Shown piece after piece: positions 1 to 45,671 of a stretch of DNA of 45,671 bases (position 1 is its first letter; each line of letters opens with the position of its first letter). The notes under the pieces are model-generated. The model made no database searches, had not been told where the DNA came from, and worked only from the letters and a program-made list of their open reading frames with translations. Source of the DNA: a virus; IMG/VR virus record IMGVR_UViG_3300045929_000065, positions 1-45,671 of that record, one strand, 5' to 3'. Made by a program: the position numbers and the translations under genes.

Positions 1-66
1 CCGAAACTTTTGGGGACCGACTTCGGGAAGAGCCTGGACCTGGATCCTGGCGGATCAAGGACTTAG
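1..66 (+). CDS. 3' end of the tyrosine integrase gene (duplicate copy, partial)
   Basis: This is the second copy of the last 22 codons (including TAG) of the integrase gene at 44306-45610, present only because the circle is cut here. It encodes the C-terminal tail after the catalytic Tyr. It is not a separate gene. Confidence 0.9.
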   Translation, partial: PKLLGTDFGKSLDLDPGGSRT

Positions 67-127
67 CGCCGTGCGCGTTGAATCTGCATCGAGCCTAAGT
101 GTTTGATATCATTGTCAGCAGTACTCG
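1..127. repeat. 127-bp terminal direct repeat, left copy
   Basis: Bases 1-127 are identical to 45545-45671. The repeat lies across the 3' end of the integrase gene and the following intergenic DNA, not at a packaging-type boundary. A 127-base overlap equals a k-mer length widely used by assemblers, so it is best read as proof that the contig closes into a circle (inference). A physical terminal repeat is less likely. Confidence 0.9.
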
Positions 128-128
128 T

Positions 129-167
129 CAAAACGCCCACGGGTCTCCAAAGGACCGCGTGGGCGTT
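129..167 (-). terminator. rho-independent terminator of the late operon (distal of two)
   Basis: Arms AACGCCCACG (132-141) and CGTGGGCGTT (158-167) pair perfectly, and GGTC/GACC (142-145/153-156) extends the stem after a one-base bulge. Read on the minus strand the stem is followed by a short T run (TTTTGAC). It lies downstream of the leftward late operon, and on the plus strand no T run follows, so it acts mainly on leftward transcripts. Confidence 0.75.
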
Positions 168-182
168 GGTACAACGCGCCGT

Positions 183-219
183 CAAGACAAAACGCCCCCC
201 GAGGGAAACCCGGAGGGCG
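183..219 (-). terminator. rho-independent terminator of the late operon (proximal of two)
   Basis: A GC-rich imperfect hairpin (193-205 with 209-219, CGCCC/GGGCG at its base) is followed on the minus strand by TTTTGTCTTG. It is the first strong terminator met by transcripts leaving the lysis genes that end at 436, and makes a tandem pair with the hairpin at 129-167. Confidence 0.75.
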
Positions 220-435
220 CTCCGTAATCACCGTCGAAGGGCGAAGTTTTCGCAGACAGAACCCTTCGGCACATCGAGCGTGAGGTTTGCCAGCCTCACG
301 GAACCACCTACGAAAGGCCGTGAAGCCGGTCCGGGAGGTGGTCCATGCCGCCATAATCTGACGGCTGCGGTTCGGCCATTAGAGCAGAAAGAGCGTTGAT
401 GGACAATGAGCTACTTGCAGCAAATGTCTCGAACC
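220..435. other. intergenic DNA rich in stem-loops between the lysis genes and integrase end
   Basis: No convincing gene. Inverted repeats follow one another: CGAAGGG/CCCTTCG (235-241/262-268) enclosing GCGAA/TTCGC (241-245/249-253); CGTGAGG/CCTCACG (279-285/294-300); ACCACCT/AGGTGGT (303-309/336-342). None is followed by a clear T run. Because it adjoins the integrase gene on the circle, the attP site probably lies between 45611 and here, but no tRNA-like 3' end marks the core. Confidence 0.45.
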
Positions 436-693
436 CTAGGCATTATAGGGACCGGTGGATAACGCACCCCATCGAAACGGGCCCGGCACATGCACCCCGG
501 CGGCCGACAGCAATGACAGGATCACCCACAGCACGATCAGCACCAGGATCAGGATCAGCAGCACGTGGATGATCCGGGCGAATGGTGCAGGCAGCGGGAT
601 GAGCGGCAGCAGCTGCTGCACCGCCCACCAGATGAACCCGACGATCACCAGGACGATGATGATCCCTATCAGCGTTCCAATCAATCCGCTCAT
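436..693 (-). CDS. two-TM small membrane protein, candidate holin
   Basis: 85 residues with two long hydrophobic segments (about 4-28 and 36-66) and a short polar tail, like the Thivi_2564-type small membrane proteins and class II holins. It is the last gene of the late operon, just downstream of the lysin block, and its start overlaps the previous stop as ATGA. Position and topology suggest a role in inner-membrane permeabilisation at lysis. The holin call rests on context, not on a diagnostic motif. Confidence 0.6.
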   Translation of the reverse strand: MSGLIGTLIGIIIVLVIVGFIWWAVQQLLPLIPLPAPFARIIHVLLILILVLIVLWVILSLLSAAGVHVPGPFRWGALSTGPYNA

Positions 694-869
694 TGTTCAT
701 CTCCTTCCAGGGCGGTGAGCACCCATTCGATGTCACCGAGCACGACCTGCTGCAGCCCACCGCCGAGCAGCAGCCTGACCTTGCCGTCGTCCACCGATAC
801 GCTGACAACGCAGTTCGGATTGACCCATACCTGTGAGTTGTCCGGCCGCTTGAAGCGGACGAACTTCAT
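690..869 (-). CDS. 59-aa hypothetical protein in the lysis block
   Basis: A short gene of 59 codons that is probably real: it starts inside the stop of the upstream gene (ATGA at 866-869) and its own stop overlaps the next start (ATGA at 690-693). The product is soluble-looking and beta-rich, beginning MKFVRFKRPDNSQVWVNP. No known family was recognised. The unbroken translational coupling with the flanking membrane-protein genes argues that it is expressed with them. Confidence 0.65.
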   Translation of the reverse strand: MKFVRFKRPDNSQVWVNPNCVVSVSVDDGKVRLLLGGGLQQVVLGDIEWVLTALEGDEQ

Positions 870-1099
870 TTTGGCTGCGGAATGCAGCGCAGCAGCAGTT
901 CCTGCATGCGCTGCTGGTTCTCAACCAGATGTTTGGCCATCTCGTTTTGCTGATGCCGCTGATCGCGCGAATTGTAAAAAACGGCCACGATGAACACGGC
1001 ATTGAAGATCAGCAAGACGAGAAGCAGCGGCGATGACTTGAGTGCATCAACAATACTGCCGGCAACTCTGGTGGCCCCACCGTTGCCGGGCATGCTCAT
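866..1099 (-). CDS. single-TM protein with coiled-coil tail, possible spanin or pinholin-like protein
   Basis: 77 residues: a short cytoplasmic N-terminus, one TM segment (about residues 24-43, LLLVLLIFNAVFIVAVF) and a charged, Gln-rich helical C-terminus. This layout resembles an inner-membrane spanin (Rz type) or a small lysis regulator. It directly follows the lysin with a 4-base overlap. No partner lipoprotein (Rz1) was seen, so spanin is only one possibility. Confidence 0.5.
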   Translation of the reverse strand: MSMPGNGGATRVAGSIVDALKSSPLLLVLLIFNAVFIVAVFYNSRDQRHQQNEMAKHLVENQQRMQELLLRCIPQPK

Positions 1100-2697
1100 T
1101 CGACAACCACCTGCCCGTTGATCTTCACTGTCACCGGCCCGCTCGCGGTGAGCGTGATGTTGACTTCAGCCGGCTCGGTGGGCGGCTGCGGCGGCTCGGG
1201 CGCCGGCTCGACGTCCTGCTCCTCAATCACCGCCTGGACCTCGAGCAGCAGGTCCTCGAGGTCATGCATCGGGTCGAGGTCGAGCTCCTTGCGATTGACA
1301 GGGCCCCAGTGCTGCCGACGCTTGCGCAGGCCGACCGCGGTGACGAAGGCGGCGAACGCCGGGCTGTATTTGGCCAGGAACTGATAGCGCGCGCCGGACC
1401 CGGCGCCATAGCTCGACATCTCGTCGGCATTCGGCGTCACATTGTCGGCGAACGGATCGAGGAAGCCGTTGGGATCGAGCCAATAGGTATCGAGCAGCGG
1501 CGGGATCGTGGGATCGGCGGTGCTGATATTCCATGACGTCTGGAACAGCCCGGCCTCACAGGTGTCCGAGCTGGTATTGGACGCGCTCATGTCGCGCCCC
1601 TCGCAGTAGCGTCCTGAGCTTTCGCGCATGCCGAGGCTGATCATGAGTGCAAACAGATGGCGCAGCACCGGCAGGCCTGACGTTGAACAGTTCCAGCCGA
1701 GCTGCTGCAGCTCGGACTTGTACCAGGACAGCACGTCGGTATCGGGCGCGTTGCGATCTGCCTGCGCCATGGCGACGGCCGGCGCATGGCCATCGAGGTA
1801 GTCGCGGGCTGCCAGACCGAAGGCGAGGCACATGCCGGCGAGATATCCGGGCGGCGCTTGGCCGCGGTCGGGCCAGCTGTAATCGTTGAGCTCGCTGTCG
1901 TGGGCGATCTCCTCGATGTCCGACATCATGGTCGGCGACAGGCCATCGTCGCCATCCTTGACGCGGACATCGAGATCATCGAGCGCGGCCCAGGTCTGGC
2001 TGCCGACCACGCCATCGGCATCGAGCTTGGCGGCGGCCTGGAACGATTTCACCGCGGCATCGGTGAGCGGCCCGAAATCGCCGTCCATCGGCAGCGCCAG
2101 GATGCGCTGGACCTCGACCACGTCGGCGCCGCTGTCGCCTTCCTGCAGCTCGCGCGGCGGCAACGGCGGGCCATCGACCGGCCACATGTATTTGATGACG
2201 TCGGACTTCGAGTAGTTGGCGACATTGACCATGTCGGACTGATTGCCGCCGCGGCATTTGTTTGAGCCGTTGGTCTCGCCCTCCCACAACGTGACGTGGC
2301 CGCCGCCGCTGCGCGTCATCACGACGAGGGCGCCCAGCACCGGATCGTCGATCTCGCGGAAGTTCGGATCGTAGGCGAACGACTGCGCCCACAGATACCG
2401 TTCGGTATCTGTGGAACCGAACGGCGGGCGGATGTCGGCGGTGGCGCAACAGTACGCCACCGTCAGTCCGCACCACGCGATATCATCCCCGGTATAGACC
2501 GCGGCATAGGAGGCCATTTCTGGATATTTCTGCGCGATGTAGTCGGACATCGCCATGATCTTCGGATTGCTTTCCGAACCCGGTGTTTCGGTCAGCCCGG
2601 TAATGGCGCGCATGGTGAGTAGCCATGGCGGCACATCGCTGGCGATGGTCGCGGTCTGCGTTTTCGTCGCGGGCTTGGCTTTTTTCGCCACGGTCAT
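1096..2697 (-). CDS. modular endolysin: Cys/His amidase-like domain, peptidoglycan-binding domain, lysozyme/transglycosylase-like domain
   Basis: 533 residues in three parts. Residues about 25-175 look like the NlpC/P60-CHAP-like TIGR02594 family: WCG with candidate catalytic Cys76, then GGGHV with His134 and a GGNQSD motif. Residues about 184-240 form a PG_binding_1 domain (LQEGDSGADVVEVQ ... DGDFGPLTDAAVKSFQ). The C-terminal part has GMRESSGRY with a candidate catalytic Glu359, as in SLT/lysozyme-like folds, and ends in a Pro-rich linker plus short beta tail. There is no signal peptide, so release would need a holin. It sits just before the small membrane proteins. Two different cell-wall activities in one chain are likely; virion-borne use is an alternative. 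Confidence 0.75.
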   Translation of the reverse strand: MTVAKKAKPATKTQTATIASDVPPWLLTMRAITGLTETPGSESNPKIMAMSDYIAQKYPEMASYAAVYTGDDIAWCGLTVAYCCATADIRPPFGSTDTERYLWAQSFAYDPNFREIDDPVLGALVVMTRSGGGHVTLWEGETNGSNKCRGGNQSDMVNVANYSKSDVIKYMWPVDGPPLPPRELQEGDSGADVVEVQRILALPMDGDFGPLTDAAVKSFQAAAKLDADGVVGSQTWAALDDLDVRVKDGDDGLSPTMMSDIEEIAHDSELNDYSWPDRGQAPPGYLAGMCLAFGLAARDYLDGHAPAVAMAQADRNAPDTDVLSWYKSELQQLGWNCSTSGLPVLRHLFALMISLGMRESSGRYCEGRDMSASNTSSDTCEAGLFQTSWNISTADPTIPPLLDTYWLDPNGFLDPFADNVTPNADEMSSYGAGSGARYQFLAKYSPAFAAFVTAVGLRKRRQHWGPVNRKELDLDPMHDLEDLLLEVQAVIEEQDVEPAPEPPQPPTEPAEVNITLTASGPVTVKINGQVVVE

Positions 2698-4121
2698 CCC
2701 ATCCAGGTTACTTCCATCACGCAGTTGGCGTTGCCGCCGCGGTTGACGCGCGCGGTGCCGCTGCCGTTATCGAGCATGTTGAGGTTGTTGATGCCGATGC
2801 GCGGCGTCATCTGGAAACGCGCCACCAAATCGCCGCGACTGTTGATGGTGGCCGCGGCATCGTTGTGGTTGATGTAGTGGCTGCCGTTCTTGCCGCTGTA
2901 GGCGCTGGTCGAGTTTAGCCCGATGCCGTTGAAGATATCGGCGGTGCCGGTGGCGGTGCCGGTCTCGCCGTACTGCGTGTAAACTGATGCAACCCACTCC
3001 TCAGCCAGGCCGCAGAATGGTCGTGCGGTATTGGCGGCATTGGCGTTGATCGAGGCGATGCCGTTGGTGGGGGTCCAGGTGGCGGTGCTGTCACCGGCGA
3101 GCAACACGATCGGCATGCGGTTAAACGCGTTCCACACCGCCCACTTGCGGCTCTGCCCATAGGTCACGTGGCACGTTGCCTGACCGGCGCTGCCGTCGAT
3201 GTGGATCGAGCCGAGATAGGTGCCGTTCGCGGCGGCAACGGAATAGGTGGTGGCGCCGTTGCGGGCGGTGAGCGCGACGGTATTGACGAGCAGGCCATTG
3301 AGCCGGCTGAGCTCGGTGGTCCCGGCCCCGCTGCCGCGCGTGCACGAACCCGCAGTGACGTTCGACCAGGCGGGACCGGTCCCGATCCTGATGACGCCGG
3401 CATCGTTGAAGGCAAACACGTCATAGATCGAGTTGGCGACATGCTGTGCGGCGAGCGTGAGCGTGAGCTCGCTGAACTCACGGATGGCGAAAGTGGTGCC
3501 GTTGCTGATCGGGATGAGGTTGCCGCGGTAGGGCCGGTAGAACACCGAGGTGCTGGCGAGCACGTCGGCTGCGGGAATGGGGGTGAGCGGGGCGCTCGCG
3601 ATCGAAACCAGGGTGAGGTAGCCCTGCGGCGGGACTTGCGTGCGCTGGAAGTTCTGCCCGGCGGAGAACCAGTTGCTGCCGTCGGTATTGAGCGTCATGC
3701 CGGTATTGGCCGGCATGGTGACAGTCAGATCGCCGTCGATGGTCTGGGTTCCGAAGCCGTCGACCGTGATGTCGCCCGAGCTGTCGTTGAGCACGGTGAA
3801 CATGAACGGCGTGCCGACCACCAGCGCGGATGGCGTGGTGATGGTGATGGCGGCCGTGGATGCGCGGATGATCTTGCCCTGATCGCCGGCCACGACGGAG
3901 TAGCTGACGGCGGTCGACGAGATACCGGCGCCGCCCATGATCCGGCCGAAAGCGGCAATCAGGTTGGTGTTGACGGCGGCCGCGAAAACATTCAACGGAT
4001 CGCCGATCTTGGTCTTGATCGTGCTCCACTTGCCGCGATTGGCCTCGGTGACCGCGCCGTCGTCGGATGGCGGGTTGGCGTTGTAGCCTGAAACCGTCGT
4101 GGAAACGTAGGGGGATCCCAT
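2694..4121 (-). CDS. putative tail fibre or appendage protein
   Basis: 475 residues, rich in Thr, Ser, Gly and Ala with beta-rich composition and no membrane segment. The N-terminus (MGSPYVSTTVSGYNANPPSDDG) is of the type seen in phage appendage proteins; the middle resembles fibre shaft sequence (TVTMPANTGMTLNTDGSNW) and the C-terminus is aromatic and Asn-rich like a receptor-binding tip. It lies between an internal virion protein and the lysin. No catalytic motif was seen. Function is inferred from composition and position. Confidence 0.55.
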   Translation of the reverse strand: MGSPYVSTTVSGYNANPPSDDGAVTEANRGKWSTIKTKIGDPLNVFAAAVNTNLIAAFGRIMGGAGISSTAVSYSVVAGDQGKIIRASTAAITITTPSALVVGTPFMFTVLNDSSGDITVDGFGTQTIDGDLTVTMPANTGMTLNTDGSNWFSAGQNFQRTQVPPQGYLTLVSIASAPLTPIPAADVLASTSVFYRPYRGNLIPISNGTTFAIREFSELTLTLAAQHVANSIYDVFAFNDAGVIRIGTGPAWSNVTAGSCTRGSGAGTTELSRLNGLLVNTVALTARNGATTYSVAAANGTYLGSIHIDGSAGQATCHVTYGQSRKWAVWNAFNRMPIVLLAGDSTATWTPTNGIASINANAANTARPFCGLAEEWVASVYTQYGETGTATGTADIFNGIGLNSTSAYSGKNGSHYINHNDAAATINSRGDLVARFQMTPRIGINNLNMLDNGSGTARVNRGGNANCVMEVTWMG

Positions 4122-4124
4122 TGC

Positions 4125-5891
4125 TCACCGCCTCTTGTCTTCGCCAGTTTGGGTGGCCTGCACCCTGAGCGTCTCGAGCAACTGGCGCGCGCGGCTGACA
4201 GCGTCCGAGGCCAGGCCACTTCCCTTGTTGGCAATCATGGTCTCGAGTTCGCTGATGCGACGATTGAGCAATCGAGCCGCTACCCTGCGCGACACCTCGC
4301 TCCCGACAGCTGTTACTGGACCGAGAGCGGCCCCAATGGGTCCGCCTAACGCCGAACCGAGCGCAGTAAGAGCAACATGGCCCATCGTGGCGGTAGTTCC
4401 AGTCGATGGCGCGACCCTGCCCGCTTTACGAGCCGCAGCCTCACCCGTTCCCCTTCCCCTGACCACCTTCGTGATCAGTTCCCGTTCATCGGGCCGGAAT
4501 GTACGCATTTCTTTCGGATTGTTGGCGACCTTGCGGAACTCGCCGATCAGCGCACGTTCAAGCGGCTGCCCAGAATTCAGCGCCCGATCGAACATGTCGC
4601 TGATCCGCTCGAGCTTGGCAGTACGAGAGTAGAGATCGTTGGCCCGCAGCAACTGCTTGGCAGCATTAACATCGCCGGCAATGACCTGCTTCGAGGTCAG
4701 GCCGGTGACCATGTCGTCGATCGAGCTCTTGATGTCGTGCAGAACATTGAGCTGCGTCGTGTCGCCCTTGGTGACCTGCTTTTCGGCAGCGTTAGCCACC
4801 CGCCGCACTTTGACCAGATCGCCGAACTTGAGATCGCCGCCCTCGGCTAATTTTTCCAAGCGGGCCAGCACGACATTGGTGGGTCCGTGTAGATCGACGT
4901 CGTAGCCGGTTTTCTCGAGCCCGGCCTTGACCTCGTCGTTGAGGGCCTTCACCCGCTGGTTGGCAATCCGCACACCACTTTCGTCGACCTCCTTGTAGGC
5001 TGCCTCGGTCTGCCCACGAAGGCGCTCGATGACTGTCTCCCGAGGCTCCCCACGGGCCGCCACCGGTGCGGCAGGCTTCTCGACAGAAGGCACCCTTGGG
5101 ACAGCAGCATGGGCCGCTGGTGCGGCAGAAATGCCTGCGGGTGTCACGGTAAGGGGTGGCTCCGGAGCCGTCCTCAGCGGGGCCCCACGGGCCGGCTGCG
5201 GGCCTGCCCCGAGCTGGGCAGTCTCGAGCTCGGCCGGCGTCATCATGCGCGGCTCGGCCGCAGCCCGGATGGGCGCCCGCTCAGCAACAGGAGTGGCCCG
5301 TTCCGCAGCGCCAACTACCGCCGGCGCCGGAGCCGCCACACCGGGACGCGGTGTTGGCATCTGGGTAGCGGCCACCTTGGCGATGACGTTGAGATCGCGC
5401 TCGAGCCGGTCGGCATTGGCCTTCGACAGGCCGGCAGCCTCAGCCAGGCCGGCAAGGGCTCCGGTCCCGCCCTCGATGATCGCGCTCAGACCGCGCAATA
5501 CCAGATCGGCCGGTGCAGCGAACGGCTGCAACACGGTGGAGGCGACCGGGTATTTGGCGCGGTTCTCGGCCGAAATGCCAATGTTACTGGCGCCAAAGCC
5601 GTGCTTGGCGCCCTCGACCGCGCGCCCGATGATACCGCGCGTTTCCGGCTGTGGGACTGGAGCCTCGGGTTGCATCAAGACATCGCCGGGGCCGTATACC
5701 GGCACGCCGGTGAGTGGCGCCCCAGATGACGGAGCAGCCGGCTGTGGCGCCAGGTTGATTTCTGGCCCGCCATCCACTGGCACCAGCCGGAAGCCGAACG
5801 ACGATGTGGGAGCGGCTGCTGGCGCGGATTGCGCCTGCATGGCGCCGGTATCGAGCACAACATCGCCGCTCTGTGCGTCGACGAGGCGCAT
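4125..5891 (-). CDS. putative internal virion / DNA-ejection protein A
   Basis: 588 residues. The N-terminal 290 are Ala/Pro-rich with low complexity; residues about 295-480 are strongly helical with many charged heptads; near the C-terminus is a Gly/Ala-rich stretch (LGSALGGPIGAALGPVTAVG) that could insert into a membrane. Long helical proteins with such segments encoded in tandem after the tail genes are typical of podovirus internal virion proteins that form the ejection channel. It starts in TAATG overlap with the previous stop. The assignment is by architecture and gene order. Confidence 0.5.
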   Translation of the reverse strand: MRLVDAQSGDVVLDTGAMQAQSAPAAAPTSSFGFRLVPVDGGPEINLAPQPAAPSSGAPLTGVPVYGPGDVLMQPEAPVPQPETRGIIGRAVEGAKHGFGASNIGISAENRAKYPVASTVLQPFAAPADLVLRGLSAIIEGGTGALAGLAEAAGLSKANADRLERDLNVIAKVAATQMPTPRPGVAAPAPAVVGAAERATPVAERAPIRAAAEPRMMTPAELETAQLGAGPQPARGAPLRTAPEPPLTVTPAGISAAPAAHAAVPRVPSVEKPAAPVAARGEPRETVIERLRGQTEAAYKEVDESGVRIANQRVKALNDEVKAGLEKTGYDVDLHGPTNVVLARLEKLAEGGDLKFGDLVKVRRVANAAEKQVTKGDTTQLNVLHDIKSSIDDMVTGLTSKQVIAGDVNAAKQLLRANDLYSRTAKLERISDMFDRALNSGQPLERALIGEFRKVANNPKEMRTFRPDERELITKVVRGRGTGEAAARKAGRVAPSTGTTATMGHVALTALGSALGGPIGAALGPVTAVGSEVSRRVAARLLNRRISELETMIANKGSGLASDAVSRARQLLETLRVQATQTGEDKRR

Positions 5892-7267
5892 TACTGCTGC
5901 ACCTTCACCCGGCGGCCATTGAAGATGATGGTATCGTCAGGCCGGATCAAACCGCTCTGCAGTGCCTTCTGGACGTCGTCGGCCGAGCCAAAAATCTGCT
6001 CCTGCTTCAGATCGGGAATAACGCTCTTGCCATCGAGGCCGCGGCGATCGGCAATAGCCCGCTCGCCCTGCGCGAACTTTTCGTGCGCGAGCTCTCTGGC
6101 CTTGTAGATTTGGGTCGAACGCTTGACGATCTCCTGCCGGGCTTGCGGACCCAACTGCGCGCCTTCGAGCATCGAGTTGTAGAGCCTGCGCACCCAATCT
6201 TCGACGCCGCCCGAGTTCTGGGTATTAGAATACTCACCAGGCCGCACTACCGAGGGCGGATCCATTATTTTCATGAACGAGAAGATCAGTGCGATATCCG
6301 AAATTGCCTGTGGATTTGGACTGGCGTTAAGAACCGAATTGACCGGCAATCGCGCCTTGATTTCCTCGAGCATTTCGGGAGGCGCGGCGCCGCCCTTGGT
6401 AACCGCATCCATGTTGCCCTTGTAGTCGCGGATGGTGATGAAATCCTTGGATTGGGCGAGGAACTCCTTGCGCAATCGATCCTCGATCTCAAATTTCTGC
6501 GCGTCATCCTTGTACTTGATGAGATCGCGCTCGGTGACTGGCGCCGCTCTTGGTGCAACACCCGGCGTTGGCGCCGGCGGCTGGACAGCCGCGAACGTAG
6601 GTCGCGCGCCAGTCTGCGTGGCTCGGGCCGGCACGGACGGTGCAGCGGCTCCAGGCAATGGCGCCATGGTTGGACCGCTGATATCGCCAGGACCACCGAA
6701 CAATGAGGCCTCACCAGCTGATGTTGCCGGCGGAGCGGCGGCAGGCGCCGGCAATCCAGCGCCGGCGGATGGCACACCGCCTCTGACCATGCCAGGCTGT
6801 GGTGGAATACCCCCGGTTGCGAGCAATTCCTTTCGCTTCTGCGCCTCGGATACCTGTTGTAGCGCCGTCGCGCCGCCGGCTGCTATCGCCTGCTCACCCA
6901 CGCCCGGTATACCGAGCAGGCCGTAAACCGTGGCGGTGGCGGTGCCGGGCTGTACCATTGCGTAGCGGCTGATCTGCTCGGCCTGTTGCACCAGCGGCGT
7001 TACCGAATTGAGGATTTGTTTCGGATCGCGCTGCGTGGCCACGCCGGCCTTCACCACCTCGGTGATGTTGGCGATCTGCTGATTGTAGATGTCGGTGGCG
7101 CGCTTGATCTGGTCCTGGCTCTCGGCATGGGCCTGTGCGCGCTCCTGCAGCGCGAGCCCGCGGCCGGCGAGCCCGGTGCGCTCAGTCTGCGCGCGCTCGG
7201 CAAGCTCGCGGGTCTGCTGCTCGCCCATGCCCTGGGCTACACCGCCTAGAAAGAACCCGGATGCCAT
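5891..7267 (-). CDS. putative internal virion / DNA-ejection protein B
   Basis: 458 residues, beginning MASGFFLGGVAQGMGEQQTR, then a long Gln/Glu-rich helical region, a Pro/Ala-rich central linker (about 165-250) and a helical C-terminal domain containing SFMKIMDPPSVVRPGEYSN. Of the three consecutive proteins of this style it is the middle one. No enzymatic motif was recognised. Likely packaged in the capsid with its neighbours and delivered with DNA. Confidence 0.5.
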   Translation of the reverse strand: MASGFFLGGVAQGMGEQQTRELAERAQTERTGLAGRGLALQERAQAHAESQDQIKRATDIYNQQIANITEVVKAGVATQRDPKQILNSVTPLVQQAEQISRYAMVQPGTATATVYGLLGIPGVGEQAIAAGGATALQQVSEAQKRKELLATGGIPPQPGMVRGGVPSAGAGLPAPAAAPPATSAGEASLFGGPGDISGPTMAPLPGAAAPSVPARATQTGARPTFAAVQPPAPTPGVAPRAAPVTERDLIKYKDDAQKFEIEDRLRKEFLAQSKDFITIRDYKGNMDAVTKGGAAPPEMLEEIKARLPVNSVLNASPNPQAISDIALIFSFMKIMDPPSVVRPGEYSNTQNSGGVEDWVRRLYNSMLEGAQLGPQARQEIVKRSTQIYKARELAHEKFAQGERAIADRRGLDGKSVIPDLKQEQIFGSADDVQKALQSGLIRPDDTIIFNGRRVKVQQ

Positions 7268-7279
7268 CAGAGCCTCACA

Positions 7280-8101
7280 TCAGAAAATCGGGTAAGTGAC
7301 ATCGCCCAGCTGGCCGTAGCCGGAGGGTGTGGACGCAGTTCCACTCGGGCCGAAGTAACTCTTGGCCCCCGCGGCCGCGGCATCGCCGACGCCCTTACTG
7401 AGCGGCTGGATGAGTGTTTGACCAAAGAACTGACCCTTGAGGATTTGTTCCTTCATTGCCTGCTCCATCATGAACTGCGACTGCTTCTGCATGGTCTCGG
7501 TGCCCTTGGCCGACAGCTGGGCGGCAATCCCGGCCTGCAGATTGAGATCATCGAGCCCGGTCTGGAACGCCTGACGCTGCAATCCGAATTGCTGATTGAT
7601 CAGGTTGTTGGTGAGCTCGAGCTCCTGCATCAGGCTCTCGGCCGCGACCTTGCCCTTGGCGCCGCCGAACTCGGCTTCCGCGCGCGCCAGCGCATCCTGG
7701 CCGAAGCTCGAGCCCAGCACGCTGCGGCGCGCCATGTTCTCGCGCAACGTGCCGATTGCGCGCTCGCGCGCGCCCTCGAGCTCGGCGATGCGCGCGGCCC
7801 GCAACGCGCTCATGCCGGGCGCCACCATGCCGCGCAGGCCTCCGACCTCACCGGCCTGGGCGTTGAGCTGGTTCTGGATGTTGCTGATCAGCGCCAGCCG
7901 CTCGGCGGTAGGCATAACGCTGAGATTGTTGCCGCTGAACGACGAGGTCAGCCCGCCGGCGTTGATGCCGACTGGGCCGGTGAAGGTATTGGCGGTGCGG
8001 TAGTCGCCCTGTGATCCACCACCGGTCAGTTGACTGAGACCATAGGATGTACCGGCCGACGCGATGCCGCCGAGGATCGCCGGCAGTGCTGCCGCAACCA
8101 T
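7280..8101 (-). CDS. putative internal virion protein C (Gly/Ala-rich N-terminus, helical body)
   Basis: 273 residues. The N-terminus MVAAALPAILGGIASAGTSY is hydrophobic and Gly/Ala-rich; residues 90-220 are a long amphipathic helix region rich in Gln, Glu and Ala; the C-terminus is short and flexible. This resembles the P22 gp7-type DNA-transfer proteins in size and design (family resemblance only). It is the first of the three-gene internal protein block. Confidence 0.5.
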   Translation of the reverse strand: MVAAALPAILGGIASAGTSYGLSQLTGGGSQGDYRTANTFTGPVGINAGGLTSSFSGNNLSVMPTAERLALISNIQNQLNAQAGEVGGLRGMVAPGMSALRAARIAELEGARERAIGTLRENMARRSVLGSSFGQDALARAEAEFGGAKGKVAAESLMQELELTNNLINQQFGLQRQAFQTGLDDLNLQAGIAAQLSAKGTETMQKQSQFMMEQAMKEQILKGQFFGQTLIQPLSKGVGDAAAAGAKSYFGPSGTASTPSGYGQLGDVTYPIF

Positions 8102-8102
8102 C

Positions 8103-8675
8103 TTACGTCCTCGTTTCCCAGACCGAGGTGGCCTGATTTGGATAAACGTTGAACATGGTGCCGACCCTGCGCATCACGCCGTGCTTGGCGATGGTTTCGA
8201 AGAAACGCTTGTTGCTCTCATCCGCATACTCGACCATCGGGATCTGTTTCCTGATCCGCTCGAAGAAATGGACCGAGGCCTCGATCTTGTTGCGCTTGCT
8301 CGCCCACGGCATCCACAGCATCGCGCCGATGATCCAGAACGTGCAGTGCTCCGGAAACGGCGTCGAGGGAAAGGCGAGCACGATGCCGACCGGCAGGTAG
8401 CCGCGCCTGGTGTCGGCGAACAGCGTCCAGGCGCCGCCGTATTTCTTCACCTCGTGAACGAATGCATACTCGAACTGCTGGGGATCCAGCTCGCCATTGT
8501 CGAACGGGCCGCGCAACTGTGCGAGCTCGCCCTTCTTGTAGGCGACGTAAGCGTACTTGATGTCCTCGTCCTCGATCGGCCGGAAATCGAGCCTGCGCCT
8601 GAGCGTCTTCGACAGCCGCCAGCTATTGCGACGAGGCGATGAAGCGGAGGCCGATCTCGTTGAGGGCGAATGCAT
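8103..8675 (-). CDS. GNAT-like phage protein next to tail genes
   Basis: The conserved part begins around LDFRPIEDEDIKYAYVAYKKG and continues through a region with the alternating beta/alpha character of phage acyltransferase-like (GNAT-fold) proteins, including LPVGIVLAFPSTPFPEH and FFERIRKQIPMVEYAD. The exact start is unclear: the only ATG gives 190 residues but overlaps the upstream gene by 53 bp in another frame and has no good ribosome site, so a non-ATG start just after 8623 is possible. Enzymatic activity is not demonstrated by visible catalytic residues. It is translated next to the internal virion proteins. Confidence 0.5.
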   Translation of the reverse strand: MHSPSTRSASASSPRRNSWRLSKTLRRRLDFRPIEDEDIKYAYVAYKKGELAQLRGPFDNGELDPQQFEYAFVHEVKKYGGAWTLFADTRRGYLPVGIVLAFPSTPFPEHCTFWIIGAMLWMPWASKRNKIEASVHFFERIRKQIPMVEYADESNKRFFETIAKHGVMRRVGTMFNVYPNQATSVWETRT

Positions 8676-10218
8676 TGGGACTGTTGACGTTGATTCTGAC
8701 CTGAAAGTCGGAGGCCTGGCCGGCGGCCTGGAAGCGCTGGCGCAGCAGCCGGTTGATCGCGCTTGCGCCCCAGTAGATGTTGCCGCCCCAGTAGTAATTG
8801 CCGCCGAAGTACCAGGCCGTGATGCCGGTGGTCGGCACCGTCATGCTCACGCCCTGGGTACTGAGCTCGTAACCGGCGTATTCGAACGTCATGTCGATGT
8901 TGAACGCGACGTTCTTGCGGTATTTGACGTAACCCTCGATGCGGTAGAACTCAGCATCGAGCGGGGCCACGAACAGCCGGGTGAGCCACTCGGTGGCGAT
9001 CGCGGTGGCGCCGCCGTCGCCCGCGCCGCGGCCTTCCAGGCGATAGATGTGGCCGCTGCTGTCGCCCATGAACACGTACTCGAGCCCATCGGCGGGATCG
9101 AGCATGGCCATCACGAAGGTCGGCAGGAAGGCGAGGGAATGATCGGTGCGCCAGCGCATCCAGGGCGACAGCTTCCCGCCGCGCATCGCGATGTTGTAGA
9201 CCCAGCACTCCGAGATGCCGGACGGGAACAGATAGGCGCGGTTGAGCCGCGAGTTGTAGACGATGCGCCAGCCGGTGTAGTCGGCGACCTGGTCGGCAAT
9301 ACCGGACGTCAGGTCATCGGCCTCGCTGTCGCCGAAGCGGTCGGTATCGCGCACGCTCTCGATCCGGCCCGCTCTGCCGTAGAAGATGTCGTTGCCGACG
9401 TAGGCCATGCTCTCGGCGCCCGAGGCCGACGAGCCGGCATAGAAATCGGTGAACGAGAAATCGCTGGCGTCGAAGCCGGTGAGATTGAACAGCTGGCCCT
9501 TCTCGGTCGAGATGATGGTGGAGCCGAAGGCCTCGACCAGTCCATTGATTGGCTTGATGTCGGGGGTGACCAGAAAGAACGGATCCTCGGGATCGCCGCC
9601 CGGACGCTGGTTGACGGTAATGACCTGATAGTTGGAGCGCTCGGCGCCGACCATCATTTGCGGAAAGAAGCCGCCGGCGTCGCGGGTGTTGGCGAACACC
9701 GCGCGCTCGTGGCTGATCGACAGGTACTTGGCGTAGAACGCGCCGAACGCGGCCGCGGCCTCGTTGGTGAAGGCGACATCGGCCCAGGTGGCGCCGTCCC
9801 ACTGCTTGACGGTCTCGGTCAGCTCCATGTCGGTAACCAGCAGCACGTCATCGAGCTGCCAGTTGTGCGAGCGCCAGTGGCCGCGCAGGCGGGCGGTGGC
9901 GTTGACGCTGCCGATCGAGGTGAAGGTGGTGGCGCCGTCCCACTCATAGACGGTATCGCCGGCCTGGAAGAAGGTCTTGATGATGCCGCCCGAGGTCAGC
10001 AGCGAGCCGCCGCCGCGGATTTCGGCGGCATTGGGTACGACGCCGACCAGATCGAACGGCGGCCGGCAGCGCAGCTCGCGGTTCTCGAGATCGAGCAGGA
10101 AGTTCTTGCCGCCCGCGGCCTCGCGCGGATCGATCTCGTCCTCGCTGGCGCGGGTGTGCAGCCCACCGCCGAAGCGGATCGAGACGTCAAGATCTTTGGG
10201 CCCGATCCTCTGCGGCAT
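8623..10218 (-). CDS. podovirus tail protein, beta-propeller-like (tail tube/nozzle candidate)
   Basis: 531 residues, no membrane segment, dominated by repeated beta blades with Gly-Asp turns (DTVYEWDGATTFTSIGSV, VKQWDGATWADVAF, YVFMGDSSGHIYRLEG). Large beta-propeller proteins directly after a tubular-A-like adaptor gene form the tail nozzle (T7 gp12 position) in short-tailed phages. It starts TGATG-coupled to the adaptor gene. The assignment is by order and fold-like composition. Confidence 0.6.
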   Translation of the reverse strand: MPQRIGPKDLDVSIRFGGGLHTRASEDEIDPREAAGGKNFLLDLENRELRCRPPFDLVGVVPNAAEIRGGGSLLTSGGIIKTFFQAGDTVYEWDGATTFTSIGSVNATARLRGHWRSHNWQLDDVLLVTDMELTETVKQWDGATWADVAFTNEAAAAFGAFYAKYLSISHERAVFANTRDAGGFFPQMMVGAERSNYQVITVNQRPGGDPEDPFFLVTPDIKPINGLVEAFGSTIISTEKGQLFNLTGFDASDFSFTDFYAGSSASGAESMAYVGNDIFYGRAGRIESVRDTDRFGDSEADDLTSGIADQVADYTGWRIVYNSRLNRAYLFPSGISECWVYNIAMRGGKLSPWMRWRTDHSLAFLPTFVMAMLDPADGLEYVFMGDSSGHIYRLEGRGAGDGGATAIATEWLTRLFVAPLDAEFYRIEGYVKYRKNVAFNIDMTFEYAGYELSTQGVSMTVPTTGITAWYFGGNYYWGGNIYWGASAINRLLRQRFQAAGQASDFQVRINVNSPNAFALNEIGLRFIASSQ

Positions 10219-10883
10219 CAGCGTGGGCAGTAATCGGTGCGCGCGGTGTTCTGCGTGATCAATCGGCTGGCGCGCCCGAGGCTCATCTTGAAGATCGCCT
10301 CATCGAACTCGCGCTGGCGGTCGCGCCGGAACAATTGCACCCAGGCCGGCACCATGGCGCGGAACACCTCGTCCTTGAACGGCATGGTGTCGGCGGCCGC
10401 ATCGAGCACCAGGTCCTTCTGGTACTGGTAGGTATAGATGCGCCCGGCATCGCCGGCCTCGGGCGCCGTGTCCATATAGAGCGATCCATCGGTCGGGCGG
10501 ATGGCGGCGTAGCGCGGCAGGCCTTCGTCGTCCTGCTCGGGATCGTCCACCAGCATGTCGTTGTAGTCGCCGGGGTACTGCTCGATGAACTGGTTGTTGG
10601 TCTTGTCGATCAGCGGCCAGATCATCTGCACCAGTCCGGTGGCGAGCGTGTAGGCGCGCTGGCCTTGCACCAGGATAATGCTGCTCTCGGCCTGCTCATT
10701 GGGATGCGGGCAGCCGATGGTGGTGTAGAGCTCGTCGATGCCTTCGTTGACGACCTGGACGGCGAGATCGATCGCGACCTGGCGCGAGCTGTCGGTCAGC
10801 GTAGTCAATACCGCCGCATCGCCCGAAATGAGCGAGGTGCGTTTCAAGATCTCATTTATAGCGTTAAGGAGTGATTTGCTCAT
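10218..10883 (-). CDS. head-tail adaptor / tail tubular protein A-like
   Basis: 221 residues. The N-terminal helix-rich part (SLLNAINEILKRTSLISGD, VQVVNEGIDELYTTIG) and later FKDEVFRAMVPAWVQLFRRDRQREFDEA are characteristic of the T7 gp11/TTPA-type adaptor family. Adaptors of this type attach below the portal and bind the nozzle, which is encoded next. It overlaps the previous gene by 20 bp. Confidence 0.65.
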   Translation of the reverse strand: MSKSLLNAINEILKRTSLISGDAAVLTTLTDSSRQVAIDLAVQVVNEGIDELYTTIGCPHPNEQAESSIILVQGQRAYTLATGLVQMIWPLIDKTNNQFIEQYPGDYNDMLVDDPEQDDEGLPRYAAIRPTDGSLYMDTAPEAGDAGRIYTYQYQKDLVLDAAADTMPFKDEVFRAMVPAWVQLFRRDRQREFDEAIFKMSLGRASRLITQNTARTDYCPR

Positions 10884-11355
10884 TGAGCTTGGCCCGCAAT
10901 GACTGGATGTTGTCGCGGCGCGCGAGCTTGATGCCGCGCCGCTTGCAGGCGTCGCGCAGCTGATTGATCGACATCAGGTCGATGTTCTTCTGCTGCCGCT
11001 CGCGCTCCTGCTGCGCCTTGTACTGCCGCATCATGTCGTCGTCGGCATTGATGGTCTGGCCGTTGTCCTGGTTGAATTGCGGTGGCGGCGCTGTCGCATT
11101 GATCGGGGTGTGGCCCATGTAGGCCTGGCCGATCGAGCCGAGCGGGCGGGCGTGCATGGCGTTCTTGGCGGCCCAGGCCCCAAAGCCGCGGCGCAGTCCG
11201 CGCTGGGTGAGCAACGAGCGGATCACGGTCGCCGGCATGGTCTCGTCGATGTCGGCCTGTCCCATCTCGCGCGCGTAGCTGATGAGCTGCGGACGGCGCC
11301 CGAGCGCCATCGGATCACGTTTGTCCTCGACCGGGCTGCGCTCCAGTATGGCCAT
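10864..11355 (-). CDS. capsid-proximal protein with C-terminal SAP/HeH-like motif
   Basis: 163 residues from the ATG at 11355, chosen because AAGGAG lies 6 bases upstream; the longer open frame to 11433 runs through a hairpin and lacks such a site. The middle is Gln-rich and helical; residues about 128-160 (LMSINQLRDACKRRGIKLAR) match the helix-extended loop-helix of SAP/HeH/LEM-like nucleic-acid-binding motifs. It follows the major capsid gene, so a head-completion or DNA-contacting role is plausible but unproven. Confidence 0.6.
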   Translation of the reverse strand: MAILERSPVEDKRDPMALGRRPQLISYAREMGQADIDETMPATVIRSLLTQRGLRRGFGAWAAKNAMHARPLGSIGQAYMGHTPINATAPPPQFNQDNGQTINADDDMMRQYKAQQERERQQKNIDLMSINQLRDACKRRGIKLARRDNIQSLRAKLNEQITP

Positions 11356-11375
11356 GTGTTCTCCTTGGAAGGTCG

Positions 11376-11415
11376 GGACTGGGCGGGCGAAAGGGAGATA
11401 ACTCCCGCCCAGTCC
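11376..11415 (-). other. 12-bp perfect stem-loop after the major capsid gene
   Basis: GGACTGGGCGGG (11376-11387) pairs with CCCGCCCAGTCC (11404-11415) around a 16-nt loop. On neither strand is it followed by a T run, so it is not a canonical terminator. Its place between the capsid gene and the next ribosome-binding site suggests mRNA 3'-end stabilisation or partial attenuation that raises capsid over downstream expression (inference). Confidence 0.6.
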
Positions 11416-11433
11416 GCTCGACGAACAGGGCAA

Positions 11434-12764
11434 CTAGTTCGTCAAGTTTGTGGCGCCGACGCGGATGCCAAAGATCCAGTTGGCGTTGAGCACGACCCCG
11501 GCATGGAATGCCTTCCAGGCGATGGTCGAGATTTCGTTGTAGGGATCGCCCGCGCCCGCGCTGCCGCGGTCGTGGAAGATCATCTCGAAGCTGCCGGTAT
11601 TCTCGCCGGCGCGATAGGCGCCGTCGGTATGACGCTCACCGAGCCCGACCGATCCGACTGCATCCTTGCCGTAGATGACGATGGTGTAGATGTCGGTGTC
11701 GGTTGGGGTGGTGCCGCGCACGTCGGTGCCGCCGGTAGCGCCGGCGTCGGCGTCGATCGAGGCATCCTCCGAGATGACGAAGCGGACACCGCGACCCGCC
11801 CGGCCGTAGTAGCCGAACTCGCCCTGCAGCAGCGCGACCTGGCCGGCGTATTTCTCCACCGACTGGAAGCCGGTGATGCCGGACACGTCGATTGCCACGT
11901 CGGGATGGCAGATCCCGATGTAGCTCGGCAGGATCGGCGTGGTGCCGATGTTCTGTGAGCCGGTGGCGATCGGATAGAACATCCGCGCGCTGTTGCGGGT
12001 GAGCTCGTTGATCACCCGGTCGAGCACGCCCCCCGTGATGATCGAGTTGACGGCCGCGGTATTGGCGGCGTTGGCTGCGAAGCGCTGGGTGGAGTTGTCC
12101 TCCGCAATGTCGCGCTGCAGCTGGTTGAGCGACCGCCCGGCGCTTTCGCCGAGCACCTCGACGATCTCGTTGGTGGTCTTGTTCGGGTTGTAGAGCTCGA
12201 CTTCCTCGTTGACGATGTAAACTTGATGTTCGCAGAAAGGACGCTATTCCGATCCACCGCTTCCTCAGAAGCTGCTGCATGTTTCCATGCAGAACAGACT
12301 ATATCTTCATCTCATCCGAGATGTTGGGCGCTTCCGGCCGCTTGGCCGTACTCCCTTGCGGGATAGTCGTTGAACCTTCCTCTTTCGAGGCTCGGCTGCT
12401 GATTGTCTTCGGCATTACCCGGTCAGAGTTTCCAGCAATTCACCCAATTTAAGGTCAGCTAATTCAACTGACCGTACTTCGCGACGGTTGCGAGTACATC
12501 GGTAAACGTAGGCGTGTCGCTGTCACGGCCCTGCATCCAGGTCGACGTTGCCGTCAACTCGGCCAGCGCCGTGGTGGTGGGCGTCTCCTGCTCGATGCGC
12601 CGCCATTTGACGGTGGAGGTGCCCTGCTGCTTGTTGAGCGTGCCCGGCATGGTGCCGAGGTAGTACGGACACATCTGCTGTGCCCGGCGCAGGAACGTCT
12701 GCTGAAAAACCGCATTTATTGGCTTTGTCAGCTCGACGTCGGTAGCGGTTACTGTCTGTGCCAT
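11434..12764 (-). CDS. major capsid protein, N4-gp56-like; split by a group I intron, join(11434..12221,12467..12764)
   Basis: Two exons: 12764-12467 (codons 1-99 plus one base) and 12221-11434. Joined, they give one 361-residue protein with the junction ...AKYGQ-F-YIVNEEVELYN. The N-terminal exon (FQQTFLRRAQQMCPYYLG) and the second (LGESAGRSLNQLQRDI) are the successive conserved blocks of the N4-gp56 family of HK97-fold capsid proteins. Without splicing the frame stops at a TAG in the intron after 101 residues. A weak AAGG ribosome site precedes the ATG. The scaffold gene lies just upstream. The boundaries are inferred from intron structure plus reading frame. Confidence 0.85.
12222..12466 (-). 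ncRNA. group I self-splicing intron (ORF-less, 245 nt) in the major capsid gene
   Basis: All core helices can be drawn (minus-strand positions). P1 pairs exon GGTCAGT (12473-12467) with GCTGACC (12459-12453), giving the U-G pair at the 5' site. P3 TTGGGTG/CGCCCAA (12447-12441/12330-12324). P4 TGCTG/CAGCA (12437-12433/12401-12397). P6 hairpin CCTC-GAAA-GAGG (12390-12379). P7 GACTA/TAGTC (12368-12364/12301-12297). P8 CATCTC/GAGATG (12323-12308). P9 CTGCATG-GAAA-CATGCAG (12292-12275). Two extra stems between P7 and P3 resemble P7.1/P7.2 of subgroup IA. The intron ends in G at 12222, and only this end restores the frame. No homing endonuclease is inside it. Confidence 0.88.
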
Positions 12765-12794
12765 GGCCTTTTCCCAAGGTCATGGCGCCGTGGG

Positions 12795-13403
12795 CTATAC
12801 GCCTGGATCAAATCCGTACTGATCGCGCACGGATTTTCTGAACTCGGCGTTCGACATGTTGCCGTAGTTCACAGGCTTGGCCTCGGGCGCCTTGGTTGAT
12901 GCGCCCCGCACCGCCGCAGTGACGGCTTCGCGATCTTCGGTAGCGGCCTTGTCGATCCGGCTGGAAGCCACTTCCTTGGCGAATTCCTTGCCGATGGCCT
13001 TCTGCCAGCGATCCCACGTGCGTGGATCCTGCTCGCGGTTCTGGAACGCGGTCATCAAGGCCGGCTCCTCACGCGCGAACTGATTGATCCAGCCAGTGAC
13101 GACGCGGCGCGAAAGGCCAGGGTTGTCGCTGATCAATTGATCGACGACGCGCTTTTCCTCGCTTGCGGCATTTCTTCGCCAGTGGTCCTGCTCGATACGC
13201 TGCAGCCGCTCCTCGAGCGCGTTGCTCTGCTGCTTTGGTTCGGGAGTGGATGGCGGCGATTGCCCGTTATTCCGATTGTCGAACTCGGCAATCAGCTTAT
13301 CGAGATCATCGCCTTGATCCGGTGCGCTGGGCGCCGCAGCATCCGGCTGTGCCGATGCGTTGGTGTTGTCAGCCACGGGTTGCTGGTTTGGCTCTTCGCT
13401 CAT
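12795..13403 (-). CDS. putative scaffolding protein
   Basis: 202 residues, acidic and Pro/Gln-rich at the N-terminus, helical in the middle (NALEERLQRIEQDHWRRN), charged at the end. No membrane or catalytic motifs. A gene of this size and composition between portal and major capsid is the usual place of podovirus scaffolding proteins. GAGGAAAATC precedes its ATG. The 5' end overlaps the preceding small gene by 35 bp. Confidence 0.6.
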   Translation of the reverse strand: MSEEPNQQPVADNTNASAQPDAAAPSAPDQGDDLDKLIAEFDNRNNGQSPPSTPEPKQQSNALEERLQRIEQDHWRRNAASEEKRVVDQLISDNPGLSRRVVTGWINQFAREEPALMTAFQNREQDPRTWDRWQKAIGKEFAKEVASSRIDKAATEDREAVTAAVRGASTKAPEAKPVNYGNMSNAEFRKSVRDQYGFDPGV

Positions 13404-13629
13404 GATTTTCCTCTGTCTGAGGCTGGTAACCGGTGAGCAGCTCCTTCACCCTGCGGGCCTGGAACTGACAGCCGGATTGAAAAATCCAGTCGGCGATCTG
13501 CGGTAACGGCTCGCCGGTGAGGCGGTAGACCTTGATGTTGCCGGCGCCATCAAGCAACGCCAGCAAATCGTTGAAGGCCGGATCCTCGCGTATGCGGGCG
13601 AGCAGATCCTTCAGGGCTGCTGCGCTCAT
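13369..13629 (-). CDS. 86-aa hypothetical protein between portal and scaffold
   Basis: Starts at the ATGA overlap with the portal stop (13626-13629). The product MSAAALKDLLARIREDPAFN... contains LTGEPLPQIADWIFQSGCQ and a helical C-terminus; the last 11 codons overlap the scaffold start in another frame. No family was recognised. Translational coupling on both sides supports it as a real head-module gene. Confidence 0.6.
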   Translation of the reverse strand: MSAAALKDLLARIREDPAFNDLLALLDGAGNIKVYRLTGEPLPQIADWIFQSGCQFQARRVKELLTGYQPQTEENHERRAKPATRG

Positions 13630-15515
13630 TGTCCGCCGATGACACCGGGCAGCTGCTGCAGCGCGGCCATCGCCATGCCGAGATCCTGCTGCTGCGGGCT
13701 CGCCATCGGCTGCGCCTGCTGCTGGGCATTGGTGATGGCGTCGACGTCGGTCCAGCCGCCCTCGCGCAGGGCCTCGCGGATCGCGGCCGGGATATCGACG
13801 GTGGGCGGCCGCCCGGTCTGCATCCCCAGGCTGTCCATCTGCAGCGCAAGCCCGAGCGCCTGCAGCTTCTGCTGCCGGCGGGCCTGCTCCTCGCCCGGCC
13901 CGCCCGAGCCGAACCATTCGAAGCCGGCGCGCGGCGGCAATTGGTTGCGGGTGACCTCGACGAAGCCACCGTAGGCGTCGATCCAGAACCGGACCGATTC
14001 CTGCGGGCTCATCTCGCTGAGCGCCATGTAGTACGACATGTGGAGCCAGCGGGTGAGCGAGCCCTGGCCGATCTGGTTGACGTAATCGACGGTGCGGGTG
14101 GCGCCGCGCTCGAGCTCGGCGTTCTTGGCGTAGGCGGTGGTGTGGCTGACGGTCTGCGCGCCCAGGCGGGCCGGCAGCACGCCGGTGAGCTCGGCATACA
14201 GATTGATGAACTGCGACATGGCGCCCACCATGACGCTGGGATCGCCGCCGAGCTCGGTGTGGACGTTGACCTGGTCGGTGGTGCCCCACTGCGCGTAGGG
14301 GTAGACCATGGGCCCGCCCTCCTGCGCGAAGATCATGTCGGTGCGATCGTAGCCCACCGGCGGGGCGATCTTGAGCATGGCGCTGTCGAGGAAGCGGTTG
14401 AGCGCATCGGTGGCCGCCATCTGCACCGGCCGGCCTTTCATCAGCGGGCTGGTGGGGTAGGGCGTGTCGACGCATTCGTAGTGGTAGGGAAACAGCAGGT
14501 AGGACGGAAACGGAGTTTCGCGGTAGCGGAAGCGGATGACGTTGGTGGAGAGCGCGCCGCTGGCGTCCTTGCCGCCGATCGCGACGGTAACGATGGCGGA
14601 GGGGATCACCATGCTGCGCACGGTCTTGCGCGGCACCACGATGTCGCCTTCCATCTCGAGCAGGGTGACGTAGCCGTCGTCGTCGGCCTCGAGCTCGGCG
14701 ACGTTCTTGGGCATCCAGCCGCCGTCCTCGTCGTCGGGATCGGTCGAGCCGCGGTTGGCCGCCATCTGCAGGTTCTCGAGCCGGATGTAGTCGCGCGCGA
14801 TGTGCGCGGGCTCGAGCAACTGCGAGGAGTGCATTGAGGGCTTGGGATCGTCGAGATAGAGATTGCGGATCGAGACCGGCGCCAGCACCGGGATGCGGCG
14901 GGTCTTCTTGGCGACGCCGTTGGCCTTCTTGGTGTAGAAGCTGCGGGCGTACATGCGCGCCCGGCCTACGCCCATGCCGTACTTGATGGCCTCGGCATTG
15001 ATGCGGTCGACGCGGGTGAAGAAGTCCTCGTCGTTGAATGGCTGGCGGTAGAGGTGCAGCAGGAAGCCCTGGGCGAGCTTGTCGGCATTGTCCTGGGTGA
15101 TGCGCGAGGGCACCTCGTTCTCGTCGCCCAGCACCAGGGCCTGGAAGTCGACCTGGCGCAGGTATTCGTCGGTGACCTCGGCGTGGGCGCGGAACCACGG
15201 GCCGTTGGTCGGAAACAGCATGCGGCGGGCGTCGGCGGTGAGCACCTCGAGCGCCTGCGCCTGCAACGGCAGCTCGGTTTCCGCCATCCAGCGTTTCTTG
15301 GTGTCGATGCGGCCGTTGGGCAGCTTCTTGTAGGAGATTTCCGGCTCCATCGCGATCTGGCGATCGATCTCGTCCCAGCAGCGCTCGCGGTCTTTACGCT
15401 CCTGCTTGCGGCGATTGTATTCCTCGATCACGTACTCGGCGATGTAGTCCCAGTCGCGCTGATCAAAGCGGCGCTTGGTTTCCTTGCCGTCCGCCTTGAG
15501 CTCAGTGACCGGCAT
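13626..15515 (-). CDS. portal (head-to-tail connector) protein
   Basis: 629 residues, large for siphophage portals but normal for podovirus connectors. The helical N-terminus (IAEYVIEEYNRRKQERKDRERCWDEIDRQ), the central segment LPLQAQALEVLTADARRMLFP and the C-terminal helical, Gln-rich part (ARRQQKLQALGLALQMDSLG) fit the bacteriophage head-to-tail connecting protein family. It forms the dodecameric vertex that engages the terminase. GAGAAGGAA lies upstream of the ATG. The start overlaps the previous gene by 14 bp. Confidence 0.8.
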   Translation of the reverse strand: MPVTELKADGKETKRRFDQRDWDYIAEYVIEEYNRRKQERKDRERCWDEIDRQIAMEPEISYKKLPNGRIDTKKRWMAETELPLQAQALEVLTADARRMLFPTNGPWFRAHAEVTDEYLRQVDFQALVLGDENEVPSRITQDNADKLAQGFLLHLYRQPFNDEDFFTRVDRINAEAIKYGMGVGRARMYARSFYTKKANGVAKKTRRIPVLAPVSIRNLYLDDPKPSMHSSQLLEPAHIARDYIRLENLQMAANRGSTDPDDEDGGWMPKNVAELEADDDGYVTLLEMEGDIVVPRKTVRSMVIPSAIVTVAIGGKDASGALSTNVIRFRYRETPFPSYLLFPYHYECVDTPYPTSPLMKGRPVQMAATDALNRFLDSAMLKIAPPVGYDRTDMIFAQEGGPMVYPYAQWGTTDQVNVHTELGGDPSVMVGAMSQFINLYAELTGVLPARLGAQTVSHTTAYAKNAELERGATRTVDYVNQIGQGSLTRWLHMSYYMALSEMSPQESVRFWIDAYGGFVEVTRNQLPPRAGFEWFGSGGPGEEQARRQQKLQALGLALQMDSLGMQTGRPPTVDIPAAIREALREGGWTDVDAITNAQQQAQPMASPQQQDLGMAMAALQQLPGVIGGQ

Positions 15516-15852
15516 TCGATTTCCTTCTCAGGTGCTCGCGTGCGTCGTTGCGGGCGCGCGCGATGCGGGCGAGCTGCTTGCCGTCCTTGGTGAGGCCGGG
15601 ATCGTGGAAGGCGTCACACCAGAAGATGTGGCCGAAGTTGAGCTTGTCCTCGCCCTGGGCGGCCCACCATGAGGTTTCGTAGCAGCCCCAGGGATAGAGC
15701 AGCGGATCGAGTTCGAAGCGCCGGCGCAGCTTGATGTCGGACGGGGTGAGGAAGCCGTCCGCGATGAAGACCTCGTGGCCTTCAATGACATCGCGCGCGA
15801 CCGGCTGCAGTTTGGCGGCGCGGCAGATGCGCTCGACGTCCCGCTTGTTCAC
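15502..15852 (-). CDS. hypothetical protein upstream of portal (GTG start)
   Basis: 116 residues from a GTG at 15852 that overlaps the previous stop (GTGA), with AGGA just upstream; the longer open frame to 16071 only shadows the upstream genes. The product has a mixed fold: VARDVIEGHEVFIADGFLTP, then WGCYETSWWAAQGEDKLNFG and a basic helical C-terminus. No family was recognised. Position between terminase and portal suggests a head-assembly accessory protein. Confidence 0.55.
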   Translation of the reverse strand: MNKRDVERICRAAKLQPVARDVIEGHEVFIADGFLTPSDIKLRRRFELDPLLYPWGCYETSWWAAQGEDKLNFGHIFWCDAFHDPGLTKDGKQLARIARARNDAREHLRRKSNAGH

Positions 15853-15998
15853 TTCCTGCCGCGCTTCCCGCCCGACTTGGGCTTGCCGGCGGAACGCATC
15901 GATGCGGCCACCGCCTGCTTTTGCGGATAGCCGGCCTTGCGCATCTCGCGGATGTTGGACGAGATGATCTTCTTCGATGAGCCTTTGCGCAGTGGCAT
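15849..15998 (-). CDS. DUF6496-like small basic protein
   Basis: 49 residues, very Lys/Arg-rich: SKKIISSNIREMRKAGYPQK followed by QAVAAS and a basic tail. The pattern SKK-I-NIR-R-GYPQKQAVAA is that of the DUF6496 family seen in many phages and integrated phage remnants. It overlaps neighbours by TGATG and GTGA. The function is unknown; the basic composition would suit nucleic-acid binding. Confidence 0.65.
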   Translation of the reverse strand: MPLRKGSSKKIISSNIREMRKAGYPQKQAVAASMRSAGKPKSGGKRGRK

Positions 15999-16177
15999 CA
16001 CTTTCTCCTGTCGAAGTAGTCCCGCACCGGCGGCAGCATGCCGTCACGCTTGGCGAACCGGTTGGGATCATCGCGCACCGCGAAGCAATCGGGATCCTCG
16101 CGGTTGGCGAAGAATGTTTTGATCTCGGCCTGGCTCGCTTCGTGATCAGCCAGCAGCGGGCCTTTTTTCATCGGCAT
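15998..16177 (-). CDS. 59-aa hypothetical charged protein
   Basis: From the ATG at 16177 with GGGAGGA upstream (an in-frame GTG lies one codon earlier). The product is rich in Asp, Arg and Phe (FFANREDPDCFAVRDDPNRF). TGATG overlaps exist at both ends. No family was recognised; it is supported by coding frame, ribosome site and coupling. Confidence 0.55.
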   Translation of the reverse strand: MPMKKGPLLADHEASQAEIKTFFANREDPDCFAVRDDPNRFAKRDGMLPPVRDYFDRRK

Positions 16178-16800
16178 CACTTCCTCCCGTGCTTGCCCTT
16201 GCTCTTGCTCTTGGGCTTGTGGGGCTTGTCGGATTTGTCCAGCTTGTTGGGCTTGGTGGTGTACTGGCCGGCCTCGGCGAACTCGAACTGCAGATCGTTG
16301 CTGTCCTGCTCGCCCTCGCGCACATGCACCGGCACGGTCACCGCAGCGCCGGCCAGCGACGGCTTGACGACGGTCGAGAGATGGCTGTCGTCGTAGAATG
16401 TGGTGGGCTCGTCGCCGCCGTTGAACACGATCACGCTCTGATCGGTGAAGCCGGCGCCGGTCACATTCATGACGACATCGGCGCCACCGATTTCTGCGCT
16501 GTCGGGTTCGAGCGCATGCAGTTCGAGCGGATCGGGTTCCGGGACCACGGACGGGAACTGCGCCAGGTACGCATCGATCGCGGCCTTGCCGGCCTCGTTG
16601 AACGTCTTGGCGAGGTGGTTGTAGTAGGTTGCGGCCGCCTGCTGGCGGGCATCGGCCGCGCTCACGCCTGGCACGCCCATTTCCTCGAGCGTGAACTGCA
16701 GGCCTGCCACCTGGCCGAGCTTGGCGCCGCCCGGCATCGGCAGATCGTCGTGCGAGGTGGTGGCCCAGGAGCTTTCGGTGGGCGTGAAACCGTGCGGCAT
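16177..16800 (-). CDS. IPT/TIG Ig-fold domain protein (possible capsid decoration protein)
   Basis: 207 residues. The N-terminal half is helical with an Ala-rich segment (SAADARQQAAATYYNHLAK). Residues about 95-180 have the IPT/TIG pattern: LEPDSAEIGGADVVMNVTG, then AGFTDQSVIVFNGG and AAVTVPVHV, i.e. an Ig-like beta sandwich. The C-terminus is a Lys/Ser-rich tail. Ig-like domains on phage head proteins often decorate the capsid and bind surfaces weakly; this location in the head module fits. No membrane anchor. Confidence 0.65.
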   Translation of the reverse strand: MPHGFTPTESSWATTSHDDLPMPGGAKLGQVAGLQFTLEEMGVPGVSAADARQQAAATYYNHLAKTFNEAGKAAIDAYLAQFPSVVPEPDPLELHALEPDSAEIGGADVVMNVTGAGFTDQSVIVFNGGDEPTTFYDDSHLSTVVKPSLAGAAVTVPVHVREGEQDSNDLQFEFAEAGQYTTKPNKLDKSDKPHKPKSKSKGKHGRK

Positions 16801-16803
16801 GGC

Positions 16804-17331
16804 TTATCCTTTCATCATCGATGACATCGGCAGGGCGCCCATCTGGCCGTACAGGCCTTTGAACATCTCGGTCTGGGGCGGATAGAACAACTTGCTGGAG
16901 AGGTCCTGCGGCCAGCGCATGGCGCCATTGAAGAAACCGGGGAAGCCGACCTGGTTGAAGAAGTCGCCGAGCGGCATACCGTTGTTGTTGCCCTGGTAGA
17001 CGCGGCCGAGCAGCTTCTGTGCGGGCGGCGACATGCCGGTCTGGAACTGGCTGCGCGCATCTTCGATGCCCGGAATGGCGCCCAGCATGTCGCGCAGCGA
17101 GCCGAGCTGCGGATGGGTGAACGCGCCCTGCAGGGTGTCGAAGGTGTTGGCGACCGGCATGGCCTGCGGCTGCGCCATGGCCTGCTGGACCGGGGCGAAC
17201 GCCTGCTGCAGCGGCTGAACGACTTGCTCGCCCAGCGCCTGGGTGACAGGAGCGAGCGCCTGCGGAATTGCTGCCTGCCCTGGCGCGCCAAGCTGCGATA
17301 GTGCGCCAAGCGTGGGAAGTAATCCGAACAT
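16804..17331 (-). CDS. hypothetical head-module protein, Gln/Ala/Pro-rich
   Basis: 175 residues. Residues 20-60 are a Pro/Gln/Ala-rich helix region (AIPQALAPVTQALGEQ); the second half contains SLRDMLGAIPGIEDARSQFQ and an aromatic C-terminal part (DFFNQVGFPGFFNGAMRWPQ). No family was recognised. Lies one base after the terminase stop and four before the TIG gene. Confidence 0.5.
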   Translation of the reverse strand: MFGLLPTLGALSQLGAPGQAAIPQALAPVTQALGEQVVQPLQQAFAPVQQAMAQPQAMPVANTFDTLQGAFTHPQLGSLRDMLGAIPGIEDARSQFQTGMSPPAQKLLGRVYQGNNNGMPLGDFFNQVGFPGFFNGAMRWPQDLSSKLFYPPQTEMFKGLYGQMGALPMSSMMKG

Positions 17332-17332
17332 G

Positions 17333-18769
17333 TCAGATCCTCGTGGTGGCGATTGGCCGATCGGGCGGTTGCGCAGCGCGGCGCTGCAGCGCGGAGAGCG
17401 GCACGGCGTAGCGTTTCATCATCACGGCGTAGTAGGTGGCTTTCAGGATATCGTCGCGCTTGGCCACGATCTTGCCGTCCTTGCGGTGGGCCGAGCGCTT
17501 CTCGTCGAACCATTCGGACAGGTGGGCGAACACCTTGAAGCGCGCCGTCATCATGCGCTCGAGCAATTCGTCGACGATCGGCTCGACCGGCTGGCTGCCG
17601 CCCTTGTCGGTGAGCTCGCCAGGCGCGCGCGGGTAGCGCGCCGACTTGGCCAGCATGTTGACCCCGAGCTCGCGGTAGGCCTGCGCCAGGGTTTTGCCGC
17701 CGGCCTTCTCGCGGTTCATGCCGTCGTGCGGCCAGGCGACGGGAAGGAGGCGGTTGGCCTTGGTGAGCCAGGCGGCGTGATAGGGCGCGGTCTCGTGTGA
17801 CTTGCGATAGCAGTCGATGACGTAGATCACGTCGCTGTCGCGGTCCCAGGCGAGCTCGACGCCGGCGGCCGGGTGATCGATGCCGAAGTCGCAGCCCTTG
17901 ATGCGGGCCCAGTGGGTTGGGATCTCGAACGCCTCGACGGCGATGTCGTCGTCATCGAGCGGATAGAGCGCACCCTCGCCCATCATCGGGATGCCTTCGG
18001 TGCGGGCGCGCCGTTCGTGCATGCGGTAGGACTGCCGCAGCCGTTCCTTGTCGTGCTCGGACAGGTGCGGGGCGTCCTCCCAGGACGCGCCGCGCATCCA
18101 GATGCCGGGCCCACCGTCCTGGAAGTGCTGCACCAGTTCCGTCATGCCGAGCAGCGGGGTGAAGGTGACCAGCACGATGCCCTGGCTGGTGAGAATACGG
18201 GTCTGGCTTTCGGAGAAGATGCGGTAGTCGTCGGGCTCCTCGTCCATCCAGACGACATGCGGGGCGGCGCCCTGCCATTTGGTCCAGCCCTGCTCGTAGG
18301 TCTTGAGATTGCAGACCGAGACGCCGCCCGACTTGTGCAGGACCTGGAAGGTTTCGACGACGTTCTTGACGCCGGCCTGGCGGGTTTGCGGGATGTTGTG
18401 CAGGTACTTGCGCGGCACCCAGCCGGTGCCGAGCTTGTCGCCGAGACCGCCGAGCAGTTCGGCCTGCACGATGTCGCGCGAGGTCTCGTTGGTGGGCGAT
18501 CCGGTCCACACCAGGGTGGGTTTCTCGAACCGCTTGCCGGTCCACCATTCGGGATAGAAGCCGTGCAGATGGTAGGAGCATTCGCAGGCCGCGCTGATGG
18601 TCTTGCCGACCCGGTTGGCGGCCATCAGCATGCGTTCGGGATTGCGGGCGCCGGCCTCGTGGAATTCCATCTGCCACTGGTAGGGCTGGTAGGTGCGCAG
18701 CCGGTCGCCGGCGATCGTCCACTCGAAATGCTTGACGAGCTCAGCGAGCTTTTGCGGATCAGGCGCCAT
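17333..18769 (-). CDS. terL: terminase large subunit (DNA-packaging ATPase-nuclease)
   Basis: 478 residues from ATG 18769. ATPase: Walker A-like ANRVGKTIS (51-59, Lys56), Walker B VVWMDEE (172-178), coupling motif VTFTPLLG (201-208). Nuclease: RNase H-like acidic residues in KGCDFGIDHP (Asp294, Asp298) and VIYVIDCY (Asp319), as in Terminase_6-type proteins. This start is preferred over the in-frame one at 18865 because the upstream 32 codons encode, in another frame, the C-terminus of the HNH protein; the two genes overlap by 11 bp. It packages DNA through the portal. The small subunit lies far upstream in the same operon. Confidence 0.9.
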   Translation of the reverse strand: MAPDPQKLAELVKHFEWTIAGDRLRTYQPYQWQMEFHEAGARNPERMLMAANRVGKTISAACECSYHLHGFYPEWWTGKRFEKPTLVWTGSPTNETSRDIVQAELLGGLGDKLGTGWVPRKYLHNIPQTRQAGVKNVVETFQVLHKSGGVSVCNLKTYEQGWTKWQGAAPHVVWMDEEPDDYRIFSESQTRILTSQGIVLVTFTPLLGMTELVQHFQDGGPGIWMRGASWEDAPHLSEHDKERLRQSYRMHERRARTEGIPMMGEGALYPLDDDDIAVEAFEIPTHWARIKGCDFGIDHPAAGVELAWDRDSDVIYVIDCYRKSHETAPYHAAWLTKANRLLPVAWPHDGMNREKAGGKTLAQAYRELGVNMLAKSARYPRAPGELTDKGGSQPVEPIVDELLERMMTARFKVFAHLSEWFDEKRSAHRKDGKIVAKRDDILKATYYAVMMKRYAVPLSALQRRAAQPPDRPIATTRI

Positions 18770-18887
18770 AGCCCTGATGTTTCTTGGATGCCACGTTGTT
18801 GCAGATGCGGCAGTGGCGTCCGCGTTTGGATCGATATGTATTTTTCTCGTTGAACTCGTGCCCATTTACGCAATGGGTCTTAATTTT
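18759..18887 (-). pseudogene. HNH endonuclease, 3' fragment separated by an IS
   Basis: Reading on from the target duplication, the frame gives KIKTHCVNGHEFNEKN, TYRS and RHCRICNN before a TGA. This is the C-terminal zinc-binding module typical of phage HNH nucleases of the HNH_3 type (THC-GHE, CRxC). It lacks a start of its own and is the missing tail of the fragment at 20788-21086. Its stop overlaps the terL start. Confidence 0.85.
18880..18887. repeat. 8-bp target-site duplication, left copy
   Basis: TTAATTTT, identical to 20788-20795, directly abutting the left end of the insertion sequence. Eight bases is the normal duplication for IS1595-family elements. Confidence 0.95.
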
Positions 18888-18911
18888 GGGAACTATATAC
18901 ATGACTCCCTT
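18888..18911 (+). repeat. left terminal inverted repeat of the IS
   Basis: GGGAACTATATACATGACTC followed by CCTT; pairs with the right end reading GGGAATTATATACTTTACTC then CCTT on the minus strand. Confidence 0.9.
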
Positions 18912-18917
18912 TTCCGC

Positions 18918-19667
18918 TCACGCGGCCTCCAAGTCTTGGGTCGCTAGATGACACAGGAAGTCGCACGCCGGGACGATGGGGTTTGTGGTCGGCCAATCGG
19001 CCGGGATTTCATCTATGAAAATCCGCTCGCCCTTGATCCGCGTCAGGCGCGCGCCGATCTCCCGTGCGTAGGCCGCTGTCCGCGCGAAGTTGTCGGGAAA
19101 CTGCTGGCGGTACAGCGACCAATAGTCGGGGCTGGTCGCCTTCACGCATCCGGTTTGGAGGCAGTTCGCGTTCGGGAAGCCCATCGCGTAGGAGCGCGGC
19201 AACGCTATGCCCCAACTCTCAACCATCGCCAGCGTCGCGGCCTTGGTCACGCCGCCATCGATCAGCGGCGCGCGCACGATCAGTTCCGGGTAGTTGTCCT
19301 TAAGTGCGTCAAATCGGGCCTTGTCTTTGGCGTCCGCTGTATAGCCAAAAACGTGAGTGTCGGTCGGAAGCTGAAAGGCGATCCGGGGCGTGATCTTCAT
19401 TTCGCGAGTGCACGGCGCGCCCTCATTGCCCGCCATGTACCGCTCGCCCCGCCACACGTCCGGGACGCTGTGATACTTCTCGGATTGCAGCAGAGTGACC
19501 GACCGATTGAGGCGGCGCATCACGTCGGCCTCAAAGCGGTAGTTGTCCGGGTCTTCGTTGTTCGTCTCGCACCTGGCAATGATCGCTTCCGGATCATCCT
19601 GCAAAACCATGCGAGCCATGACGGCACTGGCAGCGCCGGTAGACCACCATGCGAGGGTGCGCGGCAT
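18918..19667 (-). CDS. PP-loop / phosphoadenosine phosphosulfate reductase-like passenger protein of the IS
   Basis: 249 residues. The N-terminus has WWSTGAASAVMAR, a PP-loop variant (S-x-G-x-x-S), as in PAPS reductase/adenine-nucleotide alpha-hydrolase-like ATPases of the type often found on mobile DNA. It has a Cys-rich middle (GAPCTREMK; NANCLQTGCVK) and DFLCHL near the end, compatible with metal or thiol chemistry. It lies wholly inside the insertion sequence, after the transposase and a 42-aa ORF, and ends 30 bases from the IS end. It is cargo, not a phage gene. The substrate is unknown. Confidence 0.75.
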   Translation of the reverse strand: MPRTLAWWSTGAASAVMARMVLQDDPEAIIARCETNNEDPDNYRFEADVMRRLNRSVTLLQSEKYHSVPDVWRGERYMAGNEGAPCTREMKITPRIAFQLPTDTHVFGYTADAKDKARFDALKDNYPELIVRAPLIDGGVTKAATLAMVESWGIALPRSYAMGFPNANCLQTGCVKATSPDYWSLYRQQFPDNFARTAAYAREIGARLTRIKGERIFIDEIPADWPTTNPIVPACDFLCHLATQDLEAA

Positions 19668-19668
19668 A

Positions 19669-19797
19669 CTAAGCCTTTCCCCGCTTCACGGCCGCACGCT
19701 TGCGACGGCGCGCGGGCGTCGTCTTGGGCTTCGGCCGGTAGCGCAGAACAACGTCCGCGATGGCGTCGAGAACCTTGGGCGGTTTCAGCTTTTTCAT
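19669..19797 (-). CDS. 42-aa basic ORF inside the IS
   Basis: Starts at ATGA overlapping the transposase stop (19794-19797), and ends one base before the start of the PP-loop gene. The product is highly basic (RRRKRAAVKRGKA at the C-terminus) with a short helical N-terminus MKKLKPPKVLDAIADVVLRY. The coupling suggests it is co-translated with both neighbours. No family was recognised. Confidence 0.55.
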   Translation of the reverse strand: MKKLKPPKVLDAIADVVLRYRPKPKTTPARRRKRAAVKRGKA

Positions 19798-20717
19798 GCG
19801 ATCAGCGCCTTGTAGGTCAGGCGCTTGCCCGCAACGCCGTCAATGAAGCTGCTGAGCCGTTCCAGCGTGTGCCGGGCCACGTTGCCGTCATTCAGGCGGA
19901 ATGCGAACTCGTCAACGTAGCGGCCGATATGCTTCGGACTGGCGTGGTGGTAGACGCCGATCAGGCCGCGTTTGAGAACTGCGAACACGGACTCGATGCC
20001 ATTCGTGGTGACGCCATCGCGGACGTATTCGCCCTCGCTGTGGTTCACGGTCGCGTGGTCGAAAAACAGCCCGCCCATGTCGCGATAGGCGCCAGCCTCA
20101 TCGGTGTGCAGCGTCGAGCCAACTTCGACGTTCTGCACGATAACGTCCTGAATGGTCTGAGCGTCCGTGCTGGCGAGCTTGACCGCCTTGGTGCGCCCGC
20201 CCTTGCCGCGCTCGCGCATGCCCAGCACGGCCGTCTTGCCGACCGTGCCGCGCCCGGCCTTCAGCTTTTTGTGTTCATGCTTGTTGGCCTCGATCCCGCC
20301 AACGTAGGTTTCATCAATCTCGACCAGCCCCTGCAACATCGTCATGTCGCCGCCGCACGCTTCCCGCAGCCGGTGCAGGACGAACCACGCGGACTTTTGC
20401 GTGATGCCGATCTCTTTCGAGAGTTGCAGGCTGGAGATGCCCTTGCGGGCCGTCACGAGCAGGTACATCGCGTAAACCCACTTGTGGAGGGGAACGTGGC
20501 TGCGCTCGAAAATCGTGCCGGTGCGCACCGTGAAGTCTTCCTTGCACTGGTTGCAGCGATAGAAGCCGCCTTTGCGGGTCGTGATCCGCTCGCCCAATCC
20601 GCAGACAGGGCAAGTCGGGCCGTTCGGCCAAAGCCGCCCCTCAAGGTACGTCCGGGCCGTCTCTTGGTCCGGGATCATCGCGAACAGTTCAAACGTCGAA
20701 ATAGTGGACTTGGACAT
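19794..20717 (-). CDS. IS1595-family transposase (DDE)
   Basis: 307 residues. N-terminal zinc ribbon CPVCG...CNQC (36-58), followed by the helix-turn-helix-like region KGISSLQLSKEIGITQKSA. The catalytic domain shows VEIDETYVGG (Asp135), LHTDEAGAY (Asp206) and the NGIE motif (Glu242), i.e. the ISXO2-like/IS1595 DDE fold. The length is normal and the frame is intact, so the element may still be active. The gene starts 70 bases from the right end of the IS. Confidence 0.93.
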   Translation of the reverse strand: MSKSTISTFELFAMIPDQETARTYLEGRLWPNGPTCPVCGLGERITTRKGGFYRCNQCKEDFTVRTGTIFERSHVPLHKWVYAMYLLVTARKGISSLQLSKEIGITQKSAWFVLHRLREACGGDMTMLQGLVEIDETYVGGIEANKHEHKKLKAGRGTVGKTAVLGMRERGKGGRTKAVKLASTDAQTIQDVIVQNVEVGSTLHTDEAGAYRDMGGLFFDHATVNHSEGEYVRDGVTTNGIESVFAVLKRGLIGVYHHASPKHIGRYVDEFAFRLNDGNVARHTLERLSSFIDGVAGKRLTYKALIA

Positions 20718-20763
20718 GGCAGACTTACCCCGATTTCACCGGCACAACATAGCAAAATCCGGC

Positions 20764-20787
20764 AAGGGAGTAAAGTATATAATTCCC
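20764..20787 (-). repeat. right terminal inverted repeat of the IS
   Basis: Read on the minus strand it begins GGGAATTATATAC and ends ACTCCCTT, matching the left end at 21 of 24 positions. Confidence 0.9.
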
Positions 20788-20795
20788 TTAATTTT
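20788..20795. repeat. 8-bp target-site duplication, right copy
   Basis: TTAATTTT, identical to 18880-18887 and directly next to the right end of the IS. Confidence 0.95.
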
Positions 20796-21086
20796 GTTGT
20801 GACGCCCTGTATGGCCGCGCCTCACATTTTCCTGCGGCGTGACGGCCTCAAGATGATCTGGATTGATGCAATGCCTTACGCGACACAAATGATCCAGCTC
20901 AAGACCTTCAGGGATCGAGCCGTTAGCGAACTGCCAAGCCAACCTATGCGCACTAACAGTGCGCCCTTTATATTTGAGACTTCCATATCCACCGGATACT
21001 CTCGCACCCTGCCACAAGCGACAGGCGCCCAACTCAATTGTGCGAGAAAATAATTCAGTGAGTGTGTCCATATCTGAATAATCCAT
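20788..21086 (-). pseudogene. HNH homing-type endonuclease, 5' fragment truncated by the IS
   Basis: Encodes about 99 native residues: CRLWQGARVSGGYGSLKYKG, then the HNH core LELDHLCRVRHCINPDHLE and QENVRRGHTGRHNK, after which the frame runs into IS DNA and stops at 20736. Joined to 18759-18879 it makes a 139-residue protein with the C-terminal zinc module. The start is 21086 or, less probably, the ATG at 21071. It overlaps the end of the glycosyltransferase gene. Such free-standing HNH genes commonly lie beside terminase genes. Confidence 0.85.
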
Positions 21087-21681
21087 AATGCCCGAGTTTA
21101 ATTGTCGGATCAGCTATCACTTTGAAACCGGCCTCTCTTGCAATCCTGCAAAAGAAGTAATCTTCCGACTCTAAGCAACCGTTGTGGATTGGGGTCATGT
21201 AGAGGGCAGGCACCATACCGTGCTGTCCTTCGTAAGTTCCGTGAACTGCCGCCAACTTTTCAATGACCTCACGCTTAATGAGCATGAAACCAGTGCCGGC
21301 GTAGTCAACTTCAAACGGTCCGGAAGGACATTCTTCTATCTTGACCAAACGGCCATTGCGCCATGCAGAAAGCGGCAGGTCAGACCGCTTCATACAGTAC
21401 AAACCCACGGCGACATCAGCGTCCATGTTCCAGAGCTTGGCGACGTCCTCGAGCTCGAACTCGATATCGGCATCGAGCCACATCATGAAGGCGTAACTGG
21501 TTTTGAGGAACGACGCGGTCATTTCCATACGCGCGCGATGCACCAGGCTTTCGTTGGAGCCGACATTCCAGTCATGCTCGACCCCGGCCTTGTGCAGCTC
21601 CTCCTTGAGCGCGAGGCAGGAGATGAAATGCGCGGCGGTGATCATGCCGCCATATGCTGGTGTAGCGAAGTAAATACTCAT
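21055..21681 (-). CDS. GT-A-fold glycosyltransferase
   Basis: 208 residues from the ATG at 21681, which overlaps the preceding stop as ATGA; the longer open frame is a shadow of the repeat protein. MSIYFATPAYGGMITAAHF is the N-terminal strand-loop of family 2-like enzymes, NESLVHRARMEM follows, and MMWLDADIEFE supplies the DxD metal/nucleotide-sugar motif. The C-terminal part has GTGFMLIKREV and LESEDYFFCRIAREAGFKV, the acceptor-side ED motif. It likely adds a sugar to a virion protein or host surface. It follows the 912-residue repeat protein, a candidate substrate. Confidence 0.75.
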   Translation of the reverse strand: MSIYFATPAYGGMITAAHFISCLALKEELHKAGVEHDWNVGSNESLVHRARMEMTASFLKTSYAFMMWLDADIEFELEDVAKLWNMDADVAVGLYCMKRSDLPLSAWRNGRLVKIEECPSGPFEVDYAGTGFMLIKREVIEKLAAVHGTYEGQHGMVPALYMTPIHNGCLESEDYFFCRIAREAGFKVIADPTIKLGHYGLFRYGHTH

Positions 21682-24416
21682 TTCTTCTTGCGTTCGTTGA
21701 AGATGTCGATGCGCGGCGGCCGACGCGCGCCTTTGGATACGATGGTGCGGGCGCCGGTATCGGGCGGGACCGGACGGCGCTTGGGCTTGCTCTCGGCGAA
21801 CACACGGCGCAGGGCCGATCCGGAGAATTTGGTGGTCTTGAAGCTCGTCTGCTGGCCGTGCAGGACGGCATTGATGGGCTTGTGCAGCACCTCGGTGGAG
21901 GTGATGTCCTGGAAGGTCTGCGGCTGGTAGCTCAGCGCCGCCCAGGCGATGATGGCGCGGAGCTGCTCGGGTTCCCCGGCCTGGGCTTGCAACTGGCCGG
22001 CGCCGGCGAATGTTGCACGTGCAACGAGCCGGGCGGTGACGGTGGCGGTGAGGCTGCCGGCAACCTGGAAAGTGGCGGCGCCCTGGTGGATACCCGGAGT
22101 AACGACTTCCGCTTGGGCGGCGAGATTGCCGGCGCCTGCGAAGATGGCCGATGCGCTCAGTGCGCCGGTGGTGGCGAACTGGACGCTGGCGTAGGAGATA
22201 ACCGCGCGGTCGACCGTGTCCTGCAGATCGGCGGACAGGCCGCCAGCGCCGCCGAACACTGCCGAAGCGCTGATGGCGCCGGGGATGGTGGCAGTAAGTG
22301 CGCCGGCGCCGCCAAACGTGGCCTGGATATTGGTGGTGGCGGTGGTCTGCGCGCTGAGTGCGCCGCTGCCGGCAAAGGTGGCCGAGATCGAATTGGTGAA
22401 GACTGCCGCGGTGAGGTTCGAGCTTTCGGGCGGGCTCGAGCCGACGGTATTGGTGGCGGTGACGTCGCAGAAAATCTGCTCGCCGGCATCGGCCTCGACC
22501 AGCGTGTAGGTATTGCTGGTCGCGCCGGCGATGGGGACGCCGACGTAATCGTTGTCGATGACGACCGGCAGCCCGCCGGAGGTGACGAGGTGGCGCCACT
22601 GATAGCTGTAGCTGGTGGGCGGGCCGGCCCAAGCGCCGGTCGTGCAGCTCAGCAGCTGGCCGACGGCGGCGGTTCCGGTGACGAGCGGCTTGATGATGTT
22701 GACCGGCAGCACCGCCGGGCCGGCAATTACAGCGTCAGCAGTGAGGCTGCCGGTACCGTCGAACTGCGCGGAGACGTTGAGGTACAGCCGTTCGTATGAC
22801 ACCAGGCCGCCGGCGCCATCGAAGCTGGCGGTGGCGAAGGTGTACCCTAGGGCGTCCGCTGCGAATGCGCCGGTTCCGGCAAAGGTCGCGGCCGCGACCA
22901 TGTTGGTGCTGGATGCGGCCGTGAGGCCACCGGCCCCTTGGAAGGTCGCTTCCAGGTTTACGAAATTAAGAAGGACGGCGTCGGCCGCGAACGCGCCGCT
23001 GCCGGCGAAGGCGGACGAGAGCTGATGGGTCTGAAGTGCGTTGGCGGTTAGACTGCCGGCGCCGGCAAAGGTCGCGGTGGCGACCAGGTTCTGCTGGGCG
23101 GTTGCCGACAGTGCGCCGGCGCCGGCGAAGGTGGCGGTAGCCCGTAGTCGCTGCTGGGCGGTTGCCGACAGTGCGCCAGCGCCATCGAAGCGGACCGAGG
23201 CTGCAAGCCGCTGCGCGGCGGTGGCGGTGAGCGCACCGGTTCCGGCGAACGCCGCCTCGCCGATCTTGACGACGACGCCGTTGGCGGCGAGCGAACCCGC
23301 ACCGGCAAAGGTGGCGGAAGCCGGAAGCCGCAGGGCGGCGGTTGCCGTGAGATTGCCGGCCCCTGCGAAGGTGGCCGCGATCTGGTGGGCCTGGGTGGCC
23401 GCGGCGGTGAGGCTGCCGGCCCCTTGGAAGGTCGCACGGACCTGCAGTTGGTGGACGGCGTCGGCGCTGAAACCACCGGCGCCTGCGAAGGTAGCCTCGC
23501 CGACGTGGGGGGCGGCAGTGGTGTAGCGGACGGCCGCGAACGAGACGTAAGCGTACCAGTCGGGATAGGCGTTGGCAGTGAGGCTGCCGGCGCCGGCGAA
23601 GGTCGCCGAGCCTGCATGGGCGGTGGCGGCGAGGGTATACTCGATCGCGGCGTAGGAAACGATGGCGCGGGCTGGAAAATCCGCATCGACGGTGAGCCCG
23701 CCCGCACCTGCCATGGCGGGTGGGGTGAGAGCGATGCGCATTGCCGCGCTGACAGTCAGGCCGCCGGCTGGCGCAAACGTTGCTGATCCAGCATGAGCAA
23801 TGGTGAAATTCGAAGAAACAACCCGCGTGCCTGCGCTCGACGCATTGCCGACGCGCATATTCACATCGGACGTGTTGTGGCCGCCGGCGCCTGTCCTTTC
23901 CCAGGCTAGTTGAATGAAAATGTATTCGTTGGAGACCGAGAACGCGCCGGGATTGAACGTCGCTGTCGTGGTCTGCGTGGTGCCGGTTTGCAGACTGCTA
24001 ACTGAAGTGCTGGCTATCTGTTGGCCCGACGTGATCTCGGTTGCGCCGCTGCCGTTGGCATTCGCACTGCGTAGCAACCGGCACCGAATGCGGCCTGAGC
24101 AACCGGTTGCCGTGGTCGCCCGCGCGGCGAAGCGTACTTCCCAATTAGCGTTAGCAAATGATCCGGTGTAGGTGTTGGTCGATCGAAAACAGTCGCCGTT
24201 GGTCGTGTCGATCGTGCCGTCAGGATCAGTTGTTGCCGTGAATGTAGCGAGAGCCTGTTCAGCGCCCGCTTTCAGCGGCGAATGATTATTGGTAGCGTTA
24301 CCAGCGATCCATCCAACCGGACCAGTAGCGGTGACCTCGGTGCCCGGATCAGTCTCCGACATCTCCTGATGGACGCTGGCCAGCGCACTTGTGGCGAACC
24401 ACGTCAATGCAGCCAT
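21678..24416 (-). CDS. 912-residue surface protein with ~22 short beta repeats and an Ig-like insert
   Basis: The N-terminal ~200 residues form a beta-rich domain. From there about 22 copies of a 13-residue motif, consensus ATFAGAGxLTAxA, recur every 20-30 residues to the C-terminus, interrupted by one Ig-like domain (SYSYQWRHL ... GATSNTYTLVEADAGEQIFC). The last ~60 residues are basic. Similar DNA (TTGCCGTGAGATTGCCGGCC-like) recurs along the gene. No signal peptide or membrane segment. It sits among fibre genes and before a glycosyltransferase, so an appendage or head fibre is likely. Repeat number is probably variable by recombination. Confidence 0.6.
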   Translation of the reverse strand: MAALTWFATSALASVHQEMSETDPGTEVTATGPVGWIAGNATNNHSPLKAGAEQALATFTATTDPDGTIDTTNGDCFRSTNTYTGSFANANWEVRFAARATTATGCSGRIRCRLLRSANANGSGATEITSGQQIASTSVSSLQTGTTQTTTATFNPGAFSVSNEYIFIQLAWERTGAGGHNTSDVNMRVGNASSAGTRVVSSNFTIAHAGSATFAPAGGLTVSAAMRIALTPPAMAGAGGLTVDADFPARAIVSYAAIEYTLAATAHAGSATFAGAGSLTANAYPDWYAYVSFAAVRYTTAAPHVGEATFAGAGGFSADAVHQLQVRATFQGAGSLTAAATQAHQIAATFAGAGNLTATAALRLPASATFAGAGSLAANGVVVKIGEAAFAGTGALTATAAQRLAASVRFDGAGALSATAQQRLRATATFAGAGALSATAQQNLVATATFAGAGSLTANALQTHQLSSAFAGSGAFAADAVLLNFVNLEATFQGAGGLTAASSTNMVAAATFAGTGAFAADALGYTFATASFDGAGGLVSYERLYLNVSAQFDGTGSLTADAVIAGPAVLPVNIIKPLVTGTAAVGQLLSCTTGAWAGPPTSYSYQWRHLVTSGGLPVVIDNDYVGVPIAGATSNTYTLVEADAGEQIFCDVTATNTVGSSPPESSNLTAAVFTNSISATFAGSGALSAQTTATTNIQATFGGAGALTATIPGAISASAVFGGAGGLSADLQDTVDRAVISYASVQFATTGALSASAIFAGAGNLAAQAEVVTPGIHQGAATFQVAGSLTATVTARLVARATFAGAGQLQAQAGEPEQLRAIIAWAALSYQPQTFQDITSTEVLHKPINAVLHGQQTSFKTTKFSGSALRRVFAESKPKRRPVPPDTGARTIVSKGARRPPRIDIFNERKKK

Positions 24417-24417
24417 G
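24402..24417. repeat. 16-bp imperfect direct repeat, left flank of endonuclease VII gene
   Basis: CGTCAATGCAGCCATG; matches CGTGATTGCGGCCATG at 24905-24920 in 13 of 16 bases. On the minus strand both encode a start ATGGC(C/T)GCA, suggesting duplication of the start region of the 912-residue gene when the endonuclease gene arrived. Confidence 0.55.
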
Positions 24418-24421
24418 ACGG

Positions 24422-24447
24422 GCTCCCATTTGTGCTAGTGTGGGAGC
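24422..24447. promoter_or_regulatory. hairpin covering the start region of two divergent genes
   Basis: GCTCCCA (24422-24428) and TGGGAGC (24441-24447) form a 7-bp stem ending immediately before the ATG of the endonuclease VII gene. On the minus strand the same stem holds GGGAG, the likely ribosome site of the 912-residue gene. Folding could limit translation of either gene (inference). Confidence 0.5.
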
Positions 24448-24909
24448 ATGAAAACAGAAGATCAGAAACGAGCAGCCCGCGAAGCAATGCAGCGCTGGCG
24501 CATGCGCAATCCGGACAAGGTCCGCGCTGCAAACAAAAAACATTGGGAAGAAAACAAGGAATATCATTTATCCCGAAACAAAAAGTGGGTGAGCGCAAAT
24601 GGCGAACACCTTCGAAGATACAGGCGCGATCACTATTACAAAACGCGCGATCAGCAACTGATATGGAAACGAATCGGGGCTCTACGCAAAAAATATGGCT
24701 TGGAATTAAGCGACGTTCTCGCCATGTGGAACAAACAAAATGGAAGATGCCGCATCTGCGAATGCAACATCCAACAAGATGGGCCGCGAACCCACATCGA
24801 CCACTGTCACAATACTGGACGCATTCGCGGACTTCTATGTTCAGGATGCAATAGGATGCTTGGTCGTGTCGAACGCCTTCTGCCACGCATTCTTGAGTAT
24901 CTAGCGTGA
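24448..24909 (+). CDS. recombination endonuclease VII-like (HNH) nuclease, opposite strand insert
   Basis: 153 residues. The N-terminal half is basic and helical (RNPDKVRAANKKHWEENKEY). The C-terminal half has the endonuclease VII/HNH zinc fold: CRICECN, THIDHCHNTGRIRG, LLCSGCNRMLG. It is the only plus-strand gene within the ~31-kb minus-strand late operon and is visibly more A+T-rich than its surroundings, both signs of a selfish free-standing nuclease. Either DNA-junction processing or homing is possible; orientation and flanking repeat favour homing. Confidence 0.8.
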   Translation: MKTEDQKRAAREAMQRWRMRNPDKVRAANKKHWEENKEYHLSRNKKWVSANGEHLRRYRRDHYYKTRDQQLIWKRIGALRKKYGLELSDVLAMWNKQNGRCRICECNIQQDGPRTHIDHCHNTGRIRGLLCSGCNRMLGRVERLLPRILEYLA

Positions 24910-24920
24910 TTGCGGCCATG
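24905..24920. repeat. 16-bp imperfect direct repeat, right flank of endonuclease VII gene
   Basis: CGTGATTGCGGCCATG; partner of 24402-24417. It lies two bases from the stop of the upstream 98-residue gene, the spacing expected of the original start of the 912-residue gene. Confidence 0.55.
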
Positions 24921-24922
24921 GC

Positions 24923-25219
24923 TTATTCTTCCAATTGCCATGCCTTGGCGTCACACATGGCGCGCGCACTCGCCTCCTCGAACTTCCTGTGCGATGTCCA
25001 GCGACCGAACTTCACGCCCCACTGGCGCAACAGCGGCCCAATGTCGGCGGTCGACACGATATCGCCATCGACCATGAAATAGTGATCGCCGCCAGAATGA
25101 GTGTAAACCTTGTCACCGATCTTCTGGATGATGAACAGCACACCATCGCTCGGCGCCTGCTCAAACGGACCATCCGTCGAGTCGAAAATGCGACCGTCGT
25201 CGTAGTAGATGCGCCACAT
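24923..25219 (-). CDS. 98-aa hypothetical protein in the fibre region
   Basis: Start at 25219 is preferred over the ATG at 25225, because GGAGGG is then 7 bases away. The product MWRIYYDDGRIFDSTDGPFE contains FIIQKIGDKVYTHSGGDHYF and a helical C-terminus. The ribosome site is one arm of a perfect hairpin ATCCCTC/GAGGGAT just upstream, so translation may be structure-controlled. No family was recognised. Confidence 0.6.
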   Translation of the reverse strand: MWRIYYDDGRIFDSTDGPFEQAPSDGVLFIIQKIGDKVYTHSGGDHYFMVDGDIVSTADIGPLLRQWGVKFGRWTSHRKFEEASARAMCDAKAWQLEE

Positions 25220-25273
25220 CGTCATCCCTCCGCGCGAGGGATCGCAGAGCGCATTCGGCCCCGGATCAGATTT

Positions 25274-27244
25274 TCACTTGCCTATGACAGTCCACGCCGC
25301 GCCGTTGCAGAACGCCAGCACCGTGTTCGATCCACCGCCAACTACAGCATTTCCCCAGGTCGTATGATTGCAGTCTGTGACAGTCATTACGCAGCCGAGA
25401 AACGTCGACGAAGCCGCCGGAAGCTGCGTTGCGGCAGTACCCGACCCGGTCTGAAATGCGCCTTGAAACTTGAGACGAGCGGCTTGACTTGCGGTGGCTC
25501 CGAACGTCTTGAGGAGGCCCCCGACAGCCATCACCCATTCGAACCCGGAGTTGGAACCGTCATTCCACGGCGCAAGATAGAATGATCCGTTGCCCCACTC
25601 GATGGTTCTATTGAGAAACACTCCCAATCCGGTAGGCGGATCGAAATCGCACTTCAAAGCCGCTGTTCTACATTGGCTGATAGTCACTCCATAATCACAA
25701 AAAGTGCCCTGAAAACATGAACCCCATGCTACCGTATCAACGGCATTCTCACCCTGAGCGCCTGGGATAATCCCGCCGGAAGCATCACAGGCAAATCCGT
25801 AACCAAATCTCTGCGCCCCACCGTTTCTGGCCAGCATAAATCCTCTGATCGTCCCGCATGGCGTAAACTGCGCGAGCGAGTATTGCCATCCGGTCACATC
25901 GGGGTAGGGGCATATCGCCTGCTCGAGCAGGTCACCGACGGTCCAGGTCGAAGTGCTGTTCTCGCAAATGACTTCACCCGTATAAGAGCCTCCAGTCGTA
26001 CCGAGCCGCAGCACCTTGACCGACGGGCGAATGACATAAGCGCCCTGCGATCGAGACAATCCTTTGTACATGGCGTGGCCCGCCACGCTGAACGAATGGA
26101 TTGTCATGGATGTAGCAGAATTGATTGCCTGTATCTGATGCCACGAACGGAGCGGGCCATAATAAACACCCTCTGGACCATTAAATGGAGTTACTGAGTA
26201 AGTGTCGGCCTCGAGAGCAATGGCGCCGATATTCAAGGCATACCCGCCCACCATACCCACAGACCACGATGTGCCTACTCCATCGAAGTCCGGGGTCGTG
26301 AATCCGCCCCCGTCGAGATGTGCGCCAGCTGTCCCGGTCGTATAGGGAGTAACCGTTTTGTTGATGAGATAACGATCCTGACCCAGTACGCTCGCGTTAT
26401 CGACACTCATGACCAGCGCCGGCTTGACCGGAACACCAGAAAAATGATTGCACCGAAATACCGCAGTGAACGACGTTGCACTGTCGACAGTTATGATCTG
26501 AACCGCCTCGGTATTGGGAAAGCCGTGTGGTACGTCTTGCTCGACCACAACCCACTGGCCGGCCGCCGCGCCAGTCGTGCTCACGACTGTAACAGTCTGT
26601 GGATCTATGGATCGAACGATGGACTGCGTAGTCGTGGTATCCATCGTGGATGGAGTAGCGATCGCAGTAATCGTCACCAGTATCAAATTAGTAAACTGAG
26701 ATAGATGAGAAAACGTTGCAAATCCTTGACCTTCATCACCCGCTATCGGACCGCCGGCGTAATAGACAGAATTATTCGCGAACACTGCGGTGTCGCTCAT
26801 TCCATAACCGACAACACTGAAATTGCAGGCAAACTTCTGCCCGGAGGCATTGTAAATTGCGTTCACGGTCAGCGGCATGAATGTTTTCTTGGCTAATGTC
26901 CCTACATCTGTACGATAATTCGCCTGACCATTGATGGCTCTAAAGCCGATCGCCACTCCGTTCTCATTCGAGAAATCAGGAACGGATGTCTCACAATCCG
27001 TCGTCATGTTGAATTCCGCCATGCGGCGGTAACTCGGATTATTTCCGAGTTGCGGATTGTGAACGCTAAGACTAAGACTGGTGATATCGAATGGGTCCTC
27101 GACCACGAGCGGCTTGATCGCATCCGCCGTCAACTGTGCTCCGGCTGACGCACCGTTGGCATACAGGACCTCGGCGCCGGTCAGAACTCCGGCAGAAGGG
27201 AGTGTTGAGATTTCACTGTATAGCGCGTCCTTGAAGCTCGGCAT
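25274..27244 (-). CDS. large fibre / tailspike-like protein
   Basis: 656 residues. Short N-terminal helix (MPSFKDALYSEISTLPSAG) followed by GAQLTADAIKPLVVEDPFD, a typical head-binding beginning of phage spikes, then a long beta-rich body with Asn/Gly turns and a C-terminal domain resembling fibre tips (TVTDCNHTTWGNAVVGGG). Codon usage here is more relaxed and A+T-richer than in the head genes, as is common for exchangeable fibre modules. No enzymatic motif was recognised. Confidence 0.65.
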   Translation of the reverse strand: MPSFKDALYSEISTLPSAGVLTGAEVLYANGASAGAQLTADAIKPLVVEDPFDITSLSLSVHNPQLGNNPSYRRMAEFNMTTDCETSVPDFSNENGVAIGFRAINGQANYRTDVGTLAKKTFMPLTVNAIYNASGQKFACNFSVVGYGMSDTAVFANNSVYYAGGPIAGDEGQGFATFSHLSQFTNLILVTITAIATPSTMDTTTTQSIVRSIDPQTVTVVSTTGAAAGQWVVVEQDVPHGFPNTEAVQIITVDSATSFTAVFRCNHFSGVPVKPALVMSVDNASVLGQDRYLINKTVTPYTTGTAGAHLDGGGFTTPDFDGVGTSWSVGMVGGYALNIGAIALEADTYSVTPFNGPEGVYYGPLRSWHQIQAINSATSMTIHSFSVAGHAMYKGLSRSQGAYVIRPSVKVLRLGTTGGSYTGEVICENSTSTWTVGDLLEQAICPYPDVTGWQYSLAQFTPCGTIRGFMLARNGGAQRFGYGFACDASGGIIPGAQGENAVDTVAWGSCFQGTFCDYGVTISQCRTAALKCDFDPPTGLGVFLNRTIEWGNGSFYLAPWNDGSNSGFEWVMAVGGLLKTFGATASQAARLKFQGAFQTGSGTAATQLPAASSTFLGCVMTVTDCNHTTWGNAVVGGGSNTVLAFCNGAAWTVIGK

Positions 27245-27247
27245 TTC

Positions 27248-28507
27248 TCACACCGTGATCCCGTAGTAGTTGCCAATGTCTGCGCGCACCACAGCGCGCT
27301 CGGTCGAGCCAATGTCCACGCTGAGAATTATGACCTCGGACAGCAGTCCATCGAACAGCAAGAGGCCCGTGGCGTACCCTCCAATAGCGAAAGTACCAGT
27401 ACCGGACGGCGCGCTGGTGTTTGACCCGGAAGCGATCGACGCTCCGTCAATCAATATGCTTTGAGTATTATCAACCTGCTGAATGAATTCAGCGATGTGC
27501 GAGTTGCTGTCATAACCTCCTGGCTCGCTTCCAGTCTTGCGACCGCCAGAACCGACATCTCCATAGTCCCATATGATGGTATCGGCGGCATTCCCAAAAT
27601 GTGCCAGAATCCTGTTCTCTCCAGTTTCTCCAGATCCGCTCCAGGCAAACGGCGTCAAGTTTCCGCTGGTCGGATCGGTCTGGTACAGGACTACGAAGAC
27701 ATTGATCTCCTGCCCACTGGCTGCAAGTGTTGTGACTGATACTGATGTTCTGTTGAGGAAGTTGTCCGACGCATCGAACTCGATGGCAGGCAAACTGTTG
27801 ATGCTCGAAGTCAACTGAAGCGGTGGCTGGTTTGCTGCGGTGGTTTGCGACACGTCCAAACTGTTGCCGCTCTGGTCGTACCAGGTATGAACATGCGCCG
27901 CACCGGCCCCGACGAAACTTGTAATACTGGCAGTGTCGAGAGCGCCATCGACGAAACCAACATCCAGCGTGTTGCCGTCGTTAGCTCCACCGTGCGCCTG
28001 AATTTTCAGGCAATTTCCGGAATATGCAGTGCGCAACAACCGGACGGAGAAGGCCGCGCCGACTGTATAGTCATCGAGGATCGGCTCGGCTGTCGGATTG
28101 GCGGTGAACTGAAGGTAGAGATCGGTGAAGTCGCCACACGCCGTGAACTGCGAGGTGTTGAGCGTAAGCGCGCCGTCGGCGAACGAGCTGCTGATGTTGC
28201 TGTGGGTCACCGACGCAATCACCGTCGAGGCGCCCTTGATCAACTCCACCTTCAGGTTGATGGCGCCGGCGCCGGTCTTCTTGTAGCGGTACAGGATGTC
28301 GACGGGCTCGGTCGGGGCCGCGCCGGTCGGGTCGGAAAGCCTGAGCTTGCAGATATCGTTAGCCGGATTGGGGCCCGAACGGATGTAGTCGCTGTCGCTG
28401 GCCGAGGTTTCGTTGATGCTGTCGAACAAGTCGGTATTGTTGCCGGCCTGGTTGGTCCAGTTGCCGTCAGCGCTGTCGAGATCGGGGCGCAGGAAGTCGG
28501 TGGCCAT
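27248..28507 (-). CDS. appendage protein with arabinofuranosidase-B-type concanavalin-like lectin domain
   Basis: 419 residues. An N-terminal ~140-residue beta domain precedes a block matching the catalytic-domain family of alpha-L-arabinofuranosidase B: AYSGNCLKIQAHGGANDG, LDTASITSFVGAG and THE-like VHTWYDQSGNSLDV, then a jelly-roll to the end. In phages this fold usually binds or cuts host surface glycans. It lies between two other fibre-type genes. Whether the acid residues for hydrolysis are complete cannot be judged by eye. Confidence 0.7.
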   Translation of the reverse strand: MATDFLRPDLDSADGNWTNQAGNNTDLFDSINETSASDSDYIRSGPNPANDICKLRLSDPTGAAPTEPVDILYRYKKTGAGAINLKVELIKGASTVIASVTHSNISSSFADGALTLNTSQFTACGDFTDLYLQFTANPTAEPILDDYTVGAAFSVRLLRTAYSGNCLKIQAHGGANDGNTLDVGFVDGALDTASITSFVGAGAAHVHTWYDQSGNSLDVSQTTAANQPPLQLTSSINSLPAIEFDASDNFLNRTSVSVTTLAASGQEINVFVVLYQTDPTSGNLTPFAWSGSGETGENRILAHFGNAADTIIWDYGDVGSGGRKTGSEPGGYDSNSHIAEFIQQVDNTQSILIDGASIASGSNTSAPSGTGTFAIGGYATGLLLFDGLLSEVIILSVDIGSTERAVVRADIGNYYGITV

Positions 28508-28509
28508 GG

Positions 28510-28911
28510 CTAGTTAAGCGTGATGACGAGCGCGCCGGAGGCGACCACCAGCGTGTCGCCGGCGCCGGGGCTGCGGGCGGTGGCGAGCAGGCCCTGGAAC
28601 AATTGCACGCCGGCGCCGGAGGAGACGCTGTCGTTGATGAACAGCCCGCTGACCGACTGCGCGCTCGAGAACGGGCCGAAGGTCATGGCGACGGTATTGA
28701 TGGTGGTGCCTGAGCTCGCGGGGGTGCCGGCGGCGGCGAAATTGGTGGTTTGCCGGGTATAGCCCGAGCCGGTGCCGATCTCGGAATTTGAGACGCTGGT
28801 GGGCGATCCGAGCGACAGGCCGCCGAACCAGGCGGCTGGCCTAGTCGGACTGCCCGTGGTCAATGCCCAATCGAGCATGGCCTTGGTCATGGGCTGCGAG
28901 ATATTTGCCAT
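28510..28911 (-). CDS. small phage tail-fibre-associated protein
   Basis: 133 residues from the ATG at 28911, which has AGGAGA upstream; the longer frame to 28989 overlaps the previous gene. The sequence MANISQPMTKAMLDWALTTG, WFGGLSLGSPTSVSNSEIG and VAMTFGPFSSAQSVSGLFIN matches a widespread type of small beta-rich phage tail protein. It lies 2 bp from both neighbours, within the fibre cluster. Confidence 0.65.
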   Translation of the reverse strand: MANISQPMTKAMLDWALTTGSPTRPAAWFGGLSLGSPTSVSNSEIGTGSGYTRQTTNFAAAGTPASSGTTINTVAMTFGPFSSAQSVSGLFINDSVSSGAGVQLFQGLLATARSPGAGDTLVVASGALVITLN

Positions 28912-28912
28912 A

Positions 28913-29128
28913 TCAGTCTCTCCTGTTGCCGTCCGGTCCGATGATGAAGATTTTGCTGTCGTCGATCTGCACGCCAATGCGCGCGCCACCGGCGCGCTGC
29001 AGGGTGTATTCGATAAAGCCGTCAGTGGTGGCCGGCCTGCTGCTGTGGGCGATCTGCCAGCCCTCGGCGATCAGTTGCTTGAGCTCTGCGCTGTCGGGCG
29101 CGAGGGTGACGACGATCTGTTCGATCAC
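28913..29128 (-). CDS. 71-aa hypothetical protein (GTG start)
   Basis: GTG at 29128 overlaps the stop of the glycosyltransferase gene (GTGA). The product VIEQIVVTLAPDSAELKQLI ... IGVQIDDSKIFIIGPDGN has an alpha/beta pattern and ends two bases before the AGGAGA-led next gene. No family was recognised. Confidence 0.55.
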   Translation of the reverse strand: MIEQIVVTLAPDSAELKQLIAEGWQIAHSSRPATTDGFIEYTLQRAGGARIGVQIDDSKIFIIGPDGNRRD

Positions 29129-30174
29129 AGCAAGTTCCTCGCGTGTTGCACGATGGTTTCGACGTTGATCGACGAGATGCAGGCGGCGCCGGTGACGGTG
29201 GTGGACGGGGTGACGCCGCAGCGTTTCTGCTCGTCGATGCAGCTCTGGGCATCGGTGTGCAGCAGATGGCATGGCCAGCACGGCGTGGCGACCTGATCGG
29301 CGTGCAGGGTGACGGTGTTGAGCCAGTGCTTGGTGATGTTCTCAGGCGAAGCGTGGCTGAGCAGGATGATCTTGGGCGTGGGCTCGAACGCCACCGCCCA
29401 GGCCGGGCCGGTGTCGGGGCTGATCAGGAGATCGCAGGCCTGCGCGAAGGTGAGGATGCGGCGGATCGGCCAGGATGGATTGTTTGGATCGGGCGAGATC
29501 GCGAGGTGCAGTCCCTCGAGTGATCCGTTCTGATGGCGCACGCCTTCCTGGATCTGCTCGGCGAGCGCCATGTCACGGTGCGGGGGCGGCGCGCCGAGCA
29601 GCACAACGTGGCAGTCGAGTTCCTTGATGATGCGGGCGATCGCCTGTGGCGAGTGCGGGTAGATCTTGTCAGCCCTGGATCCCGACAGGCACCAGGCGAT
29701 GACGTGCGGCTTGGATGGCGTGAGGGCGGCGATCGTTTCCTTCGCTTTCGCTACTTCTTCTTCTGTCGGGAAGAATGTCCGCCCAAACGTATAAGGTACG
29801 CCCACGACGTCGTGCGCCAGTTCGATGTAGGACTTGTTTGCCAGTTGCCGCCGCATCTGGGGCGACCAGGTCGACTGGGTCTGGATCGGGGTGAACGCGA
29901 GCGCGATCTCGCAAGTGTGTGAGAGATTGGCGAAGCGATCGTATTCGGTGGCGCGGTGGCGGAACCAAGTGAGCCACGACAGCTGATCGGTATGCGGGAT
30001 GCAATCCGGGACGCTGAGCTTGTCGAGGTACGGATTGTTCTCGAACAGCACGCACTGCGGCTTCTGTGAGATCACGTCGGTGTGGTAGCCCAGCTCCTTG
30101 AGCGGCTTGAGCACCGAAGCGGCGATCAGATTGTCGCCCACCCCGCCCAGCCGGCAGATGCCGGCCCATTTCAT
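29125..30174 (-). CDS. glycosyltransferase family 9 (heptosyltransferase-like)
   Basis: 349 residues from the ATG at 30174 (ATGA overlap with the methyltransferase). The N-terminus MKWAGICRLGGVGDNLIAAS is the GGVGDNL donor-side loop of GT9/ADP-heptose-LPS heptosyltransferases; the C-terminal half has LISPDTGPAWAVAFEPTPKI, the D-x-G nucleotide-sugar signature. It could modify host LPS (superinfection exclusion) or virion glycans. It clusters with an FkbM methyltransferase and fibre genes, and is expressed late. Confidence 0.8.
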   Translation of the reverse strand: MKWAGICRLGGVGDNLIAASVLKPLKELGYHTDVISQKPQCVLFENNPYLDKLSVPDCIPHTDQLSWLTWFRHRATEYDRFANLSHTCEIALAFTPIQTQSTWSPQMRRQLANKSYIELAHDVVGVPYTFGRTFFPTEEEVAKAKETIAALTPSKPHVIAWCLSGSRADKIYPHSPQAIARIIKELDCHVVLLGAPPPHRDMALAEQIQEGVRHQNGSLEGLHLAISPDPNNPSWPIRRILTFAQACDLLISPDTGPAWAVAFEPTPKIILLSHASPENITKHWLNTVTLHADQVATPCWPCHLLHTDAQSCIDEQKRCGVTPSTTVTGAACISSINVETIVQHARNLL

Positions 30175-30908
30175 GCCGCGGCCTGCGGCGCGCTGACGTA
30201 CTGCAGGCAGTGATCGGCGCGATGCAGCGCCAGGATGTCCATGCCGAGATCGAACAGCACATGGCCGCCGGCGCTCAATTGATCGCGCAGCCGCCTGCCG
30301 TCGATCTTGATCTGCTCCACCAGCAGCATCGGCTGACAGCGTTCGATCGTTTCTCGTGCGCCGGCCAGCACTTCCAACTCCATGCCCTCGACATCGATCT
30401 TGATCAGATCGCAGCGCTCGAGCGCGAGGCTGTCGATGGTGATGCATGCAATCCCAGGGCCCGCCGCTGCACGGCCAAGGCCACCAAAGTTCTGCGCCTT
30501 GCGCGGATCGGGTTGCGGAAAGCAAATCACGCCCGCGCTCTCACCAAGCGCTGTGGGATAGGCCAACGCATTGAAGCAATTGTTGAGCGCAATGTTGCCG
30601 CACAGCGCATAGTAGCTGAACAATTGCGGCTCGAACGCCAGCACCTCACCCCAGCCCGCCATCGCCCGCGCCCACAGAACGGTGTGCGTGCCAATGCTGG
30701 CCCCACAGTCCAGCGCCACCACCCCATCACCATAATGCTGGCGCCGGAACTCGAGCAGCCGGATGAAACCAGATGCGCCATGCGCCTGGTGCCAGCCATC
30801 CCGCAATATCTCAAACCCTACCCCGTACTGCCGGCCAGGATCATGATCCAGATGATTGACAATCATCGGCCCGTAATCCCCCGCCGCCAGCACGAACGCG
30901 ATCTTCAC
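30171..30908 (-). CDS. FkbM-family methyltransferase
   Basis: 245 residues from a GTG at 30908 with GGAGG 7 bases upstream; an in-frame TTG at 30938 lacks such a site. The SAM-binding motif VVALDCGASIGTHTVLWAR and the FkbM C-terminal block LIKIDVEGMELEVLAGA are clear. These enzymes O-methylate sugars or small molecules, and pair naturally with glycosyltransferases. Stop and next start overlap (ATGA) with the GT9 gene. Confidence 0.85.
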   Translation of the reverse strand: MKIAFVLAAGDYGPMIVNHLDHDPGRQYGVGFEILRDGWHQAHGASGFIRLLEFRRQHYGDGVVALDCGASIGTHTVLWARAMAGWGEVLAFEPQLFSYYALCGNIALNNCFNALAYPTALGESAGVICFPQPDPRKAQNFGGLGRAAAGPGIACITIDSLALERCDLIKIDVEGMELEVLAGARETIERCQPMLLVEQIKIDGRRLRDQLSAGGHVLFDLGMDILALHRADHCLQYVSAPQAAA

Positions 30909-30938
30909 CTCGCCGCCTCCGCCGCACAATCCAGACAA

Positions 30939-31394
30939 TCAGGGCCGCCGGTCTATCCGCGCGTCGCGTTTCCCGGCATTGCACTCATGACAAGCCGTCA
31001 CAAGGTTCTCTAAATCATCGGTCCCGCCCAATGCCCGCGCAATTACATGGTCAGTCTCAAGCACAACATCCTGTTGCGCCCCACGCCCGCAATACCGGCA
31101 CTTAAATCCATCGCGTTCCAAAACCGCAAACCGCCGCTGTGCCCAACTAATCAAAAGCCGCCCAGAAATGTGCCCCAGTTCCCGATCCCGCCGCTCACGC
31201 CTGCCAGCCCGCCACGTGTTCACCCGACAGGCATCCGAACAAAACCGCTTGTCCAGTGACCCCTTGAACTCCCTTCCACACCAGAAACATCGGTGAACAT
31301 AAAGCAACGTCCTCGGCGAATAACTTACCCCATCCTGATATGGCCGGTAACGCGGCCGGTCCGCCGAAACTAAAGGTCCATCACCAGTCAACAT
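30939..31394 (-). CDS. HNH endonuclease
   Basis: 151 residues. N-terminal zinc motif CFWCGREFKG...CSDACR, then HNH core: CRYCGRG, LETDHVIARALGGTDDLENL and CHECNAGK. GAGGTAAC precedes the ATG. It ends in a TGA abutting the in-frame TTG of the FkbM gene. It lies between the small terminase and the tail genes, a place where HNH proteins may help terminase cleavage in some phages, but its role here may equally be homing. Confidence 0.85.
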   Translation of the reverse strand: MLTGDGPLVSADRPRYRPYQDGVSYSPRTLLYVHRCFWCGREFKGSLDKRFCSDACRVNTWRAGRRERRDRELGHISGRLLISWAQRRFAVLERDGFKCRYCGRGAQQDVVLETDHVIARALGGTDDLENLVTACHECNAGKRDARIDRRP

Positions 31395-31847
31395 GGCGTT
31401 ACCTCATCTAACCAGCGTTACAATGCGTAACGCATTTCAAACCGGCCCGGGGGACTGAGGTGTGATAGGGCCCGATCCCCTCTCCCTCGGGGGGTGGGGC
31501 GCCCTCCCTGTTGGCCTAAACTGAGCGATTTGCAACAGAAGCTAATGATATCAATAGCTTAGCATGATCGGCAGTGATTTATCATCAGTGCTGTAGGCTG
31601 TTCGAGCGGGTTAGGAGGGGGAAAGTAGGAAGGAAACACAAGGACGCGCCCTCACGTCAGGCTGGTATCAGCGGACCATTCGACTTAACTCCGAGCGTGT
31701 TAACCCGTTATAATCCCTATGCTTATGGACGATAGGCTGTCCTGGGACAGTTACATGTCCCTGTACGGTGGCAACAGTTCCGAGTGATTGTCGCAACTTG
31801 TCAAATGGGATTGATATTGCAAGCTATTTTTTTAGGAAATGAACAGG
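31395..31847. other. 453-bp non-coding region near the small terminase; candidate cos/pac or regulatory region
   Basis: No convincing gene on either strand. It holds G/C homopolymer-like blocks (31460-31500), GCGTTAC and its inverse three times near 31394-31432, a perfect palindrome CTGTCCTGGGACAG (31737-31750) next to a second GGGACA/TGTCCC hairpin, and a TATAAT on the plus strand at 31711-31716 with TTAACT 18 bases before. A non-coding gap of this size in an otherwise overlapping operon, close to terS, is where a packaging site could lie (inference). Confidence 0.4.
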
Positions 31848-32105
31848 TTATTCGCCATGCTGATTTGCGAGAAATGCAGCGAGGCGAGCTGCGCCGCTGT
31901 TCAGCTGATGGTAGCAGGCTGAACCGCTATTGCACTCGATCGTTACCGATCCATCTCTGTTTGCCTCTACGATAGCCACCGCTTGCGTTTGTCCTGATCG
32001 GGCCCGGGATAGTGCGGCTTCGAGCAGGCTGATCACGTGCTCATTGTGGGCGATTGGGAGGGCAATGAGATGCATCAGTGTTTCGTTGATTGTCCGGGTT
32101 GCCAT
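31848..32105 (-). CDS. 85-aa hypothetical protein after small terminase
   Basis: ATG at 32105 overlaps the 3' end of terS by 31 bp. The product MATRTINETLMHLIALPIAH ... LLEAALSRARSGQTQAVA is helical in the first half and ends LAAFLANQHGE. No family was recognised. The ribosome site is weak, so translation is probably coupled to terS. Confidence 0.5.
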   Translation of the reverse strand: MATRTINETLMHLIALPIAHNEHVISLLEAALSRARSGQTQAVAIVEANRDGSVTIECNSGSACYHQLNSGAARLAAFLANQHGE

Positions 32106-32554
32106 GGAATATTGTGCTTGGCGGCGAGCTGGGCGGCAAATTCGGGACTGTGTTGGGCGATTGCTTCGAGCGCCGTTGTTGTGTCGTGCTTGCTGACTGA
32201 CAAATCGACGCGTTCGACATAATGGCCGGCGACCTTGCCCCGCATTGTTTCTGCTTGGATGGCAGCTGCATGATTGCCGGCGTTGCGTGCTTCTTCGCGC
32301 AGGGCTTTCATGTCCTGGCAATGTTCATGCAATGTGGGGACTGCTTCGTTCAGCAATTGCTTGCGCCCGGCGACGATGCATTGGGCGACCTTGGGGTTAT
32401 GTTTCAGCTTGGACGCTTCGCACCAGATACTATTTTGGCTCATGTTTTCAGTATTATAGGCCAACGAATACGCCTTTGACGCAGTCATGCCTTCAAGCAT
32501 GTAGCGCACAAACTCCGTTTGCTGGAATGTGAGCCCCGATAAATCATCCTGCAT
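32075..32554 (-). CDS. terS: terminase small subunit
   Basis: 159 residues from the ATG at 32554, chosen for AGAGGA upstream; the longer frame to 32644 runs into the promoter. LTFQQTEFVRYMLEGMTASK and AYSLAYNTENMSQNS are the N-terminal HTH of the Terminase_2-type small subunits (ytg-N-M-s pattern), followed by a helical oligomerisation part. It recognises the packaging site and hands DNA to terL. It is the first gene of the late operon, ~13 kb ahead of terL. Confidence 0.8.
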   Translation of the reverse strand: MQDDLSGLTFQQTEFVRYMLEGMTASKAYSLAYNTENMSQNSIWCEASKLKHNPKVAQCIVAGRKQLLNEAVPTLHEHCQDMKALREEARNAGNHAAAIQAETMRGKVAGHYVERVDLSVSKHDTTTALEAIAQHSPEFAAQLAAKHNIPWQPGQSTKH

Positions 32555-32584
32555 ATTTTTTTCCTCTTTTGTTGCTCTGCCCTG

Positions 32585-32613
32585 TTGACAGTTGGACATA
32601 TTGTCTATATAGC
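32585..32613 (+). promoter_or_regulatory. sigma-70-type promoter of the plus-strand small-gene island
   Basis: TTGACA (32585-32590), 17-bp spacer, TATAGC (32608-32613), 48 bp before the first plus-strand ATG. A small dyad GACA-TAT-TGTC lies inside the spacer and could bind a regulator. The site is in the divergent gap between terS (minus) and the plus-strand genes. Confidence 0.7.
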
Positions 32614-32661
32614 TATGTTTACCGGATTGCACTCCGGACAACAACGGAAAGGATCATCATC

Positions 32662-32823
32662 ATGGATATCGCCAGGATTGTGCGCGAGCAGCGCGAACTC
32701 GCTGTTGCTGACGACTTTGTGCAGCTGTTCAAGGCCGCGACTGCATCAAGCGATGCGATGCGCAAGGCGCTTGAGGATTTGCGCAAGGCCGAGTTGGCCT
32801 CCTATCGCGCGTTTGATCGTTAA
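32662..32823 (+). CDS. 53-aa helical hypothetical protein
   Basis: MDIARIVREQRELAVADDFV followed by a fully helical, charged chain ending FDR. GGAAAGGA lies upstream. First gene of the promoter-led plus-strand island. No family was recognised; size and charge resemble small host-takeover or regulatory proteins. Confidence 0.6.
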   Translation: MDIARIVREQRELAVADDFVQLFKAATASSDAMRKALEDLRKAELASYRAFDR

Positions 32824-32837
32824 AGTGAGGCAGAGCA

Positions 32838-33050
32838 ATGAGCAGGAACATCAAGGCAGAGCAAGCAGGGAAAGAATATTTTCTCGATCATCCCTGCACT
32901 GATCACGCAACCACCGTTAAGGTTGCCCGGAACAAGTATAACAGCGGCCTCGAACAGGATTGCTTTGTTGCCGGTTGGAATATGGCCTTTTGGAAAGAGC
33001 AAGTGGCTTTCCAGCCCACGGCGCGGCGCGTCGTAAAGCCTCGAACGTAG
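32838..33050 (+). CDS. 70-aa hypothetical protein
   Basis: GAGG lies upstream of the ATG. The product has mixed helix, with YFLDHPCTDHATTVKVARNK and an aromatic FVAGWNMAFWKEQ segment. Short spacing (14 bp) to the preceding gene suggests an operon. No family was recognised. Confidence 0.6.
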   Translation: MSRNIKAEQAGKEYFLDHPCTDHATTVKVARNKYNSGLEQDCFVAGWNMAFWKEQVAFQPTARRVVKPRT

Positions 33051-33065
33051 CGTTAGGAGCGTAAC

Positions 33066-33284
33066 ATGCAGTACTGCACGCAACCACGGCCATCTCGCAA
33101 CCTTGCCACGCTCTACCGCATGGTCGCCCGCATCAAACGCCGCAATCGCGCGGCGTTCGGTGGCTACTATTTGAAACCTTTAGGCGTTATCGTCGTTTAT
33201 GTCGGTTCGCGCGTGGTCCTGATCGACAAGCAGGGCAACGCGCGTTGGCAATCAGAAGCTGGTCATTTGTCTGCAACTAGCTGA
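33066..33284 (+). CDS. 72-aa basic hypothetical protein
   Basis: A clear TAGGAG site precedes the ATG by 6 bases. The N-terminal half is basic (RNLATLYRMVARIKRRNRAA), the C-terminal half beta-rich (GVIVVYVGSRVVLIDKQGN). No family was recognised. Third gene of the island. Confidence 0.6.
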   Translation: MQYCTQPRPSRNLATLYRMVARIKRRNRAAFGGYYLKPLGVIVVYVGSRVVLIDKQGNARWQSEAGHLSATS

Positions 33285-33523
33285 CGCAGCAATTGGCCGC
33301 GACGGTTGCACCCGCCGCGGCCACCCGCTTGCGCGGGCGCCTTGGCTGGCGCGCGGCCAGAAAGGATCAAGAACCGCGGCCACGCCTGAAGGCGTTGACC
33401 ATCTAGGAAATTTCCCAGAATTTTGCCAGCGGAATTTTTCCAGATTTTTCCAGAAATTTTTTTTTCGCGATCGCTTGCGCGAGTTGGCTGACTACATCGA
33501 CAATCACCTAAAAGCGCGCACCA
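33285..33523. other. structured and repeat-bearing non-coding DNA
   Basis: The first half holds GC-rich inverted repeats (GGCCGCG/CGCGGCC near 33296-33323; CCCGC-TTGC-GCGGG near 33324-33338; ACGCC-TGAA-GGCGT near 33382-33396). The second half is T-rich with one exact and two degenerate copies of TTTCCCAGAATTTT, ending in a run of nine T. It may combine a terminator for the small-gene island with regulatory repeats. Confidence 0.45.
33411..33427. repeat. TTTCCCAGAATTTT motif, copy 1
   Basis: TTTCCCAGAATTTTGCC; the first 14 bases recur at 33759 and 34159. Two degenerate copies follow at once (33434-33464: TTTTTCCAG-A and TTTTTCCAGAAATTTTT). Confidence 0.7.
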
Positions 33524-33745
33524 ATGGCAACCAAGCCTAAACCCTACCAGCCGATGTCGCCCGAGGAGCTCCGGCAGATCGCCACTGACTACCGCATGCT
33601 GCCGGCTGAGATGGCTCACTTTCTCGGCGTCACCCGCCGGCAATACGACCGCTATATCCACCGCGCCACCCCGATCCCGACCGCCACCGCCCGGCTGTTG
33701 CGGCTGATGTCCCGCGACGGGATCCCGCCTGGGCGCTGCCCATAG
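33524..33745 (+). CDS. small HTH (XRE-like) DNA-binding protein
   Basis: 73 residues. MSPEELRQIATDYRMLPAEM and AHFLGVTRRQYDRYIH form a helix-turn-helix like that of small phage and antitoxin regulators; the C-terminus is short. No strong ribosome site. It lies between two copies of the TTTCCCAGAATTTT repeat, which are candidate binding sites (inference). Confidence 0.6.
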   Translation: MATKPKPYQPMSPEELRQIATDYRMLPAEMAHFLGVTRRQYDRYIHRATPIPTATARLLRLMSRDGIPPGRCP

Positions 33746-33758
33746 GTATCAACACGTA

Positions 33759-33774
33759 TTTCCCAGAATTTTGC
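33759..33774. repeat. TTTCCCAGAATTTT motif, copy 2
   Basis: TTTCCCAGAATTTTGC, 348 bp after copy 1, immediately after the HTH gene. Confidence 0.7.
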
Positions 33775-33820
33775 TCTACTAAGTCGGGTGTTATGCTTAC
33801 CCAACGCCCAAATGCGTGTA

Positions 33821-34153
33821 TTAACGAGCTTTGGATAGAGACGTTTGGGGGGCTGAGGGCTGTAGGACTAAGGGGGGGGTCAGAAAAACGCACCGTTCCG
33901 TCCACAGCGACCGTTTTCGACCGGTCCTGGAAGCGATCGGGCAAACCTTCGAGCAAGCGCCGCGCGTCGTCTGCGGGCACACCCTTCTCCCGCATGCAAC
34001 GGGCAAGGATATCCTTGGTCGAACTGACAAAGGACACCGGGCGCCATGGCTGTACACTGCTATTTGCAGCGCCGTTGCAGGATCCACTGAAATTCCGTCA
34101 GTGGTAACAGCCCAGTCGCCGGAAACCCTGCGGCTATCGTCGCGGATAGTCAT
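33821..34153 (-). pseudogene. possible frameshifted small gene
   Basis: The minus-strand frame from ATG 34153 begins convincingly (MTIRDDSRRVSGDWAVTTDG, ISVDPATALQIAVYS), then becomes Cys/Arg/Ser-rich. A second frame (-1) picks up at about 34060 with VSFVSSTKDILARCMREKG and ADDARRLLEGLPDRFQDRSK and continues to a run of eight C. One frameshift would join them to a plausible ~95-residue protein. A real frameshift, a sequencing error or two overlapping genes are all possible; the span 33746-34328 holds no better candidate. Confidence 0.35.
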
Positions 34154-34158
34154 TTGAT

Positions 34159-34173
34159 TTTCCCAGAATTTTT
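34159..34173. repeat. TTTCCCAGAATTTT motif, copy 3
   Basis: TTTCCCAGAATTTTT, 400 bp after copy 2; on the minus strand it ends 5 bases before the ATG at 34153. Confidence 0.7.
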
Positions 34174-34328
34174 GGCAATGCGTGGCCGGAGCGGGCCGAG
34201 GCAGCTGCGGCGGGCAGATTGCCTCGAGGCCTCACCCCCCGGCCGGACGGGGCAGCACTGGCACGCCCGGCGGCGGGTGACCTGGACAATCCGGTGGCTT
34301 GCCAACGATCGGACCCGCTGGTTGTCGC

Positions 34329-34727
34329 TTACGCCTGACGCCCAATGCTGTCAAGCGTATCGGCCGCCGGCTGCCGGATCCGATCGGAGCGGCATTGCGG
34401 GCACCGCAGCATTCTGCCCTTGGTGATCAGGTCGCGGTTCTTGCCGATCCACTCGCACGCCAGGCAGACCGCGGGGCAGCTCAGGTATGGATGCTCGACC
34501 ATCTGCCGCGGCCGGACCACGGGCGCCAACGGCGGCAATTTGAGCCCTATCCGTTCCGGCTGTAGCGGCGGGCGTTCTGATATATCCGTAAATCCACCTA
34601 CCGGCCGCATCGGTAGCGCTGGGCCCGGGCAGGCCGAGGACTGGCTCAGCGACATGCGGATTTTCCCGCACCAGCGGCAGCAGTCATAGTCCAGGCTATC
34701 GGGCCGATACCAGTGATGATCGCTCAT
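34329..34727 (-). CDS. zinc-finger-type hypothetical protein (two Cys-pair modules)
   Basis: 132 residues: an N-terminal CCRWCGKIRM module, a Pro-rich middle and a C-terminal CPAVCLACEWIGKNRD...MLRCPQC module that can bind zinc. AGGGG lies upstream of the ATG. It is the last recognisable gene of the early-left operon. Nucleic-acid binding is plausible; no family was recognised. Confidence 0.6.
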   Translation of the reverse strand: MSDHHWYRPDSLDYDCCRWCGKIRMSLSQSSACPGPALPMRPVGGFTDISERPPLQPERIGLKLPPLAPVVRPRQMVEHPYLSCPAVCLACEWIGKNRDLITKGRMLRCPQCRSDRIRQPAADTLDSIGRQA

Positions 34728-34870
34728 TGGCCCCTATTGGGCACACATGCCCGCCGGCGCGCCTCGCACATCCCACACTCGAATGGCCCTTCCGGTATCT
34801 CTGCCGGCGCCTCGTAGCCCAACGCCCCGCGCAGCTGCCAGTTCTCGATGACGAGATGCTCGATCCTGTT
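34724..34870 (-). CDS. in-frame continuation after a TAA: 48-codon conserved-looking segment without a start
   Basis: Directly after the TAA at 34871-34873 the same frame continues as NRIEHLVIENWQLRGALGYE, then IPEGPFECGMCEARRR and a TGA that overlaps the next start. The segment has the look of a small phage zinc protein (FECGMCEA), yet no ATG/GTG/TTG start lies after the TAA. A GAA-to-TAA change would explain it (RRM-E-NRIEHL). Readthrough or an unusual start are alternatives. Confidence 0.45.
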   Translation of the reverse strand, partial: NRIEHLVIENWQLRGALGYEAPAEIPEGPFECGMCEARRRACVPNRGQ

Positions 34871-35086
34871 TTACATCCGGCGCATGTAGTCCTCGTCATC
34901 TGCTAGAAGCTCTAACCACCGCTCATCCCGGAATTGTATAAATGTGGCCGCATCCTTGAATAGTTCGAATTCATTGACCCGCATTGTGATGTCACCACAC
35001 TTGCCGAGGGCGCCCTCATGCGGGCCAACGAACAGCCGGCAATGAACGTGTCCACCCCTCGTTTCGTGGAACAAACGAAAGATCAT
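34871..35086 (-). CDS. 71-aa hypothetical protein of the early-left operon
   Basis: Start at 35086 chosen for AGGAGCGAGGA directly upstream and the ATGA overlap with the preceding small ORF; the open frame reaches 35233. The product MIFRLFHETRGGHVHCRLFV, GALGKCGDITMRVNEFELFK ends RRM before the TAA. No family was recognised. It may originally have been longer at its C-terminus (see the next segment). Confidence 0.55.
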   Translation of the reverse strand: MIFRLFHETRGGHVHCRLFVGPHEGALGKCGDITMRVNEFELFKDAATFIQFRDERWLELLADDEDYMRRM

Positions 35087-35181
35087 TCCTCGCTCCTGCA
35101 TATGCCGCACCGCTCGCATTCGGTGCGGTACGATCCGTATGTCCTGGTAGCTTCTTTCCACTTGTGGCGCATGTTGCTCAT
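35083..35181 (-). CDS. 32-aa zinc-knuckle-like micro-ORF
   Basis: MSNMRHKWKEATRTYGSYRT then ECERCGICRSEE. The pattern W-x(n)-Y-R-x-C-x-x-C-G is that of small phage zinc-finger proteins. Its stop overlaps the next start as ATGA. Too short for normal ORF calling but supported by coupling and composition. Confidence 0.5.
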   Translation of the reverse strand: MSNMRHKWKEATRTYGSYRTECERCGICRSEE

Positions 35182-35229
35182 GGCTTCTCAGCGCGCATGA
35201 TTTTGTCCATCCGCTTAGCACATCAGCGT

Positions 35230-35709
35230 TCATGCTTCCCGCAAGGCATAGACCGACGCGTCGGCTTCCACCAATCCACCCAGGAACTCGACCAAAATCT
35301 TTACCCGATCAGTCGCATGCGCCCTGGTGACACGCCCGACGAAGCCGGTGAACGGACCTTCGCCAAACTCGACCCACATGCCTACACGTGGCGGCTGCGT
35401 CCGATCGTACAAGCCCATCGTTTCCGCTAGCTGCAGGCTTTCAATCGCCTTCTCCGGCACCCAGGCCGGCACGTAATTCACCCGCAGCACGTCCACCACC
35501 TGGGCAACGTCGAGGATGGCCGGCAGCGCATTCACGTGAAACTTGGCGAACAGATAGCGCGGGAACAGGGCCGACACCCGCTCGCGCAGGCCGGGCAGCC
35601 GCGGCCGGCGCTTCTCGAGCGGCAGCAGCACATCGAAGCCCAGGTCCTCGATCCGCTTCGCGGCCTGCCGCTCGCAGTTAACGCGGGTGTAGAGCGGATA
35701 CCAGGGCAT
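35230..35709 (-). CDS. NusG/RfaH-like transcription antitermination protein
   Basis: 159 residues from the ATG at 35709 (TGATG overlap). The N-terminal NGN-type domain is clear: PWYPLYTRVNCERQAAKRIE (processive N-terminal strand and helix), FDVLLPLEKRR, then LFPRYLFAKFHV and VVDVLRVNYVPAWVPEKAIE. The C-terminal part (VGMWVEFGEGPFTGFVGRV ... VKILVEFLGG) is a KOW domain. Such specialised NusG paralogues bind RNA polymerase and promote readthrough. Made early, it is a good candidate to allow transcription of the long late operon. Confidence 0.85.
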   Translation of the reverse strand: MPWYPLYTRVNCERQAAKRIEDLGFDVLLPLEKRRPRLPGLRERVSALFPRYLFAKFHVNALPAILDVAQVVDVLRVNYVPAWVPEKAIESLQLAETMGLYDRTQPPRVGMWVEFGEGPFTGFVGRVTRAHATDRVKILVEFLGGLVEADASVYALREA

Positions 35710-36416
35710 CAGGCGCCGGTGGCCTTGCCGATGATGCCGCCGCCATCGAGCACCGCCTTCTCGAACGTCAGCTCGGTGATGTCGGGCTTGCCGATGTTCT
35801 TCCACAGCCCGCGCATGGCAGCCTGCCCCTGGGCAAGCTCGGCAGAGCAATCAACGAACGGCTGCGCCGCCAGCAGGCGTTCAAGTTCCCAGATATCGTA
35901 CTTCGTCAGCCCAACCTCGAGCATGGCGATACGCCGCAAGGCGCTCGGAGCCGGCACCCAGCGGTAGTCGTAGGGTCGGCCACTCTCATCGGTCGGGCAT
36001 TCGCCCCGGTACCAGCGCCGGATCGCACAATCGACCGCCCAGCTCGGCACATCGTCGAGGGTCTGCGCCATGGCCTCGGCGCGCACCTCGGCTGCCGTCG
36101 TGGTTGCCTCTTGGGCCGGCAGCACGAGCAGCAGCTTGGTGATCAGCGTGAGCGTGTGCTGCTCGTAGCCTTCACCGTTTCGGGGTGTTTGGCTCAGCAA
36201 TGAGGTCAAGTATTGGATGTGGTCCGCGATCGCCTGGCGTTGAGCGGGAGTTGGCATCCGATCTGGTGGCAGAACCATCAGATCCGCGAACTTCCCCGTG
36301 GTCTGATCCTTCTGCAGATTTGAATAGACCGCGTTTTTTTGCGTAGTTAGCCACTCCGGCAAGGATCGCATCAGCGTGGGTCTGGCGGGGCGCGGGATAA
36401 GGGCGTTGCTGTCCAA
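35709..36416 (-). CDS. replication-module protein of unknown function (TTG start)
   Basis: 235 residues. The TTG at 36416 has GGAGG 5 bases upstream; no ATG nearby has such a site. The product contains WLTTQKNAVYSNLQKDQTTG, PAQRQAIADHIQYLTSLLSQ and VPSWAVDCAIRRWYRGECP, all helical. It follows the initiator as lambda P follows O, so a helicase-loading or replication role is plausible by position only. The first ~245 bp overlap the initiator's 3' end in a different frame, an unusually long overlap. Confidence 0.55.
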   Translation of the reverse strand: MDSNALIPRPARPTLMRSLPEWLTTQKNAVYSNLQKDQTTGKFADLMVLPPDRMPTPAQRQAIADHIQYLTSLLSQTPRNGEGYEQHTLTLITKLLLVLPAQEATTTAAEVRAEAMAQTLDDVPSWAVDCAIRRWYRGECPTDESGRPYDYRWVPAPSALRRIAMLEVGLTKYDIWELERLLAAQPFVDCSAELAQGQAAMRGLWKNIGKPDITELTFEKAVLDGGGIIGKATGA

Positions 36417-36951
36417 TGGTACCTCCGTATTTGAGCTCGTTGCCGCACCAGGTCCGCCAGGCCGCATTCCAATCGGCCATCAGGTTGCCTTTGGCGGTGT
36501 GATGATTGCGGAAAGCCTCGATCAGCAAATCGATCTGCTTCTCCTGAAAGCCTCTTTCTTTCGCGTACTCTCGGCTGGGTTGAAAACCCTCCGGATACGA
36601 CGTGCGCGTGCGGGCAACGCGCGAAGCGCGCCCACGAGCGAAGCGAGTGGTTTCTTCTTGGGGAAGGGGAAGGGGTAGGGGTAGGGGAAGAGGGGTTATT
36701 AGGGGAGAAGGGGAAGGGCTAGGGGAAGGGGAAACCCCTTCTTCTTTGGTGACGCTTTGTGACGTTTGTGACGCTTGGTGACGATCGGTGACGCTTGGTG
36801 ACGCTTGGTGACGCTTACCTTCCCGCCAGCGCCTCGTTCTGATGGCGCCCGCTGAAAGCACCATCTCCTCGGGCAGGCACTCGAGGATGTCGGCGATCTG
36901 CTCGGCCGTGAACCCCTTGGCAGCCAGCTTGCGGATGAGCTCGGGCTTCAT
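36172..36951 (-). CDS. replication initiator, lambda-O/DnaT-like, containing the putative origin
   Basis: 259 residues. N-terminal helical motif GFTAEQIADILECLPEEM, then a low-complexity linker (residues ~45-105: QASPSVTDRHQAS..., SPSPSPSP, LPLPLPLP) that is encoded by the iterons and G-rich tract, then a DnaT/phage-replication-type domain: PEGFQPSREYAKERGFQEKQ, IEAFRNHHTAKG, DWNAAWRTWCGNE. As in lambdoid phages the origin lies inside the gene. It probably binds the iterons and recruits the host helicase. No phage helicase gene was seen. Confidence 0.7.
   Translation of the reverse strand: MKPELIRKLAAKGFTAEQIADILECLPEEMVLSAGAIRTRRWREGKRHQASPSVTDRHQASQTSQSVTKEEGVSPSPSPSPSPLITPLPLPLPLPLPQEETTRFARGRASRVARTRTSYPEGFQPSREYAKERGFQEKQIDLLIEAFRNHHTAKGNLMADWNAAWRTWCGNELKYGGTIGQQRPYPAPRQTHADAILAGVANYAKKRGLFKSAEGSDHGEVRGSDGSATRSDANSRSTPGDRGPHPILDLIAEPNTPKR
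36659..36735 (+). other. polypurine G-rich tract with G-quadruplex potential inside the initiator gene
   Basis: The plus strand has GGGG runs separated by AA or TA (GGGGAAGGGGAAGGGGTAGG onward, 36659-36687), a short TTATTA, then four more G runs to 36732. Five successive GGGG runs with 2-nt loops meet the common G-quadruplex rule. On the coding strand it gives only Pro-Ser and Pro-Leu repeats, so DNA function is likely the constraint. Confidence 0.75.
36749..36817. repeat. seven iterons of GTGACGCTTG type, putative replication origin
   Basis: GTGACG starts at 36749, 36759, 36768, 36778, 36788, 36798 and 36808: seven direct copies with a 10-bp period (one of 9), most extended as GTGACGCTTG. 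The period is one helical turn. Because 10 is not a multiple of 3 the encoded amino acids differ between copies, so the repeat is kept at DNA level. Its place within an O-like initiator gene matches lambdoid origins. Confidence 0.8.
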
Positions 36952-37298
36952 GGCTGATGCGCCTTCAGGATCAGCCGGCAGCCCCTGGGCGCATCACCCC
37001 ACTCGACAACCAAGCGCCGGAAGTAGGTCGGGTTGTCGTTGGGGATCAGCTCGACCCGCCGCAGGTAGTCGATCGGCGCCTTCAGCACGTTGTCCGGATC
37101 CCGCCGGCACATGGTCTCGTTCAGGATCACCTCGAGGTCGAACGGGCAGCGCAGCTTCTCGGCGCTGCGGTACTGGCCCGACGCCATCAGCCACATGTCG
37201 CACTGGTGCTCCCAGGCCTCCTGGATCGAGATCGAGGCGCGGTCGATCCGGCGCGTCCGGTTCACGCTCGGCGGGACTGGGATGTCGAGCACGCTCAT
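36948..37298 (-). CDS. rusA: RusA-family Holliday junction resolvase
   Basis: 116 residues from ATG 37298 (ATGA overlap with the GcrA-like gene). The N-terminus has PPSVNRTRR, and the catalytic acidic cluster is CRRDPDNVLKAPIDYL (Asp67, Asp69) with Asp88 in LIPNDNP, the positions of the three essential Asp in RusA enzymes. Resolves recombination intermediates, and helps debranch replicating DNA before packaging. Also overlaps the initiator start by 4 bp. Confidence 0.85.
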   Translation of the reverse strand: MSVLDIPVPPSVNRTRRIDRASISIQEAWEHQCDMWLMASGQYRSAEKLRCPFDLEVILNETMCRRDPDNVLKAPIDYLRRVELIPNDNPTYFRRLVVEWGDAPRGCRLILKAHQP

Positions 37299-37663
37299 CG
37301 CTGGTACGCCATGCGATAGTGGCGCTCGCACCAGGAGCTCGAGGCCCGCCCGCGGTACGCCGGCAGCCCGCACACCCCGTGGTCCTCGATCCAGCGGCAC
37401 TGCAAGGGCTCGACCGCCCCGAACGGCAGCCCGAGCCCGACCGCATCGGGCGCCGCCGGCAATGGGCGCGTGGATTTACGGATGCGGGTCTCATCCGCAT
37501 GCAGGTTCATGCGGTTCAGTTTCCCGATCACCGCATTGCGGGTGAAATGCGAGCCAGTCTCGGCGTTCAGCTCGTCGGCGGCGATGCTCGCGGACTTTTT
37601 CTCGTCGATGACCTTGCGGACAACTGCCTTGATCTGCTCGGCGGTCCAGGCGTCGTAATACAT
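37295..37663 (-). CDS. GcrA-like cell-cycle regulator
   Basis: 122 residues. The N-terminal DNA-binding helix region YDAWTAEQIKAVVRKVI and SIAADELNAETGSHFTRNAV, IGKLNRMNL matches the GcrA core (T-R-N-A-V-I-G-K-x-x-R). The C-terminal CRWIEDHGVCGLPAYRGRAS, WCERHYRMAY matches the GcrA sigma-70-binding end with its Cys pattern. Host GcrA works with sigma-70 at promoters carrying methylated GANTC. A phage copy could bias host cell-cycle promoters or serve its own. GGAG lies upstream of the ATG. Confidence 0.8.
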   Translation of the reverse strand: MYYDAWTAEQIKAVVRKVIDEKKSASIAADELNAETGSHFTRNAVIGKLNRMNLHADETRIRKSTRPLPAAPDAVGLGLPFGAVEPLQCRWIEDHGVCGLPAYRGRASSSWCERHYRMAYQR

Positions 37664-37944
37664 GGCGTAGCTCCATTGAGATACGGCACGAGATCTGGAC
37701 GCAGATCGGCAACGCTGACGAGTTCCGGGAACAGGCGGGGCAGCACCAGCGCCAGCTCGGTGCTGATGCGCTTCTTGACGATGGTGCGGGAGATCAGGTT
37801 CTGTGAGGCGCCATGCCCGGTGAGCGACTGGATTTTCTTGGCCAGCAAAATCTGACTGCCGCCGGCGCGCTTGACGCAGGCCTTGATCAGATTGATCTGC
37901 TTGGCAGTGGCGCCCGGAACCGCGCCGAACATGCGATTATTCAT
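37567..37944 (-). CDS. Cro/YdaS-like helix-turn-helix repressor, first gene of early-left operon
   Basis: 125 residues. NLIKACVKRAGGSQILLAKK, IQSLTGHGASQNLISR and STELALVLPRLFPELVSVAD fit YdaS/Cro-type HTH antitoxin-repressors, ending around LRPDLVP; the last 35 residues are out-of-frame overlap with the GcrA-like gene and look non-native, so the original stop may have been lost. The start lies only ~8 bases from the promoter -10, predicting a leaderless mRNA. Acts opposite the plus-strand repressor in the lysis-lysogeny switch. Confidence 0.7.
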   Translation of the reverse strand: MNNRMFGAVPGATAKQINLIKACVKRAGGSQILLAKKIQSLTGHGASQNLISRTIVKKRISTELALVLPRLFPELVSVADLRPDLVPYLNGATPCITTPGPPSRSRQLSARSSTRKSPRASPPTS

Positions 37945-37945
37945 G

Positions 37946-37981
37946 GAGCGTAATAAACGCTCACGGGCGCGCGCTTGTCAA
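37946..37981 (-). promoter_or_regulatory. early-left promoter with operator palindrome over the -10
   Basis: Minus strand: TTGACA (37981-37976), 18 bp, TTTATT (37957-37952). The dyad GAGCGT-TTATT-ACGCTC (37962-37946) sits on the -10. The expected start of transcription falls at or next to the ATG (37944). The whole layout, GGGCGTTGACA...CGTGAGCGT...TACGCTC, repeats at 38904-38941. Confidence 0.75.
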
Positions 37982-38057
37982 CGCCCAACGCAGGCGTACT
38001 CCCGCGGTAGTTAATAACCCGATTTTATGAAAACCGCACAGTCGGTTGCGAACGTTG

Positions 38058-38102
38058 CAACACCTTGAGGTGTTGACATCGGCCGGCTGTCGCGCGTACA
38101 AC
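38058..38102 (+). promoter_or_regulatory. putative repressor-gene promoter with palindromic operator at the -35
   Basis: Perfect palindrome CAACACCTTGAGGTGTTG (38058-38075) overlaps TTGACA (38073-38078); TACAAC (38097-38102) follows after 18 bp. It would give a ~75-nt leader to the repressor ATG at 38183. The palindrome differs from the early-promoter operator, so another protein, such as the Cro-like one, may bind here (inference). Confidence 0.6.
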
Positions 38103-38131
38103 GGCGACGCTTCCAGACGTAGGTACTGTCA

Positions 38132-38162
38132 CAGATTGTGTGCGGCAAGTTGACACAATCTG
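38132..38162. promoter_or_regulatory. inverted repeat in the repressor leader
   Basis: CAGATTGTGT (38132-38141) and ACACAATCTG (38153-38162) are perfect 10-bp inverted arms around 11 bases. It could be an operator or an RNA hairpin 20 bases before the repressor start. Confidence 0.6.
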
Positions 38163-38182
38163 CCTTTCCTGGGACGGGAGCC

Positions 38183-38866
38183 ATGAAGCAAGAACCCGAA
38201 ACCAAGGTCATCGACGCCATTCCGCCAGGGATGGGTGAACTGATCCGACAACACCGCGTCGCCAGACGCTTGAGCCAGGGCGAGCTGGCTGAATTGGTTG
38301 GCGTCGGTCAGCAGCTGATAGGAAAAATCGAACGTGGACGCATCAAAACCTCGGCGCATCTTTCCGCCATCCTGGCGGAAGTGGGGTTGAGCAACCCAGT
38401 TGCATCGAACAATCCGCGCCGTAGAATGGTCAAGCCGCCACGTTACGTGAGCATCGACCTCCCGCTCTACAGGACCACCGTGACACCGGACGGAACGATA
38501 GTCATGATCCGTGAACCTATCGATATGGTCGCCCGGCCAGATTTTCTGACAAACGTGCCAGAATGTTACGCCATTCTGATGCCGGACGCATCGATGGACC
38601 CGGTGTGGAAGATCGGTGACGAGCTCACCATCAATCCCAACCTGCCGCACATGCCGAATACCGGCGTGCTGCTCAGCCGAAAGCTCGATGATGATGCCGG
38701 CGAGGAGATCATGCCGTGCGAACTGGTGCGATTTTCCATAACCCAGTGGATCGTGCGTCGCTATGGCCGTGACCTCATGACCAACAAGGTGCAGGAGCAC
38801 GAGGCAGCATTTTCACGTATCGATTGGCCGGTGTGCCACCGCGTGGTTATCCACATCACCCGTTAA
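38183..38866 (+). CDS. phage repressor: XRE HTH plus S24/LexA-like domain
   Basis: 227 residues from ATG 38183 (GGGAG upstream; a GTG at 38138 is in frame but has no such site). HTH at about 15-65: MGELIRQHRVARRLSQGELA, ELVGVGQQLIGKIERG. The C-terminal domain has LMPDASMDPVWKIGDELTI, the S-M-x-P Ser motif of S24 peptidases. At the place of the usual catalytic Lys the sequence reads WIVRRYG, as in many alphaproteobacterial S24-like repressors, so self-cleavage is uncertain. It probably keeps both divergent early operons silent in the lysogen. Confidence 0.8.
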   Translation: MKQEPETKVIDAIPPGMGELIRQHRVARRLSQGELAELVGVGQQLIGKIERGRIKTSAHLSAILAEVGLSNPVASNNPRRRMVKPPRYVSIDLPLYRTTVTPDGTIVMIREPIDMVARPDFLTNVPECYAILMPDASMDPVWKIGDELTINPNLPHMPNTGVLLSRKLDDDAGEEIMPCELVRFSITQWIVRRYGRDLMTNKVQEHEAAFSRIDWPVCHRVVIHITR

Positions 38867-38905
38867 CCCTGCATTTATTTTTTACCCACGTTACGCTCGC
38901 GGGCG

Positions 38906-38943
38906 TTGACAGGGGCGCAGGCGTGAGCGTAGCCTACGCTCAC
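38906..38943 (+). promoter_or_regulatory. early-right promoter with perfect 10-bp-arm operator over the -10
   Basis: TTGACA (38906-38911), 18 bp, TAGCCT (38930-38935). The dyad GTGAGCGTAG-C-CTACGCTCAC (38923-38943) is a perfect palindrome ending 3 bases before the ATG at 38946. Spacing and sequence match the early-left promoter; a related half-site TTACGCTCGC lies at 38891-38900. Confidence 0.8.
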
Positions 38944-38945
38944 CC

Positions 38946-39863
38946 ATGCAGCATCTCGCCAACGATATCCCAGCCGCCGTTACGCAGCTGTTGTCCGACA
39001 CCGACCGTCTGGTGAAATGGTCGGACGACAAGCTCGCCCTGCGCCTCCTGACCGCAGAGCGCGCCTACCTGCAATCGGTGGCCAACGGCCTCCGCCTCGT
39101 GCTGCAAGCGATCGACCGCCAGCAGACGAGCGTGAGCAATGGCTTTGAGCACTGGAAAATCGATCATCTGAGCGCGTCCTCGCTCAACTTCTGGCGCTCC
39201 TCGCCGGGTGTTTGGGTGCGGCGCTACCTGTTCCAGCAGAAGGAGGAGGACAAGCCGGCGGTGCTGCGCGGGCGCGCGGTCGAAGCCGGTGGTGTCCATT
39301 ACCTGCGCACCGGCGACATGGATGCGAGCGTGGGGGTCGCGCTCGGTGAGTATACCGAGCTCATGCAGGGCGAGATCAACGACGCCTCGATCAAGCAGGC
39401 CACGCTGATCGGCCCGATGGTGCGCAAGTTCGAGTTCTGGAAACCGCCCTCGACCCTCAACGCCGTCCAGATCCGGATCGAGCACTGGCTACCGGGGGTG
39501 CCGGTGCCGTTCATTGGCTTCATCGACCTGTCGTTCGACGGGATCGACGTCGACATCAAGTCGACCGAGACGCTGCCGAGCAAGCCACGCCCCGATCATG
39601 TGCGGCAGGTTTCGCTCTACCGCGCCGCCCGCCATCGCGGCGGCGGGGTGCTCTACGTCACGCCCTCACGCCATGCGTTCTATGAAATCTCGGATGCGGA
39701 CACCGAGCGCTGCATCGCCGAGATGACGCACGAGGCCATGCAGCTCGGCGAATTCCTGGGCCTGGTCAAGACGCGCAAGCAGGCTGCGTGCCTGCCGATC
39801 GACTGGGATGACTACCGGGCGCCCAAGCGGGTGCCGATCGAACACCTCCTCGATGCTGGATGA
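38946..39863 (+). CDS. PD-(D/E)XK nuclease-fold exonuclease (RecB/Cas4-like)
   Basis: 305 residues. LSASSLNFWRSSPGVWVRRY is the N-terminal recognition block of PDDEXK_1 nucleases. The active site reads IEHW (Glu179), GFIDLSFDG (Asp194), DVDIKST (Asp203-x-Lys205), then HVRQVSLYRAA (Gln221, Tyr225). It likely makes ssDNA for phage recombination together with the SSB-like protein downstream. First gene of the early-right operon; the ATG lies within ~4 bases of the predicted transcript start. Confidence 0.8.
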   Translation: MQHLANDIPAAVTQLLSDTDRLVKWSDDKLALRLLTAERAYLQSVANGLRLVLQAIDRQQTSVSNGFEHWKIDHLSASSLNFWRSSPGVWVRRYLFQQKEEDKPAVLRGRAVEAGGVHYLRTGDMDASVGVALGEYTELMQGEINDASIKQATLIGPMVRKFEFWKPPSTLNAVQIRIEHWLPGVPVPFIGFIDLSFDGIDVDIKSTETLPSKPRPDHVRQVSLYRAARHRGGGVLYVTPSRHAFYEISDADTERCIAEMTHEAMQLGEFLGLVKTRKQAACLPIDWDDYRAPKRVPIEHLLDAG

Positions 39864-39881
39864 TATCAATAAGGAGATGGA

Positions 39882-40406
39882 ATGATGGGCACCATTCACA
39901 AGTTTCAACCAAAGCCTGATCAGGATGTTCTGTTGTGCTCATCGTGCGGTGCACAGTCGACAGCAGCATGCGGCTGTGGCGTGGCATATGTCCCGACGTC
40001 GGCACAGAAGCGTGAGGCGATCGCCGAAGCACTGACCGCCGATGCCGGCAGAAGCGATCGGCAGATCGCGAAGACGGTTGGTGTGAGCCCGACGACGGTA
40101 GCATCGGTGCGCGCTTCTAATGTCCAGTTTGGACACACCGAACGCCTCGAAGCAAGCGGTCGCAGGGCGCGCGGGCGCAAGCCGCAGGTCTCGGACACCA
40201 GCAAGCAGATGATTGCATTATCGAACGAACTGTTCCGCGACTTGGCTAGCGCGCGCGACCGTTTCGAGCAGCGCTTGGAACGTTGGTACGCCAAGCATCC
40301 CAGCGATGCCGCCAAGCGATCGGTCAGCGATGCGCTAACACTGACGGCGGACACCTACAGAAAATGGGCGCGCAAATTGGGCCGCAGCATCATCACAGGA
40401 GATTAG
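39882..40406 (+). CDS. HTH DNA-binding protein with N-terminal zinc ribbon
   Basis: 174 residues: CSSCGAQSTAACGCG near the N-terminus, then RSDRQIAKTVGVSPTTVASV, a clear helix-turn-helix of the ParB/HTH_23 kind, followed by a helical C-terminal half (LFRDLASARDRFEQRLERWY). AAGGAGATGGA precedes the start. Likely a regulator or a DNA-organising protein of the early operon. Confidence 0.65.
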   Translation: MMGTIHKFQPKPDQDVLLCSSCGAQSTAACGCGVAYVPTSAQKREAIAEALTADAGRSDRQIAKTVGVSPTTVASVRASNVQFGHTERLEASGRRARGRKPQVSDTSKQMIALSNELFRDLASARDRFEQRLERWYAKHPSDAAKRSVSDALTLTADTYRKWARKLGRSIITGD

Positions 40407-40409
40407 GTC

Positions 40410-40934
40410 ATGTCAAAGATGCGCCACTACGTCATGCCGGACGGCAGCAAGTATCCCCTCACCGAGGCGGAGCACGACATTGGCTTCGTGGTCTACAAGT
40501 CCGACCGCAGGAAAGCGAAGACTGGTGACCCAACTTGTTGTTTGATCGCGTTGGGCATCAGAAAGAACCCATCAGTGCTGGGTGCGTACATCGGCAGCGG
40601 CAAGGATGCCTATGTGATTTTCAAGGCCAATAAGCGCCTGCCGGCGCGAGCCGTGCATTTTACCATTCCTGCCAAGACGGCGAAGGTGCGAGACAAATTC
40701 GATGTCAAGGGCTCGCCCCCGACACAGCAAATCCTCCTGAAGGCCCCGACCGAGGCCCGCACCCTCGAGGCTCGGTCCAAATTAAACAAGCGCCGCCGGG
40801 ACGAGATCAAGGCTGGGGCAACCATCAGCAAGAGGATCGTGCCGCCGCAGCCGAAGCGGGTGATCACGCTGCGCCCACGGGCCCACATCGTCGGGAACAC
40901 CGTCGAGGTGCCGACAGCAGCAACTGCTGCCTGA
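40410..40934 (+). CDS. hypothetical early protein
   Basis: 174 residues. The N-terminal ~60 form a mixed domain (YPLTEAEHDIGFVVYKSDRR, CCLIALGIRKNPSVLGAYIG), then a very basic helical stretch (ARSKLNKRRRDEIKAG) and a beta C-terminus. AGGAG lies upstream (GGAGATTAGGTC). No family was recognised; basic charge suggests nucleic-acid contact. Placed between the HTH protein and the SSB-like protein. Confidence 0.55.
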   Translation: MSKMRHYVMPDGSKYPLTEAEHDIGFVVYKSDRRKAKTGDPTCCLIALGIRKNPSVLGAYIGSGKDAYVIFKANKRLPARAVHFTIPAKTAKVRDKFDVKGSPPTQQILLKAPTEARTLEARSKLNKRRRDEIKAGATISKRIVPPQPKRVITLRPRAHIVGNTVEVPTAATAA

Positions 40935-40943
40935 GGTGAGCCC

Positions 40944-41567
40944 ATGCAGATACCAGCACCATCAGACAGCGAATTCGAGCTGCCGCCGGCCGGCACGCAC
41001 ATCGCGGTCTGTTACCGAGTGATCGACCTTGGCACCCAGCAGGGCTCGTTCAACGGTCAGCCCAAGACCCAGCATAAGGTGCTGATCGGCTGGGAGCTCA
41101 GTGACGAGCGCATGAAGGACGAGCGCCCGTTCAGCATCTCACAGCGCTACACCTGGAGCATGAGTGAGAAGGCGACGTTGCGCAAGCACCTGGAGAGCTG
41201 GCGCGGTCAGCCGTTCACCTCGGCGGACTTCGGGCCGGGCGGGTTCAACATCAAGAACATTCTCGGCGTCGGCTGTTTAATCACGATTCAGCATGTTGCT
41301 CGTCCCGATGGCCGCATCTTCGCCAACGTCACCGGCGTCAGCAAGCTGATGAAGGGCATGGTGACGCCGCCGATGGTGAACGAGCGCCTGTATCTGTGGA
41401 TCCATCCCGGCCTGTGGTCGAACGATCTGTTCCACAAGCTCGGCAAGGGTCTGCAGCAGACAATCATGGTGTCGCCGGAGTATCGCGAGTTGATCGTCGC
41501 CAACGGTCCCGACGATCCACCGCCGGCGGATGAGAACGACTATGGCGGCGATCAAATTCCGTTCTAG
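40944..41567 (+). CDS. single-stranded DNA-binding-like protein
   Basis: 207 residues: a beta-rich OB-type body (THIAVCYRVIDLGTQQGSFN, HKVLIGWELSD, VGCLITIQHVARPDGRIFAN) and an acidic C-terminal tail ending GGDQIPF, the peptide by which SSBs bind partner proteins (usual tip DIPF). Likely coats ssDNA made by the PD-(D/E)XK nuclease and in replication. GAGGTGA lies upstream. Confidence 0.75.
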   Translation: MQIPAPSDSEFELPPAGTHIAVCYRVIDLGTQQGSFNGQPKTQHKVLIGWELSDERMKDERPFSISQRYTWSMSEKATLRKHLESWRGQPFTSADFGPGGFNIKNILGVGCLITIQHVARPDGRIFANVTGVSKLMKGMVTPPMVNERLYLWIHPGLWSNDLFHKLGKGLQQTIMVSPEYRELIVANGPDDPPPADENDYGGDQIPF

Positions 41568-41569
41568 CC

Positions 41570-41914
41570 ATGCAACCGCCTAATCCAAATCCAAACCATC
41601 CGCTCTCGGAGCAGTACCGACTGGCTGCGATCAAATGGACCGATGCCGACAGCGCGGCCGATTTGTTGGAGAGCACCAAATCGGCAGTGTTCTCACAGCG
41701 CGTGAACACACTGATGGAGGCAACGCCGAAACTGTCGACAGCCAAGGCCGAGACGATGGTGCGGGCCTCAATGGAATGGTGGGATCACGTGAGAAAAATC
41801 GTGGCTGCTCGCAAGCATGCCAATTTGTTGAGGGTGGACGTGCGGGTCATCGAGATGAAACACCGCGAATGGATATCGGATGATGCAAACAAACGCGCGG
41901 AGTCACGGCTATGA
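41570..41914 (+). CDS. 114-aa helical hypothetical protein
   Basis: Starts 2 bp after the SSB-like gene. MQPPNPNPNHPLSEQYRLAA then a helical body (ETMVRASMEWWDHVRKIVAA). No family was recognised. Its stop overlaps the next start (ATGA). Confidence 0.55.
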   Translation: MQPPNPNPNHPLSEQYRLAAIKWTDADSAADLLESTKSAVFSQRVNTLMEATPKLSTAKAETMVRASMEWWDHVRKIVAARKHANLLRVDVRVIEMKHREWISDDANKRAESRL

Positions 41915-42147
41915 CCTACAAGAATTATCCGCTCGATGTATGTGTCAAGGCGGCCGACAAGCTCATCGAGCAAGGCGCCGCCATTTATCAGAAATGGTCC
42001 TGCTCCCATTGCGGCTCGCGCCAGACCATGGACGTGCAGAACACGTTCTTCAGGTCGGGCATATGCGAGGACTGCAGCAAGACGTCTCCCATCACTCACT
42101 GCAACTACACCGCCGTGTTCATGGGGCGGTTACCGGTGAAGCAATGA
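41911..42147 (+). CDS. zinc-finger small protein
   Basis: 78 residues with CSHCGSRQTMDVQN...CEDCSK, a two-pair zinc ribbon, after a helical N-terminus (DVCVKAADKLIEQGAAIYQK). ATGA overlaps at both ends. Function unknown. Confidence 0.6.
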   Translation: MTYKNYPLDVCVKAADKLIEQGAAIYQKWSCSHCGSRQTMDVQNTFFRSGICEDCSKTSPITHCNYTAVFMGRLPVKQ

Positions 42148-42347
42148 GCGACATGAATGCACGATTGGCGACCGAGGCCGAGCGGCTGGTGCCGGCGCTG
42201 GTCGACGAGAACCGCAAGATGCGCGAGGCGCTCGAGCAGATCAAAAGGATTTATCTGACTGACGGCAATCCAAAAACTCAGCGCGAGGAAATGTACTACA
42301 TCGCAGCGCGAGTGCTGCATCAGGCCGCAACGATCAGGATCGTGTGA
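42144..42347 (+). CDS. 67-aa coiled-coil-like small protein
   Basis: MSDMNARLATEAERLVPALV, DENRKMREALEQIKRIYLTD and ARVLHQAATIRIV: a fully helical protein starting ATGA-coupled to the zinc protein. No family was recognised. Confidence 0.55.
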   Translation: MSDMNARLATEAERLVPALVDENRKMREALEQIKRIYLTDGNPKTQREEMYYIAARVLHQAATIRIV

Positions 42348-42360
42348 AGGAGAGTGTCGC

Positions 42361-42936
42361 ATGCCCGCATTAGCTGAGCGCAAAATCGAACAAGGTCGCA
42401 AGGTGGTGCGACCGTTGAAGGTATTGGTGCCGATGATAGCAAGTGAATTGTCGGCTGCAGATCGGGCGGGCATGGAGCACTATCGCCGCGCCGGGGTAAT
42501 GCTGTTGGAAGCAAAAGATCAAGTGGCGCGGGGTTCATGGGCACGCTGGCTGACTAAGAATTTTGAACTAAGTCAAACGTCAGCGAGACGCTATATGCGG
42601 CTGGCGCGCATCGACGATGATGCGAGCGCGCAATCAACCCCGGGGGCTGAAACACTGAAGGGTGCGATCGGCGAAAGGCCGGCGCGTCACGCGTGGACAG
42701 ACGTGCATCAACGTGCTGATCGCGTGAATGTCACCCGCCTCGCGGACGAACGTCAATCTCGTGAAAACGAAATCAAACTGCATCGCGAACTGGCGTTGCA
42801 ACTCATCGACTTGGGTTATCGCGCACTGGCGACGCGCCTTCACCCTGATCGCGGCGGCTCAAGAGATGCAATGGCGCGTCTCAATGTCGTGCGCGATGAA
42901 CTTAAATCGATCGCCGAAACGAGGAGGTTCATCTGA
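42361..42936 (+). CDS. DUF3102-like protein with C-terminal J-domain-like segment
   Basis: 191 residues. Residues about 38-82 (HYRRAGVMLLEAKDQVARGS, WARWLTKNFELSQTSARRYM) match DUF3102, an HTH-like family of phages and plasmids. Residues about 142-182 have a J-domain pattern: LIDLGYRALATRLHPDRGGS with His161-Pro162-Asp163, then MARLNVVRDELK. The HPD loop is what activates DnaK. AGGAG lies upstream. A DNA-binding J protein could bring host DnaK to phage DNA complexes. Confidence 0.7.
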   Translation: MPALAERKIEQGRKVVRPLKVLVPMIASELSAADRAGMEHYRRAGVMLLEAKDQVARGSWARWLTKNFELSQTSARRYMRLARIDDDASAQSTPGAETLKGAIGERPARHAWTDVHQRADRVNVTRLADERQSRENEIKLHRELALQLIDLGYRALATRLHPDRGGSRDAMARLNVVRDELKSIAETRRFI

Positions 42937-43166
42937 TGACTACCGCAGTGTCGAAGAAGATCAAGCAACAGACATCGGTTGTCCGCATGCATCTTGATGC
43001 GGTCGAGCGCGCGCGTGAAATCTATCTCGCACAGATCAAGCGGGCGGAAGCCGAATATTTCGACCGGATCAAGCGCGCGACAGCGCTTATCGAAGATGAC
43101 GCCACCGACGCGCCCGCCCCAACAGAACCACCCGCGCCCTCACCCACGCCGCAAGATGCAGGATGA
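42936..43166 (+). CDS. 76-aa coiled-coil protein with Pro-rich tail
   Basis: Residues 1-50 are helical and charged (VVRMHLDAVERAREIYLAQI, KRAEAEYFDRIKRA); the tail is Pro/Ala-rich. Starts one base into the previous stop (TGATG). No family was recognised. Confidence 0.5.
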   Translation: MTTAVSKKIKQQTSVVRMHLDAVERAREIYLAQIKRAEAEYFDRIKRATALIEDDATDAPAPTEPPAPSPTPQDAG

Positions 43167-43500
43167 ACGCGCGCGTCAAGGTGATCTGTTTTCCGGACCC
43201 GCACTGCGCGACGATGGCATGGCCAAAGCCGAGCAGCGCGACCCGGAATGGAACGAACTTGCCTACGCTGCCATCATCTCAATCGCCCAGCGCCAGCGCG
43301 AGCTCCACACTGATGATCTGATCGGGTTTTGCCGGCAATACCCGCCACCGAGCAAATACGCCATGGGGCCAGTCTGGATGAATGCAATCCGCGCCGGAGT
43401 CATTGCTGACACCGGACGGGTGCGACGCGCCACCGATCCCAAGAAGCACGCACACAAGATGGCGATCTATCAATCACTGATCTGGCGAGGCATCCGATGA
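43156..43500 (+). CDS. 114-aa hypothetical protein
   Basis: From ATG 43156, overlapping the previous gene by 11 bp. The product begins MQDERARQGDLFSGPALRDD and carries WNELAYAAIISIAQRQRELH, FCRQYPPPSKYAMGPVWMNA and a basic C-terminus. The QGDLF box near the N-terminus resembles a beta-clamp-binding motif (QxxLF), which would fit a replication accessory protein (inference). Confidence 0.55.
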   Translation: MQDERARQGDLFSGPALRDDGMAKAEQRDPEWNELAYAAIISIAQRQRELHTDDLIGFCRQYPPPSKYAMGPVWMNAIRAGVIADTGRVRRATDPKKHAHKMAIYQSLIWRGIR

Positions 43501-43886
43501 ATGATGAAGCTATTCCGATGCGGCGGCGAGAGCCCGTCGTCGAGACCGATTATGCCCCGCGTCCGCGCGCCAAATCCGAGCATTACGCCGCGGCCAGGGA
43601 CGAGTATGCCCGGCTCGAGCTCGAGAATAACGAGCAGCGGCACGAACTCGATCGCATGCGCAATGCGCTGCATGTCAGCGAGTTGAGGAACGTCGATCTG
43701 ATCGCGAAGGTCAAAAGCCTGGAGCTCGAGGCCGATGATCTCAAGGATCGCCTCAGCCGGGTAACCACACGATTGAATGTCGGCGCCGAACAATTCCTGG
43801 CAGCCCTGAAGGAATGCAACACGCCATTGAGCATGAACGCCGAGGCCAATGTGCTTGCGGCAGTCGAGAACGAGATCCAGCCATGA
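43497..43886 (+). CDS. 129-aa coiled-coil protein
   Basis: After a basic N-terminus the protein is one long coiled coil (YARLELENNEQRHELDRMRN, LIAKVKSLELEADDLKDRLS). ATGA overlaps at both ends. Function unknown; possible structural or dimerising partner. Confidence 0.55.
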   Translation: MNDEAIPMRRREPVVETDYAPRPRAKSEHYAAARDEYARLELENNEQRHELDRMRNALHVSELRNVDLIAKVKSLELEADDLKDRLSRVTTRLNVGAEQFLAALKECNTPLSMNAEANVLAAVENEIQP

Positions 43887-43975
43887 GCTCGCAGGCAATC
43901 CTCGTGATGTGGGTGATCAACGCAATCCTTTGGCTCATCGCGGTCATCGCGGTGACCTCGATGTTGCTGAAATGA
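43883..43975 (+). CDS. 30-aa single-TM micro-protein
   Basis: MSSQAILVMWVINAILWLIA then VIAVTSMLLK: almost entirely one membrane helix. It overlaps the stop before and the start after as ATGA, which makes it a credible gene despite its length. Possible membrane signalling or exclusion peptide. Confidence 0.5.
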   Translation: MSSQAILVMWVINAILWLIAVIAVTSMLLK

Positions 43976-44331
43976 CCACGCCCTGCCCCGAGACGCTCGA
44001 GCGCGAGGACGGCAAATTATTCCTCACCGATGCGGAACTGATCCGCCGGCTCGGCGTTCCTGAACGTTTGGGTTACAGCATCCTGCGCATGATGGACGCC
44101 GATCCCAAGTCCGGGTTTCCGAAGAAAGAGCGCCTGTGGGGAGACCGGCGCTACTGGCCAGCGGTGGCGGCCTACCTCGATGCCACCCTGGTTCCACGAT
44201 ACATTCCAACTGGCGCGGCTAGGCTCGCTACCGAAAACCGGGATCTCCGTTCCCGGCTGCCGCGTCAGACCACCCTAACGGAGCTCGCTCGACGGAGGAG
44301 CAGACATGACCTACCAACACCCGAAAATTGA
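43972..44331 (+). CDS. putative excisionase / winged-helix DNA-binding protein
   Basis: 119 residues. FLTDAELIRRLGVPERLGYS and FPKKERLWGDRRYWPAVAAY, LDATL resemble MerR/AlpA-type winged-helix proteins used as excisionases. It ends inside the integrase gene (26-bp overlap), the classic xis-int arrangement. The C-terminal ~30 residues are basic and variable. Confidence 0.65.
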   Translation: MTTPCPETLEREDGKLFLTDAELIRRLGVPERLGYSILRMMDADPKSGFPKKERLWGDRRYWPAVAAYLDATLVPRYIPTGAARLATENRDLRSRLPRQTTLTELARRRSRHDLPTPEN

Positions 44332-45610
44332 CAATGCGCCCGGCCTGCGGTGGAGGCCCCGCCAGAACGGCTGGGAAGCCCGCTGGTACGCGCGCGATGA
44401 CATGGTCAAGAAGGGCTTCCTGCCCAAGACCGCGCGCCTGTGGGCCGGTATTTCGCCAACGGCGGCCGAGCGGCAGTGGATATCCGAGCGCTGCAATCGC
44501 CTGCAGGACGAGCAGGCGATGTGGGCGCGCGGAGGCCTGCCGCAGGTTCGGACCTGGGATGGCACGCTGGCCGTGCTGATCGACCGCTATCAGACTGACG
44601 AGAACTCCGACTACCGCGATCTGCGGTATCACACGCAATTGGGCTACGACAGAAACTTCCGCCGCCTCGTCGCCGACCACGGCGAAGAGTTGCTGGCGGA
44701 TATCGATGCGCCGAGCCTGAAGCGGTTTCATCGCGACTGGAAAGCGGCCACCAGCGTGTCGACGGCACACGCTCTGATCGCGCATCTGCGCATCGTGGTT
44801 CGGTTCGGCGCCGCATTCGTGCAGGAAGCGCACGCCGATTGCGTGCGGCTGCGCGACGTGCTCAGCAACATGAAGTTCGAGGTCGCGAAGCCGCGGCGGA
44901 CGGTACTGACCGCTGAGCAGGCCGAGGCGATCCGGGCGAAGGCGCACGAGCTCGGCAAGCCGTCGATCGCGCTCGCCCAGGCGATCCTGTTCGATGGCGT
45001 GTTGCGGCAGAAGGATGTGGTGGGGGAGTGGGTGCCGCTGCGCGAGCCGGGGCTGTCCGATGTGACCAACGGCGCCAGCAAATGGCTGCGCGGCATTCGG
45101 TGGGAGGAACTCAGTGATCAGCTGGTACTGACGCACACCACCTCGAAAAAGCAGAAGGAAGTGGAAATCGATTTCCGGTTCGCGCCGATGATCATGCAGG
45201 AGCTCGACTGGCTATGGTCGCAGGGGTTGCCGGGGTTGCCCGCCAAGGGACCGATCGTCATCTGTGAGACCACGGGCCAGCCCTGGTACGCCAGCGAGTT
45301 CCGGCGCTGGTGGCGCAAGATCGCGGATGCGGCCGGGGTGCCGAAGGAGGTCTGGTCGATGGACAGCCGGGCCGGCGCCATCACCGAGGCGACCAAGGCG
45401 GGCGCGCCGGTCGAGATGATCAAGCATGCCGCAGCCCACTCCAATATCAGCACCACCGAGCGCTATGCGCGCGCGGGTGCGGAGAAGGCGGCGGTGGTCA
45501 TGCAGATGCGCGCCGAATACCGGGCGCGGGCACAGGAGAACAAACCGAAACTTTTGGGGACCGACTTCGGGAAGAGCCTGGACCTGGATCCTGGCGGATC
45601 AAGGACTTAG
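44306..45610 (+). CDS. int: tyrosine-type site-specific integrase
   Basis: 434 residues. N-terminal arm/core-binding domains (to about 200; LRWRPRQNGWEARW at the start), then the catalytic domain: LRQKDV (Arg234), TSKKQKE (Lys281 or nearby), MDSRAGAIT (Arg355), AHSNISTTERYAR (His378, Tyr387). A lysogenic lifestyle follows. GGAG (AGGAGCAGACATG) precedes the ATG. The 3' end is cut across the contig ends and repeated at 1-66. attP probably lies just after the stop. Confidence 0.92.
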   Translation: MTYQHPKIDNAPGLRWRPRQNGWEARWYARDDMVKKGFLPKTARLWAGISPTAAERQWISERCNRLQDEQAMWARGGLPQVRTWDGTLAVLIDRYQTDENSDYRDLRYHTQLGYDRNFRRLVADHGEELLADIDAPSLKRFHRDWKAATSVSTAHALIAHLRIVVRFGAAFVQEAHADCVRLRDVLSNMKFEVAKPRRTVLTAEQAEAIRAKAHELGKPSIALAQAILFDGVLRQKDVVGEWVPLREPGLSDVTNGASKWLRGIRWEELSDQLVLTHTTSKKQKEVEIDFRFAPMIMQELDWLWSQGLPGLPAKGPIVICETTGQPWYASEFRRWWRKIADAAGVPKEVWSMDSRAGAITEATKAGAPVEMIKHAAAHSNISTTERYARAGAEKAAVVMQMRAEYRARAQENKPKLLGTDFGKSLDLDPGGSRT

Positions 45611-45671
45611 CGCCGTGCGCGTTGAATCTGCATCGAGCCTAAGTGTTTGATATCATTGTCAGCAGTACTCG
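45545..45671. repeat. 127-bp terminal direct repeat, right copy
   Basis: Identical to 1-127; see the left copy. Together they close the circle, so 45,544 bp is the true unique length. Confidence 0.9.

What the first reader, a model, noticed from the sequence alone, without database searches (positions are those of the whole stretch)
11434..12764. ORF-less group I intron inside the major capsid gene of a podovirus
The capsid frame is broken by 245 nt that fold into P1, P3, P4, P6, P7, P7.1/7.2-like, P8 and P9 of a group I intron. Using the structurally predicted ends, the two exons join in frame (KYGQ-F-YIVN) into a full-length N4-gp56-type capsid protein; unspliced RNA gives a 101-residue stub. 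Capsid output, and thus virion yield, would depend on splicing.
Basis: partly seen in the sequence, partly recalled or inferred. Interest (0 to 1): 0.78.

Follow-up and report, generated by a model that had tools for sequence, protein, structure and literature searches.

The report
Self-splicing intron in phage capsid gene
The gene for this uncultured phage's main shell protein is cut in two by a small RNA that very probably removes itself from the message; the kind is already known, but a survey of related contigs suggests that such bare introns sit in phage shell genes more often than has been noticed.

Summary
Window 12222-12466 (-), 245 nt, is a group I intron (Rfam RF00028, 90.2 bits, E=6.7e-22; P1-P9 with P7.1/P7.2, so subgroup IA). 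It lies in a major capsid gene. Joining 12467 to 12221 gives a 361-aa protein scoring 149 bits on NCBIfam TIGR04387 (N4-gp56 capsid; cut-off 60). The closest relative in another phage, L003 (61-62% identical), has no intron and reads KYGQFYIVNEEVE straight across the junction. The intron lies one residue after the family's invariant Tyr-Gly and carries no endonuclease gene. An alignment of 51 such introns shows compensatory changes in most helices. Splicing was not observed.

The kind is known: phage capsid introns were reported before (LittleE with RT-PCR; crAss-like phages; Tuc2009). Beyond the finding: I found two more insertion sites in N4-gp56 capsid genes, and of the 50 deduplicated contigs with the most similar introns, 27 carry a capsid-family match, from at least four families, directly at the intron. 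That enrichment is partly confounded by contig selection (0 of 32 compact introns on contigs of 30 kb or more). 'Podovirus' and 'virion yield depends on splicing' remain inference. New member of a known kind.

The parts
12467..12764 (-). capsid gene, exon 1 (ATG at 12764; codons 1-99 and the first base of codon 100)
   Evidence: aligns with residues 1-99 of intron-less L003
12222..12466 (-). group I intron, 245 nt, subgroup IA, no ORF of its own
   Evidence: RF00028 90.2 bits; empty site in L003-L005; identical copy in L002
11434..12221 (-). capsid gene, exon 2 with stop codon
   Evidence: TIGR04387 126.7 bits for this part alone, phrog_1357
12467..12473 (-). P1, 5' exon strand GGTCAGT; its last U pairs with G12459 (U.G at the 5' splice site)
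   Evidence: 7-bp helix with 12453-12459; also in the MFE fold
12453..12459 (-). P1, internal guide sequence GCTGACC
12441..12447 (-). P3 5' strand, pairs with 12324-12330
   Evidence: 96% of cells paired in 51 introns (shuffled 66%), four pair types at several positions
12433..12438 (-). P4 5' strand, pairs with 12396-12401
   Evidence: invariant in 51 introns, so no covariation evidence
12364..12368 (-). P7 5' strand GACTA (guanosine-binding site region), pairs with 12297-12301
   Evidence: invariant in 51 introns
12335..12363 (-). P7.1 and P7.2 hairpins, the mark of subgroup IA
   Evidence: compensatory changes
12308..12323 (-). P8 hairpin
12275..12292 (-). P9 hairpin with GAAA loop
12459..12461 (-). 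in-frame stop TAG 5 bases into the intron, in P1: ends translation of unspliced RNA at 101 aa

Best explanation
A compact subgroup-IA group I intron interrupts the N4-gp56-type major capsid gene of an uncultivated tailed phage. The RNA folds so that the end of exon 1 (GGUCAGU) pairs with the internal guide sequence, a free guanosine attacks after that U, the freed exon attacks after the last intron base (G12222), and the exons join to an mRNA for a 361-residue capsid protein. Unspliced RNA gives a 101-residue stub. The stop codon 5 bases into the intron would keep ribosomes out of the ribozyme core. The intron arrived by horizontal transfer at a conserved codon and has no endonuclease of its own, so it now spreads passively, or with the help of a nuclease encoded elsewhere. 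Shown: sequence, structure, empty site, reading frame. Inferred: catalysis, efficiency, any regulatory role, mode of arrival.
For: RF00028 at E=6.7e-22 over the full model. Joined protein 149.2 bits on TIGR04387 over residues 16-354 (cut-off 60), against 126.7 for exon 2 alone and nothing for exon 1 alone. Intron-less relatives L003 (61-62%), L004 and L005 (47-48%) run through the site; L003 has the identical 13-residue junction peptide and the same gene order. Covariation in P3, P7.1, P7.2, P8 and P9 over 51 introns. A solved N4-like capsid matches the family profile at 1.5e-24. GC of the intron is 0.51, of the exons 0.64, which fits foreign origin. Its best intron matches lie in other capsid families (L037, 81.5% over 189 nt, phrog_1328 gene), not in the other N4-gp56 capsid introns.
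Against: No transcript or protein data. Only one phage population carries it (L002 is the same phage, 0 mismatches over 5,622 bases and one 48-nt gap), so preservation of the intron over time could not be tested. P4 and P7 are invariant in the aligned introns, so they give no covariation support. P6 in my register paired in only 49% of cells, probably an alignment or register fault. A P10 helix is not evident.
Confidence: 0.95

Rival explanations
1. The intron is real but no longer splices (a decayed copy); the capsid gene is dead in this genome, or the virion uses fragments.
For: No RNA data. Non-splicing phage introns exist: in CB7 one of the HNH introns was not spliced under the conditions tested (PMC7344957).
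Against: All core helices are intact, P7 and P4 match the consensus of 51 relatives, the score is as high as that of relatives (77-100 bits for most), both exons are open and conserved, and no other capsid gene was identified in the window (not every ORF was scanned).
Confidence: 0.04
2. A programmed frameshift, assembly error or intein, not an intron.
For: The reading frame is broken and shifts by two bases (245 = 3x81+2), as a sequencing error could also do.
Against: A full group I RNA model matches exactly the inserted stretch; the same sequence occurs in an independently assembled contig (L002); the insert has stops in all three forward frames, which excludes an intein.
Confidence: 0.01
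3. The intron is kept because it regulates: splicing couples capsid synthesis to late conditions (GTP, Mg2+, translation), and capsid genes are a favoured home for that reason.
For: 27 of 50 contigs with the most similar introns have a capsid-family match directly at the intron, and a second, differently chosen set again gives many capsid genes and few terminases.
Against: No expression data. Enrichment falls with contig length: 29/67, 7/24 and 0/32 compact introns for contigs <15, 15-30 and >=30 kb, so selection of short viral contigs by head genes, or preference for strongly transcribed conserved genes, explains much of it without any regulatory role.
Confidence: 0.1

Closest known systems
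Capsid intron of mycobacteriophage LittleE (Pope et al. 2013, PMC3706429)
   Same: Insertion in a major capsid gene of a temperate tailed phage; U before and G at the end of the intron; joined exons match intron-less relatives; splicing shown there by RT-PCR and N-terminal sequencing.
   Different: LittleE's intron is about 819 bp with a LAGLIDADG-like ORF on the other strand and its type was called 'most likely group I'; this one is 245 nt, has no ORF, matches RF00028 fully and lies in another capsid family. Splicing not shown here.
Group I introns in MCP genes of Delta and Zeta crAss-like phages (Yutin et al. 2021, PMC7886860)
   Same: Group I introns in the major capsid gene, inferred from metagenomic sequence.
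   Different: Those were found by intron-encoded endonuclease domains, several per gene, in large gut phages; this one is a single bare intron in a 45.7-kb record with an integrase.
ORF-less phage introns with a free-standing nuclease ('collaborative homing', PMC3984707; F-CphI/psbA, PMC6083498)
   Same: No nuclease inside the intron, insertion at a conserved coding site.
   Different: The window has HNH and Endo VII-type ORFs, but the nearest is about 8 kb from the capsid gene; none could be linked to the site.
T4-type and other phage IA introns (td, nrdB, terL, polymerase; about 750 phage records with similar DNA)
   Same: Same conserved core and IA architecture.
   Different: Those described usually sit in DNA-metabolism, terminase or lysis genes and often carry a nuclease gene.

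Membership tests
Group I catalytic intron (RF00028) | Conserved core P3-P4-P6-P7-P8 at or above the curated score | tested here: met
   90.2 bits, cut-off 50, full length 1-253
Group I catalytic intron (RF00028) | U at the end of the 5' exon paired with G of the guide sequence; intron ends in G | tested here: met
   U12467.G12459 in a 7-bp P1 (176 of 5000 shuffles reach 7 bp); last base G12222
Group I catalytic intron (RF00028) | Helices supported by compensatory changes | tested here: met
   P3, P7.1, P7.2, P8, P9 in 51 introns; P4 and P7 invariant, P6 poorly aligned
Group I catalytic intron (RF00028) | Guanosine-initiated self-splicing | not testable with these tools
   needs RNA
Subgroup IA | P7.1/P7.2 between P7 and P3 | tested here: met
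   12335-12363, in the MFE fold and covarying; IA1/IA2 not separated
Mobile (homing) group I intron | Endonuclease ORF inside the intron | tested here: not met
   no forward open frame above 46 codons; a 76-codon reverse frame has no evidence of being a gene
N4-gp56 major capsid protein (TIGR04387) | Score above curated cut-off over the full length | tested here: met
   joined protein 149.2 bits, cut-off 60, residues 16-354
Podovirus | Short tail, podovirus tail genes | tested here: inconclusive
   weak SU10-type portal, no decisive tail gene

The most novel reading that the evidence does not exclude
Small group I introns without endonuclease genes repeatedly and independently colonise major capsid genes of unrelated phage families at conserved codons (at least three sites in N4-gp56 capsids, several in phrog_1328 capsids, up to three introns in one gene), making the capsid gene a main home of bare introns in uncultivated phages and possibly a splicing-controlled late gene.
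Probability: 0.35. Interest if true: 0.62.

Novelty: new member of a known kind. Interest (0 to 1): 0.42.

Why it matters
If it splices as predicted, every virion of this phage depends on a ribozyme, since an icosahedral head needs hundreds of copies of this protein. Annotation pipelines read such genes as two fragments, so capsid genes are missed or misjudged. The wider survey, if it holds in complete genomes, would name phage capsid genes as a main habitat of bare group I introns and offer many natural sites to ask how introns without endonucleases spread.

Tried and rejected
Host search: capsid and terminase against genome contigs gave no relative, so the host is unknown. Pfam on the separate exons gave nothing and the joined protein stayed below cut-off for Phage_capsid_4; TIGR04387 and phrog_1357 resolved the family. 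Isolate phages with similar introns that I opened have them in ribonucleotide reductase, at terminase and in thymidylate synthase, not in capsid genes. A fold of the intron-less L003 capsid was of low confidence (mean pLDDT 58.5); it places the junction between strands 91-97 and 100-106 before the long helix 116-142, but that region is below pLDDT 50, so I do not build on it. A specific subtype preference for capsid genes was considered and rejected: the control set with a different core sequence shows much the same. One capsid-family hit (L099) lay 601 nt from its intron and was not counted.

Full report
Observation. The window is a virus record of 45,671 bases (IMG/VR). On its - strand a capsid-size ORF ends after 101 codons at 12459, and the rest of the gene is open from 12221 to 11434. 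Rfam's group I model matches 12514-12275 with 90.2 bits, E=6.7e-22, over all 253 positions; it is the only such match in the record. The unspliced RNA folds better than all 200 shuffles (z -3.63) and shows nearly all group I helices without constraint; P7 comes from the Rfam alignment. The finding is confirmed at the stated coordinates.

Junction. Cutting after U12467 and after G12222 joins the frames to 361 residues. The joined protein scores 149.2 bits on TIGR04387, the N4-gp56 capsid family (cut-off 60), over residues 16-354; exon 2 alone scores 126.7 and exon 1 alone nothing. The closest relative in another phage, L003 (61-62% identical), has one uninterrupted gene with the identical peptide KYGQFYIVNEEVE across the site, and the same order portal-size, scaffold-size, capsid, two further ORFs. 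L004 and L005 (47-48%) and the more distant relatives are uninterrupted there too. None of the loci L003-L020 has an RF00028 match; L002 does, but it is the same phage (0 mismatches, one 48-nt gap elsewhere). The intron sits one codon after Tyr97-Gly98, two of 24 invariant columns among 13 capsids; introns in conserved positions are the rule (PMC2814812, known to me from its abstract).

Structure. Over 51 introns of the same core type, the window's included (dissimilar by about 8% or more), pairs are kept far above shuffled partners in P3 (0.96 against 0.66), P5 (0.93/0.75), P6a (0.89/0.71), P8 (0.85/0.66), P9 (0.80/0.54), P7.1 (0.69/0.45) and P7.2 (0.67/0.44), with several pair types per position; P4 and P7 do not vary, and P6 was badly registered (0.49/0.53). 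P7.1/P7.2 mark subgroup IA. The introns were chosen by an exact core pattern, which fixes P4, P6a and P7 in part. No endonuclease ORF lies inside. Intron GC is 0.51, exons 0.64.

Mechanism. From the established chemistry of group I introns: guanosine attack after U12467, exon attack after G12222, ligation. The stop codon 5 bases into the intron should halt ribosomes in P1, before the core; this is inference. The other two N4-gp56 introns also have an early in-frame stop.

Other capsid introns. Three of these contigs have an intron in an N4-gp56 capsid gene: L044 and L105 (93% identical to each other over 3.4 kb, so one case) at Ala-Glu-Gly|Val-Thr-Pro, and L052 at Arg-Thr-Ala-Ala|Tyr, all over the Rfam cut-off. 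My manual joins there keep the frame and fit relatives. The window's intron is far more like L037's (173 bits), which lies in a phrog_1328 capsid gene, than like those (66-70 bits), so the N4-gp56 introns are probably separate arrivals.

Of the 50 deduplicated contigs with the most similar introns, all have RF00028 over the cut-off, and 27 have a capsid-family match abutting (within 65 nt of) the intron: 16 phrog_1328, 7 phrog_267/3437, 2 phrog_10, 2 phrog_1357. In phrog_1328 genes the breaks fall near model positions 33, 68, 116-122, 237 and beyond 287, and L067 has three introns in the gene region. A control set with another core sequence, 76 flanking exons, again gives many capsid families, 9 psbA and 2 terminase matches; in the first set of 64 exons terminase also had 2. 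PHROG names are annotations, and the tallies overlap between families.

Caveat. With local capsid seeds the share of compact introns next to a capsid exon is 29/67 on contigs below 15 kb, 7/24 at 15-30 kb and 0/32 at 30 kb or more. Short contigs enter a virus collection largely because they hold hallmark genes, and long ones come from larger phages. The low terminase count argues against a pure hallmark effect, but the hotspot is a lead, not a result.

Known work. Capsid introns are known: LittleE (PMC3706429), Tuc2009 (cited there), crAss-like MCP genes (PMC7886860). Over half of viral group I introns in a recent database are IA2 (PMC11835236). I found no open-access paper that reports capsid genes as a favoured site of bare introns, but subscription papers and bioRxiv were not searched. 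Verdict: ordinary in kind, well supported, with a wider pattern worth a proper survey.

Noticed in passing
L044:696-907 (-), L105:2750-2961 (+), L052:1750-1986 (-): Compact group I introns in N4-gp56 capsid genes at two sites other than the window's (AEG|VTP and RTAA|Y).
   Followed up: yes
L037, L046, L054, L057, L065, L067, L069, L083, L093, L095, L115, L116, L122, L123, L128 and others: Similar bare group I introns in major head protein genes of phrog_1328, 267, 3437 and 10; some genes carry two or three introns.
   Followed up: partly
control set A3: Nine of 76 compact introns of another core type flank photosystem II D1 (psbA) exons.
   Followed up: no
window 44212-44281 (+): int-alpA RNA (RF02996, 48.2 bits, E=4.7e-7) directly upstream of an integrase gene (44306-45610), so the phage is probably temperate.
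   Followed up: no
window 20736-21086 (-), 24448-24909 (+), 30939-31394 (-): Free-standing nuclease ORFs: HNH_3, Endonuclease VII, and an HNH whose best NCBIfam match is IscB's HNH region (below cut-off). None is next to the capsid gene; partner role for the intron untested.
   Followed up: partly
window 19794-20717 (-): ORF that looks to me like an IS1595-type transposase (from memory, not searched).
   Followed up: no
window 9926-9973, absent from L002: 48-nt in-frame-size deletion within ORF 8623-10218 in the otherwise identical contig of IMGVR_UViG_3300045940_000088.
   Followed up: no
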